Shown here piece by piece: positions 1-44,604 of a stretch of 44,604 bases of DNA. Under the pieces are notes generated by a model that did no database searches, had not been told where the DNA came from, and saw nothing but the letters and a program-made list of their open reading frames with translations. Origin of the DNA: Methanomicrobiales archaeon HGW-Methanomicrobiales-6 (GTDB lineage: Archaea > Halobacteriota > Methanomicrobia > Methanomicrobiales > Methanoculleaceae); NCBI GenBank assembly GCA_002839575.1, contig PGYH01000014.1, positions 808-45,411 of the forward strand, read 5' to 3'. Both the position numbers and the translations under genes were made by a program. How positions within the stretch are numbered: the first letter of the stretch is position 1; the number at the start of each line of letters is the position of its first letter.

Positions 1-1
1 G

Positions 2-214
2 ACGGCGAGTGATATCGCCGGGAAGTTCGCGCTTTCCCCGTCCCGCCAATGGCGCTCCTGCACGATGCGGATGATCGATGCCGCTGTCACCCCCGGCACG
101 ACGGCCAACACCGCTGTCTCCCTGGCGGTGACGATGTTTGTGATCCCCCGGATCCCGAGCAGGGCTGTCGCGGTGGCTGCTGGGTTTGCCGCGGGCTCGA
201 TTCTGGGGAGATAA
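2..214 (+). CDS. C-terminal part of a hydrophobic protein (partial at window edge)
   Basis: An open frame enters from the left edge and stops with TAA at 212-214, giving about 70 residues. The last 45 are rich in Ala, Val, Gly and Ile (TAVSLAVTMFVIPRI, then AVAVAAGFAAGSILGR), as expected for one or two terminal membrane segments. Codon third positions are GC-rich like the neighbours. The gene converges on ygiQ, whose stop lies only two bases away. I do not recognise the family, and the start lies outside the window. A membrane protein is inference from hydrophobicity alone. Confidence 0.5.
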   Translation, partial: TASDIAGKFALSPSRQWRSCTMRMIDAAVTPGTTANTAVSLAVTMFVIPRIPSRAVAVAAGFAAGSILGR

Positions 215-216
215 TC

Positions 217-2019
217 TTATCTTCCCCGGCCCTTTCTCCTCGCCGGGACAAGGCACCGCCACGCATTCCCGATGAGGTCCTCCCTCCCGGCCGCGCGGAG
301 CCCTTCGCAGACGAGCCCGTAATTCTCCGGGTCCCGGTAGTGCATGAGCGCCCGCTGGACCCGTTTCTCCCGCCCTTTCGGGACGTAGACCTTCTCGAGG
401 GTGAAGGGGTCGAGGCCGGTATGGTAGATGGTCGTCGATATGCTCATCGGGGTCGGCGTGAAGTCCTGGACCTGTTCGGTGTAGAGACCGGTGTCCCGGA
501 CGTACTCGGCGAGTTCGACCATATCTTCGATCCGGCACCCGGGATGGCCGGACATGAAGTAGGGGACGAGGTACTGCCTCTTCTGCTTGCCTTCCTGGAG
601 GGCCTCGAACCGCTCCCTGAAGGTGTCGAAGACCTCGCGGGGGGGCTTTCCCATGCAGACGCAGACGCGTTCCGAGACGTGTTCGGGGGCGACCTTGAGG
701 TGCCCGGAGACGTGGTTGGCGCAGACCTCGGCGAGGTAATTCTCTTCCTCCGGGATCAGGTCGTAGCGGATGCCCGACGCGATGAAGACCCGCTTCACCT
801 CCGGGATCTCCCGAAGGCGCCGGAGCAGGCGGAGTTGCTCCTCGTGGCTGCGGTCAAGTGCGGGGCAGTCGGTGCAGCGGCGGTCGGGGCAGGTGCCGGC
901 GGTCTCCCACTGGCCGCAGTGGATGCCGTACATGTTCGCCGTCGGCCCGCCGACGTCCTGGACGACGCCCGTAAAGTCCGGCATCTTCGCCATCCGCTCC
1001 ACCTCACGGACGATCGAGTCCGCGCTCCGGCTCTGGATGATCCGCCCCTGGTGATGGGTGAGGGCGCAGAACGAACAGGCCCCAAAACACCCCCGGTGGC
1101 TGACGACCGAGAACCTGACGGGTTCGAGGGCAGGGATGGATTCGGTGTAGGAGGGGTGGGCCCTCCGCGTGTAGGGGAGTTCGTAGACCCGGTCGAGTTC
1201 AACGGACGAGAGCGGCATCGCCGGCGGGTTCTGGACGATGACGGTCTTTGGGTGCGGCTGGACCACGGGTCGGCCCCGGAAGGGGTCCTGCTCGTTGTAG
1301 TGCAGCGCAAACGCTTTCGCGTAGGCGTATCGGTTCTCTTTTACCTCTGCGTAGTCCGGAAGGACGACGTAACCGGTCTGGTCCATGCCTCGCCAGGCCT
1401 TCTTCTCGACACGGTAGGCGGTGCCGGGGATGTCGGTGAGGGTTCTTGCGGCTTCGCCGGCGGCAAGCCGGTCGGCGATCGCGACCACCTGGCGCTCGCC
1501 CATGCCGAAGACGAGCAGGTCGGCCGGGGCGTCGGCGAGGATGGCCTGCCGGACGGAGTCGGACCAGTAGTCGTAGTGGGCGAACCGCCGGAGGCTCGCC
1601 TCGATCCCGCCGATGATGACCGGTGTCTTCGAGAAGAGGGCGTGGACCCGGTCGGTGTAGACCAGGGTCGCCCGGTCGGGCCGGAGGAGTTTTCCCCCCG
1701 GGGAGTAGACATCCGTTCGCCGGCGTTTCAGGTTCGGCGTGAAGGCGTTCACCAGTGAGTCGACGTTCCCGGCCGAGACCGAGAAGAAGAGCCGGGGCTC
1801 GCCGAGACGCCGGAGGTCCTCGTCGCTCTTCCAGTCGGGCTGGGCGATGACGCCGACCGAGTAGCCGGCATCCCAGAGCACCCGCCCGATCAGCGCCGTC
1901 CCGAAGGAGGGATGGTCGACGTAGGCGTCGCCGGTGACGAGGACGACGTCGAACCGGTCGATCCCGAGACGCTCCCCCTCCGCGACTGTCATCGGGAAGT
2001 ATTCCGGCTGCCCGGTCAT
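217..2019 (-). CDS. ygiQ: YgiQ family radical SAM protein
   Basis: A 600-residue protein matching the YgiQ/UPF0313 family of radical S-adenosylmethionine proteins. The N-terminal part (about 20-200) resembles a B12-binding-like domain with the family strings VLVTGDAYVDHPSFG and GGIEASLRRFAHYDYW. The radical SAM cluster motif CxxxCxxC is RGCFGACSFC, with cysteines 311, 315 and 318. A C-terminal region follows containing SGHPGC. The length is usual for the family. The ATG at 2019 overlaps the upstream stop as ATGA, which supports this start and suggests translational coupling to the PPC-domain gene. The substrate of the family is not known to me, so no reaction is claimed. The large ORF on the other strand is a GC-rich shadow. 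Confidence 0.93.
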   Translation of the reverse strand: MTGQPEYFPMTVAEGERLGIDRFDVVLVTGDAYVDHPSFGTALIGRVLWDAGYSVGVIAQPDWKSDEDLRRLGEPRLFFSVSAGNVDSLVNAFTPNLKRRRTDVYSPGGKLLRPDRATLVYTDRVHALFSKTPVIIGGIEASLRRFAHYDYWSDSVRQAILADAPADLLVFGMGERQVVAIADRLAAGEAARTLTDIPGTAYRVEKKAWRGMDQTGYVVLPDYAEVKENRYAYAKAFALHYNEQDPFRGRPVVQPHPKTVIVQNPPAMPLSSVELDRVYELPYTRRAHPSYTESIPALEPVRFSVVSHRGCFGACSFCALTHHQGRIIQSRSADSIVREVERMAKMPDFTGVVQDVGGPTANMYGIHCGQWETAGTCPDRRCTDCPALDRSHEEQLRLLRRLREIPEVKRVFIASGIRYDLIPEEENYLAEVCANHVSGHLKVAPEHVSERVCVCMGKPPREVFDTFRERFEALQEGKQKRQYLVPYFMSGHPGCRIEDMVELAEYVRDTGLYTEQVQDFTPTPMSISTTIYHTGLDPFTLEKVYVPKGREKRVQRALMHYRDPENYGLVCEGLRAAGREDLIGNAWRCLVPARRKGRGR

Positions 2020-2465
2020 GGGAGCGTCCGGTCGAAGACCGGGAGGTTGACACCGGTCTTCTCGTCAGGGAGCCTCCGGGCGGAGATGCCGACGAACTCC
2101 GTAATTATCGCTTCGATCACCAGGTAGACCTCCGCTTTCTCACGGAGGCATCCGGCGAGCGACCGTATGCCCTTCCCTGCCGCGGTGTGGAGGTGGATGG
2201 ACGGCCCGTCCTCCCCGGGGTAGATGGTGGCGAACCCGAGGAGTTCCCAGCCCCCGAAGATCTCTTCGCCCCGCGGGGACGGCGGGATGACCGGCTCCTT
2301 TGGCCCGGTGACAATTTTTGCGGACCGGACGGCGCCAAGGAACTGGATCGTGCCGCTCTGGATGTTCATCGCCGTGACAAACCGCTGGATCTCCCGTAAA
2401 AAGTCCTCTCCGTCGTCGATCCGGACGGTGAAGATCCTGCCGACCTGGCCTTCCGAGTACTGCAT
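2016..2465 (-). CDS. PPC domain (DUF296) protein
   Basis: A 149-residue protein matching the plants-and-prokaryotes-conserved (PPC, DUF296) fold. It opens with GRIFTVRIDDGEDFLREIQRFV, has the central ELLGFATIYPGEDG strand region, and the conserved IHLHTAAGK segment followed by VYLVIEAIITEF. In other prokaryotes the domain forms trimers and is sometimes annotated as DNA-binding; the role here is unknown. The ATG at 2465 is preceded by AGGAGA about eight bases upstream, a clear Shine-Dalgarno. The gene ends in an ATGA overlap with ygiQ, so the two probably form one transcript. It diverges from the acyltransferase gene on the other strand. Confidence 0.85.
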   Translation of the reverse strand: MQYSEGQVGRIFTVRIDDGEDFLREIQRFVTAMNIQSGTIQFLGAVRSAKIVTGPKEPVIPPSPRGEEIFGGWELLGFATIYPGEDGPSIHLHTAAGKGIRSLAGCLREKAEVYLVIEAIITEFVGISARRLPDEKTGVNLPVFDRTLP

Positions 2466-2533
2466 GGATTCACTCTCCTGATATGATGGTGTCGTCTGAT
2501 AGTATTAGTGCTTGACCCGTTGCGTGTGGGGGC

Positions 2534-2542
2534 AGTTATATA
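2534..2542 (+). promoter_or_regulatory. Putative TATA box for the acyltransferase gene
   Basis: The sequence AGTTATATA lies about 50 bases before the GTG start of the acyltransferase gene, which leaves room for a short leader if transcription begins about 25 bases downstream. No experimental support. Confidence 0.4.
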
Positions 2543-2587
2543 CCCGGCCTGCAATGATGCAGTGCCCTCCGGGCGATAGAGAGAGGT

Positions 2588-3718
2588 GTGACTGCGGTGG
2601 TCTGGTTCCGGGAGGTTGAATATCTGCGGGGGTTTGCCGCCCTCGCCGTGATCGCCGTCCACGTCTCCATGAACTACACCCGGATCCCCGGCGTGAACCT
2701 GCTTGCCCTCGTAAACGTCGCCGTCTACGTCGTCGCCCACTTCGCCGTCCCGGTCTTCATCTTCATATCCGGCTGGGTGCTTGGCGCACGGTATTCAGGT
2801 GAATACTCCATCCGGGACTTCTACCGCCGCCGGGCCCAGACAATCCTTCTGCCCTACCTCTTCTTCACCGCCCTCTACCTCATGGTGACGGTCGAGGGGA
2901 CGTTCGGGTTCGCCGGCGTGCCGGCGCCCGGGAGGGTTGCGGAAGCCCTCCTCCTCGGGACCGCCGCCTACAACCTCTGGTTCTTTGTTCTGATCATCCA
3001 GCTCTACCTCCTCTTCCCGCTGATCGCAAGAGGCTACGACCGGTTCGACCGGGGCGGTGCGGCGTTCTTTCTCCTCCTCGCCCTCCTCTTCGTCCAGGTC
3101 CTCTGGAACGTGGGCGCCCACCTTGCGGGAGCGTTTGCGGGCACGGAGTGGTACACCGTGCTGATCCGCGTCTTCCCGTCGCACCTCTTCTACTTCGTCC
3201 TCGGGATCTACGTCGCCCGGCATACGGACCGGTTCCGGTCGCAGCTCCGGTCTCTCTCCCCTGCGGGGGTCCTCGCCGCGGCCGGTGCGGGCGCCCTCCT
3301 CCTCGGGGGCATGTGGGCGGTGGCCGTGCACCACTACGGGAGCCTCTCCGGCGCGACGCTCTCCGTCTTTTGCATCTACCGGATCCTTGAGCCGTTCTAC
3401 TACGTTCCCGTCATCGCCGTGCTCGTCCTCGCGGCCTGGCGGCTGGAGGAGGCCGGCGGGGGGAGGACTGCGGGCGCCTCCCGGTCCTTCGGGGAGCACT
3501 CCTATGGGATCTACCTCATCCACCCGCTCGTCATCGCGGCCGGTGCGGCTGCCTGGTTCTCCCTCACCGGGCTGTCGTGGGCGGACTGGGAGACCTACCC
3601 GGTGATCTTTCTCGGGGCGGCGGCGGCGAGCTACGGGGCGGTGCGGGCGGTGTCGAGGGTGCCGTACGCGGGGTACCTGGTGGGGGAGTCGCGGGTGCGG
3701 CGGGGGCCGTTGCAGTAG
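2588..3718 (+). CDS. Acyltransferase family 3 (OafA/YrhL-like) membrane protein
   Basis: A 376-residue multi-pass membrane protein. The N-terminus has the typical acyltransferase-3 opening (REVEYLRGFAALAVIAVHV), with the family His in the first membrane segment, followed by about nine more hydrophobic stretches. The motif FRRR/FYRRRAQTILLPYL after the second segment and SYGIYLIHPLVI near the C-terminus are also family marks. Such enzymes transfer acyl groups to surface polysaccharides or lipids; the acceptor cannot be told. The GTG at 2588 sits almost on top of a GAGAGGTG sequence. The in-frame GTG at 2597 has better spacing (about eight bases) and may be the true start. It diverges from the PPC-domain gene. 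Confidence 0.85.
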   Translation: MTAVVWFREVEYLRGFAALAVIAVHVSMNYTRIPGVNLLALVNVAVYVVAHFAVPVFIFISGWVLGARYSGEYSIRDFYRRRAQTILLPYLFFTALYLMVTVEGTFGFAGVPAPGRVAEALLLGTAAYNLWFFVLIIQLYLLFPLIARGYDRFDRGGAAFFLLLALLFVQVLWNVGAHLAGAFAGTEWYTVLIRVFPSHLFYFVLGIYVARHTDRFRSQLRSLSPAGVLAAAGAGALLLGGMWAVAVHHYGSLSGATLSVFCIYRILEPFYYVPVIAVLVLAAWRLEEAGGGRTAGASRSFGEHSYGIYLIHPLVIAAGAAAWFSLTGLSWADWETYPVIFLGAAAASYGAVRAVSRVPYAGYLVGESRVRRGPLQ

Positions 3719-3880
3719 GGAGTGTGCCTCAAATCCGACACCATCGGGTTCGCCGTACAATCTCGCCCCTGGCAAAGTCTTCCGATCGTTCGCGATCGTT
3801 CACAGTGGTGTCCTGCAGCACGGCCGATAATCTATAAGCAAGATGAGGGCTCCCGGGGGATGCGAAAGGAGATGGATTGA

Positions 3881-4411
3881 ATGGCACAGGAACTGCAAAA
3901 GAGCGAAGAGTCGGCCCGCAGAGAGAGGAACCCTACCCGGATCACGGCAGAACCCGGAAAGCAGGAGATGATCATTACCCGGGAGTTCGATGCTCCGCGG
4001 GACCTGGTCTTTCGGGCTTACACCGACCCGAAACTCTATGAGCAGTGGATCGGCCCCCGGGGCCTCACCACGAGGATAGAGACGTTTGAACCCCGGAGCG
4101 GGGGGAGCTGGCGGTATGTTCAGATGGACGAGGAGGAGAACGAGTACGGGTTCCATGGGGTGAATCACGACGTGACGCCGCCCGAGCGGATCATCCAGAC
4201 CTTTGAGTTCGAGGGACTCCCGGAGCCCGGGCACGCCGTCCTGGACGTGGCGAAGTTCGAGGAACTGCCCGGCAACCGGACGAGATTCACCGGCCGGTCG
4301 GTCTTCCTCTCGGTGGAGGACCGCGACGGGATGATGCAGTCCGATATGGAGGAAGGCATGAAGGACTCCTTCTCCCGCCTGGATGAACTCCTGGAGAGGC
4401 TGCAGAAGTAG
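3881..4411 (+). CDS. SRPBCC (AHSA1-like) domain protein
   Basis: A 176-residue protein with the START/Bet v1-like (SRPBCC, AHSA1) signature. This runs from [30 protein letters not shown] near residue 30 to the C-terminal helix ending [16 protein letters not shown]. The first 25 residues are charged and probably disordered. Members bind hydrophobic ligands or act as activator-like proteins, and no specific substrate can be proposed. The ATG at 3881 has AGGAGAT about ten bases upstream. A CTATAAG box near 3833 could be the promoter. The gene stands alone between the acyltransferase and the toxin-antitoxin pair. Confidence 0.85.
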
Positions 4412-4431
4412 GGTCGTCGGGGGGAGCTTGA

Positions 4432-4448
4432 GAAACTCAAAGAGTTTC
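4432..4448. terminator. Short perfect hairpin after the SRPBCC gene
   Basis: GAAACTC, a three-base AAA loop and GAGTTTC form a perfect seven-pair stem 20 bases after the SRPBCC stop codon. No T-tract follows, so a terminator role is only a guess. The rest of 4449-4642 shows no gene or repeat that I recognise. Confidence 0.35.
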
Positions 4449-4642
4449 GACGGGGGAGAGTCACCTCCCCTCAGTCCAGCGCGGGGACGGTATCGGTAGT
4501 CGGGATGGCTCCCGGATCATCCCCGCCACCCGGAACAGAGGTGATCTCCCCGCCACGCGTACCGGTTCTCCTCCAGGTTATCGGGTGAAACCGGCGATGA
4601 GGGACCGGTTGCAGGCCGGGACCCCCTCGTCACCATTCGTGC

Positions 4643-5020
4643 TTACCGGCGCTCGCTGCTCGTGGATCCGTCCGCGGCCAGGTCATCCCGGAGGGCCTGC
4701 ATCGCGGACCTGAGGGGAGGGATGTCATCCCGAATCGTCCTCCAGATGATCGCTCTGTTGATCCCGAAGTAGGCATGGATCAGTTTGTCGCGCATACCAG
4801 CCATCTCAGCCCAGGGGTATCCGGGGTAATTCTCCCTGATCTCGCGGGGAATACACGTCGTCGCCTCACCGATCACTTCCAGTGCTCGCGTGACCGCGTA
4901 GACGGTCTTATCGTCCTCGGAGAACTCCTCATACGACATACCCTGGGTGAAAACCTCGATCTTATCGACGGCGTCAAGGATATCGTCCAGGTAGTCGAGG
5001 GTGTTCCGCGGAGCCGTCAT
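4643..5020 (-). CDS. hepT: HepT-like toxin (DUF86, HEPN ribonuclease)
   Basis: A 125-residue helical protein of the DUF86/HepT family, the toxin of HepT-MntA modules. The HEPN active-site motif R-x4-H-x-Y is visible as RDKLIHAYFG, with Arg77, His82 and Tyr84. In characterised pairs this motif cleaves RNA, and the Tyr is adenylylated by the partner nucleotidyltransferase. The C-terminal WRTIRDDIPPLRSAMQAL is typical. The ATG at 5020 overlaps the upstream mntA stop as ATGA, so the pair is co-translated, antitoxin first. It lies just upstream of the CRISPR-Cas locus, which is consistent with a defence cluster. Confidence 0.88.
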   Translation of the reverse strand: MTAPRNTLDYLDDILDAVDKIEVFTQGMSYEEFSEDDKTVYAVTRALEVIGEATTCIPREIRENYPGYPWAEMAGMRDKLIHAYFGINRAIIWRTIRDDIPPLRSAMQALRDDLAADGSTSSERR

Positions 5021-5334
5021 ACGTAGATAACCTCATTCAGGATACGGCGGCCGATACGGGGTTTGAGCGCGCTCTTTTCGACCAGGTCTACCGGTCTGCC
5101 GAGGATCTCGGAGAGATAGCGCTCAAGCCTGAGAAACCCGAAGATCCCCGGCACCTCAGAGAATTCGACCAGGATGTCCACGTCGCTTTCCTCGCGCTCC
5201 TCGCCGCGCCGGCACGAGCCGAAGATGCCGATGGACCCGACGTGATAGGTCTCTTCCAGGTACGCCTTCTTCCTCCGGAGAATGCCGATGATCCGTGCAC
5301 ACTCCCCGTCGGCTTCGCGGGTGACGGAATCCAT
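5017..5334 (-). CDS. mntA: MntA-like minimal nucleotidyltransferase antitoxin
   Basis: A 105-residue minimal nucleotidyltransferase. The fold's active site is present: GSCRRG at 39-44 (the GSxxRG motif) and DVD at 51-53, the metal-binding aspartates. The start is placed at ATG 5334. The open frame continues upstream to a TTG at 5385, but that extension contains a likely TATA box (CTATACG near 5370), so it is probably untranslated. In characterised systems MntA transfers AMP to HepT and so silences it. It sits directly upstream of hepT with a four-base overlap. Confidence 0.85.
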   Translation of the reverse strand: MDSVTREADGECARIIGILRRKKAYLEETYHVGSIGIFGSCRRGEEREESDVDILVEFSEVPGIFGFLRLERYLSEILGRPVDLVEKSALKPRIGRRILNEVIYV

Positions 5335-5435
5335 TCCTGATCGGGATATGCGCTGTTCTCTTACGTATAGATATCCCCGGTACAAAGGCTCTGCCCGGCA
5401 CCCGGGGAAAAAAGAGCGAGGGAAGAGTCCCCGAT

Positions 5436-5600
5436 TCAGTCCAGCGACGCAACAGCGTCGGCCCAGGTCTCGACCGCGGTGCGGATGGCGTCGTCCTGGT
5501 AGGACGAGATCCGGACGGTCTTTCTGGTGAAGGTGACGTAGTAGTCGTTGCCGGAGGGATCGTGGCGGTGCTGGTGAAGGTGCTCGGCGGGGGGTGAAGG
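5436..5600 (-). pseudogene. Coding-like remnant without a start codon
   Basis: On the minus strand a frame ending in TGA at 5436-5438 reads as a plausible protein tail: HDPSGNDYYVTFTRKTVRI, then SSYQDDAIRTAVETWADAVASLD. Third positions are GC-rich as in real genes here. Going upstream, the frame runs through a low-complexity Pro/Ala stretch into a stop near 5650 with no ATG, GTG or TTG, so it cannot be expressed as it stands. I interpret it as the 3' remnant of a small gene, or a small gene with a frameshift. The family is not recognised. The remaining bases up to the cas3 promoter show nothing else. Confidence 0.4.
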
Positions 5601-5770
5601 AGGAGCGGCTGCCCCACCCCTGCCGGAGAGGGTTCTGTCTCTCGTTTAATAGCAGGTGCGACTATGCCCCTTCAACGCCCGGCGGCTGCGCCCTCTAACT
5701 GAGGATTGGTTCCTGATGTGGCTTTTCTTCCGGGAATTCCGGCAGGAAGGTGCCGAAGACGAAACGGCTG

Positions 5771-5779
5771 CATTTATTA
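5771..5779 (+). promoter_or_regulatory. Putative TATA box of the cas operon
   Basis: CATTTATTA lies 37-45 bases before the cas3 start, in a GC-rich background. Transcription starting about 25 bases downstream would give a short leader containing GGTGA at 5802-5806, a possible Shine-Dalgarno for ATG 5816. Confidence 0.45.
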
Positions 5780-5815
5780 TTCCTTCATCGAACTGTTAGA
5801 TCGGTGACTGGTTCG

Positions 5816-7996
5816 ATGTATTACGCTCACTCTACGGACGATCCCGATAAGCGCGACTGGCAGTTGCTGAGAGTTCACCTGCAGAACGTGGCCGGCATTG
5901 CTTCGGAGTTTGCAGGTTGTTTCGGTGCCGGTGACCTTGGCTATGCCGGTGGCTTGCTGCACGATATCGGGAAGTACTCGCCTGAGTTCCAGCGGCGCCT
6001 CGAGGGAGCAACCATGCGGGTCGACCACTCGACTGCCGGTGCACGGGAGGCAAGGGGGTTGTATCACTGGCAGTTGAGCCGTGTTCTGGAGTATATCATC
6101 ACCGGGCACCACGGCGGCCTCTTAAATTACGGCAGCAGTGAAAGCGGGCTTGAGGAGCGCCTGGGAGACAAACTTCTGCCGGATTATTCGGCATACCGGG
6201 ATGAGATCTCAATCCCTGATCTCGCGAGTTTCCGCCTGGGGCTGCAGCCGGTTCAGAAAAAGATGGGATTCTCAATAGGTTTCTTCACGCGCATGCTCTA
6301 CTCGTGCCTTGTCGATGGGGATTCCCTCGATACCGAAGGTTTTGCAGACCCCGGCTCGGCCTCTGTCCGGGGGCGCTACGAATCGTTCGAGATCCTCTCC
6401 CGGAGATTCGATGAGTATATGGCCGCACTCCTCTCGGGCGCCGACGAGACCCCGATCAACAGGCAGAGGAGGGAGATCTATCAGCAGTGCAGAGAGAAGG
6501 CAGTCCTCCCTCCACAGATGTTTACCCTGACCGTTCCGACCGGTGGGGGGAAGACGCTCTCATCCATGGCGTTTGCGCTTGACCACCTGAGACAACACGA
6601 TCTACAGAGGATCTTCTATGTAATCCCCTATACGAGCATCATCGAACAGAACGCCGCTACGTTCAGGAAGATCTTCGGGAGCCGGAACGTGCTGGAGCAC
6701 CACAGCAACTTCGATCCGAAGGCCGTAACCGGCGATGACGTCGATACCGTGAAGCGTCTCCTCGAACTCTCGGCCGAGAACTGGGATATGCCAATCACCG
6801 TGACGACGAACGTCCAGTTCTTTGAGTCGCTCTTCTCGAACAAGCGATCGAGATGCCGGAAGATCCACAACCTTGCCCGGAGCGTGATCATCCTCGACGA
6901 GGCCCAGATGCTGCCGACGGACTTCCTGCGCCCCTGTCTCCAGGCCCTTTCCGAACTCGTCCAGAACTACGGTTCCACAGTCGTCATCTGCACGGCAACC
7001 CAGCCGAAACTCAGTGTTCTCCTGGACGAATCTGTCAGCCCCGTCGAGATCATGCGGTCGCCTGCAGAACTCTACGAAGCGTTTCGGCGTGTGCACGTGA
7101 ACGATCTCGGGTCGTTGAGCGACGAGGAACTCACTGCGAGGCTGAAAAAGCACCGCCAGGTTCTGTGTATCGTCAACACCCGGGCACATGCACAGCACCT
7201 GCATGCTGCACTCTCGGAACACGGCAGGTGCTACCACCTGAGCGCCAGAATGTGCCCTGCTCACAGAAGGAAGCAACTGGGGGAAATTAAGGACCTGCTC
7301 AAAGCGGGTGCAGAGTGCCGTGTCGTCTCGACCCAGCTGATTGAGGCCGGTGTGGACATCGATTTCCCTGTTGTCTACCGGGCGATAGCCGGCGTTGACT
7401 CTATCGCTCAGGCGGCCGGGCGGTGCAACCGCGAGGGGAAGGCAGACCGGGGCGAGATCTATGTCTTCCGGTCGACCGAGAGGTATGGTCAGGCCACGAG
7501 CTGGCAGCACCTGACTGCGGAGGTCGGCAGGATGGTCATGGATGCGCATGGCGACCCGCTCTCTCTTCCGGCCGTCGAGGCCTACTTCCAGAGACTCTAC
7601 TCATATAAAGGCGACGAAGGTCTCGACCGGGAGGGGATACTGCAGGCGTTCGAGAAGAGGGCTCGTGAGTTTGCATTCCCGTTCGAGGATGTCGGCTGGA
7701 AATTCAGCATCATCGAGCAGGGAACGAAAGATCTCGTCATACCCTATGGCGAAGAGGGGAGAACGCTCGTGGACGAACTCCGATCCAGTGAATCGCCGTG
7801 GAAGTATGCACGACGCCTGCAGGGGTACACGATCAACATCTATCCCAATGAGTTCCGGGAGCTGGAGCGCGCAGATGAAATCGTTCTTTTAGGCGATAGG
7901 TTCTACGTGCTGAACGATATGAGCAAATACTCCGAGGAAACTGGACTTATAAATAGAAAAGATATTGGTGGGGAGGGGTCACTACTGATTGTTTAG
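5816..7996 (+). CDS. cas3: Cas3 nuclease-helicase, type I-C
   Basis: A 726-residue single-chain Cas3 with an N-terminal HD nuclease and a C-terminal superfamily 2 helicase. HD marks are His21, GGLLHDIGKYSPEFQ (His49-Asp50), DHSTAGA near 70 and GHHGG near 98. Helicase marks are Walker A PTGGGKT (241-247), DEAQ (361-364), CTATQP, the STQLIEAGVDIDF segment and QAAGRCNREG. Cas3 is recruited by the I-C Cascade complex and degrades target DNA. The start is placed at ATG 5816 (MYYAHSTDD), which fits the family N-terminus. An upstream ATG at 5750 would place the TATA box inside the gene. It is first of seven tightly packed cas genes. Confidence 0.96.
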   Translation: MYYAHSTDDPDKRDWQLLRVHLQNVAGIASEFAGCFGAGDLGYAGGLLHDIGKYSPEFQRRLEGATMRVDHSTAGAREARGLYHWQLSRVLEYIITGHHGGLLNYGSSESGLEERLGDKLLPDYSAYRDEISIPDLASFRLGLQPVQKKMGFSIGFFTRMLYSCLVDGDSLDTEGFADPGSASVRGRYESFEILSRRFDEYMAALLSGADETPINRQRREIYQQCREKAVLPPQMFTLTVPTGGGKTLSSMAFALDHLRQHDLQRIFYVIPYTSIIEQNAATFRKIFGSRNVLEHHSNFDPKAVTGDDVDTVKRLLELSAENWDMPITVTTNVQFFESLFSNKRSRCRKIHNLARSVIILDEAQMLPTDFLRPCLQALSELVQNYGSTVVICTATQPKLSVLLDESVSPVEIMRSPAELYEAFRRVHVNDLGSLSDEELTARLKKHRQVLCIVNTRAHAQHLHAALSEHGRCYHLSARMCPAHRRKQLGEIKDLLKAGAECRVVSTQLIEAGVDIDFPVVYRAIAGVDSIAQAAGRCNREGKADRGEIYVFRSTERYGQATSWQHLTAEVGRMVMDAHGDPLSLPAVEAYFQRLYSYKGDEGLDREGILQAFEKRAREFAFPFEDVGWKFSIIEQGTKDLVIPYGEEGRTLVDELRSSESPWKYARRLQGYTINIYPNEFRELERADEIVLLGDRFYVLNDMSKYSEETGLINRKDIGGEGSLLIV

Positions 7997-8669
7997 GGAG
8001 GTGACGGCTATTGGCTATGGAATACGACTGAAGGTCTGGGGTGATTACGCCTGTTTTACCCGACCGGAGATGAAGACGGAGCGGGTGAGTTACGATGTGA
8101 TGACGCCGTCGGCTGCACGGGGCATCCTCGAGGCGATCCATTGGAAACCTGCCATCTGCTGGAAAATCGACAAAATTCACGTTTTGAACCCGATAAAGTT
8201 CGACAACATCCGCCGAAACGAGAGGGCAGGTAAGATTCCGGCGGCGAAGGTGAAGAGCGCGCTTCGCGGGAAAGATGTTGCTCTCTTTCAAGATCAGTCC
8301 CAGGGGGCTGTCCAGCGGGCTTCTCTGCTGTTGCGTGATGTCTGTTACGGGATCGAAGCGCATTTCGAACTGACCAATCAGGCGACGGCCGAAGACACCG
8401 TCGAGAAACATTACAACATCATGCTCCGCAGGATGCGGAAGGGGCAGTGCTTCTACCAGCCTTACTTCGGCTGCCGTGAGTTCCCGGTCCGGTTTGAACT
8501 CGTTGAGGGAGAGATGCCGAAGTCCTGCTACACCGGAGAGAAGGATCTCGGGTTCATGCTCTACGACATCGATTTTGCCGAGGATATGAAGGCCATCTTT
8601 TTCCGGGCGGTTATGGTGGACGGCATCATCGATGTGCAGCGCTGCCTCGCTTTCGGGGGCGTCTCATGA
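7989..8669 (+). CDS. cas5c: Cas5c (Cas5d) pre-crRNA endonuclease
   Basis: The type I-C Cas5 protein, which in this subtype replaces Cas6 by cutting the pre-crRNA and then stays on the crRNA 5' handle. The diagnostic N-terminal string WGDYACFTRPEMKTERVSYD and TPSAARGILEAIHWKP are present, and the length is normal. The start is unclear. The family begins at about GYGIRLKVWGDY, but the frame has no ATG there. Candidates are TTG 7989 (used here, overlapping cas3 by eight bases), GTG 8001, and an ATT at 8010 which is the only one well spaced from the strong GGGAGGTGA at 7996-8004. The stop overlaps cas8c as ATGA. Confidence 0.94.
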   Translation: MFREVTAIGYGIRLKVWGDYACFTRPEMKTERVSYDVMTPSAARGILEAIHWKPAICWKIDKIHVLNPIKFDNIRRNERAGKIPAAKVKSALRGKDVALFQDQSQGAVQRASLLLRDVCYGIEAHFELTNQATAEDTVEKHYNIMLRRMRKGQCFYQPYFGCREFPVRFELVEGEMPKSCYTGEKDLGFMLYDIDFAEDMKAIFFRAVMVDGIIDVQRCLAFGGVS

Positions 8670-10555
8670 TCATCCAGTCCCTCTGTCGTTATTACGATAT
8701 TCTGGCGGAGGATGAGGACGTAACGATCTCCCGGCCGGGATACAGCAGTGGAAAGGTGTCGTTTGCGCTGGTTCTCAGTCCCGAAGGGGAGTTGTCGTAT
8801 ATCGCCGATCTCAGGAGTGACGACAAGAAACCGCGACCACGGGTTATGGATGTGCCGCTGCAGGCTACCCGTGCAGCAGGCATAGCGCCTTACGTCCTGT
8901 GTGACAACGCGAAATATGTCTTTGGTGTTGAGAAATTCAAGCGAAACGAATTTGAAAAGAAGTTCGTGAAACCTTCCAGTGAGGGCCCGTCCCCTGAGTA
9001 CAGGGTTCTGGCTGAGAGCGATAGAGAGATCGTTGTGGTTCATCAGCGCTCACGGGACTATTTTGAAGCCTTTAAGGCCCGTCAGCATGAGATATTCGAT
9101 TCGCTTGACGATCCCGGCATCCGGGCCCTTATTGCCTTTCTGGATACCTGGAACCCCGAGACCTTCACCCGGCATCCGAAGATCGTAGAACATATGGATG
9201 ATCTTCTCAGCGGAGGGAGCTGCATCTTCGAATGCGATGGGGTCTTCCTGCACATGAAACCTTCTGTGAGGAAGGTCTGGGAGCAGTATCACTCCAATAA
9301 TGGAGATGGCGATACCTTTACTGCTCAGTGCCTTGTGACCGGAGAACTGGGTGCGATAGCCCGCATACATCAGCACCTCAAGGGCGTTGCCGGCGCTCAA
9401 ATGTCAGGGGCTTCACTCGTCGGTTTTAATGACGATTCGTTCTGCTCGTACGGAAAAAAGCAGAGTTTTAATGCTCCGGTTAGCAAATCGTCGGTGTTCA
9501 AGTACACCACCACCCTGAACTATCTCCTTGCCCGTCAGGATTATCGAATGCGGATTGCCGATACAACGGTTGTATTCTGGGCAGAAACGAATGGTACCGC
9601 CTGCGAGGAGGTTGTAAACTTCTTTTTCGATCCTCGTGAGGATACGGAGGGAAATACAGATGAGGATTCCTCTGATCCGGCAAGGGTGCAGAACTGGCGG
9701 AAGATCGAGCTGATGAGGGACGTTCTCGACAAAGTTCGGACGGGCCGAAAGATCCATACCGAGGATGTCGGAGCGGACCCGGAGGCGAACTTCTACCTCC
9801 TTGGCCTCTCCCCCAACAACGCGAGACTCGCGGTGCGGTTCTGGCACGTTGACACCTTTGGCAATTTCATCGCGAGAGCGGCACGCCACCACCTGGACAT
9901 GGAGATCGTCAGAGGTGATTACGATCCGCGATACGTGTCGCTGTACCGCCTGCTCAGGGAAACCGTCGCACAAAGTTCTGATAATAAGGCAGCCTCGCCA
10001 CTCCTTGGCGGCCTCATTATGAGGTCGATTCTGACCGGTGTTCCATACCCGGTCCAGATGTACAGTGCGATTCTCAGTAGAGCGAAGGTTGAGCGGTCGA
10101 TTAACTCTGTCAGGGCGGGCTTTATCAAAGCTTACCTGCTCCGGCTTGTGAGAGCCGGCTTGACAAATTTACAGGAGGACATGATTAGCGTGAGTCTAAA
10201 CGAAGAGAGCCCGAATGTGCCGTATCGCCTTGGAAGGCTGTTTGCGGTGCTTGAGAAGGCGCAGGCCGATACGAACCGAGAGATGAAGAGCACGATCAAC
10301 AGCAAGTATTTCAGCAGCGCGTCGACGACGCCGGCGGTGGTCTTCCCTGTTCTGCTGAAGCTTGCACAACACCATATCGCCAAGTCCGACTGGGGATTCA
10401 AGATCACCCAGGATATCGAAGAGACGCTGATGGGAGTTGACGAGTTCCCGACATATCTGAGCCTGGAGGAACAGGGGATGTTCATGCTCGGCTATTACCA
10501 CCAGCGGAAGGCGAATTTCACGAAGAAAGAGAAAGTTGCAAGCGGGAGTGATTGA
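8666..10555 (+). CDS. cas8c: Cas8c (Csd1) large subunit of I-C Cascade
   Basis: A 629-residue Cas8c/Csd1 protein, the large subunit that recognises the PAM and recruits Cas3. Family features are the N-terminal LCRYYDIL, the segment ALIAFLDTWNPETF, ECDGVFLH, the CLVTGELGAIARIHQHLKGV stretch, and the C-terminal YRLGRLFAVLEKAQ region. The ATG overlaps the cas5c stop as ATGA. The last 124 codons also encode the small subunit Cas11c from an internal start (separate entry). No frameshift or missing part is visible. Confidence 0.95.
   Translation: MIIQSLCRYYDILAEDEDVTISRPGYSSGKVSFALVLSPEGELSYIADLRSDDKKPRPRVMDVPLQATRAAGIAPYVLCDNAKYVFGVEKFKRNEFEKKFVKPSSEGPSPEYRVLAESDREIVVVHQRSRDYFEAFKARQHEIFDSLDDPGIRALIAFLDTWNPETFTRHPKIVEHMDDLLSGGSCIFECDGVFLHMKPSVRKVWEQYHSNNGDGDTFTAQCLVTGELGAIARIHQHLKGVAGAQMSGASLVGFNDDSFCSYGKKQSFNAPVSKSSVFKYTTTLNYLLARQDYRMRIADTTVVFWAETNGTACEEVVNFFFDPREDTEGNTDEDSSDPARVQNWRKIELMRDVLDKVRTGRKIHTEDVGADPEANFYLLGLSPNNARLAVRFWHVDTFGNFIARAARHHLDMEIVRGDYDPRYVSLYRLLRETVAQSSDNKAASPLLGGLIMRSILTGVPYPVQMYSAILSRAKVERSINSVRAGFIKAYLLRLVRAGLTNLQEDMISVSLNEESPNVPYRLGRLFAVLEKAQADTNREMKSTINSKYFSSASTTPAVVFPVLLKLAQHHIAKSDWGFKITQDIEETLMGVDEFPTYLSLEEQGMFMLGYYHQRKANFTKKEKVASGSD
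10181..10555 (+). CDS. cas11c: Cas11c small subunit, internal in-frame start inside cas8c
   Basis: In type I-C systems the small Cascade subunit is known to be translated separately from the 3' end of cas8c. Here a full Shine-Dalgarno AGGAGG (10173-10178) lies inside cas8c. It is followed by the in-frame ATG at 10181 and a GTG at 10190, which is better spaced. The product would be about 121-124 residues, starting MISVSLNEESPN and containing YRLGRLFAVLEKAQ, the expected Cas11c region and size. The translation start is inferred from sequence and family knowledge; the choice between ATG and GTG is open. Confidence 0.75.
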   Translation: MISVSLNEESPNVPYRLGRLFAVLEKAQADTNREMKSTINSKYFSSASTTPAVVFPVLLKLAQHHIAKSDWGFKITQDIEETLMGVDEFPTYLSLEEQGMFMLGYYHQRKANFTKKEKVASGSD

Positions 10556-10557
10556 TT

Positions 10558-11409
10558 ATGAGCGAACCTATCAAAAACCGGTATGAGTTTGTAATGTTGT
10601 TCGATGTCGAGAACGGAAACCCGAACGGCGACCCGGATATGGGGAACATGCCGCGGGTCGATCCGCAGACGGGCCATGGGATCGTAACTGATGTCTGTCT
10701 TAAGAGGAAAATCAGGGATTACGTCGATCTAGTGAAGGGTGACGTCCCGGGGTATGAGATCTATGTCCAATCCGGCGTGGTTCTGAACGAACAGCACAAG
10801 AAGGCGTACGACTCTCTCGGCATTGACCCCAGTAATAAAAAACCAAAGGATAGCCAGCTGACAAAGTTCATGTGCGATAACTTCTTTGATATCCGGACGT
10901 TCGGTGCCGTGATGACTACGGAGGTGAACTGCGGGCAGGTCAGGGGGCCTGTGCAGCTCAATTTCGGCCGGAGCATCGATCCAATCTTCCCGCAGGAGGT
11001 CACGATTACCCGTCAGGCGGTCGCGAACGAGAGGGACAGTGAGAAAGGGCAGACGATGGGAAAGAAGCAGATCGTTCCCTACGCCCTCTACCGCACCGAG
11101 GGCTACATCTCGGCTCACCTGGCTCAGAAGACGACGGGATTTTCCGAGGACGATCTGGAACTCTTCTGGGAAGGCCTCGTCAATATGTTCGAACACGATC
11201 ACTCGGCTTCAAGGGGTAAGTTATCCGCCCGGAAACTCATCGTCTTCAAGCACGATACCCCACTGGGGTGCTGCCAGTCTCATATCCTGTTCGACAAGGT
11301 CAAAGTAGAGCGCGTCTCCGGGGATCTGCCTCCGCGTTCCTTTGGGGACTACCGAGTCGCTATCGACAAAAACGTCCCCGCCGGCGTTGAGGTAATCGAA
11401 AAGTTATGA
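10558..11409 (+). CDS. cas7c: Cas7c (Csd2) Cascade backbone protein
   Basis: A 283-residue Cas7 of the Csd2 type, which polymerises along the crRNA to form the Cascade backbone. Strong family strings are FVMLFDVENGNPNGDPDMGNMPR at the N-terminus, TDVCLKRKIRDYV, and IRTFGAVM followed by GQVRGPVQL. The ATG at 10558 is preceded by GGGAGTGA with about six bases of spacing; an upstream TTG in frame at 10552 is unlikely. The gene begins two bases after the cas8c stop and ends overlapping cas4 as ATGA. Confidence 0.96.
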   Translation: MSEPIKNRYEFVMLFDVENGNPNGDPDMGNMPRVDPQTGHGIVTDVCLKRKIRDYVDLVKGDVPGYEIYVQSGVVLNEQHKKAYDSLGIDPSNKKPKDSQLTKFMCDNFFDIRTFGAVMTTEVNCGQVRGPVQLNFGRSIDPIFPQEVTITRQAVANERDSEKGQTMGKKQIVPYALYRTEGYISAHLAQKTTGFSEDDLELFWEGLVNMFEHDHSASRGKLSARKLIVFKHDTPLGCCQSHILFDKVKVERVSGDLPPRSFGDYRVAIDKNVPAGVEVIEKL

Positions 11410-12092
11410 GGAGAGCGCGGTATACCGACGAAGAACTGTTGGCGTTGTCGGGCATCCAGCACTTCTGTTTTTGCCGGCGGCAGTGGGCGCTTATCCACGT
11501 CGAGCGTCAGTGGGAGGAGAACCTGCGGACGGTGGAGGGCCACCTGGTTCACAAGCGGGTGGACGACCCGTATTTCACCGAGAGCCGTGGCGATGTCGTA
11601 ATCTCCCGGGCGTTTCCTCTTGCCTCATATACGCTCGGCCTCTATGGCGTGGCAGATGTGGTTGAGTATATCCGCTCTGAAAACGGGCTCTCTCTTCCGG
11701 GCCATGAAGGCCTCTGGACGATGAGGCCGGTGGAGTATAAGCGGGGAAAGCCGAAGATCGACGAGCGTGACGAGGTCCAACTCTGCGCACAGGCGATGTG
11801 CCTTGAGGAGATGTTTAACGTTCACATCGACCGGGGCGATTTCTACTACAACGAAATCCGGCGGAGAGTGCCGCTTCTGCTGTCTGCTGAATTACGAGAC
11901 AAAGTCCGGTTGTTGTCGGAAGAGATGCACGTTCTCTTCAGAAAGGGCGTCACTCCCCCTGCTGAGGTCTCCAAAAAATGCAACCTTTGCTCTCTTCAGA
12001 ATGTCTGCATGCCGAAGTTGACGAAGAAGAATCTCTCTGTCCGCAGGTATGTGCGAAAACACGTCAAAGAGGCCTGCATAGAGGATGTTTGA
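11406..12092 (+). CDS. cas4: Cas4 iron-sulfur nuclease of the adaptation module
   Basis: A 228-residue Cas4, a RecB-family nuclease with an iron-sulfur cluster that helps select PAM-proper spacers with Cas1-Cas2. The cluster cysteines are visible at the N-terminus (Cys21/Cys23 in HFCFCRRQW) and at the C-terminus (Cys192, Cys195, Cys201 in CNLCSLQNVC). RecB motifs are GVADVVEY (Asp84), PVEYKRGKP (Glu110 and Lys112) and the QLCAQAMCLEE helix (Gln125). The start overlaps the cas7c stop as ATGA. A 66-base gap separates it from cas1, the only real gap in the operon. Confidence 0.95.
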   Translation: MRRARYTDEELLALSGIQHFCFCRRQWALIHVERQWEENLRTVEGHLVHKRVDDPYFTESRGDVVISRAFPLASYTLGLYGVADVVEYIRSENGLSLPGHEGLWTMRPVEYKRGKPKIDERDEVQLCAQAMCLEEMFNVHIDRGDFYYNEIRRRVPLLLSAELRDKVRLLSEEMHVLFRKGVTPPAEVSKKCNLCSLQNVCMPKLTKKNLSVRRYVRKHVKEACIEDV

Positions 12093-12102
12093 GTCTTAAG
12101 GA

Positions 12103-12111
12103 GTTATAATC
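12103..12111 (+). promoter_or_regulatory. Possible TATA box between cas4 and cas1
   Basis: GTTATAATC lies in the 66-base gap after cas4. With transcription starting about 25 bases later, cas1-cas2 could be transcribed separately from the interference genes. The gap may equally be plain linker sequence. Confidence 0.3.
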
Positions 12112-12158
12112 GCATCTATAGTGTCGAAGACCGATCATTCCATCAGGAAACGGTGTGC

Positions 12159-13190
12159 ATGAGAAAACTGTTGAATACGCTGTACGTGACGACGCCGGAG
12201 TCTTACCTGACCCGCGAGAGGGAGAACGTCGTTGTCAGGGTCGATAACGAGGAGAAATTCCGTATTCCGATCCACAATCTCGAGGGGATCGTCTGTTTCG
12301 GCTACATGGGAGCGAGCCCTCACCTGATGCGGCTCTGTTCCGACAACAATGTTGGCCTGTCATTTTTAACGCCATCCGGGAAGTTCCTGGCACGGGTCAA
12401 CGGACGTATCCGCGGCAACGTTCTGTTACGGCGAACACAATACCGGAAAGCGGATGACTGCGATGCGTCGCTGGAGATCGCGAAGTCTTTCATCATCGCC
12501 AAGATCGTGAACTGCCGGACAGTCCTCGGGCGGGGCATCCGTGACCACGGCACTGTTATCGATTCCGATAAGGTTCGAGCGGTGGATGCTCTGCTGATCG
12601 AGAACCTCTTGAAGATCGAGGGCTGCGATTCTGCCGATACGCTCCGGGGGATCGAAGGGAACTGCGCAAAATTCTATTTCATCACTCTTAATGAGCTGAT
12701 TCTCAAGCAGAAAGATGAATTTTATCTGTATGAACGGAACCGGAGGCCGCCTCTGGATAATATGAATGCACTGCTCTCGTTTTTGTACACGCTCCTCGCT
12801 CACGATGTCGAGTCTGCCCTGGAGACTGTGGGGCTTGACCCCTACGTCGGGTTCTTCCACACCGCCAGGCCCGGACGGCCGAGCCTGGCGCTCGATATGA
12901 TGGAGGAACTGCGGCCGTTTATGGCCGATCGTCTTGCACTGAATCTTGTGAACATGAGACAGATCGGTGGAGGTGACTTCCTGAAAAAAGAGACAGGTGG
13001 CGTTCTCCTGACTGAAACGGGACGGAAGGAAGTGATTGGGGCCTGGCAGAAGCGGAAACAGGATACGATTACGCATCCGTATCTGAACGAAAAAATTTCC
13101 ATCGGGCTGCTTCCGTATGTGCAGGCAATGCTGATGGCCCGTTTCCTGCGGGGAGATATCGACGGCTATCCGCCGTTCTTCATGAATTGA
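12159..13190 (+). CDS. cas1: Cas1 integrase, type I-C
   Basis: A 343-residue Cas1, the metal-dependent integrase that inserts new spacers together with Cas2. Catalytic residues are in place: Glu166 (RGIEGNCAKFYF), His234 (GFFHTARPGRPSL) and Asp246/Glu249 (LALDMMEELRP). The N-terminal LLNTLYVTTPESYLTRE strand is typical of subtype I-C. The start is placed at ATG 12159, with AGGAAA about nine bases upstream; a GTG six bases earlier is possible. cas2 follows within ten bases. Confidence 0.96.
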   Translation: MRKLLNTLYVTTPESYLTRERENVVVRVDNEEKFRIPIHNLEGIVCFGYMGASPHLMRLCSDNNVGLSFLTPSGKFLARVNGRIRGNVLLRRTQYRKADDCDASLEIAKSFIIAKIVNCRTVLGRGIRDHGTVIDSDKVRAVDALLIENLLKIEGCDSADTLRGIEGNCAKFYFITLNELILKQKDEFYLYERNRRPPLDNMNALLSFLYTLLAHDVESALETVGLDPYVGFFHTARPGRPSLALDMMEELRPFMADRLALNLVNMRQIGGGDFLKKETGGVLLTETGRKEVIGAWQKRKQDTITHPYLNEKISIGLLPYVQAMLMARFLRGDIDGYPPFFMN

Positions 13191-13200
13191 GGTGTTCTGG

Positions 13201-13491
13201 ATGATGGTTCTGGTCACATATGACGTTAATACGGAGACTGCTGAAGGGAAGAAACGGCTTCGCAGGGTGGCGAAGGAGTGTGTAAACTATGGGCAGCGGG
13301 TTCAGAACTCCGTCTTTGAGTGCCTTGTCGATCCTGCTCAGTTTGCGAAGCTTAAACATGCCCTCTGTGAAATGATCGATGAGGAGAAGGATAGCCTCCG
13401 GTTCTACTACCTGGGCAAGAACTGGAAAAACCGGGTGGAGCACTTCGGTACAAAGGAGGGGTATGATCCGGAGGGTTTATTAGTGGCATGA
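13201..13491 (+). CDS. cas2: Cas2 adaptation protein
   Basis: A 96-residue Cas2, the ferredoxin-fold partner of Cas1. It begins MMVLVTYDVNTET with the conserved Asp8 and has the typical middle string RVAKECVNYGQRVQNSVFEC and RFYYLGKNW. Two ATGs (13201, 13204) follow GAGGTG at 13189-13194; either spacing is acceptable. It is the last cas gene, and the CRISPR leader begins after its stop. Confidence 0.95.
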   Translation: MMVLVTYDVNTETAEGKKRLRRVAKECVNYGQRVQNSVFECLVDPAQFAKLKHALCEMIDEEKDSLRFYYLGKNWKNRVEHFGTKEGYDPEGLLVA

Positions 13492-13783
13492 CTCTGCGAA
13501 CCCCAGGCGAACAGTGATTCCCCGGGAGGTTCGCGGAGAAAATCTTCAAACGCTATATCATTCTTGTGGTACGGCTGTCCCGGTCAGTGTGCTGAGTCGT
13601 CGCCCTGAAGGGGGACTGCGTTGCGGAATATATCTTCGAATTAATATGCTCTGTGGCGTATTATAAACGACTCGCTACATTTGTTGAAAACAACATTTAT
13701 CTGCCTGCCGATTGAATATCGACTAAATCCGAATTGTCCAGTCTCTCCCGAACGGATGTGAGGATGATCCGGGTTGGTTTGCA
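13492..13783 (+). promoter_or_regulatory. CRISPR leader
   Basis: The 292 bases between cas2 and the first repeat contain no gene and are AT-richer than the surroundings, especially 13640-13735. Two TATA-like boxes are visible: ATTATAAAC near 13660 and CATTTATCT at 13694-13702, the second suiting a start near 13727. TGTTG, AAAA and CAACA (13682-13695) form a small inverted repeat touching the second box. Near cas2, GCGAACC (13496-13502) and GGTTCGC (13528-13534) form a longer inverted repeat that might end the cas transcript. The repeats after the leader are identical while the far end of the array is degenerate, which confirms the orientation. Confidence 0.75.
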
Positions 13784-16700
13784 GTCGCACCCTTCGCGGG
13801 TGCGTGGATTGAAATTGGAGGTCCGAGGGGGCAAGGGTCGCCGGCGTCGAGTCGCACCCTTCGCGGGTGCGTGGATTGAAATTCCGCTGCATCGACTTTG
13901 AAGACCCCTTTGATTGGTCGCACCCTTCGCGGGTGCGTGGATTGAAATCCTTCGGAGGGGCGAGACGGGCTTAGTGCCCCGAGTCGCACCCTTCGCGGGT
14001 GCGTGGATTGAAATGTAGTCCTGCCCGTGCCAGGTCACCGTCGCGCCGAGTCGCACCCTTCGCGGGTGCGTGGATTGAAATAACCGCCCGGACCTCGTGA
14101 CAGTCAACGTCAGCGCCAGTCGCACCCTTCGCGGGTGCGTGGATTGAAATTCTAGCGGATGACCGCAGAGGGAGCAGACCGATGTCGCACCCTTCGCGGG
14201 TGCGTGGATTGAAATCCTGTCACCGGCCTCTTCCCGGCGGCGGAGCCGAGTCGCACCCTTCGCGGGTGCGTGGATTGAAATCCGATACTCAAGGCCGCTC
14301 TGGACGCGATCTCTGTCGCACCCTTCGCGGGTGCGTGGATTGAAATCCGCTCGTGACCACTGTCGCCCCTGCCGGCACGAACGTCGCACCCTTCGCGGGT
14401 GCGTGGATTGAAATCCGTCGCCGATGCCTCGCACCCGCCCATCCCCGGTCGCACCCTTCGCGGGTGCGTGGATTGAAATACGACCTCGACAACCACCGGG
14501 CGCGGGGCTCCGAAGTCGCACCCTTCGCGGGTGCGTGGATTGAAATTGCTTGAACCATCCGACCCATGCGCCGGCGTCCGTCGCACCCTTCGCGGGTGCG
14601 TGGATTGAAATCAGAATATCCTGACAACCGATCCGGTGCACGCAGTCGCACCCTTCGCGGGTGCGTGGATTGAAATGAGGAAGTGATCGCGGTGGTCGCG
14701 TCGAGGGTCTGTCGCACCCTTCGCGGGTGCGTGGATTGAAATATCCGGGCAGGGACTTCGCTCGCCGCCGCAACCGAGTCGCACCCTTCGCGGGTGCGTG
14801 GATTGAAATCCGTTGCTGCACGGATCGAGGTCGATCTTCCCGAAGTCGCACCCTTCGCGGGTGCGTGGATTGAAATCAGACGTACGCTCAGAAAATACTC
14901 GATGCATGGAACGTCGCACCCTTCGCGGGTGCGTGGATTGAAATCCGCGCAGGATCGCGACGTGCGCCTGATACTCCCGTCGCACCCTTCGCGGGTGCGT
15001 GGATTGAAATGTCACGCCGGTGAAGGGGTGCCGATCCCGGCGCACCGTCGCACCCTTCGCGGGTGCGTGGATTGAAATCCCGCGTCATCGTCGTCCTCCT
15101 CCCGGTCTGCCGGGTCGCACCCTTCGCGGGTGCGTGGATTGAAATACTCGTGACGGCATCGCAGCGCTGCTCAAGCGCGTCGCACCCTTCGCGGGTGCGT
15201 GGATTGAAATGTGGCGCAGGAGATGCGAGTCGACCCGCTCGGCGTCGCACCCTTCGCGGGTGCGTGGATTGAAATGAGGTGCAGATCCCGGAAGAGCAGC
15301 GCGATCCCCGTCGCACCCTTCGCGGGTGCGTGGATTGAAATATGTCCATCGGCGCGGATAAGGTGGTCCGGGACGAGTCGCACCCTTCGCGGGTGCGTGG
15401 ATTGAAATTTGCCTTTCGTGCCCCGTCTCAGAGCGCCATCTGGTCGCACCCTTCGCGGGTGCGTGGATTGAAATTTCCGGTATAGCGACATGTGGTTTAT
15501 ATGAGGAAAGTCGCACCCTTCGCGGGTGCGTGGATTGAAATCAGTCGGGACCACTCTGCTCGAGGGGGCACCAGGTCGCACCCTTCGCGGGTGCGTGGAT
15601 TGAAATCTGCTCGGCGCGAACCGTGCCGGGCTCGGCGCAGTCGCACCCTTCGCGGGTGCGTGGATTGAAATCCATCATCGGTACATGAGAACTCCTGTGC
15701 CACCGGGTCGCACCCTTCGCGGGTGCGTGGATTGAAATCCGCCCCTCACGGACATCGTGCACGGCGCGGATCGTCGCACCCTTCGCGGGTGCGTGGATTG
15801 AAATCACCACTCGCCGAAATGCTCGATACAGAGCACCCGGTCGCACCCTTCGCGGGTGCGTGGATTGAAATTGTACCACCGCGCCAGGATCGCGGCATCT
15901 GACCGTCGCACCCTTCGCGGGTGCGTGGATTGAAATTCCGCGAAGGCTTTGCAGTCAGGGCGGTCGGGGAGTCGCACCCTTCGCGGGTGCGTGGATTGAA
16001 ATGTCCGGGCAGGGACTTCGCTCGCCGCCGCAACCGAGTCGCACCCTTCGCGGGTGCGTGGATTGAAATTTTCACTCCTCTACCAGCCTTCGGATCTCGT
16101 CCTGTCGCACCCTTCGCGGGTGCGTGGATTGAAATCCGTCCTCGTCGGGGAGTGCGTAGATGTCTCTCCGTCGCACCCTTCGCGGGTGCGTGGATTGAAA
16201 TTCTTTCATCCACTGAGGCACGCGGTACGAGACCTGTCGCACCCTTCGCGGGTGCGTGGATTGAAATCTCGCAGACGACGCGGAGATCATAAAAGAGGAG
16301 GTCGCACCCTTCGCGGGTGCGTGGATTGAAATTGCAGCGAGATACAGACCCTCCCCGCAGCAGCGGGTCGCACCCTTCGCGGGTGCGTGGATTGAAATAC
16401 TCCTCTACCATATCCGTTCGCCGCCGGCCATCACGTCGCACCCTTCGCGGGTGCGTGGATTGAAATAGCACAGGGATCGATCGAACATGATAGTCCACAG
16501 TCGCACCCTTCGCGGGTGCGTGGATTGAAATAGCCCGCACATGGGGCATTGATACCGGGGGCCGAGTCGCACCCTTCGCGGGTGCGTGGATTGAAATCAA
16601 CTCTTCGGCGTAGTCCTCTGCGACCGTCGCCTCGTCGCACCCTTCGCGGGTGCGTGGATTGAAATGATTGAAGGATTACCCCTGCGCATTATAACCCTTG

Positions 16701-19700
16701 CCGTCGCACCCTTCGCGGGTGCGTGGATTGAAATTTCGATTGCATCTCTGGAGCGGGGGCGATCCCGTGTCGCACCCTTCGCGGGTGCGTGGATTGAAAT
16801 CTTGTCGAGCGCTGCCTGCTTGAGGTCCTCGTCGAGTCGCACCCTTCGCGGGTGCGTGGATTGAAATCAACTCTTCGGCGTAGTCCTCTGCGACCGTCGC
16901 CTCGCGTCGCACCCTTCGCGGGTGCGTGGATTGAAATTCTCACCTCACGGGTCAAGCCTCACAACCTTGACCGTCGCACCCTTCGCGGGTGCGTGGATTG
17001 AAATCGAGTATGCGACAGAGTAACCGTCCATACTCATCGTCGCACCCTTCGCGGGTGCGTGGATTGAAATCCAGTCGTATGCGCGACCATTACCGCATAT
17101 GCCCGTCGCACCCTTCGCGGGTGCGTGGATTGAAATAGCGTCTCGCGCCGGTGTGTAGCGCAGGTCGCATGTCGCACCCTTCGCGGGTGCGTGGATTGAA
17201 ATTCCTGATACTGCTGCTGCGTCCGGACGGCCGCTGTCGCACCCTTCGCGGGTGCGTGGATTGAAATGACCGGGATGTAGTGCAGGATCACATCCGTTCC
17301 GCGTCGCACCCTTCGCGGGTGCGTGGATTGAAATCCCGCGTCATCGTCGTCCTCCTCCCGGTCTGCCGTCGCACCCTTCGCGGGTGCGTGGATTGAAATG
17401 ACGAACTGGAGAACGAGATGCAGACACGGGCGATGTCGCACCCTTCGCGGGTGCGTGGATTGAAATATAATGAACACGTCCCCTTCGCTGCCGACTCTGT
17501 GTCGCACCCTTCGCGGGTGCGTGGATTGAAATTGGATACACATGCCGTCGGGGGAGGTCGCATCGCGTCGCACCCTTCGCGGGTGCGTGGATTGAAATAA
17601 TGACTCGATCATTAATGGGACGAGTAGCTATGGTCGCACCCTTCGCGGGTGCGTGGATTGAAATCAGTCACTACCCGGGGTAAGGATATCGTTTTTCCAG
17701 CGTCGCACCCTTCGCGGGTGCGTGGATTGAAATATCCAGGGTGATCAGAAACGTGGTCTTGTTTAAGGTCGCACCCTTCGCGGGTGCGTGGATTGAAATT
17801 GTAGTCGTTGGGGTTGACCTCCACTTCCGATCTGTCGCACCCTTCGCGGGTGCGTGGATTGAAATCTGCTGCTCTCCGGGGTCGGGCTGAGGACGAATCG
17901 TCGCACCCTTCGCGGGTGCGTGGATTGAAATGTTTATATGTGGGGGGTATTACGGCGTAATTCCCGTCGCACCCTTCGCGGGTGCGTGGATTGAAATAAT
18001 GATTCGGTGGTTAATGGGACTGCTGGTTACTCAGTCGCACCCTTCGCGGGTGCGTGGATTGAAATACGAATTATCCTATCATCGATGATAAGGGCCGGTC
18101 GTCGCACCCTTCGCGGGTGCGTGGATTGAAATACGATCTCCGGTCCCCTGGCGGGGGCTCGTCATCGTCGCACCCTTCGCGGGTGCGTGGATTGAAATCC
18201 TCTCAGCGCATGATTTCCGCGGTTATGCGGGCGTCGCACCCTTCGCGGGTGCGTGGATTGAAATGTCTTCTCCTGTTTGGGGATTCCAGAGCATTGTGTC
18301 GCACCCTTCGCGGGTGCGTGGATTGAAATCAACCCCGCGAGGGAGAACTCGTCGCCGTCCCGGTGTCGCACCCTTCGCGGGTGCGTGGATTGAAATGGTA
18401 AAGAAAGGAACGGCACCGCGCACATTTTCAGTCGCACCCTTCGCGGGTGCGTGGATTGAAATGCCGGACCGGGTCCTTCGCCGGCGCCCGGGTCCTGTCG
18501 CACCCTTCGCGGGTGCGTGGATTGAAATTCCTCATACCCGGGACTCGTCGCGTAGACGGCGTAGTCGCACCCTTCGCGGGTGCGTGGATTGAAATACCGA
18601 CGAGGAAGTTGAAAATATCAACAGGTATCAGCGTCGCACCCTTCGCGGGTGCGTGGATTGAAATAGGCATAGCGGTCGCGTGCACGTAGGAGCCCGGGTC
18701 GCACCCTTCGCGGGTGCGTGGATTGAAATCCGGTATCCCGATAGAGCCGTATCCAAACGTCGTGAGTCGCACCCTTCGCGGGTGCGTGGATTGAAATTGG
18801 AGGCCGATGATCTCGCGGGCGAACCACTCGTCGCACCCTTCGCGGGTGCGTGGATTGAAATGGCTGCCCCTTCGCCCCGGTTGCCGGGACAGTCCACGTC
18901 GCACCCTTCGCGGGTGCGTGGATTGAAATTCCCGGTCGTCTCACTTACGACGGCCTTCACCGCGTCGCACCCTTCGCGGGTGCGTGGATTGAAATGTTTA
19001 TATGTGGTGCCTACTACGGCGTAATTCCCGTCGCACCCTTCGCGGGTGCGTGGATTGAAATACGAAGTGGTAGATACGGAGGCCAACATTGAGCGTCGCA
19101 CCCTTCGCGGGTGCGTGGATTGAAATCGAAAGGATATGGAGGATTACCAGGGCGTTACGTGTCGCACCCTTCGCGGGTGCGTGGATTGAAATACGAAAAA
19201 CCCCGACGAACACGGCATCCTCCCGGACCGTCGCACCCTTCGCGGGTGCGTGGATTGAAATGCCACTTCCAGGCAACCGTTCCGCCGACGAAAACCCCGT
19301 CGCACCCTTCGCGGGTGCGTGGATTGAAATTTGATGGAGGCGGTCCGCGGCATCGGCCTGGCATGTCGCACCCTTCGCGGGTGCGTGGATTGAAATAATC
19401 AGTCTATGATATCTGTTGACCGTTGAACCGCGTCGCACCCTTCGCGGGTGCGTGGATTGAAATTAATTTTGTTCGCTGACAGAATCAGTCATACCCGTCG
19501 CACCCTTCGCGGGTGCGTGGATTGAAATTCTGTGGCCGGGAAGCGACGCGGCACGGAGGATGTCGCACCCTTCGCGGGTGCGTGGATTGAAATCGGGAGA
19601 GGATCAGATCTCGCCAGACAGGATCTAGTCGCACCCTTCGCGGGTGCGTGGATTGAAATCTCAATTACGTCATGGAGAACAGCGCCGCCATGGTCGCACC

Positions 19701-20530
19701 CTTCGCGGGTGCGTGGATTGAAATCGCCAGGGATGCCCCATACGAGGAGATGATGACGGTCGCACCCTTCGCGGGTGCGTGGATTGAAATTACGGTGAGT
19801 GACACCACGCACGATAATGATGATATGGTCGCACCCTTCGCGGGTGCGTGGATTGAAATTTGAACATGCATATTCAAATGGAACTATTCAAGAGTCGCAC
19901 CCTTCGCGGGTGCGTGGATTGAAATAAGTGCAAAAAGGATATTTTCGGATTTGTCGAAATGTCGCACCCTTCGCGGGTGCGTGGATTGAAATATCTATCA
20001 GATCGTCTATATCATCGTATTCGTCGGTGTCGCACCCTTCGCGGGTGCGTGGATTGAAATTACAATATCATTATATGCATCTTTGGCATCATTTCGTCGC
20101 ACCCTTCGCGGGTGCGTGGATTGAAATTTCAAGAATTTTCTTGGCTTCTCCTGTTGGATTGACCAAGTCGCACCCTTCGCGGGTGCGTGGATTGAAATAC
20201 GGTGAGTTTCGCACCCTTCAGGATGCCGACGTGTCGCACCCTTCGCGGGTGCGTGGATTGAAATCTCGACACGAAGCAGCCCCCGGTCCGCATGCTCTGT
20301 CGCACCCTTCGCGGGTGCGTGGATTGAAATCACGCTCAACCAGCGCCTTTGTCGGCTGGAGTCTCCGGTCGCACCCTTCGCGGGTGCGTGGATTGAAATC
20401 TGTCGCTGACGTGCGAGCCCGATTCGACCGCGAACGTCGCACCCTTCGCGGGTGCGTGGATTGAAATGAAGTCACCGAGGAGCAGGTCGAGGATGGGCTC
20501 GAGGTCGCACCCTTCACAGGTGCGTGAAAT
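13784..20530 (+). CRISPR. Type I-C CRISPR array, 102 repeats and 101 spacers
   Basis: I count 101 copies of a 32-base repeat, apparently identical, plus a degenerate last copy. The repeat starts GTCGCACCC, has a TTCGC loop and GGGTGCG, and ends TGGATTGAAAT. CGCACCC/GGGTGCG gives a seven-pair hairpin as expected for Cas5c processing. Spacers are 32-39 bases, mostly 33-36. Numbering from the leader, spacer 1 is 13816-13850 and spacer 101 is 20468-20503. Three near-duplicate spacer pairs (15/34, 20/54, 43/47) and two diverged pairs (58/64, 63/79) are described in the findings. Transcription is inferred as plus strand, from the leader next to cas2. The many ORFs across the array are repeat artefacts, not genes. 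Confidence 0.99.
20504..20530 (+). repeat. Degenerate terminal CRISPR repeat
   Basis: The last repeat matches the start GTCGCACCCTTC, then reads ACAGG instead of GCGGG, and lacks five bases (GATTG) before the final AAAT, leaving 27 bases. Decay at the leader-distal end is usual and marks the oldest end of the array. The 270 bases that follow, up to the tRNA, hold no gene or repeat that I can see. Confidence 0.95.
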
Positions 20531-20799
20531 ATCAACCTTGCTACCGGCCTTCTGGATGGAATAGCCTGCCCTTCCTCGGACGTCTGAGACGGCATGGGTT
20601 GTATGGAAAGTCCTGAAAAAGCGCATGTGGATTTCGGATACAACTCCTGCGGAAAAGCAGGGAGCTGGAGATCGTGCTCAGGGGGCGGCACAATAACTCG
20701 CGTGTCGGAAGCACAATTTTGTTGGAATTATGGGTTCATTTGAGCAATATTGAGCCCGGGAAATAAATTTACAAAAGCGCTTGTTTCCCAAAACAGTGA

Positions 20800-20873
20800 T
20801 GGGCTCGCTGAGATTCGAACTCAGGACCTCCGCCATGTCAAGGCGACGTCATAACCAGCTAGACCACGAGCCC
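20800..20873 (-). tRNA. tRNA-Val (GAC anticodon)
   Basis: A full cloverleaf of 74 bases on the minus strand. The acceptor stem is GGGCTCG/CGAGCCC with discriminator A. The D arm contains GGTCTAGCTGGTTATGAC, the anticodon loop is TTGACAT with GAC at 20837-20839, and the T arm is CTGAG-TTCGAAT-CTCAG. No intron and no encoded CCA. Upstream on the same strand a TATA box (AATTTTATA, 20911-20919) lies about 40 bases before the 5' end. Downstream, short T runs (20775-20795 region) may end transcription. GAC decodes GTC and, by wobble, GTT valine codons. Confidence 0.97.
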
Positions 20874-20910
20874 GTGTCTTCCCGACGATCAATAAGGTTG
20901 GTGCTCCGGG

Positions 20911-20919
20911 TATAAAATT
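20911..20919 (-). promoter_or_regulatory. TATA box of the tRNA-Val gene
   Basis: TATAAAATT on the plus strand (AATTTTATA on the minus) is an AT island in GC-rich sequence, about 40 bases upstream of the mature tRNA 5' end. This is a normal distance for an archaeal tRNA promoter with a short 5' leader. Confidence 0.55.
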
Positions 20920-20943
20920 ATTCGCTTGCCCCGAAAACCGCCC

Positions 20944-20976
20944 CGTGCCGGCTCCGCCGCATCGGGGGCCGGCACG
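20944..20976 (-). terminator. GC-rich hairpin after serA
   Basis: CGTGCCGGC (20944-20952) and GCCGGCACG (20968-20976) form a perfect nine-pair stem about 35 bases after the serA stop. It is followed on the minus strand by a TTTT run. It probably separates serA transcription from the tRNA-Val promoter. Confidence 0.5.
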
Positions 20977-21009
20977 CGGTGAAAATGGGGGTGGTGATGA
21001 TCCGGCCGA

Positions 21010-22593
21010 TCAGATCTCGGCGTGTTTCGCCGTGTGGATGCCGTCGATCTTCTTGATCTCGTCCATCGCGTCGGCCGGCACCGCGGAGTCGACGGTGAGG
21101 ACCATCAGCGCCTCTTCACCGGGCTTGTGGCGTCCCACCTGCATTCCCGCGATGTTCACGTTCACGCGTCCCAGGATCGTCGCGGCCTTGCCGATGACGC
21201 CCGGCTTGTCGGTGTGGCGGGAGATGACCACGTGGCCGGTTGGGGTCAGGTCGGTCATGTAGCCGCCGATGCTCACGATCCGTGCCCGGTTCGGGCCCGA
21301 GACGCTCCCGCTCACCGTCTCGGTCATCCTATCGGTCTTTGCGGTGATGCAGATGATGTTCCGGAATCCCTGCGCCTCTTCGGTCGTCGTCTCACTCATC
21401 CGGATGCCGCGCTCCTTTGCAACGAACTCAGCGTTCACGATGTTGACCGGCACCTGCAGGATCGGATCGAGAAGCCCCTTCAAGATGACGCGGGTGATGA
21501 ACTTCGTGTTCGGCAGCGCTGCAGCCTCGCCCCCGTAGGTGATCTCGAGCGACTCGAGCCTCCCTTCGACGAGCTGGATGAGGAGGCTGCCCATCTTCTG
21601 CGCAAGCATCGCGTAGGGCTCGACCAGGGCCTGCTGCTCCGCCGGGATCATCGGCGCATTCACCACGTACTTCGCCGCGCCGCCGGATAGAACGCTGATG
21701 CACTGGTTTGCGACCGAGACCGCGACGTTCTTCTGCGCCTCGACCGTGCTCGCCCCGAGGTGCGGGGTGACGATAACCCTGTCGAGTCCGAGGAGCGGTG
21801 ATTCCGTCGGCGGCTCGTTCTCGAAGACGTCCAGCGCCGCACCGGCGACCTTGCCGCTCGCAACCGCGTCCGCGAGCGCCTTCTCGTCGATGATCCCGCC
21901 GCGTGCACAGTTGATCAGCCGGACGCCGTCCCTCATCGTCGCGATCGTCTCGGCGTTGATGACGTGACGCGTCTCCTTGATCAGCGGCGTGTGGACTGTG
22001 ATCACGTCCGCCCTCCGGAAGAGCTCGTCGAGCGGCACCATCTCCACGCCGAGGCTTGCGGCCCGCTCCTTCGTGATGAACGGATCGTAGGCGATGCACT
22101 TCATCTGCATTGCCTGTGCACGTTTCGCCACCTCGCGCCCGATACGCCCGAACCCCATGATGCCGAGGATCTTGTCGTTCAGTTCGACGCCCATGAACTT
22201 CGAACGCTTCCACTCGCCATTCTTCAAGGATGCGGTCGCCTGGGGGATATTGCGCGCGAGCGAGAGCATCATCGCCATCGTGTGCTCCGTGGCCGCGAGC
22301 GTGTTTCCTTCAGGTGCGTTCGCAACGATGATGCCCCTGCGCGTCGCCGCCTCTGTATCGATATTGTCGACCCCGGCGCCGGCACGGCCGATAAACTTGA
22401 GTTTCGCTCCCGCATCGATGACCCGCGCCGTCACCTCGGTGCCCGAGCGCACCAGCAGGGCATCGTAGTTTCCGATACTATCTACGAGCTGTTCCTCGGT
22501 CAGCCCGGTGTTGACATCCACGTCGCAGAATTCCTTCAGGATGTCAATCCCTTCCTCTGCCAGCGGGTCGCTGACCAGCACTCTATATTTCAC
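21010..22593 (-). CDS. serA: D-3-phosphoglycerate dehydrogenase
   Basis: A 527-residue long-form SerA, which oxidises 3-phosphoglycerate to 3-phosphohydroxypyruvate as the first step of serine synthesis. The NAD-binding GFGRIG loop is at 147-152. Catalytic-region strings are RAGAGVDNID, NCARGGIIDEKAL and VTPHLGAST. The C-terminal third holds an intervening (ASB-like) domain and an ACT domain (VVISRHTDKPGVIGKAATILG), where serine feedback usually acts. The start is GTG 22593. The gene diverges from ppsA with a shared TTATAA element between them. Serine made here would feed GlyA further along the window. Confidence 0.96.
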   Translation of the reverse strand: MKYRVLVSDPLAEEGIDILKEFCDVDVNTGLTEEQLVDSIGNYDALLVRSGTEVTARVIDAGAKLKFIGRAGAGVDNIDTEAATRRGIIVANAPEGNTLAATEHTMAMMLSLARNIPQATASLKNGEWKRSKFMGVELNDKILGIMGFGRIGREVAKRAQAMQMKCIAYDPFITKERAASLGVEMVPLDELFRRADVITVHTPLIKETRHVINAETIATMRDGVRLINCARGGIIDEKALADAVASGKVAGAALDVFENEPPTESPLLGLDRVIVTPHLGASTVEAQKNVAVSVANQCISVLSGGAAKYVVNAPMIPAEQQALVEPYAMLAQKMGSLLIQLVEGRLESLEITYGGEAAALPNTKFITRVILKGLLDPILQVPVNIVNAEFVAKERGIRMSETTTEEAQGFRNIICITAKTDRMTETVSGSVSGPNRARIVSIGGYMTDLTPTGHVVISRHTDKPGVIGKAATILGRVNVNIAGMQVGRHKPGEEALMVLTVDSAVPADAMDEIKKIDGIHTAKHAEI

Positions 22594-22647
22594 GGTTCAA
22601 CCCATACTAATTCAACATCATATGTATTGATGCTTTTTCCTCCGAAA

Positions 22648-22657
22648 TCTTATAAGT
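22648..22657. promoter_or_regulatory. Palindromic TATA element between serA and ppsA
   Basis: CTTATAAG is a perfect palindrome in the 80-170 base divergent gap. It lies about 57 bases from the serA GTG and about 35 bases from the ATG at 22688 that probably begins ppsA. It could position transcription in both directions. Confidence 0.4.
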
Positions 22658-22763
22658 AATGGTGAGAAGTATATGTGTGGTGCGAGCATGAAGGAAATGC
22701 CTCGAAGAAATAAAAAAGGAAGATATCATCTCTGTAGGTGGAAAGGGTGCGTCTCTTGGGGAG

Positions 22764-24968
22764 ATGGCCTCAATCGGCCTTCCCGTGCCGAAGGCGTTTG
22801 TGGTGACCGCCCAGGCATTCCGAAGGTTTCTTGTAGAGACCGGGATCGAAGAGGCTCTCTTCCGCAGACTGGAGCGTCTGGACGTCGACGACAACGGAGC
22901 GCTTGAATCGGTCTCCCGGGACGTGCAGGACCTTGTCCTGAGCGTCGAGATGCCCGATCACATCCGGCAGGAGATCACCGACGCATACACCCGGATGGGA
23001 GCCGACGGGACGGTCGTCGCCGTCCGGTCGAGCGCCACCGCCGAAGACCTGCCGGATGCCAGTTTTGCCGGCCAGCAGGAGACGTTTCTCAATATCCTCG
23101 GTGAAGGCGACCTCCTTGACGCGGTCCAGCGATGCTGGGCCTCGCTGTATGGTGCGCGGGCCATCTATTACCGGGCAAAGCAGGGGTTCGACGACCGGAG
23201 CGTGAACATCGCCGTCGTCGTGCAGGAACTCATCCGATCGGAGAAGTCCGGCGTCATGTTCACCTCCCACCCCGTCACCGGCGAGCCCCTGACAATCGTC
23301 GAGGGCTCCTGGGGGCTCGGCGAAGCCGTCGTCTCGGGCAGCGTCTCTCCTGACAACTACGTCTTTGACCTGCGCTCGGAGCGGGTTGTCGACCGCCTGA
23401 TCGCCGAAAAGGAGATCATGATCGTGCCGGAGGGCGAGCACGGGACGAAGATCGTCGACCTTTCCGGCGAACAGCGCACCGCCCCCGTCCTCTCCGACGC
23501 GGAAGTGGCACGTCTCGCGACACTCGGCAAGATCGCCGAAGACCATTATGGCGTCCCGCAGGATGTCGAGTGGGCGATCGTCGGCGACGACGTCTTCATC
23601 CTTCAGTCGCGGCCGATAACGACGATCAAGCGCCCGGAGATCCCCCGCGGCGGAGCCGAGCCGGCAGAGAAGTCCAAAGGCACGCTCGGCGTGGTGCTGG
23701 TCGAAGGCCAGGGAGCATCCCCCGGCGTCGCGAGCGGCCGGGTTGCCATCGTGCGCGACGTCAAGGATACGAGCGCCGTCAAGGACGGTGACATCCTGGT
23801 CACCAAGATGACCAACCCCGACATGGTGCCGGCGATGCGGCGGGTCAGCGCCATCGTCACCGACGAAGGCGGCATGACCTGCCACGCGGCCATCGTAAGC
23901 CGTGAACTCGGGACGCCTGCGGTCGTCGGGACCAAGAAGGCAACGAAGATCCTGAAAGACGGCCAGATCATTACCGTCGACGGCGAGAAGGGCCTCATCT
24001 ACGAGGGAGCCGTCGAGGCGCCGGCAGCAGCGGCACCCGCGGGCGCAACGGCGGCAGTCGCGGCCGCTCCGGTCATCACCGGCACGCTCGTCAAGGTGAA
24101 CGTCTCCCTCCCCGAGGCCGCACAGCGGGCCGCCGCCACTGGAGCGGACGGTGTCGGCCTCCTGCGGATCGAGCACCTCATCCTCGGCCTCGCGAAGACT
24201 CCCGGCTGGTATATCGAGCACGGCGCCGAGGAAGAGTTCATCGGGGAACTCTACAACGGCATCAAGATCGTGCTCGACGCGTTCCCGGGCAAGCCCGTCT
24301 GGGTCCGGACGCTCGACGCCCCGACCGACGAGTTCCGCAACATGGAGGGCGGCGAAGGCGAGCCGGTCGAGCACAACCCGATGCTCGGCTGGCGCGGCAT
24401 CCGCCGGGACCTCCGGAGCGCCGACCAGTTCCGCCTGCAGGTGGAGGCGTTCAAGCGGCTCTGGGCCGCAGGCTACGACAACCTCGGCGTGATGTTTCCG
24501 ATGGTCAACCACCCCGATGAGTTCGCCAAAGCCCGGGCGATGATGAAGGAATGGGGGGTCGACGTGGAGAACGCGACCCTTGGCGTCATGATCGAGGTCC
24601 CGAGCAGCGCTATCCTGGTCGAGGACTTCATCCGGGCCGGGATCCGGTTCGCCTCGTTCGGGACGAACGACCTCATCCAGTACACGCTCGCCATCGACCG
24701 GAACAACGAGCACGTCGCCGACATGTACCAGCCCAAGCACCCCGCCGTGCTCCGGCTGATCGATTACGCGATCAATGTCTGCCGGGAGCACGATGTCGAG
24801 TGCTCCATCTGCGGCCAGGCCGGCTCCGACCCCGACATGGTCACCTGGCTCGTCGGGCACGGCATCAACAGCGTTTCCGCAAACATTGATGCGGTCCCCC
24901 GCATCCGTGAGGCCGTAGCGCGGAAAGAGCGGCAGATCCTCCTTGATGCGGCGAGAAGAAATGCGTGA
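22764..24968 (+). CDS. ppsA: Phosphoenolpyruvate synthase, 5' end frameshifted
   Basis: A PEP synthase (pyruvate, water dikinase) making phosphoenolpyruvate from pyruvate and ATP for gluconeogenesis. It has an N-terminal ATP-binding domain, the swivelling phosphohistidine domain with GGMTCHAAIVSRELGTPAVVGT (His374 in this numbering), an Ala/Pro-rich linker near 415-435, and a C-terminal PEP-binding barrel (FGTNDLIQYTLAIDRNN, CSICGQAGSDPDMV). The first in-frame start is ATG 22764, but conserved residues KKEDIISVGGKGASLGE lie in frame upstream of it, back to a TGA near 22689. The likely real start, ATG 22688, is one base out of frame. The gene therefore looks frameshifted in codons 3-11, or misassembled. 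mfnA overlaps its 3' end. Confidence 0.9.
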   Translation: MASIGLPVPKAFVVTAQAFRRFLVETGIEEALFRRLERLDVDDNGALESVSRDVQDLVLSVEMPDHIRQEITDAYTRMGADGTVVAVRSSATAEDLPDASFAGQQETFLNILGEGDLLDAVQRCWASLYGARAIYYRAKQGFDDRSVNIAVVVQELIRSEKSGVMFTSHPVTGEPLTIVEGSWGLGEAVVSGSVSPDNYVFDLRSERVVDRLIAEKEIMIVPEGEHGTKIVDLSGEQRTAPVLSDAEVARLATLGKIAEDHYGVPQDVEWAIVGDDVFILQSRPITTIKRPEIPRGGAEPAEKSKGTLGVVLVEGQGASPGVASGRVAIVRDVKDTSAVKDGDILVTKMTNPDMVPAMRRVSAIVTDEGGMTCHAAIVSRELGTPAVVGTKKATKILKDGQIITVDGEKGLIYEGAVEAPAAAAPAGATAAVAAAPVITGTLVKVNVSLPEAAQRAAATGADGVGLLRIEHLILGLAKTPGWYIEHGAEEEFIGELYNGIKIVLDAFPGKPVWVRTLDAPTDEFRNMEGGEGEPVEHNPMLGWRGIRRDLRSADQFRLQVEAFKRLWAAGYDNLGVMFPMVNHPDEFAKARAMMKEWGVDVENATLGVMIEVPSSAILVEDFIRAGIRFASFGTNDLIQYTLAIDRNNEHVADMYQPKHPAVLRLIDYAINVCREHDVECSICGQAGSDPDMVTWLVGHGINSVSANIDAVPRIREAVARKERQILLDAARRNA

Positions 24969-26058
24969 AACTGGGTGCCCTGAGGAAGATCTTTTCTCCT
25001 TCCTCTCGTCAAAACGGCGGGAGGACATCGGCTACCGGAACATCCTGAGTTCGATGTGCACGCCACCCCACCCGGTCGCGGCACGGGCGCACGCGATCTT
25101 CCTCGAGACCAACCTCGGCGACCCCGGGCTCTTCCCCGGGACGGCCGCGCTCGAGGAACTCCTCGTTGAGCGGCTCGGCACCCTGATGCACCTCCCTGAC
25201 GCCGGAGGCTACGCAACCTCCGGGGGAACCGAGTCCAACATCCAGGCGTTCCGGATCGCAAAGAAGCAGAAACCGGTGAAGTCCCCGAACGTGGTCGTCC
25301 CGGCCTCGAGCCACTTCTCGTTCATGAAGGCCTGCGACATCCTGGGGCTCGAAGCGCGGACGGTGCCGCTTGATAGCCAGTTCCGGATGGACGCGGAGGC
25401 ACTTGACGGTCTCGTGGACAACAACACGGTCGCACTCGTCGGTGTCGTCGGGACGACGGAGTACGGCATGGTCGACCCCATCGCCCGCCTCTCCGAGGTT
25501 GCCGAAGACCGGGACGTCTTCCTGCACGTCGACGCCGCGTTCGGCGGGATGGTGGTCCCGTTCCTCGACCGCCCGGTCCCGTTCGACTTCCGGCTCCCCG
25601 GCGTCGACTCCATCTCCGTCGACCCCCACAAGATGGGGATGAGCACCATCCCGGCAGGCTGCCTCCTTACCCGGGACCCGGCGTGCTTCGCGTGCCTCAA
25701 CGTCGATACCCCCTACCTGACGGTGAAGCGGGAGTGCACCCTCGCCGGCACCCGGCCGGGGGCGTCGGTGGCCGCGGCCGTCGCCGTCCTCGAGTACCTG
25801 GGAATGGACGGCATGCGGGCGGTGGTCGCCGGGTGCATGGAGAACGCCCGAAGGCTGATAGAAGGGATGGAGACGCTCGGCTGCCCGAGGGCGGTGACCC
25901 CGGACGTCAACGTGGCGACGTTCTCCTGCGACCGCGTGCCTGCCGGCTGGCGGGTCTCACGGACCCGGAACGGACACATGCGGATCGTCTGCATGCCTCA
26001 CGTCACCCGCGACGTTATCGAGCAGTTCCTGAAAGATATAAGTGATATGCATGCTTGA
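24961..26058 (+). CDS. mfnA: L-tyrosine/L-aspartate decarboxylase MfnA
   Basis: A 365-residue PLP-dependent decarboxylase of the archaeal MfnA family. It makes tyramine for methanofuran, and in some archaea beta-alanine for coenzyme A. Marks are the N-terminal [17 protein letters not shown], the [15 protein letters not shown] string, [15 protein letters not shown], and the PLP lysine in [10 protein letters not shown] (Lys224). The ATG at 24961 overlaps the ppsA end by eight bases. Upstream in-frame ATG 24946 is possible but lies deeper in ppsA. hpt follows with an eight-base overlap, so ppsA-mfnA-hpt-dph2-methyltransferase look like one transcription unit. Confidence 0.94.
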
Positions 26059-26602
26059 TCGCCTGATTCATTCGCTGGAAACCGCCCCGATCATGAAGCG
26101 GGGCGAATACAACTACTTCATCCACCCGATCACCGACGGGGTCCCGCTCCTCGAACCCGCGCTCCTCCGCGAGATCGGGTGCGCCATGGTGCGGAACCTC
26201 GATCTTGAGGACGTCGACAAGATCGTCGTCTGCGAGGCGATGGGCATCCACATCGGCGTCGCCTTCTCGATGATGACCGACATACCCCTCGTGGTCGTCC
26301 GGAAACGTCCCTACGGCCTCCCCGGAGAGGTCGCGGTGCACCAGGCCACGGGCTACTCGAAGGGCGAACTCTACTTAAACGGCGTCGCCGCAGGCGACCG
26401 GGTCGTGATCATAGACGACGTCTGCAGCACCGGGGGGACGCTCCGCGCCCTCATCAGCGCGATAGAGCAGACGGGCGCCGAGATTGCCGACATCTGCGTG
26501 GTCATCGGCCGGGGCGACGAGGATATCGGCCGGCCGCTCAAGACCCTGGTAAAGATCGAGGTCTCCGAGACGCAGGTGCGTGTCGTTGATACCTGTCTCT
26601 GA
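26051..26602 (+). CDS. hpt: Hypoxanthine/adenine phosphoribosyltransferase-type enzyme
   Basis: A 183-residue archaeal phosphoribosyltransferase of the Hpt group. It salvages purine bases with PRPP to give nucleotides. The PRPP-binding motif is [13 protein letters not shown] (118-130), and the N-terminal [26 protein letters not shown] is typical of the archaeal HPRT. The start ATG 26051 gives this N-terminus and overlaps mfnA by eight bases. Purine salvage is of interest because the purine synthesis genes purS and purQ later in the window look damaged. Confidence 0.92.
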
Positions 26603-27533
26603 CCTTATCGGGAGACTCCGCGAGCGCGGGGTGCGGAACGTCGCCCTTCAGTTCCCTGCCGGGCTTGCCCGGCAGGCGCCGGGGACGGCCGCCGCCCTCC
26701 GTGACGCGGGGTTCTCCGTGATCATCAGCGGCGATCCCTGCTACGGGGGCTGCGACCTCGCGCTCGATGCCCTCAGGTTCGCAGACGTCCTGGTGCACTT
26801 CGGGCACGCGCCGGTGGAGGAGCGAACCGATGTCATCTACGAACCGGTCCGGTTCGATTTTGATGCAACCGTGCTTGAACGAGTGCTCCCTCTTCTTACC
26901 GGCCGCCGCATCGGCCTCGTCACCACTGTCCAGCACGTCCACCTGCTCGGCGCGATGACGGCGTTCCTCCGCGAGCACGGCATCGAGGCAGTCGTCGCCC
27001 CCGGCGACGGCCGGACGCCGATCCCCGGGCAGGTGCTCGGGTGCAACTTCGCCGCCGCACGGGCCACGGGAGCGGACGAGATACTCTTCGTGGGGACGGG
27101 GGTCTTCCACCCCATCGGCATCCGGCTCGCGACCCGCTCAAGGGTGGTCGCGCTCGACCCCTACACCGGCGAGGCGCAGGAAGTGGACGCCGACCGCCTG
27201 GTCCGCCGCCGCGCCGCGGTGATGGAGAAAGCGCGGGACGCCGCGAACTATGGGATCATCGTCAGCACCAAGAGCGGGCAGCAGCGGATGGACCTCGCCC
27301 GGCGGCTCGCCGCCCTCTCCGACCGGGCGTTCCTTGTCGCGATGCGCGAAGTCTCGCCTGCTGAGATGCTCGACCTCGGGTTTGCTGCCTACGTGAACAC
27401 CGCCTGCCCCCGGCTCGCCTACGACGACCAGATCCGGTTCCCCGTCCCGGTTCTGACCCCGCCGGAGTTCGAGATCCTCTGCGGGGCCCGGGACTGGGAC
27501 GACTACACCATCGACGAGTACCTCGCGCCATGA
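26580..27533 (+). CDS. dph2: Diphthamide biosynthesis enzyme Dph2
   Basis: A 317-residue archaeal Dph2, the unusual radical SAM enzyme that starts diphthamide formation on elongation factor 2 by transferring a 3-amino-3-carboxypropyl group. Its three separate cluster cysteines are visible at Cys54 (GDPCYGGCD), Cys155 (LGCNFAAA) and Cys276 ([11 protein letters not shown]), at the spacing of known archaeal Dph2. The GTG at 26580 overlaps hpt by 23 bases. The end overlaps the next gene as ATGA. No truncation is seen. Confidence 0.95.
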
Positions 27534-28141
27534 ACCTGCGGCAGCTTGAGATGCGGCTCGAACGCCTGGAGGGATTCGAGCGGCCGACGGCCCGGCTCGA
27601 ACAGTACCAGACCCCGGCGCCGGTGGCGGCCCGGCTCCTCCACCATGCCGCGATGCAGGGCGCGATCGAGGGACGACGGGTTTGCGACCTCGGGTGCGGG
27701 ACCGGCATCCTCGCCTGCGGCGCCGCCCTCCTCGGGGCGTCGGCCGTGACCGGGATAGACATCGATCCGGCCGCGATAGCCGTCGCCCGGAGAAACGCGG
27801 AACTGCTCGGCGTCACCGTCGAGTTCCTGGTCGCCGACGTCCGGGACCCCGATCTCGACCAGGCAGGTCTTGCCTGCGACACCGTCGTGATGAACCCGCC
27901 GTTCGGGGCGCAGAAAGCGCACGCCGACCGGCCATTCATCGATCTCGCGCTCGAACTCGCGAGCGTTATCTACGGCATTTTCAACGAGGGCTCGGCCCCG
28001 TTCGTCGCCGCCTACACGGAAGGCCGGGCAACGATTGAGGAGGTGATCCGGTGCGCGTTTCCCATGCGGCGGACGTTTGCGCATCACCGCAAAGACCGAG
28101 TAGATATCACGGTTGAGGTCATACGCTTGAGCGGGATCTGA
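27530..28141 (+). CDS. METTL5-like N6-adenine RNA methyltransferase
   Basis: A 203-residue class I SAM methyltransferase. Motif I is DLGCGTG (53-59), GIDIDP follows, and the catalytic NPPF motif of N6-adenine methyltransferases is at 122-125. The N-terminal LRQLEMRLERLEGFERPTARLEQYQTP is characteristic of the archaeal relatives of eukaryotic METTL5, which modifies small-subunit rRNA. By analogy an rRNA target is likely but not shown. It is coupled to dph2 by an ATGA overlap, so two translation-machinery modifiers sit together. Confidence 0.88.
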   Translation: MNLRQLEMRLERLEGFERPTARLEQYQTPAPVAARLLHHAAMQGAIEGRRVCDLGCGTGILACGAALLGASAVTGIDIDPAAIAVARRNAELLGVTVEFLVADVRDPDLDQAGLACDTVVMNPPFGAQKAHADRPFIDLALELASVIYGIFNEGSAPFVAAYTEGRATIEEVIRCAFPMRRTFAHHRKDRVDITVEVIRLSGI

Positions 28142-28146
28142 CAATC

Positions 28147-29316
28147 GTGACAGTTGATACCAAACCGGTCTGGGGGCTCTCCGCCGCCCACCTGGTGACC
28201 GACCTCTACTCACCCGTTCTCCCTGCAATCCTCCCGCTCCTCATCGCAGAGCAGGGCTATTCGTTCTTCCTCGCCGGGCTGATCGTCACGGTCTACAACC
28301 TCACGTCGTCGTTCGTGCAGCCGCTCGTCGGCTGGGTCTTCGATACCCGGGGGTTTGCCGTCCACGTCGGCACGAGCGTCGCCATAAGCGCAATATTCAT
28401 CTCCATCGTCGGGTTGCTCGACAACTACTACATCGTACTCGCGTCCGTAGCCGTCGCGGCGCTCGGACACGCCTTCTTCCACCCGAGCGCGCTTGGCACC
28501 GTCAGTCGCCTGACCGGTGACGCAAACCGGGGCCGGATCACCTCCTACTTCGTCATCGGCGGCAACCTGGGCTACGCGGTCGGCCCCATCTGCGCGGGCG
28601 TCGCCGTCGGCCTCATGGGTCTTCCGGGCCTCGTCATCCTCGCCGTCCCCGGCCTTGTGATGGCGGTGGTGCTCAGGCGTATCCTGCCCGCCCCCGACCG
28701 CGATGCCGTCCCGGAGACACGCATCCCTGCCGCCAAACCCTCCTACCGGGCGGTCGCTCTCCTGGTCGCGGCATCGGGCCTGCGGGCCTGGGCGATCTTC
28801 GGCTCGGTCGCCTTCCTCCCCACGATCCTCACCATGCGGGGGTTCGATCTCGTGACCGCGAACATCCTGGTCTCGGGCACGCTCATCGCCGGGGTCGTGG
28901 GGCAGGTCGTCGGCGGCGTGCTCTCCGACCGCTACGGCCGCAAAGAGTACACGATCATCGGGCTCGTTACCGCCATCCCGCCGTTCGTCGTATTCCTCAC
29001 GACCGGCGGTATTCTCTCGCTCGTTGCGCTGATGATCTTCGGGTTCATCCTCTGGTCGACCTTCGCCGTCACCGTCGCCATGGCCCACGAGATTGCCCCA
29101 GGCAACGTCGGGGTGGTCTCCGGCCTGATGCTCGGGCTCGCGGTCGGGGTAGGCGGGCTGGGGGTTTCGGTCACCGGCTGGATCGCTGATATGACCACGC
29201 TGACGCTTGGCCTCACAACGATCCCGCTCGCGATCGTCCTGGCCGTGCCGCTCTTCCTGGCCGTGCCCTATCCCTGGAAGTCTCTTGTCCGGGGCCGGCT
29301 CCCCTCCCGGGGATGA
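28147..29316 (+). CDS. Major facilitator superfamily transporter
   Basis: A 389-residue integral membrane protein with about twelve hydrophobic segments. It has the MFS loop motif GGVLSDRYGRKEY in the second half and GWVFDTRG in the first. The N-terminal SAAHLVTDLYSPVLPAILPLL resembles the fosmidomycin-resistance (Fsr-like) subgroup, but the substrate is not determinable. The GTG at 28147 follows the methyltransferase stop by five bases, so it may belong to the same transcript. The C-terminus is basic (SLVRGRLPSRG). Confidence 0.9.
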   Translation: MTVDTKPVWGLSAAHLVTDLYSPVLPAILPLLIAEQGYSFFLAGLIVTVYNLTSSFVQPLVGWVFDTRGFAVHVGTSVAISAIFISIVGLLDNYYIVLASVAVAALGHAFFHPSALGTVSRLTGDANRGRITSYFVIGGNLGYAVGPICAGVAVGLMGLPGLVILAVPGLVMAVVLRRILPAPDRDAVPETRIPAAKPSYRAVALLVAASGLRAWAIFGSVAFLPTILTMRGFDLVTANILVSGTLIAGVVGQVVGGVLSDRYGRKEYTIIGLVTAIPPFVVFLTTGGILSLVALMIFGFILWSTFAVTVAMAHEIAPGNVGVVSGLMLGLAVGVGGLGVSVTGWIADMTTLTLGLTTIPLAIVLAVPLFLAVPYPWKSLVRGRLPSRG

Positions 29317-29359
29317 CCCGCCCCATCCCTTAAGTACCGGAAGTGCTGATTCATCCCCG

Positions 29360-31009
29360 ATGGTCACCCGGCTCCAGCGCTACCGCCAGATCGCGGACGT
29401 GCTGGTCAAGTATGGTTTTGGTATCCTCGTCGAAGAGGTCATTCCCGGGGCCGAACGGCTGCGGATATTCCGCAGGCCTCCCGAAGAGAAGCGATCGGTA
29501 TACGAGCGCATCCGGCTTGCCATCGAGGAACTGGGGCCCACCTACATCAAGTTCGGCCAGATCATGAGCACCCGCCGGGAGCTCCTCCCGCCCCCACTCA
29601 TCGAGGAACTGCAGAGGCTGCAGGACCGGGTTGCCCCGGTTCCGTTTGAGGAGATCCGGCCGGTGATCATGCGCTACTGCAAAAACCTCGAGGACTGTTT
29701 CGTCATCATCGAGGAGGAGCCGGTCGCGGCGGCCTCGCTCTCGCAGGTGCACCGGGCCGTAACGAAAGACGGCCGCACCGTCGCCCTCAAGGTGCAGCGG
29801 CCGGGGATCGTCGACCTGATCGAGACCGATCTCCTGATCCTGCAGTCGCTTGTCGTGCGGGCGGAGTCGATCTTCCCCGACCTGCGGGTCTACAACCTGC
29901 AGGGTATGGTGGACGAGTTCTCGGCCCAGATCCGGCGCGAACTGGATTTTACCCAGGACGGGATGAACGCGGAGCGCCTCAGGCGGAACCTCGGGGACGT
30001 CCCGTGTGTGAAGATTCCCGCCATCCACTGGAATTTCTCCGGCCCCTGCCTGCTCGCGATGGACTACGTCGAGGGGGTGCGGATCGACGACGTGGAGGCC
30101 ATTCGGAGCCTTGGCCTCTTCCCCGAAGAGGTTGCGGATATCGGCTTCTCCGCCTACGTCAAACAGATCTTCATCGACGGGTTCTTCCACGGGGACCCTC
30201 ACCCGGGCAACCTCCTGGTGACCGACCGGGGCGAGATCGTCTTCCTCGATTACGGCATCGTCGGCGTCCTCCGCCCGGAGCGAAGGCGCATCTTCGTCGA
30301 TCTCCTCCTTGCCATGACCCGGACGAACGTGGCCGGGGTGATCACGGCGCTCGGGAAACTCGACGTGCGTATCAGCCCGGCGGACCTCGACGACGTAAAA
30401 GACGACCTCTACCTGGTCCTGCTGGACTACCGGGAGATGAAACTCGAGCGGGTGAACTTTGCAATCGCGATCCGGGGCCTGACCGACACCCTTCGCCGGT
30501 ACCACATCCGGGTGCCGTCAACACTGATGCTGATGATGAAGGTGATCGTCATGGTGATGGACATCGGCACCCGGCTTGACCCGACGTTTAACTTCGACCA
30601 GAGGATCCGGCCGTACCTGCTGGAGATCGCCGCGCAGCAGCGACTCTCCCCGGATAACGTGACGGGTGCGGTGCGGTCCCTGGTTGACGCCGCGGAAGGC
30701 CTGCTTGCCATCCCCGGAAACGTGAACGAGACCTTAAAGACGCTCTCGGAGGGCACCGTCACGATCGAGCTCGAGAACCGTGATCTTACCGAGATCGTCA
30801 GTGTCATCGACCGGACGAGCGACAAGGTCATCGTCGCGCTGGTGGTCGCCGCGATCGTCGTGGGTTCGTCGCTGGTGCTCCGGATTGCCGATATCCCCGT
30901 CCCGGGGTACGTCTCGATCCTCGCAACACTGGGCTACGTGGTTGCGGTGATCGTCGGGTTCTACGCGGTCTACCGCGTCCTCAGGTACAGCCGTGGGCTG
31001 AGGAGGTAA
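29360..31009 (+). CDS. ABC1/UbiB family atypical kinase-like protein
   Basis: A 549-residue AarF/UbiB (ABC1, ADCK) protein. The family KxGQ motif is TYIKFGQIMSTRRELLP (64-67). A QVHRA segment follows, then VALKVQRPG with the kinase lysine, and FFHGDPHPGNLLVTDRGEIVFLDYG as the catalytic and metal-binding loops. Two C-terminal membrane segments (VIVALVVAAIVVG and GYVSILATLGYVVAVIVGF) anchor it. In bacteria and mitochondria the family supports quinone synthesis. Its role in a methanogen, which lacks ubiquinone, is unclear and may concern isoprenoid lipids. A TTAAGTA box about 25-30 bases before ATG 29360 suggests a leaderless or near-leaderless transcript. The open frame extends upstream into the MFS gene, but nothing there looks like the family. 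Confidence 0.92.
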   Translation: MVTRLQRYRQIADVLVKYGFGILVEEVIPGAERLRIFRRPPEEKRSVYERIRLAIEELGPTYIKFGQIMSTRRELLPPPLIEELQRLQDRVAPVPFEEIRPVIMRYCKNLEDCFVIIEEEPVAAASLSQVHRAVTKDGRTVALKVQRPGIVDLIETDLLILQSLVVRAESIFPDLRVYNLQGMVDEFSAQIRRELDFTQDGMNAERLRRNLGDVPCVKIPAIHWNFSGPCLLAMDYVEGVRIDDVEAIRSLGLFPEEVADIGFSAYVKQIFIDGFFHGDPHPGNLLVTDRGEIVFLDYGIVGVLRPERRRIFVDLLLAMTRTNVAGVITALGKLDVRISPADLDDVKDDLYLVLLDYREMKLERVNFAIAIRGLTDTLRRYHIRVPSTLMLMMKVIVMVMDIGTRLDPTFNFDQRIRPYLLEIAAQQRLSPDNVTGAVRSLVDAAEGLLAIPGNVNETLKTLSEGTVTIELENRDLTEIVSVIDRTSDKVIVALVVAAIVVGSSLVLRIADIPVPGYVSILATLGYVVAVIVGFYAVYRVLRYSRGLRR

Positions 31010-31134
31010 GCGACGGGCCGTAAGGTGCGACGGACGGCACGTTCGGAGCTTGAGAAGCCGCCAGGTGCGATTGCTGACTGGCGAGAGCGAAGCGAGCGGT
31101 ATGTACGAGGAAAAAGCCTGATGCACTGGACCGT

Positions 31135-31245
31135 GGGAGTATCGCCGTGGGGGAGGGGGAGACCCCCTCCCCTGCCCCCAATTCGCACCTTCGGTGCTCA
31201 AACTCCTGTCCTTCGGACAGTCGTTCCCCCCATGGCGATACCCCC
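31135..31245. other. Structured multi-hairpin intergenic element
   Basis: Between the convergent UbiB-like and FTR genes there are nested inverted repeats. The outer arms GTATCGCCGTGGGGGA (31139-31154) and 31225-31241 pair almost perfectly. Inside are GGGGAGGGGG/CCCCCTCCCC (31150-31172), GCACC-TTC-GGTGC (31185-31197) and CTGTCC-TTC-GGACAG (31206-31220). The first inner hairpin shares bases with the outer stem, so the two would compete. The element may be a bidirectional terminator, a structured RNA or a dispersed repeat. The flanks 31010-31134 and 31246-31326 show no gene. Confidence 0.55.
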
Positions 31246-31326
31246 TCGAAATCTGTTCCTGTGGCTTCGTGAGCGACTGGCCGGAGATGCAAGTTGCGCA
31301 GTACGGCTGCCGGGACGTAAAAAAAG

Positions 31327-31605
31327 TTATTCGCCCTTCTTGAAGAACAGCCGGCAGTGGCAGGCTCCCTGCTCCTCGATCTCTTTCTCGTGGTAGATGC
31401 AGGGGCAGATGATGATCCGGTCCTTCTCGGGGTCGCCGCTCCGGAGCCTGCAGGGGCAGTATGCCGCCCCGAACCGCTCCTTGTTCCGTGCCAGCCCGCG
31501 AAGGACGGCCGAGAGTTGTTTCTCGTCGACGTTCAGTATGTAGCCTTTCTCCTTCGCGTACTCCTTTGCTTCGGCGCGCGCCTCTTCGATCCCTTCTTCG
31601 GTCAT
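31327..31605 (-). CDS. Ferredoxin-thioredoxin reductase catalytic subunit-like protein
   Basis: A 92-residue protein with the full cysteine pattern of the FTR catalytic (beta) chain: CPC at 50-52, CPC at 67-69 and CHC at 82-84. By comparison with the plant enzyme, four of these hold a 4Fe-4S cluster and two form the redox disulfide. It passes electrons from ferredoxin to thioredoxin-like proteins; no variable subunit is seen nearby. The ATG at 31605 has AGGAG eight bases upstream. It lies eleven bases after the purQ stop and probably belongs to the purC-purS-purQ transcript. Confidence 0.93.
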   Translation of the reverse strand: MTEEGIEEARAEAKEYAKEKGYILNVDEKQLSAVLRGLARNKERFGAAYCPCRLRSGDPEKDRIIICPCIYHEKEIEEQGACHCRLFFKKGE

Positions 31606-31615
31606 GATAAAACTC

Positions 31616-31897
31616 CTATTGCGTGTGTCTCTGATGTCCGTGCTCTTCGATATGGGCTATCATCGAGTTAAAGATTTTGACACCGTCCTCCGAGCAGAGC
31701 ACGGATTCGCTCGCCCGCTCGGGATGCGGCATCATCGCAAGCACGTTTCCGCCTTCCGAGAGGACGCCGATGATGTTCTCCGCCGAACCGTTCTTGTACC
31801 AGACCCGATCCGTATCCACCCCGCAGACATCCGCGAGGACGTGGTAGGCGTCCCGGTCACAGTTGCTGCCGCCGAACTGCACCGCCGCAAATCTCAT
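31616..31897 (-). CDS. purQ: PurQ with a large internal deletion
   Basis: Only 93 residues, against more than 200 in normal PurQ, the glutaminase subunit of FGAM synthase. The N-terminus ([21 protein letters not shown], then VDTDRVWYK) and the C-terminus ([31 protein letters not shown]) are both good PurQ sequence, joined in frame at Lys-Asn. The roughly 130 missing residues include the oxyanion region and the catalytic Cys of the GxCNGxQ motif, so this product cannot hydrolyse glutamine. The ATG overlaps the purS stop. This is either a true in-frame deletion or an assembly error. Confidence 0.8.
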
Positions 31898-32130
31898 GCC
31901 TCACTCGCCCTCAATCGTGTAGTCGTGGATGACCCCGGGTTTGCGAGGAGCCGTTCGCACATCTGTGCCGCCTTCTGCTCCGCCGTATCAAGTGTGATAC
32001 GGAAAAGCCGCGCGGTGCGGCGGCTCTTAGTCGGGATCCTCAGGTTCGCGAGGGCGTGCTGGATGGCACACGCTTCGGGGTCCAGCATTCCTTCTTTGAG
32101 TCCGATGGTGATGGTTACGTCATGCTTCAC
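31894..32130 (-). CDS. purS: PurS, FGAM synthase small subunit, 3' end frameshifted
   Basis: A 78-residue PurS, the small subunit bridging PurL and PurQ in FGAM synthase. The body, [19 protein letters not shown] to [12 protein letters not shown], matches the family. The last 15 residues ([13 protein letters not shown]) do not, but the neighbouring frame after the ACCCGGGGTC run reads [11 protein letters not shown] and stop, the usual family end. A one-base change in the C/G run therefore explains it. The start is GTG 32130, with GGGGGTGA upstream inside the purC 3' end. As read here the stop overlaps purQ as ATGA. Confidence 0.82.
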
Positions 32131-32136
32131 ACCGGC

Positions 32137-32853
32137 TCACCCCCAGGGCGGGGAGAGTATGCGCTTCGCGACGGCGGCGTAGGTCTCCATGACATCGCCC
32201 TTGCCGAAACGGTACACGTCTTTGTCGAGAGACACCCCGGTCTCTTTGTCCCAGAGACGCATCGAGTCCATGCTGATCTCGTCGCCGACGACGATCTCTC
32301 CATCATAGCGGCCGAACTCGAGTTTGAAATCGACCAGGGTGATGCCCCGCAGGTTGAGGTAGTCCGAGAGCACCTCGTTCACCGCGAGTGCCATGGCCTT
32401 GATCTGGTCGAGTTCTTCGGGCGTGGCAAGGTGCAGCGCGTAGATCAGGTCGTCGTTGAGCATCGGGTCATGGTGAGCGTCGCTCTTGTAGTCGATGATG
32501 ATAACCGGCGGGTCGAGTGGCTCCCCCTCCCTGAACGGGTAGTTGCGCACGATGGATCCGGCCGCGACGTTTCTCACGATCACCTCAAGCGGGATCATCG
32601 TAAGACTCCGCACGGCAATGGTGCCGGGTTCGATCTCTCCAAGGAAGTGGGTCCGGATCCCGTGGTCTTCCAGGTACTTGAAGAGGAACGACGAAACCTC
32701 TGCGTTATGTCTCCCCTTGCCGCCCAGGGTATCTTTCTTCTCGCCGTCGAACGCCGTGATGTCGTCCCGGAACTTCATGATATATACTTCCGGGTCGTCG
32801 GTGCGGTAGACGGACTTAGCCTTCCCTGTGTAGAGGAGGTCAACCTGTTTCAT
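32137..32853 (-). CDS. purC: SAICAR synthase PurC
   Basis: A 238-residue PurC, which joins CAIR and aspartate using ATP in purine synthesis. Family marks are LLYTGKAKSVYRTDDPEVYIMKFRDDITAFDGEKK, the VRSLTMIPLEVIVRNVAAGSI string, DDLIYALHLATPEE and LVDFKLEFGR. The start is placed at ATG 32853 with AGGAGA seven bases upstream; a TTG two codons earlier is too close to that site. It is the first gene of a purC-purS-purQ-FTR set on the minus strand and looks intact, unlike the next two. Confidence 0.95.
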   Translation of the reverse strand: MKQVDLLYTGKAKSVYRTDDPEVYIMKFRDDITAFDGEKKDTLGGKGRHNAEVSSFLFKYLEDHGIRTHFLGEIEPGTIAVRSLTMIPLEVIVRNVAAGSIVRNYPFREGEPLDPPVIIIDYKSDAHHDPMLNDDLIYALHLATPEELDQIKAMALAVNEVLSDYLNLRGITLVDFKLEFGRYDGEIVVGDEISMDSMRLWDKETGVSLDKDVYRFGKGDVMETYAAVAKRILSPPWG

Positions 32854-32895
32854 GGCCAAATCTCCTGATAGGTGTTGTCGGGATAAATGATGAGG

Positions 32896-33891
32896 TTATG
32901 CACCTGAACCCCCGGCCGGTGTCGCAATCTTCTCCGTGAGCTGCTGGATCAGGGGTTCGAGCAGGGGGGAATACCAGCCCTTCTCGATGTACTGCGGGTA
33001 GATGCAGAGCCGCTCGCGGAGTTCCGCATCCCCGGCCACCCTCTTGAGCTCCTCGATCTGCGGCCAGGGGTGCTCCGGGTTGACGTAGTCGATGGTGAGC
33101 GGGGAGACCCCGCCGAGGTCGTTCACGCCGCACCCGACCAGGTGGGCCGCATCCGCGAGGTTCGGGGGAATCTGCACCGCCACGTCCGAGGGAAGGATTT
33201 CCCGGGCGAGGGAGATCGTCGCACATAGTTCTTCGGTGCCGGGTACCGGGAAGTCCTCCATCGGGGTCCCGGGCTTCGGGCAGAAGTTCTGCACGATCAC
33301 CTCCTGGATGTGGCCATACCGTGCATGGAGGTTTCGGATGACCTCAAACGACTCCTCGCGGTCCTCTATCGTCTCCCCGATACCGACCAGGATGCCGGTC
33401 GTGAACGGGATGGAAAGTTTTCCGGCGTTCTCGATCATCTCTATCCGGACCACAGGGTCCTTTCCCGGAGAATCCCGGTGCGCGATGACGTCCGCGGTTG
33501 TCTCGAGCATCAGCCCCATGCTCGCGTTCACCTCACGGAACCGGTCGAGTTCCTCGTAGGAGAGGATGCCGGCGTTGGTGTGCGGCAGCAGATCCCGGTC
33601 GATAGCCGCAAGAGAGAGGTCGTAGAGGTAGTCGAGGAAATCCGCGTAGCCGAGCCGCCCGAGTATTTCGCTAAAACCCGGGACCGCGCCGGGCCGCTCT
33701 CCGAAGGTGAAGAGCGCTTCCGTGCAGCCGAGGGCTGCACTCGACTCCAGCGTCCGGATAACCTCGCCGGGAGGCATGATGCAACCCTCCCGCACCGGGG
33801 TGCGGAAACAGCAGTAGCCGCAACGGTTCTGGCAGACCGTTGTTAAGGGGAGGAATGCGTTCCTCGAAAAGGTGATCACGCGGCGGTGCAT
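32896..33891 (-). CDS. cofG: FO synthase subunit 1 (CofG)
   Basis: A 331-residue radical SAM enzyme of F420 synthesis. With CofH it forms the deazaflavin FO from tyrosine and a pyrimidine. The cluster motif is CQNRCGYCCF near residue 20. Other marks are CTEALFTFGERPG, LPHTNAGILSYEEL, FTTGILVGIGET and CGVNDLGGVSPLTIDYVNP. The start is placed at ATG 33891 (MHRRVITFSRNAFLPLT), which gives the family N-terminus; the open frame upstream is unrelated sequence. cofH is not in the window. cofC lies divergently upstream. Confidence 0.95.
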   Translation of the reverse strand: MHRRVITFSRNAFLPLTTVCQNRCGYCCFRTPVREGCIMPPGEVIRTLESSAALGCTEALFTFGERPGAVPGFSEILGRLGYADFLDYLYDLSLAAIDRDLLPHTNAGILSYEELDRFREVNASMGLMLETTADVIAHRDSPGKDPVVRIEMIENAGKLSIPFTTGILVGIGETIEDREESFEVIRNLHARYGHIQEVIVQNFCPKPGTPMEDFPVPGTEELCATISLAREILPSDVAVQIPPNLADAAHLVGCGVNDLGGVSPLTIDYVNPEHPWPQIEELKRVAGDAELRERLCIYPQYIEKGWYSPLLEPLIQQLTEKIATPAGGSGA

Positions 33892-34202
33892 GGGTATATG
33901 TCGGCATCCCCGCACATGAACCTTAGGGCAGCGATGGGGTCTCACGCGACGACCGGCGCACAGACGGTAAGAACTCCCTTTCGCGTGAGTCAACAGGGTC
34001 GAGAACGAACGGAACCTCGTGTGAACAGTGCAGCGGTGCGTCCCTCTCCAGGGGTGTTCCACAGCACCTGCGTAAATGCCTGGTTCCCGGCGGAGAGATG
34101 CGATATGGCCGGGTGAGTAACTTTTAATTTAATCCGGGCCGGTCTATCCGCGGCATACTGGAAACGATGCCTTTTTGATACTACCCTGACAACGATCTCA
34201 CA
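33892..34202. promoter_or_regulatory. Divergent cofG-cofC intergenic region
   Basis: 311 bases without a gene. The clearest signal is CTTTTAATTT at 34121-34130, an AT island suited as a TATA box for cofC with a leader of about 50 bases. For cofG only ACATATACC lies next to the start, too close to act as its TATA box. No repeat or riboswitch is recognised. Confidence 0.35.
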
Positions 34203-34850
34203 ATGTACTTCCACGCGCTCATTCCCTTTAAGCCGGTGAACCCCAAGACGCGTCTCTCCTGCATCCTCAACCAGGAAGAGCGGGAGGCGTTCGCCCGGGT
34301 GATGCTTGAAGACGTGATCGCCGCCGTGCAGAAGTCCGGGTGCAGCGCCACCCTGCTCTGCACCCACCCCTTCAAACACGAGAACGCCCTCGTCGCCGTC
34401 CGGACGGAGCCATTGAACGATGCCATCAACTGGGCGCTCGGGCAGTTCCACTGTCCGGCGCTCATCATCATGGCCGACCTCCCCCTGGTGACTGCCGGGG
34501 ATATCCAGCGGCTGATCCGCACCGAGAAGGATATGGCCATCGTACCGGGCCGGGGTGGCGGAACAAACATCATATTCCTCAAAAAGCCGCGGTGCTTCCA
34601 CGCCGACTACTACGGCGCGAGTTTCCTTGACCACCTGCGGGTTACAGAAGAATGCGGCTTCTCTGTTGAGGTGATCGACTCGTTTCGAATGTCGACCGAC
34701 GTCGACGAGAAGGAAGACCTGGTCGAGATTCTTATCCACGGAAAAGGGAGGAAGAGCAGGGAATACCTGGAGAACTCAGGATTTTCTATCGCCCTTGACG
34801 AGAAGGGACGGGTCCGCGTGCAGCGCGACCCCCATAAAGAGACACTCTGA
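34203..34850 (+). CDS. cofC: 2-phospho-L-lactate guanylyltransferase (CofC)
   Basis: A 215-residue nucleotidyltransferase of the CofC family. It activates phospholactate (or phosphoenolpyruvate) with GTP for transfer to FO in F420 synthesis. Marks are the N-terminal FHALIPFKPVNPKTRLSCIL nucleotide-binding loop, IIMADLPLVTAGDIQRL, and IVPGRGGGTNIIFL. The ATG at 34203 opens directly at the conserved N-terminus. The last 75 bases overlap the 3' end of cofE on the other strand, so both reading frames use the same DNA. Confidence 0.94.
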   Translation: MYFHALIPFKPVNPKTRLSCILNQEEREAFARVMLEDVIAAVQKSGCSATLLCTHPFKHENALVAVRTEPLNDAINWALGQFHCPALIIMADLPLVTAGDIQRLIRTEKDMAIVPGRGGGTNIIFLKKPRCFHADYYGASFLDHLRVTEECGFSVEVIDSFRMSTDVDEKEDLVEILIHGKGRKSREYLENSGFSIALDEKGRVRVQRDPHKETL

Positions 34851-35582
34851 AGCGTCGATCGTGGCGACCCCGGCGTAATCGCCGACGGGAAGCCCGATTC
34901 CCCGCACCACGGCCGCGGGAACGCACTCGCCCGCCTCCCCCATCACCAGTTCGGCGGCGGACGCGATGCAGTCCGCAACCGCCCGCTTTGTGACCTCGAG
35001 TTCCCGGCCGAAGAGATCTCTTTTCCCGCGCTCGTCGACCACCGAGGGGATGCCCGAACACCCGATCGCGACCCCGGAGCACCCGAGGCGCATCGCATGT
35101 GTCCGGGAATCGATGACGATGACGCCGACATCGGCCCCCGACCGCTCCGCGATCGCGGCGCGTATCCGCCCGGCGGACGCGTCCGGGTCGAGGGGCAGGA
35201 GGACGAGCGACCCCTCCGGGGCGTTCGAGGCGTCGATACCCGCGTTCGGGAGGAGGGTCCCATTCTTCATGCAGAGCAGGAACCCCGGGATGCCCCCGAC
35301 GACCCGGTCGCTCTCCCGGAGCACCACCTCGACGTGGCGGGGGTCCATCTGGTATTCTTCAGCGAGCCGGAGGGCTTCTGCCGACGGCTCGACATCGGCA
35401 AGTCTCACGATCTGCCCTTCGGTGGTGGCAAGGGCTGATTCCGCAACGACTACGACGTCGCCTGTCTCGAACCCCCGGAAGGCCGAGCGTTTGACGGACG
35501 CAAGAAGGTGCGCCGCGATGTCGTCGCCGGCCCGGAGCAGGGGGGTTGCAAGGCCGTATACCGAGAACGATGGTGTCGTCAT
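34776..35582 (-). CDS. cofE: Coenzyme F420:L-glutamate ligase (CofE)
   Basis: A 268-residue CofE, which adds glutamates to F420-0 using GTP. Family marks are the VVAESALATTEGQIVRL string, DPRHVEVVLRES, NAGIDASN near the middle (substrate loop), VIVIDSRTHAMRLGCSGVAIG and DLFGRELEVTKRAVADCIASAAELVMGEA. Its ATG overlaps the stop of the dihydropteroate synthase gene as ATGA, making it the last gene of the glyA-folD-DHPS-cofE set. Its tail overlaps cofC convergently by 75 bases. Confidence 0.94.
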   Translation of the reverse strand: MTTPSFSVYGLATPLLRAGDDIAAHLLASVKRSAFRGFETGDVVVVAESALATTEGQIVRLADVEPSAEALRLAEEYQMDPRHVEVVLRESDRVVGGIPGFLLCMKNGTLLPNAGIDASNAPEGSLVLLPLDPDASAGRIRAAIAERSGADVGVIVIDSRTHAMRLGCSGVAIGCSGIPSVVDERGKRDLFGRELEVTKRAVADCIASAAELVMGEAGECVPAAVVRGIGLPVGDYAGVATIDASECLFMGVALHADPSLLVKGDRKS

Positions 35583-36391
35583 GCTTCCCCCATCTTTGCA
35601 TACACCCGCAGGAGGTCGGCGGTCTCAGCGACGTCGTGGCTCCGCACGATGGCTGCCCCCGCTGCAACAAGCATCGTCGTGAGCGCGAGCGTGCCCGCGA
35701 GCCGGTCTTCGGGCTGGCGGCCGAGCAGGTCGCCGAGGAACGTCTTCCTTGAGACCGCGACGAGCACCGGGCGGCCGAAGTCCAGGAACGAGCTAAAGTT
35801 CCTGCAGAGTTCCCAGTCGTCCTCGCTCGCCCACCCCGGCCCCCATCGTCCGATCGCAGGGTCGAGGACATACTCGTCGATCCCCAGACGTGCGCACCGG
35901 CTCACGACCATCCCGAGGGCTTTTTGGGTTGCGGCAAGGCCGACGGCGTCGCCGGGTTCCTTAAAACTCGCCATCGCGAAGACCGGGAGACCGGAATCAG
36001 CGACCGCCCGCGCGTAGCGCTCGTCGGCAAGCCCCGAGATATCGTTCACTGCATGAATATCGTGACGGAGACAGACCGCGAGCACCTCCGGGTGCCGGGT
36101 ATCCACCGAGACCGTGATCCCGGTCCCGTCGAGTTCCGAGAGCGCTGCATCCACCCGTGCCGCTTCTTCGTCGACAGAAATGGGAGGAGAGCCCGGGGCT
36201 GTGCTCCGTGCCCCGAGGTCGATCATATCGGCGCCCGCATCGCGCATCGCAAGAGCCCGGTCATGGACCCGACCGGCCGGGATGTAGGAGTCCCGGTAAA
36301 ACGACTCGGGACTGCAGTTGATGACACCCATCAGGCGAGCCGGAGCGCCGCCGCCTATCTGGAGATGGTTTACTGTACAGTGTTTCAGCAT
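35579..36391 (-). CDS. Dihydropteroate synthase family protein
   Basis: A 270-residue TIM-barrel pterin-binding protein of the DHPS family. Marks are [16 protein letters not shown] (the usual MGxxNxTPDSF loop), [33 protein letters not shown], a changed third loop ([11 protein letters not shown]), and [12 protein letters not shown] with a terminal RSHDV. These changes from bacterial FolP suggest an archaeal pterin enzyme. Its aryl substrate could be p-aminobenzoate (folate) or the ribofuranosyl derivative used for methanopterin; the sequence does not decide. It overlaps folD by seven bases and cofE by four. Confidence 0.85.
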
Positions 36392-37218
36392 GTCCTCAAC
36401 TTGGCCGCCCTGAAGGTGTTCTCCATCAGCGTCGCGATGGTCATGGGGCCGACGCCTCCGGGGACCGGGGTTATTGCTCCGGCACGGTCTTTCACCGCCT
36501 CGAAATCGACATCACCGCAGAGTTTGCCCTGGTCATCGTAGTTGATCCCGACATCGATGACCGTCGCGCCCTCCTTCACCATCTCCGGTCCGACAAACTT
36601 CGCTCTTCCGATGGCGCTGACCAGGATGTCGGCGTTTCGCATCTCAGCCTCGAGGTTCTTCGTCTTCGAGTGGCATATGGTGACGGTTGCGTCGGCGTTC
36701 AGGAGCAGGGCGGCCATGGGCCTGCCCACATCGATGCTCCGACCGACGACGACCGCCCGCTGCCCTTCGGTCGGGATTTTGTATTCCTCGAGGATCGTCA
36801 TGATCCCCTGCGGGGTGCAGGGGGCAAAGACCGGGGTTCCGGCAAGCAGCCTGCCGAGGTTGTAGGGGTGGAACCCGTCCACGTCCTTATCCGGCGCGAC
36901 CGCGTCGATGACACGGGTGGTATCGACCCCGGAAGGAAGCGGCAGCTGGACCAGGATGCCGTTGATGTCCGGGTCGTTATTGAGGCGCGCGACCGCTTCG
37001 AGTACCCGCTCGGTGGAGGCGTCCGCCGGGAGTTCGATCCCGACCGATCCGATCCCGACTCGCTCACATGCCCGGTGCTTCATGCGGACGTACATCTGCG
37101 ATGCCGGGTCCTCGCCCACGATGACGGTTGCAAGGCGTGGGTAGAGCCCGGACTCGTCTATTCTCTCCTTGAGGAGCTCAAGCCTCTTCTCAGAGACCGC
37201 TTTGCCGTCGAGTATCAT
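36385..37218 (-). CDS. folD: Methylene-tetrahydrofolate dehydrogenase/cyclohydrolase FolD
   Basis: A 277-residue bifunctional FolD converting methylene- to formyl-tetrahydrofolate. Marks are [18 protein letters not shown] (catalytic Lys region), [57 protein letters not shown] (nucleotide loop) and the C-terminal [18 protein letters not shown]. The length is normal. It overlaps glyA upstream as ATGA and the pterin synthase downstream. Its presence suggests a tetrahydrofolate branch beside the methanopterin one. Confidence 0.96.
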
Positions 37219-38486
37219 GCGACTTCAGGGTAGAGGGGGTACTTGCTCGCGAGGGCAATAACCTCTTCTCTCACTTCGGTGATCGCCTTCTTCGAGGTCT
37301 TATCCTTTGCAATATCCTTGATGACCCGGGCGATCCAGTAAGCGATCTGCTTCATCTCTTCCTCTTTCATGCCGCGCGAGGTGACGGCAGGCGTGCCGAT
37401 GCGTAGCCCGCTCGTCACGAAGGGGCTGAGCTGTTCGCGGGGGATGGTGTTCTTGTTCACGGTGATCCCCGCCTCACCAAGCGCGACCTCGGCCGCAAGG
37501 CCTGTGAGGTGCTCGTGGTTTGCCGAGACCCCGGTCAGGTCGAGCAGGATAAGGTGGTTATCGGTGCCGCCGGAGACGAGGTCGAGCCCTTCCTGGCTGA
37601 GGACTTCGGCCATCGTCTGTGCGTTCCTGACGACCTGCCCGCAGTAGTCCTTATACGCGGGGGTCAGGGCTTCCTTGAAGCAGACCGCCTTTGCGGCGAT
37701 GGTGTGCATAAGCGGACCGCCCTGCATGCCCGGGAAGATGGACTTGTCGATGGCGGCCGCGTCCTCCTTGCTGCACATGATGGCACCGCCGCGGGGGCCG
37801 CGCAGGGTCTTGTGCGTCGTCGTCGTCACGATATCGACGACCCCGACCGGGGAGTTGTGGTACCCGGTCGCGCAGAGTCCGGCGATATGGGCGATGTCGG
37901 CCATGCACCGCGCACCGACGGTATCGGCGACTTCCTGGAACGCCTTGAAATCGATCTCACGCGGGTAGGCGCTCGCACCGCAGACGATCATCTGCGGTTT
38001 CACGACCCGTGCCATCTCCTCGATTGCCGCGTAGTCGAGCGTCTCGGACTCGTGATCGACGCCGTAGTGGAAGATGGAATACCAGCGTCCGGTGATGTTG
38101 ACCGGCGAACCGTGGGAGAGGTGGCCGCCCTGGGTGAGGCTCTGGCTCATGATCTTGTCCTTGTAGCCGAGGTAGGCGAAGTAGACTGCCTGGTTTGCCT
38201 GGCTCCCCGAATGCGGCTGGACGTTCGCGTGTTCGGCGCCGAAGAGTTCACACATCCGGTCGCGTGCCAGGTTCTCCACGACATCATGGAACTCGCAACC
38301 TCCGTAGTAGCGTTTACCGGGGTAGCCCTCGGCGTATTTATTGGTCATGATAGAACCCATCGCCTCGAGGACCGCAGTGCTCACGACGTTCTCGGAGGCG
38401 ATCAATTCCAACCCATTGATCTGACGCAGGCGCTCTTTCTCGATGAGGCCCGCGACTTCTGGATCGAAGTTTGCCAGACTAGACAT
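37215..38486 (-). CDS. glyA: Serine hydroxymethyltransferase
   Basis: A 423-residue GlyA, interconverting serine and glycine with transfer of a one-carbon unit to a tetrahydropterin. Marks are [19 protein letters not shown], the [19 protein letters not shown] string, [29 protein letters not shown], and the PLP lysine in [13 protein letters not shown]. The ATG at 38486 starts the glyA-folD-DHPS-cofE set. A TATA box (TATAAAAG on the minus strand, 38523-38530) lies 37-44 bases upstream. Together with serA, the window covers serine synthesis and its use as a one-carbon source. Confidence 0.97.
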
Positions 38487-38522
38487 GCAGAAAAAGGTTA
38501 CTCTGGTGAGGTAATATGCTTT

Positions 38523-38530
38523 CTTTTATA
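38523..38530 (-). promoter_or_regulatory. TATA box of the glyA operon
   Basis: TATAAAAG on the minus strand lies 37-44 bases before the glyA ATG, a good archaeal distance with a short leader. The AT-rich stretch 38595-38665 beyond it probably holds the promoter of the coiled-coil gene on the plus strand (for example TAATATTATTA). Confidence 0.5.
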
Positions 38531-38676
38531 CGTGTTCGTGTATGGCAGCTGCGGATACAGTACTATCGCGTTTTCTCTCAACTGCACTCCGGATACAATG
38601 TAATATTTCTTCATTTTGGGCAATCTATAGTAATATTATTACGTAATTATTATCAAGGATTACCTTGAGGGAGATA

Positions 38677-39261
38677 ATGGCGCAAAAAGATGCGAGGATA
38701 CGGTTTCTTGAGCGAGAACTTGCGGAGCGCGAGAAAGAGGTGGAGACGATGAAAGAGTATGTACAGCCGCCCGCGTCAGGGGCGGGAGACGAGCGCCTGA
38801 GGGACCTTGAGCGGAAGGTGCGGGAGCTTGAGGCCCTGGTGAAGGGCCTGACGGAAGAGGTCCTGGATATCAAGTCCATAGCGATGAAACTCTCTCGGGA
38901 CGCGGAGGAGCGCCGGAAGAAGCCGGTGGTGGCCGCTGAGAAGAAGATCGAGACCACGCTCCAGGCAGAGCCCCGCGCCGCCGAGCCCGGGAGTTCCCCG
39001 CGTCCGGCAGAAAAGCAGCCGGACGCGCCGGAAGATGCGGAACTCGAGCTCATTATGCAGAACGACGGAACGCTGAAGCCGGAACCGAGGAGACCCTCGG
39101 AGTACATCGTCGCCAGCACCGGAACCCGGAGCGCCCCGGCAAAGGGGCGGGGGAAAGGCGGCAAGCCGTCTGAACGGAAACTCTTCGTCGAGCAGAAGAA
39201 GCGTTCGGTCGACGATGTCATACATGCTGATGAGGACGATACGGTCGACCTTGATCGATAG
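38677..39261 (+). CDS. Coiled-coil protein upstream of smc, function unknown
   Basis: A 194-residue hydrophilic protein. Residues 1-80 are a likely coiled coil (ARIRFLERELAEREKEVE, then LRDLERKVRELEALVKGLTEEV). The rest is Ala/Pro/Lys-rich and probably disordered, ending in an acidic tail (DEDDTVDLDR). ATG 38677 has GAGGGAG just upstream; an in-frame TTG at 38665 overlaps that site. It ends 17 bases before smc, so the two are likely co-transcribed, and a chromosome-organising role can be suspected from position only. No known domain is recognised. Confidence 0.75.
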   Translation: MAQKDARIRFLERELAEREKEVETMKEYVQPPASGAGDERLRDLERKVRELEALVKGLTEEVLDIKSIAMKLSRDAEERRKKPVVAAEKKIETTLQAEPRAAEPGSSPRPAEKQPDAPEDAELELIMQNDGTLKPEPRRPSEYIVASTGTRSAPAKGRGKGGKPSERKLFVEQKKRSVDDVIHADEDDTVDLDR

Positions 39262-39278
39262 TAAAGGGAGTCTCGTCC

Positions 39279-42200
39279 TTGTACATTACGCAGCTTGAGA
39301 TCGACAACTTCAAGTCTTTCGCGAGAAAGACGAAAATTCCTTTTTTTGAAGGATTCACTGTCGTCTCAGGCCCGAACGGATCCGGTAAGAGCAACATCAT
39401 CGACAGCATTCTCTTTGTCCTGGCCCTCTCGGGTGCGCGGGGGCTGCGGGCTGAGAAGCTGACTGATCTGATCAACGTCAACTCCGGGAAGAACACCGCC
39501 GAGGTGACGGTCACGTTCTCGGACGGTACGACGATCCGGCGCCGGATCAAGCGGACGGCGACGGGCTACTATAGTTACAACTATCTCAACAACCGCCTCT
39601 GCAAGCAGAGCGACGTTATCGGGTTCCTTGCAAAGATTGGGATCAAGCCGGAAGGCTACAATGTTGTGATGCAGGGTGATATTACCCGCATCATGGAGAT
39701 GAGCGATACCGAACGGCGGAAGATCATCGACGAGATAGCAGGTGTCGCCGAGTTCGACCACAAGCGCGAACAGGCGTTCTCGGAGCTTGAGGTGGTTCGG
39801 GAACGGCTCGAACGTGAGGAGATTCTCTTAAACGAACTCGTTGCGCGGCTAGATGCGCTCCAGCACGAGCGCGAGCAGGCGGTGGAGTACCGGCGGTGGC
39901 AGGACAAGCTGGAGCACCTCGGGCAATGCCGGGGGGCGGCGCTCGTTCGGAAGAAGGAACAGGAGATCGGCACCCTCCATGATCTCGCGCACGACCAGCA
40001 GGCAGCGCTCGAGCGCAACGCCGGCGAGGTTGAAGCTCTCGCAGCAAGCATCGAGGAGGCGCGCGGACGCCAGCAAGCCGTCGACGAGGAGATAAACCGC
40101 AAGAGCGGTCCCGAGTATCTCGAACTCGTCGGGAGGCTCGAAGAGGCGCGGGGCGCGATCAAACTCGGTGAGAAGACCATTGAGCGGCTGAAGGTCAGCC
40201 GTGATGAGAACCTCGAGGCGGTCCAACGTGTCTATATGGACAGCAAACGCGCCGAAGCGAAGGTTGAGGAGTGCGCGGGGCAGATCCGCAACCTCTCGAT
40301 CGACCGCGCGAACCTCGCGATGGAACTCTCGGCGCAGCGCGATCAACTCGCGGCGGTCGAGGCGCGTATCGCAAGCGAGAGCAAAGAGGTCGAGGGGATA
40401 AAGGACCAGCTCTTCGAGAGGCTGCAGGACCTCGAGAGCAAAAAAGAGCTCCGGGCGAAGATCCTCCGTGAACAGGACATCTTCATCGAGAAGAGCCGGA
40501 TGCGGACGTCGGAACGGGAACGCCTGGATGCGCGCATCCAGCAGGTCGAGGAGGAACTCGCGAACAAGCAAGCGCAGGTTGCGGACTACTCATCCTGCAT
40601 GGCCGACTGCGAGGCGCAGAAGCGCCAGATCGAGCGCGGCCTTTCTGAGGCCGAAAGCACGCTCTTTGCGCGGCGGTCGGCTCTTGACCGGCTGAAGAAG
40701 GAGATCCGGGAGAACGAGCAGAGCCTGATGCGCCTTGAGGCGCAGCAGCAGGCGCACGGCGATGCCGGCGGGAAGGCGATGGATGTCGTCCTCGGCATGG
40801 AGGGTGTCCACGGCACCGTCGCGCAGCTCGGGCGGGCGCCGCCGGAGTATGCCACCGCGCTCGACGTGGCGGCGATGGGCCGGCTCAGGTGGGTGATCGT
40901 CGATACCGATGCGGTTGCATCCGATGCGATTCGCTACTTAAAAGAGAACCGACTCGGGCGGGTCACCTTCCTGCCGCTCAACAAACTCCGGCCGCCGATC
41001 CTCTCGCCGCTCGAGGCGGACCCGGGCATCGTCGGCTACGCGGTCGACCTCCTGGAGTTCGACCCGGCGTTCGACCGCGCGTTCCGGGTCGTCTTCGGCG
41101 CGGCGGTGGTGGTGGATACCCTCGAGCGGGCGCGGCGGCTGATGGGCCGCTACAAGATGGTCACCCTGGACGGGGACTTCGTCGAGAGGAGCGGCGCCAT
41201 GACCGGCGGCTCTCAGGGAAAGAAGATCCGCGGGTTCGGGGTGGCGGTCGATGACGAGATCATGCGGGTCCGTGCGACGCTTGCCGGCCTCGAGGCGGAG
41301 GCGGGGGAGATCGAAGCATCCATCGGCCGCCTTGCCGTGGCTGCGGAGGCAAAACGGGCGGAGCGGAGCGCGGTCGACGAACAGGTTGCGCGCTACCGCA
41401 TGCTGGTTGATGAGTTCCAGAAGCGCACCGAAGTGCTCGCGGGGGAACGACAGACCCTGGGAGAGGCCCTACAGGCCCTGCTCGAGAGCGCGCAGACGGG
41501 CGGCGAGGAACTTGCGCGGCTTGAGGCCGACCTGGAGCGGACCGCCGGCGAGATCACGCGACTCTCGGCGGAGGTCGACGGTCTCAAGAAGAAACTCGAC
41601 GATACCGAGGTCCCTGCACTCACCGAGCAGTACGAGCAACTCCGTAAGGCGGTCGAGGATATCGAGCGCCGGCTCCGGAATAAGGACGCCGACATAACCG
41701 ACGCCAAACGCGAGCGGCAGCACTTTGCGAACCGTATCGAGGAACTCGCTCTCGAACGGAGCCGCCTGGAGACGAAGAACCGGGAGATCGACGGTGAGAT
41801 CACGGCTACAGGGGAACAGATCGAGGGCCAGCGCCGCCTGATCGGCGAGCTTGAAGCGCGCCAGAAGGAGTTCTCCAACGAACTTACTGGTCTGCACGAA
41901 GAGCGCGACCGGATCCTTGAGGAGATCCGGGTGCTGGACCAGCGCTCTCTCGAACTCTCGGCTGTGACGGAGCGCATCCGGATGCAGATCGATGCCCTCG
42001 ATGAGCGGGAACGCTCGCTCTTAGCGGAACTCGCGGTGCTCCGGGAGCAGGCCGGTGACGTGGAGACGGATCTCGATCTCGATGTTATCGATGTCGGGAT
42101 AGCGGAGGCCGAGCGGGCGTTGAAAAAGATCGGCGCGGTGAACATGCTCGCGATCGAGGAGTGTGACCGGGTCGCGGCACGCGTCGAGGAGAGGACCGAG

Positions 42201-42722
42201 AAGAAGGAGGTGCTCTCGCGGGAGCGGATGATGCTCCTTGAGCGGATCGAGAAGTACGAGAAGATGAAGTATGATGCCTTCATGACCGCTTTTACCGCGA
42301 TCGATGAGAATTTCCGCGACATCTTCGCGCGCCTGACCGACGGGAGCGGGAAGCTGATCCTCGATAACGAGGATAACCCGTTCTCCGGTGGCATGACGTT
42401 TGCGGTTCAGCCGCGCGACAAGAAGGTCCATCTCCTCTCTTCGCTCTCTGGAGGCGAGAAGTCGCTTACCACGCTGGCGTTCATCTTCTCCATCCAGCAG
42501 TATATGCCCGCGCCGTTCTACGCCCTCGACGAAGTGGATATGTTTCTCGATGGGAGCAACGTCGGCCGGATTGCCGGCATGATGAACGAACTCTCGGGGA
42601 ACGCGCAATCGATCATCGTCTCGCTCCGAAAACCCATGATCGAGCGCGCCGACCGCATCGTGGGCGTGACCATCCGTCCTGACAAGAGCACCTATGTGAC
42701 CGGTGTGCAGAACAATGGATGA
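39279..42722 (+). CDS. smc: Chromosome segregation protein SMC
   Basis: A 1147-residue SMC ATPase. Walker A is GPNGSGKSN (31-39). Long coiled-coil arms surround a hinge (about 505-640, with GVHGTVAQLGRAPPEYATALDVAAMG). The C-terminal head has the signature LSGGEKSLTTLAF and Walker B FYALDEVDMFLD. It forms DNA-loop-extruding dimers with the kleisin ScpA. The start is TTG 39279, with GGGAG eight bases upstream and the conserved MYITQLEIDNFKSF beginning there. The stop overlaps the scpA start by eight bases, indicating coupled translation. Confidence 0.97.
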   Translation: MYITQLEIDNFKSFARKTKIPFFEGFTVVSGPNGSGKSNIIDSILFVLALSGARGLRAEKLTDLINVNSGKNTAEVTVTFSDGTTIRRRIKRTATGYYSYNYLNNRLCKQSDVIGFLAKIGIKPEGYNVVMQGDITRIMEMSDTERRKIIDEIAGVAEFDHKREQAFSELEVVRERLEREEILLNELVARLDALQHEREQAVEYRRWQDKLEHLGQCRGAALVRKKEQEIGTLHDLAHDQQAALERNAGEVEALAASIEEARGRQQAVDEEINRKSGPEYLELVGRLEEARGAIKLGEKTIERLKVSRDENLEAVQRVYMDSKRAEAKVEECAGQIRNLSIDRANLAMELSAQRDQLAAVEARIASESKEVEGIKDQLFERLQDLESKKELRAKILREQDIFIEKSRMRTSERERLDARIQQVEEELANKQAQVADYSSCMADCEAQKRQIERGLSEAESTLFARRSALDRLKKEIRENEQSLMRLEAQQQAHGDAGGKAMDVVLGMEGVHGTVAQLGRAPPEYATALDVAAMGRLRWVIVDTDAVASDAIRYLKENRLGRVTFLPLNKLRPPILSPLEADPGIVGYAVDLLEFDPAFDRAFRVVFGAAVVVDTLERARRLMGRYKMVTLDGDFVERSGAMTGGSQGKKIRGFGVAVDDEIMRVRATLAGLEAEAGEIEASIGRLAVAAEAKRAERSAVDEQVARYRMLVDEFQKRTEVLAGERQTLGEALQALLESAQTGGEELARLEADLERTAGEITRLSAEVDGLKKKLDDTEVPALTEQYEQLRKAVEDIERRLRNKDADITDAKRERQHFANRIEELALERSRLETKNREIDGEITATGEQIEGQRRLIGELEARQKEFSNELTGLHEERDRILEEIRVLDQRSLELSAVTERIRMQIDALDERERSLLAELAVLREQAGDVETDLDLDVIDVGIAEAERALKKIGAVNMLAIEECDRVAARVEERTEKKEVLSRERMMLLERIEKYEKMKYDAFMTAFTAIDENFRDIFARLTDGSGKLILDNEDNPFSGGMTFAVQPRDKKVHLLSSLSGGEKSLTTLAFIFSIQQYMPAPFYALDEVDMFLDGSNVGRIAGMMNELSGNAQSIIVSLRKPMIERADRIVGVTIRPDKSTYVTGVQNNG

Positions 42723-43461
42723 AGAGCCTGTCGAGATCCTGGCCGGCATGGCCGAGCGGGGAGAGGTCGATCCCTGGAACATCGATATCGTGGATGTGAC
42801 GGACCGGTTCCTTGCCGAACTCGACCGGAGGAAGGAACTGGACCTGCGGGTCTCGGGGAGGACGCTCTTTTATGCTGCGTGCTTGCTGCGCCTGAAATCG
42901 GATTATCTCGATGGCTGGGATGGCGATGAGGATGAGGAGTCGTTCGCGGACGACGAAGATGAGCCGTTCGCGGATCTCGGGTTCGACTTCGAGTCGGCCG
43001 GCGATCTTGAGCCGATGGGCCGCCTGGAGCGGGAGATCCAGCGCCGCTTAGGAAGGAAGAGCCTGCGGAAACGCCCGCCGGTCACGCTCTACGAGCTCAT
43101 CAAGCAGTTGAAGACGGCGGAGAAGGAGCAGCGCCGCAAGCAGCGCAGAAGGGTGTCTGTGCCGCGCGAGCCGGATCTCGATCTCAACGCCGAAGATGTG
43201 GTGGCGGTCGCGCACGATGAGGGATACCAGAAGGCAGTCTCGGTCGTGATGGACGCATTCCGGCAGGCCACTCGGAACGGGGATGTCCTGACGCTCGGGG
43301 ACCTGTCCGGGGCTATGGGGCGGAGCCGCCGCGAGGTCTACATCCCGCTCCTGTTCCTGATGCTTGAGGGCAAACTCGCGCTCTGGCAGGATGAGTTCTT
43401 CGGCGAGATCTATATCAGCGACCGGATACCCGAGTGTGACATGGAAAAATCCTCCCAATGA
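42715..43461 (+). CDS. scpA: Segregation and condensation protein ScpA (kleisin)
   Basis: A 248-residue ScpA kleisin that closes the SMC ring. The N-terminal VEILAGMAERGEVDPWNIDIVDVTDRFL is the SMC-neck binding region. Then come SGRTLFYAACLLRLKSDYL, an acidic linker (near 65-90) and a C-terminal winged-helix region (REVYIPLLFLMLEGKLALWQDEFFGEIYI). ATG 42715 overlaps the smc stop by eight bases. No scpB follows; the next feature is the rRNA promoter region. Confidence 0.94.
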   Translation: MDEEPVEILAGMAERGEVDPWNIDIVDVTDRFLAELDRRKELDLRVSGRTLFYAACLLRLKSDYLDGWDGDEDEESFADDEDEPFADLGFDFESAGDLEPMGRLEREIQRRLGRKSLRKRPPVTLYELIKQLKTAEKEQRRKQRRRVSVPREPDLDLNAEDVVAVAHDEGYQKAVSVVMDAFRQATRNGDVLTLGDLSGAMGRSRREVYIPLLFLMLEGKLALWQDEFFGEIYISDRIPECDMEKSSQ

Positions 43462-43662
43462 CGCGCCGTCGCCGGCCGGTGAGCGCAGGGGACTTTTATC
43501 TCGTAGATTTTGCTGTTTTATTGAAAACCCCGCTGAATCTGGAGTTAACGGCATTGCGCGCATGGCAATATCCTTGCGCTTCCGGTGCCTATTGTCGCTT
43601 GATGGATGAAAATTCGCAGCATTTTCCTGGTGGAATGCTGTTTTTTGTATGGAAGTGAGGTA
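43462..43662. other. Gene-free spacer between scpA and the rRNA promoters
   Basis: No convincing gene is seen. The base composition becomes AT-rich after 43495, including CTTTTATCT near 43493 and a T run near 43641. The ORFs here lack coding character. The scpA transcript presumably ends here, though no clear terminator hairpin is visible. Confidence 0.4.
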
Positions 43663-43691
43663 AATGTATAAATACCCCTGGCGTCAACATG
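43663..43691 (+). promoter_or_regulatory. rRNA promoter P0 (outermost, weakest match)
   Basis: AATGTA, 17 bases, then AACATG. The TATA-like core is TGTATAAATA. It lies 146 bases upstream of P1 and has the same half-site spacing, but each half-site differs by one base from the consensus and no outer arms are seen. A hairpin TCCAAGC/GCTTGGA (43774-43792) follows before P1. Confidence 0.5.
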
Positions 43692-43801
43692 TAATAGTCA
43701 AGTTGGAAGCAAATTTCGTGCACAATCTCGCATTCCGATGCGGGATGGCCGACATTTCCAACGAATATGGGGGTCCAAGCCCTGTGCTTGGATCCGACGA
43801 T

Positions 43802-43846
43802 GCAGGGAAATGTTTATATGACATTGATGACAACATTGTAAGGCTG
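43802..43846 (+). promoter_or_regulatory. rRNA promoter P1
   Basis: AATGTT (43809-43814), 17 bases, AACATT (43832-43837), with TATA box TTTATATG at 43813-43820. The upstream arm GCAGGGAA resembles that of P5. A hairpin GACCCGGG/CCCGGGTC (43918-43939) follows before P2. Confidence 0.65.
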
Positions 43847-43943
43847 TGTTGTCAGGGCGCCAGGCCGTGCAGCCCGGAACGGGTGGTCTGGTCTTGCGCC
43901 CCTTCAACCGTTGTGAGGACCCGGGTATTGGCCCGGGTCTGAT

Positions 43944-43992
43944 GCGGGTGACAATGTTTATATGTCTGGAAGTTCAACATATATTCTCACGC
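43944..43992 (+). promoter_or_regulatory. rRNA promoter P2
   Basis: AATGTT (43953-43958), 17 bases, AACATA (43976-43981), with TTTATATG as TATA box. Partial outer arms GCGGGTGA and CTCACGC flank it. Only a weak hairpin (around 44054-44074) precedes P3. Confidence 0.65.
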
Positions 43993-44075
43993 GATGTATC
44001 TGTGCTCGTGTAATGCGGGCGTTCTGATACGATCGGGCCGGGGATGTATGATGGATTCCCTGCCTGGAACCTGGA

Positions 44076-44124
44076 GCGGGAACACAATGTTTATATGTGA
44101 TGAATCACAAACATTAATTCCCGC
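44076..44124 (+). promoter_or_regulatory. rRNA promoter P3
   Basis: The most symmetrical unit: outer arms GCGGGAA/TTCCCGC, middle arms AATGTT (44086-44091)/AACATT (44110-44115), and inner arms TGTGA/TCACA around TGAA. The TATA box TTTATATG (44090-44097) lies asymmetrically inside. Transcription would start near the TAATTCCCG at the right arm. A perfect ten-pair hairpin CCGGAAATTC/GAATTTCCGG follows (44181-44205). Confidence 0.7.
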
Positions 44125-44217
44125 ACGGGTGAAACGGGGTGGCCAGAACTCGATGTTCTGACCGGGCGCTGTGTTCTGGGCCGGAAATTCCGAGTGAATT
44201 TCCGGAACGGGCCTGAA

Positions 44218-44266
44218 GCGGGAACATAATGTTTATATGTGGTGAATCACAAACATTAGTTCCTGC
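44218..44266 (+). promoter_or_regulatory. rRNA promoter P4
   Basis: Nearly the same as P3: outer arms GCGGGAAC/GTTCCTGC, AATGTT (44228-44233), 18 bases, AACATT (44252-44257), with TATA box TTTATATG. A hairpin TTCAAGG/CCTTGAA (44328-44347) follows. Confidence 0.7.
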
Positions 44267-44353
44267 GCAGGTGGAGTGGTCCGGTCTGATTCGGGCCAAG
44301 TTTCCCTGTATTCAAAGGATATGAGGGTTCAAGGTTTTCGCCTTGAATCTGAT

Positions 44354-44401
44354 GCAGGAAACAAATGTTTAAATAGTTAGGAAATAAACATTGTTTTCCT
44401 G
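44354..44401 (+). promoter_or_regulatory. rRNA promoter P5 (closest to 16S)
   Basis: Outer arms GCAGGAAAC/GTTTTCCTG, AATGTT (44364-44369), 17 bases, AACATT (44387-44392), with TATA core TTTAAATA instead of TTTATATG. Transcription would start near 44398, about 125 bases before the 16S 5' end. Confidence 0.65.
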
Positions 44402-44408
44402 TTGATGG

Positions 44409-44444
44409 AGAATCAACGTGACCGCCATTGTGCGGGTTGATTCT
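44409..44444 (+). other. Pre-16S leader hairpin
   Basis: AGAATCAAC (44409-44417) and GTTGATTCT (44436-44444) form a perfect nine-pair stem in the transcribed leader downstream of P5. It may be a processing or antitermination element of the rRNA leader. The processing stem around 16S cannot be judged because its 3' half is outside the window. Confidence 0.45.
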
Positions 44445-44523
44445 GACGTTGGCATTGGCAATGCGGAAATTTGTTCAGTAACCGCTAATTCCTCCCAAGT
44501 TTAGTAGTGTGCATTACTTCCAA

Positions 44524-44604
44524 ACTCTGGTTGATCCTGCCAGAGGTCACTGCTATCGGGGTTCGATTAAGCCATGCGAGTCGAGAGGGTTCGGCCCTCG
44601 GCGT
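44524..44604 (+). rRNA. 16S ribosomal RNA, 5' end (partial)
   Basis: The sequence has the universal archaeal opening CTCTGGTTGATCCTGCCAGAGG, in which CTCTGG pairs with CCAGAG. It then continues with the familiar TCACTGCTATCGGGG and TTAAGCCATGCGAGTCGA. Only about 80 bases are inside the window. The exact 5' end is judged from the usual position, a few bases before the helix. The leader with six promoters lies directly upstream. Confidence 0.96.

Follow-up and report, generated by a model that had tools for sequence, protein, structure and literature searches.

The three putative rRNA promoters nearest the 16S rRNA gene (P4, P5 and P6) in a Methanoculleus genome bear a further inverted repeat, spanning about -40 to +5, whose two arms appear to have changed in step during evolution. 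The repeat was found in P4 to P6 only, at rrn leaders and within this one genus; its arms co-vary and it has no RNA-strand bias. We suggest, with a probability of roughly 0.4, that this dyad is a DNA-level cis control site, either an operator for a dimer or an extruding hairpin, that would compete with TBP/TFB. A functional dyad at the DNA level is thus the favored reading, with template-switch mutation as its main rival.

A tandem array of putative rRNA promoters

The window, which is the whole 44,604-nt stretch of DNA analyzed here, is part of a Methanoculleus genome, and its last 81 bases are the start of an archaeal 16S rRNA gene. The gene preceding 16S looks like scpA, with smc before it. 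A first-pass annotation had described six tandem units upstream of 16S, each built on an AATGTT/AACATT dyad in which no half-site has more than one mismatch, and all six were recovered as described. The unit starts (those of P1 to P3 and of the P4 to P6 cores in Table 1) follow each other at 146, 144, 133, 142, and 136 bases. A hairpin and T run form the upstream edge of the array, and the T run recurs at this place in relatives. The dyad with a 17-base spacer occurred four times in the window against 0.45 expected, and the array was the sole site of the strict motif AATGTTTA-N14-17-AACATT in the genome assembly. Judged by sequence, tandem arrays are also present in relatives, mostly with three to six units per Methanoculleus rrn leader. 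The six units are probably archaeal (TBP/TFB) rRNA promoters feeding one long structured leader, with initiation presumably taking place at each of them.

Table 1. Features at the 3′ end of the window.
Feature	Position	Strand	Description
Terminator-like hairpin, then T run	43616..43641	+	Between scpA-like gene and array; consensus match only
P1	43663..43691	+	BRE/TATA AATGTATAAATA and -10 element CAACATG; no dyad seen beyond promoter consensus
Leader RNA hairpin chain	43702..44352	+	Covarying hairpins in the spacers between promoters
Leader hairpin starts	~-827, -755, -701, -668, -609, -388, -348, -203		Relative to 16S motif at 44529
P2	43809..43837	+	BRE/TATA and CAACATT
P3	43953..43981	+	BRE/TATA and CAACATA; right arm not conserved in genus
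P4 nested dyad	44076..44124	+	Outer arms 44076-44082 / 44118-44124 (GCGGGAA/TTCCCGC)
P4 core	44086-44091 / 44110-44115	+	AATGTT / AACATT; left core arm overlapped by TATA box
P4 inner stem	44096-44100 / 44105-44109	+
P5 nested dyad	44218..44266	+	Outer arms 44218-44225 / 44259-44266 (GCGGGAAC/GTTCCTGC)
P5 core	44228-44233 / 44252-44257	+	AATGTT / AACATT
P6 dyad	44355..44401	+	Outer arms 44355-44361 / 44395-44401 (CAGGAAA/TTTCCTG); no inner stem
P6 core	44364-44369 / 44387-44392	+	AATGTT / AACATT
Leader hairpin AGAATCAAC/GTTGATTCT	44409..44444	+	Just upstream of 16S; RNA strand folds better
Archaeal 16S rRNA 5′ end	44524..44604	+	RF01959 match; start ~44524

An archaeal core promoter consists of a BRE AA at -34/-33, a TATA box at -26/27, a PPE near -10, and an INR (PMC8553660). 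The rRNA units have AA (BRE) just before TTTATAT (TATA box) and CAACATT as an element near -10, and this right element stands at the distance found in tRNA promoters. When the tRNA upstream regions of this genome and one relative were aligned on their start-proximal element, that element read CAAYATTRTAGG, with the TATA box beginning 18 bases earlier and adenines before it; its spacing to TATA was identical in the rRNA units and the tRNA promoters. Since four of six positions pair automatically between AAnnTT and AAYRTT, much of the symmetry between AATGTT and AACATT can arise without any function of the dyad, and only the two central positions of the core are free to vary independently of the promoter consensus.

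Distribution of the inverted repeat

Folding of the six units as single-stranded DNA (+ strand, dinucleotide shuffles) gave z-scores of -0.13, -0.87, -2.00, -4.55, -5.05, and -4.78 for P1 through P6. Over all units, the mean hairpin shuffle z was -0.4 for P1, -1.2 for P2, -0.2 for P3, -4.1 for P4/P5 (50 units), and -3.2 for P6 (24 units); tRNA upstream regions averaged -0.2. When both strands were folded with RNA parameters, each strand of P4-P6 exceeded chance. A chance match as the source of the dyad is ruled out by these z-scores and by the motif counts in the window.

A dyad exceeding what a TATA box needs had been claimed for all six units. This is supported for P4-P6, where it was genus-wide, co-varied, had no RNA-strand bias and stood in strong excess over the shuffled background, and is not supported for P1-P3, where no such strong excess was present; a dyad common to all six is ruled out by these three. 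In the genus alignment, the first core pair of P1 was A.G in 17 of 19 species, and the last core base of P2 drifted between A and T. The left arm of P3 was almost always AATGTT and its right arm varied widely: P3 has kept its TATA box and, in many species, lost the right-hand AACATT, the outcome that the first-pass annotation had itself named as refuting its claim. BRE, TATA and the -10 element appear to account for the symmetry of P1-P3, with nothing more seen. Outer arms, previously assigned to P3-P5, are present in P4 and P5, absent from P3, and present in P6 as well. Many P4/P5 units have an inner stem in addition to outer arms (GCGGGAA/TTCCCGC and variants), with inner-stem pairs lost in many P5 units. 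The first core pair of P6 is lost in most species and P5 is partly broken in some (genomes G011 and G034). In nearly every leader of the genus, also in the shorter secondary operons, the last two units are P5-like and then P6-like.

The signal appeared specific to both locus and genus. With the YR positions of the motif left free, these were complementary in 65 of 70 Methanoculleus matches, nearly all at rrn leaders, and in 10 of 30 matches from other genera, eight of the ten being the self-complementary TA/TA; outside Methanoculleus, pairing of the motif does not exceed chance. Fifty leaders of other Methanomicrobiales yielded 16 candidate promoters with a mean z of -0.5, a weak test of absence. 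The first-pass annotation had proposed looking for the dyad at rRNA and other promoters of related genomes. Of the Methanoculleus rrn leaders examined, nearly all had dyads of the P4-P6 type; tRNA promoters had none in this register (2.19 of 6 pairs; cross-pairing gave 2.50), SRP RNA promoters had none by eye, and RNase P promoters did not keep theirs: what looked like a paired change in G008 and G012 is not kept in G026 or G025. These three promoter types rule out a general promoter dyad. Non-rrn matches to the motif (G006/G016, G033, G035), two of which were inspected, gave no consistent picture of gene context or of pairing. The non-rrn motif AATGTTTATATTTAATGGTACCAGAAATATT is common to two Methanoculleus genomes (L160, L185), where it has no clear neighboring gene. 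At the RNase P RNA promoter (L204, L223), the tail of the TATA box pairs with the -10 element (ATATT/AATAT), and one paired change, ATACT/AGTAT, was seen.

Could the core promoter consensus alone produce the dyad? In that case, BRE AA, TATA and the -10 AACATT would be complementary by composition, in units that share ancestry. The same start-proximal element at the same TATA spacing in tRNA promoters and the automatic pairing of AA with TT are consistent with this, and it explains P1-P3. However, tRNA promoters have no dyad in this register and RNase P promoters lose theirs, and P4-P6 fold far beyond shuffles with a free YR pair that covaries; for P4-P6 the explanation is already contradicted, and as an account of the dyad we consider it very unlikely. 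The right half might instead be a second, inverted TBP/TFB site, with pre-initiation complexes in both orientations and divergent or self-competing promoters as the result. Read on the other strand, it does resemble a BRE followed by a partial TATA box (fully TATA-like in P6), and the P6 motif matches both strands in its own genome, the reverse strand reading GGAAAACAATGTTTATTT. The reverse TATA is nevertheless TTTGT in P4/P5 and varies among species in P6, and a second site seems equally improbable.

Changes in the two arms and strand preference

Among 50 P4/P5-type units, the pair at core position 3 was T-A in 37 and C-G in 13, with neither a mismatch nor a U.G intermediate. Pairing was found in 85.9% of cells (82.1% with shuffled partners) and double-sided changes in 48 cells (20.2 with shuffled partners), and none of 500 shuffles reached the observed value of either, a test that related sequences can exceed without any structure. 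Sliding the partner lowered pairing to 37-47%. When all column pairs of the P4/P5 class were put through an unbiased covariation filter (at least 80% pairing and three double changes), core position 3 was the only pair to pass, and it lies on the dyad. In P5 of 20 species, the best tree from spacer sequences placed seven changes on each side, always together; with just four independent pairs on branches that are well supported, the sign test lacks power (p = 0.125).

Genome G002 carries a different paired change in P5, AACATT/AATGTT. In G008, G015, and G002 the flanks and inner sequence are of the P5 type, which indicates that the arm changes are paired substitutions and not copies of a whole P4 unit. 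Copying of P5 from P4 by gene conversion may have occurred in the genome of the window and in G025, and perhaps P5 was also copied from P4 in G029. At two loci (L013, L019), P4 and P5 are very alike within a genome and different between genomes, pointing to conversion or duplication between tandem units. The half-site bases within one genome are TG in P4, CG in P5 of many species, and TG in P6; half-sites match within a unit and differ between units of the same genome, and no P4/P5 unit has mixed half-sites. Pairing was imperfect in the inner and outer arms, where pair 27-36 was C.A in 5 of 20 P5 units and pair 7-51 had many mismatches.

Arms that change together might also reflect mutational self-correction, in which template switching during replication or repair copies changes from one arm to the other and yields symmetry without function. 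Such a process acts on pairing, is strand-neutral and produces concerted changes without intermediates; it needs long arms, so it would affect P4-P6 only, and the region is highly transcribed DNA. Homogenization of inverted-repeat arms is reported from E. coli (PMC7202029) and from yeast, where highly transcribed DNA is among the cases (PMC8604942, PMC3820800). However, template switching does not by itself explain why mismatches persist in the inner and outer arms while the core pair is always matched, and the dyad is kept across the whole genus and in secondary rrn operons. We give this explanation a minor, if real, chance.

The leader itself is highly structured. Its hairpins begin right after P1 and number about nine between P1 and 16S, and no Rfam family other than 16S reached the gathering score in it. 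G.T oppositions outnumbered A.C by 170 to 61 over all helices found and by 63 to 15 between units, counts in which the rows are related and a regional base skew favoring G affects the spacer G.T figure; many G.T and few A.C in the spacers are a mark of selection on transcript structure. The right arm of P2 also pairs downstream within an RNA hairpin (GACAACA/TGTTGTC). Near the expected P2 transcript start (~43836-43893) lies a very conserved block (GTAAGGCTGTGTTGTCAGGGC...CGTGCAGCC...GGGTGGTCTGGTC) with two alternative pairings, which is present in Methanoculleus leaders and absent from the other-genus loci fetched.

P4, P5, and P6 had no + strand folding preference (p = 0.93, 0.34, and 0.65, respectively), whereas eight of nine other leader hairpins tested folded better as + strand RNA. 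Favored pairing of the transcribed strand, as expected of a structured RNA leader, was thus found in the spacer hairpins and not in P4-P6. The strand evidence is not unanimous: in the P4/P5 arms, G.T and A.C were about even (11:13) when counted on a Watson-Crick-only fold, and fixed-column G.T:A.C leaned toward RNA at ~42:16 summed, partly a register artifact. Given the lack of strand preference, the P4-P6 dyads seem to behave as DNA features and are probably not a leader-RNA effect. If they were, transcripts from upstream promoters would carry P4-P6 in their leader and RNA folding would maintain the pairing. This would agree with the chain of covarying hairpins between P1 and 16S, with its excess of G.T over A.C, and with P1, which is outside the transcript and has no dyad. 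Yet P2 and P3 are also transcribed and have no such dyad, and the covarying pair of P4/P5 lacks the U.G intermediate; together with the missing + strand advantage, this makes an RNA origin unlikely.

Proposed mechanism and comparison with known systems

Returning to the favored DNA-level site, the BRE/TATA half and the -10/start half of P4-P6 would form a long inverted repeat kept as DNA. For these promoters we infer regulator binding or hairpin extrusion, with a regulatory effect. A dimeric regulator could bind the two matching half-sites (GCRGGAA-N2-3-AAYRTTT), or the strong negative supercoiling that rRNA-transcribing polymerases leave behind them could extrude the repeat as a hairpin; in both cases TBP/TFB and RNA polymerase would be kept off and initiation at P4-P6 lowered. 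An operator would account for the symmetry and for its position across BRE, TATA and the start site. Against a simple operator, a tolerant dimer should accept mixed half-sites, of which P4/P5 units have none; it also has no known regulator, and the few non-rrn motif copies are without consistent gene context. Extrusion would account for strict pairing with free sequence and for the location nearest 16S, since negative supercoiling behind polymerases is strongest near a heavily transcribed gene, but the 4-base bulge and the mismatches in the arms would make it physically costly. A pairing-based structure, or template-switch mutation, would explain the step-wise paired changes more readily than would a homodimer operator with tolerant binding.

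It is rather doubtful, if conceivable, that the DNA structure of the core promoters acts as a switch for rRNA synthesis in Methanoculleus, the P4-P6 palindrome hiding TATA when extruded or bound; archaeal rRNA transcription would then be under a pairing-dependent control that has no earlier description. Control of rRNA output in archaea is poorly known, and a palindrome that coincides exactly with BRE, TATA and the start region, occurs only at rrn operons of one methanogen genus and is maintained through paired changes provides a concrete candidate control site. If the symmetry is mutational, it would be a clean natural case of inverted-repeat homogenization inside a strong promoter. In the open literature, searched with a coverage that is incomplete and lacks most subscription journals, neither a dyad spanning archaeal rRNA promoters nor any study of the rRNA promoters of Methanoculleus came to light.

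Operators of archaeal repressors (TrmB, Lrp, and GntR/YtrA types) overlap BRE/TATA or the start site, and like them the P4-P6 dyad is an inverted repeat over the core promoter. It differs in being longer, in having half-sites that vary between units and in its confinement to rrn, and it is a candidate site only. The early promoters of phage N4 reportedly form hairpins extruded from supercoiled DNA, and P4-P6 would likewise be promoters built around a predicted DNA hairpin; the N4 stem is said to be short and the polymerase that of the phage, in contrast to the long, bulged stem containing the TATA box in P4-P6.

The template-switch quasipalindromes (PMC8604942, PMC3820800) are likewise inverted repeats with imperfect arms that change together; unlike these, P4-P6 keep only some pairs matched and overlie a conserved promoter. 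All six units fit the archaeal core promoter layout (PMC8553660), with the right arm at the PPE position, and P4-P6 add complementarity of BRE/TATA to PPE/INR as well as outer arms. Tandem rRNA promoters are known from haloarchaea, with five in Halobacterium cutirubrum and three mapped transcription start sites in Haloferax volcanii (PMC4983044), and the present array is likewise archaeal, with several promoters following one another ahead of 16S. That report mentions no palindrome, whereas the three 16S-proximal Methanoculleus units have a conserved inverted repeat, recognized from sequence alone. What is known is thus the tandem arrangement of archaeal rRNA promoters, and what appears to be new is the dyad on the proximal ones, a sound sequence signature for which we propose a mechanism.
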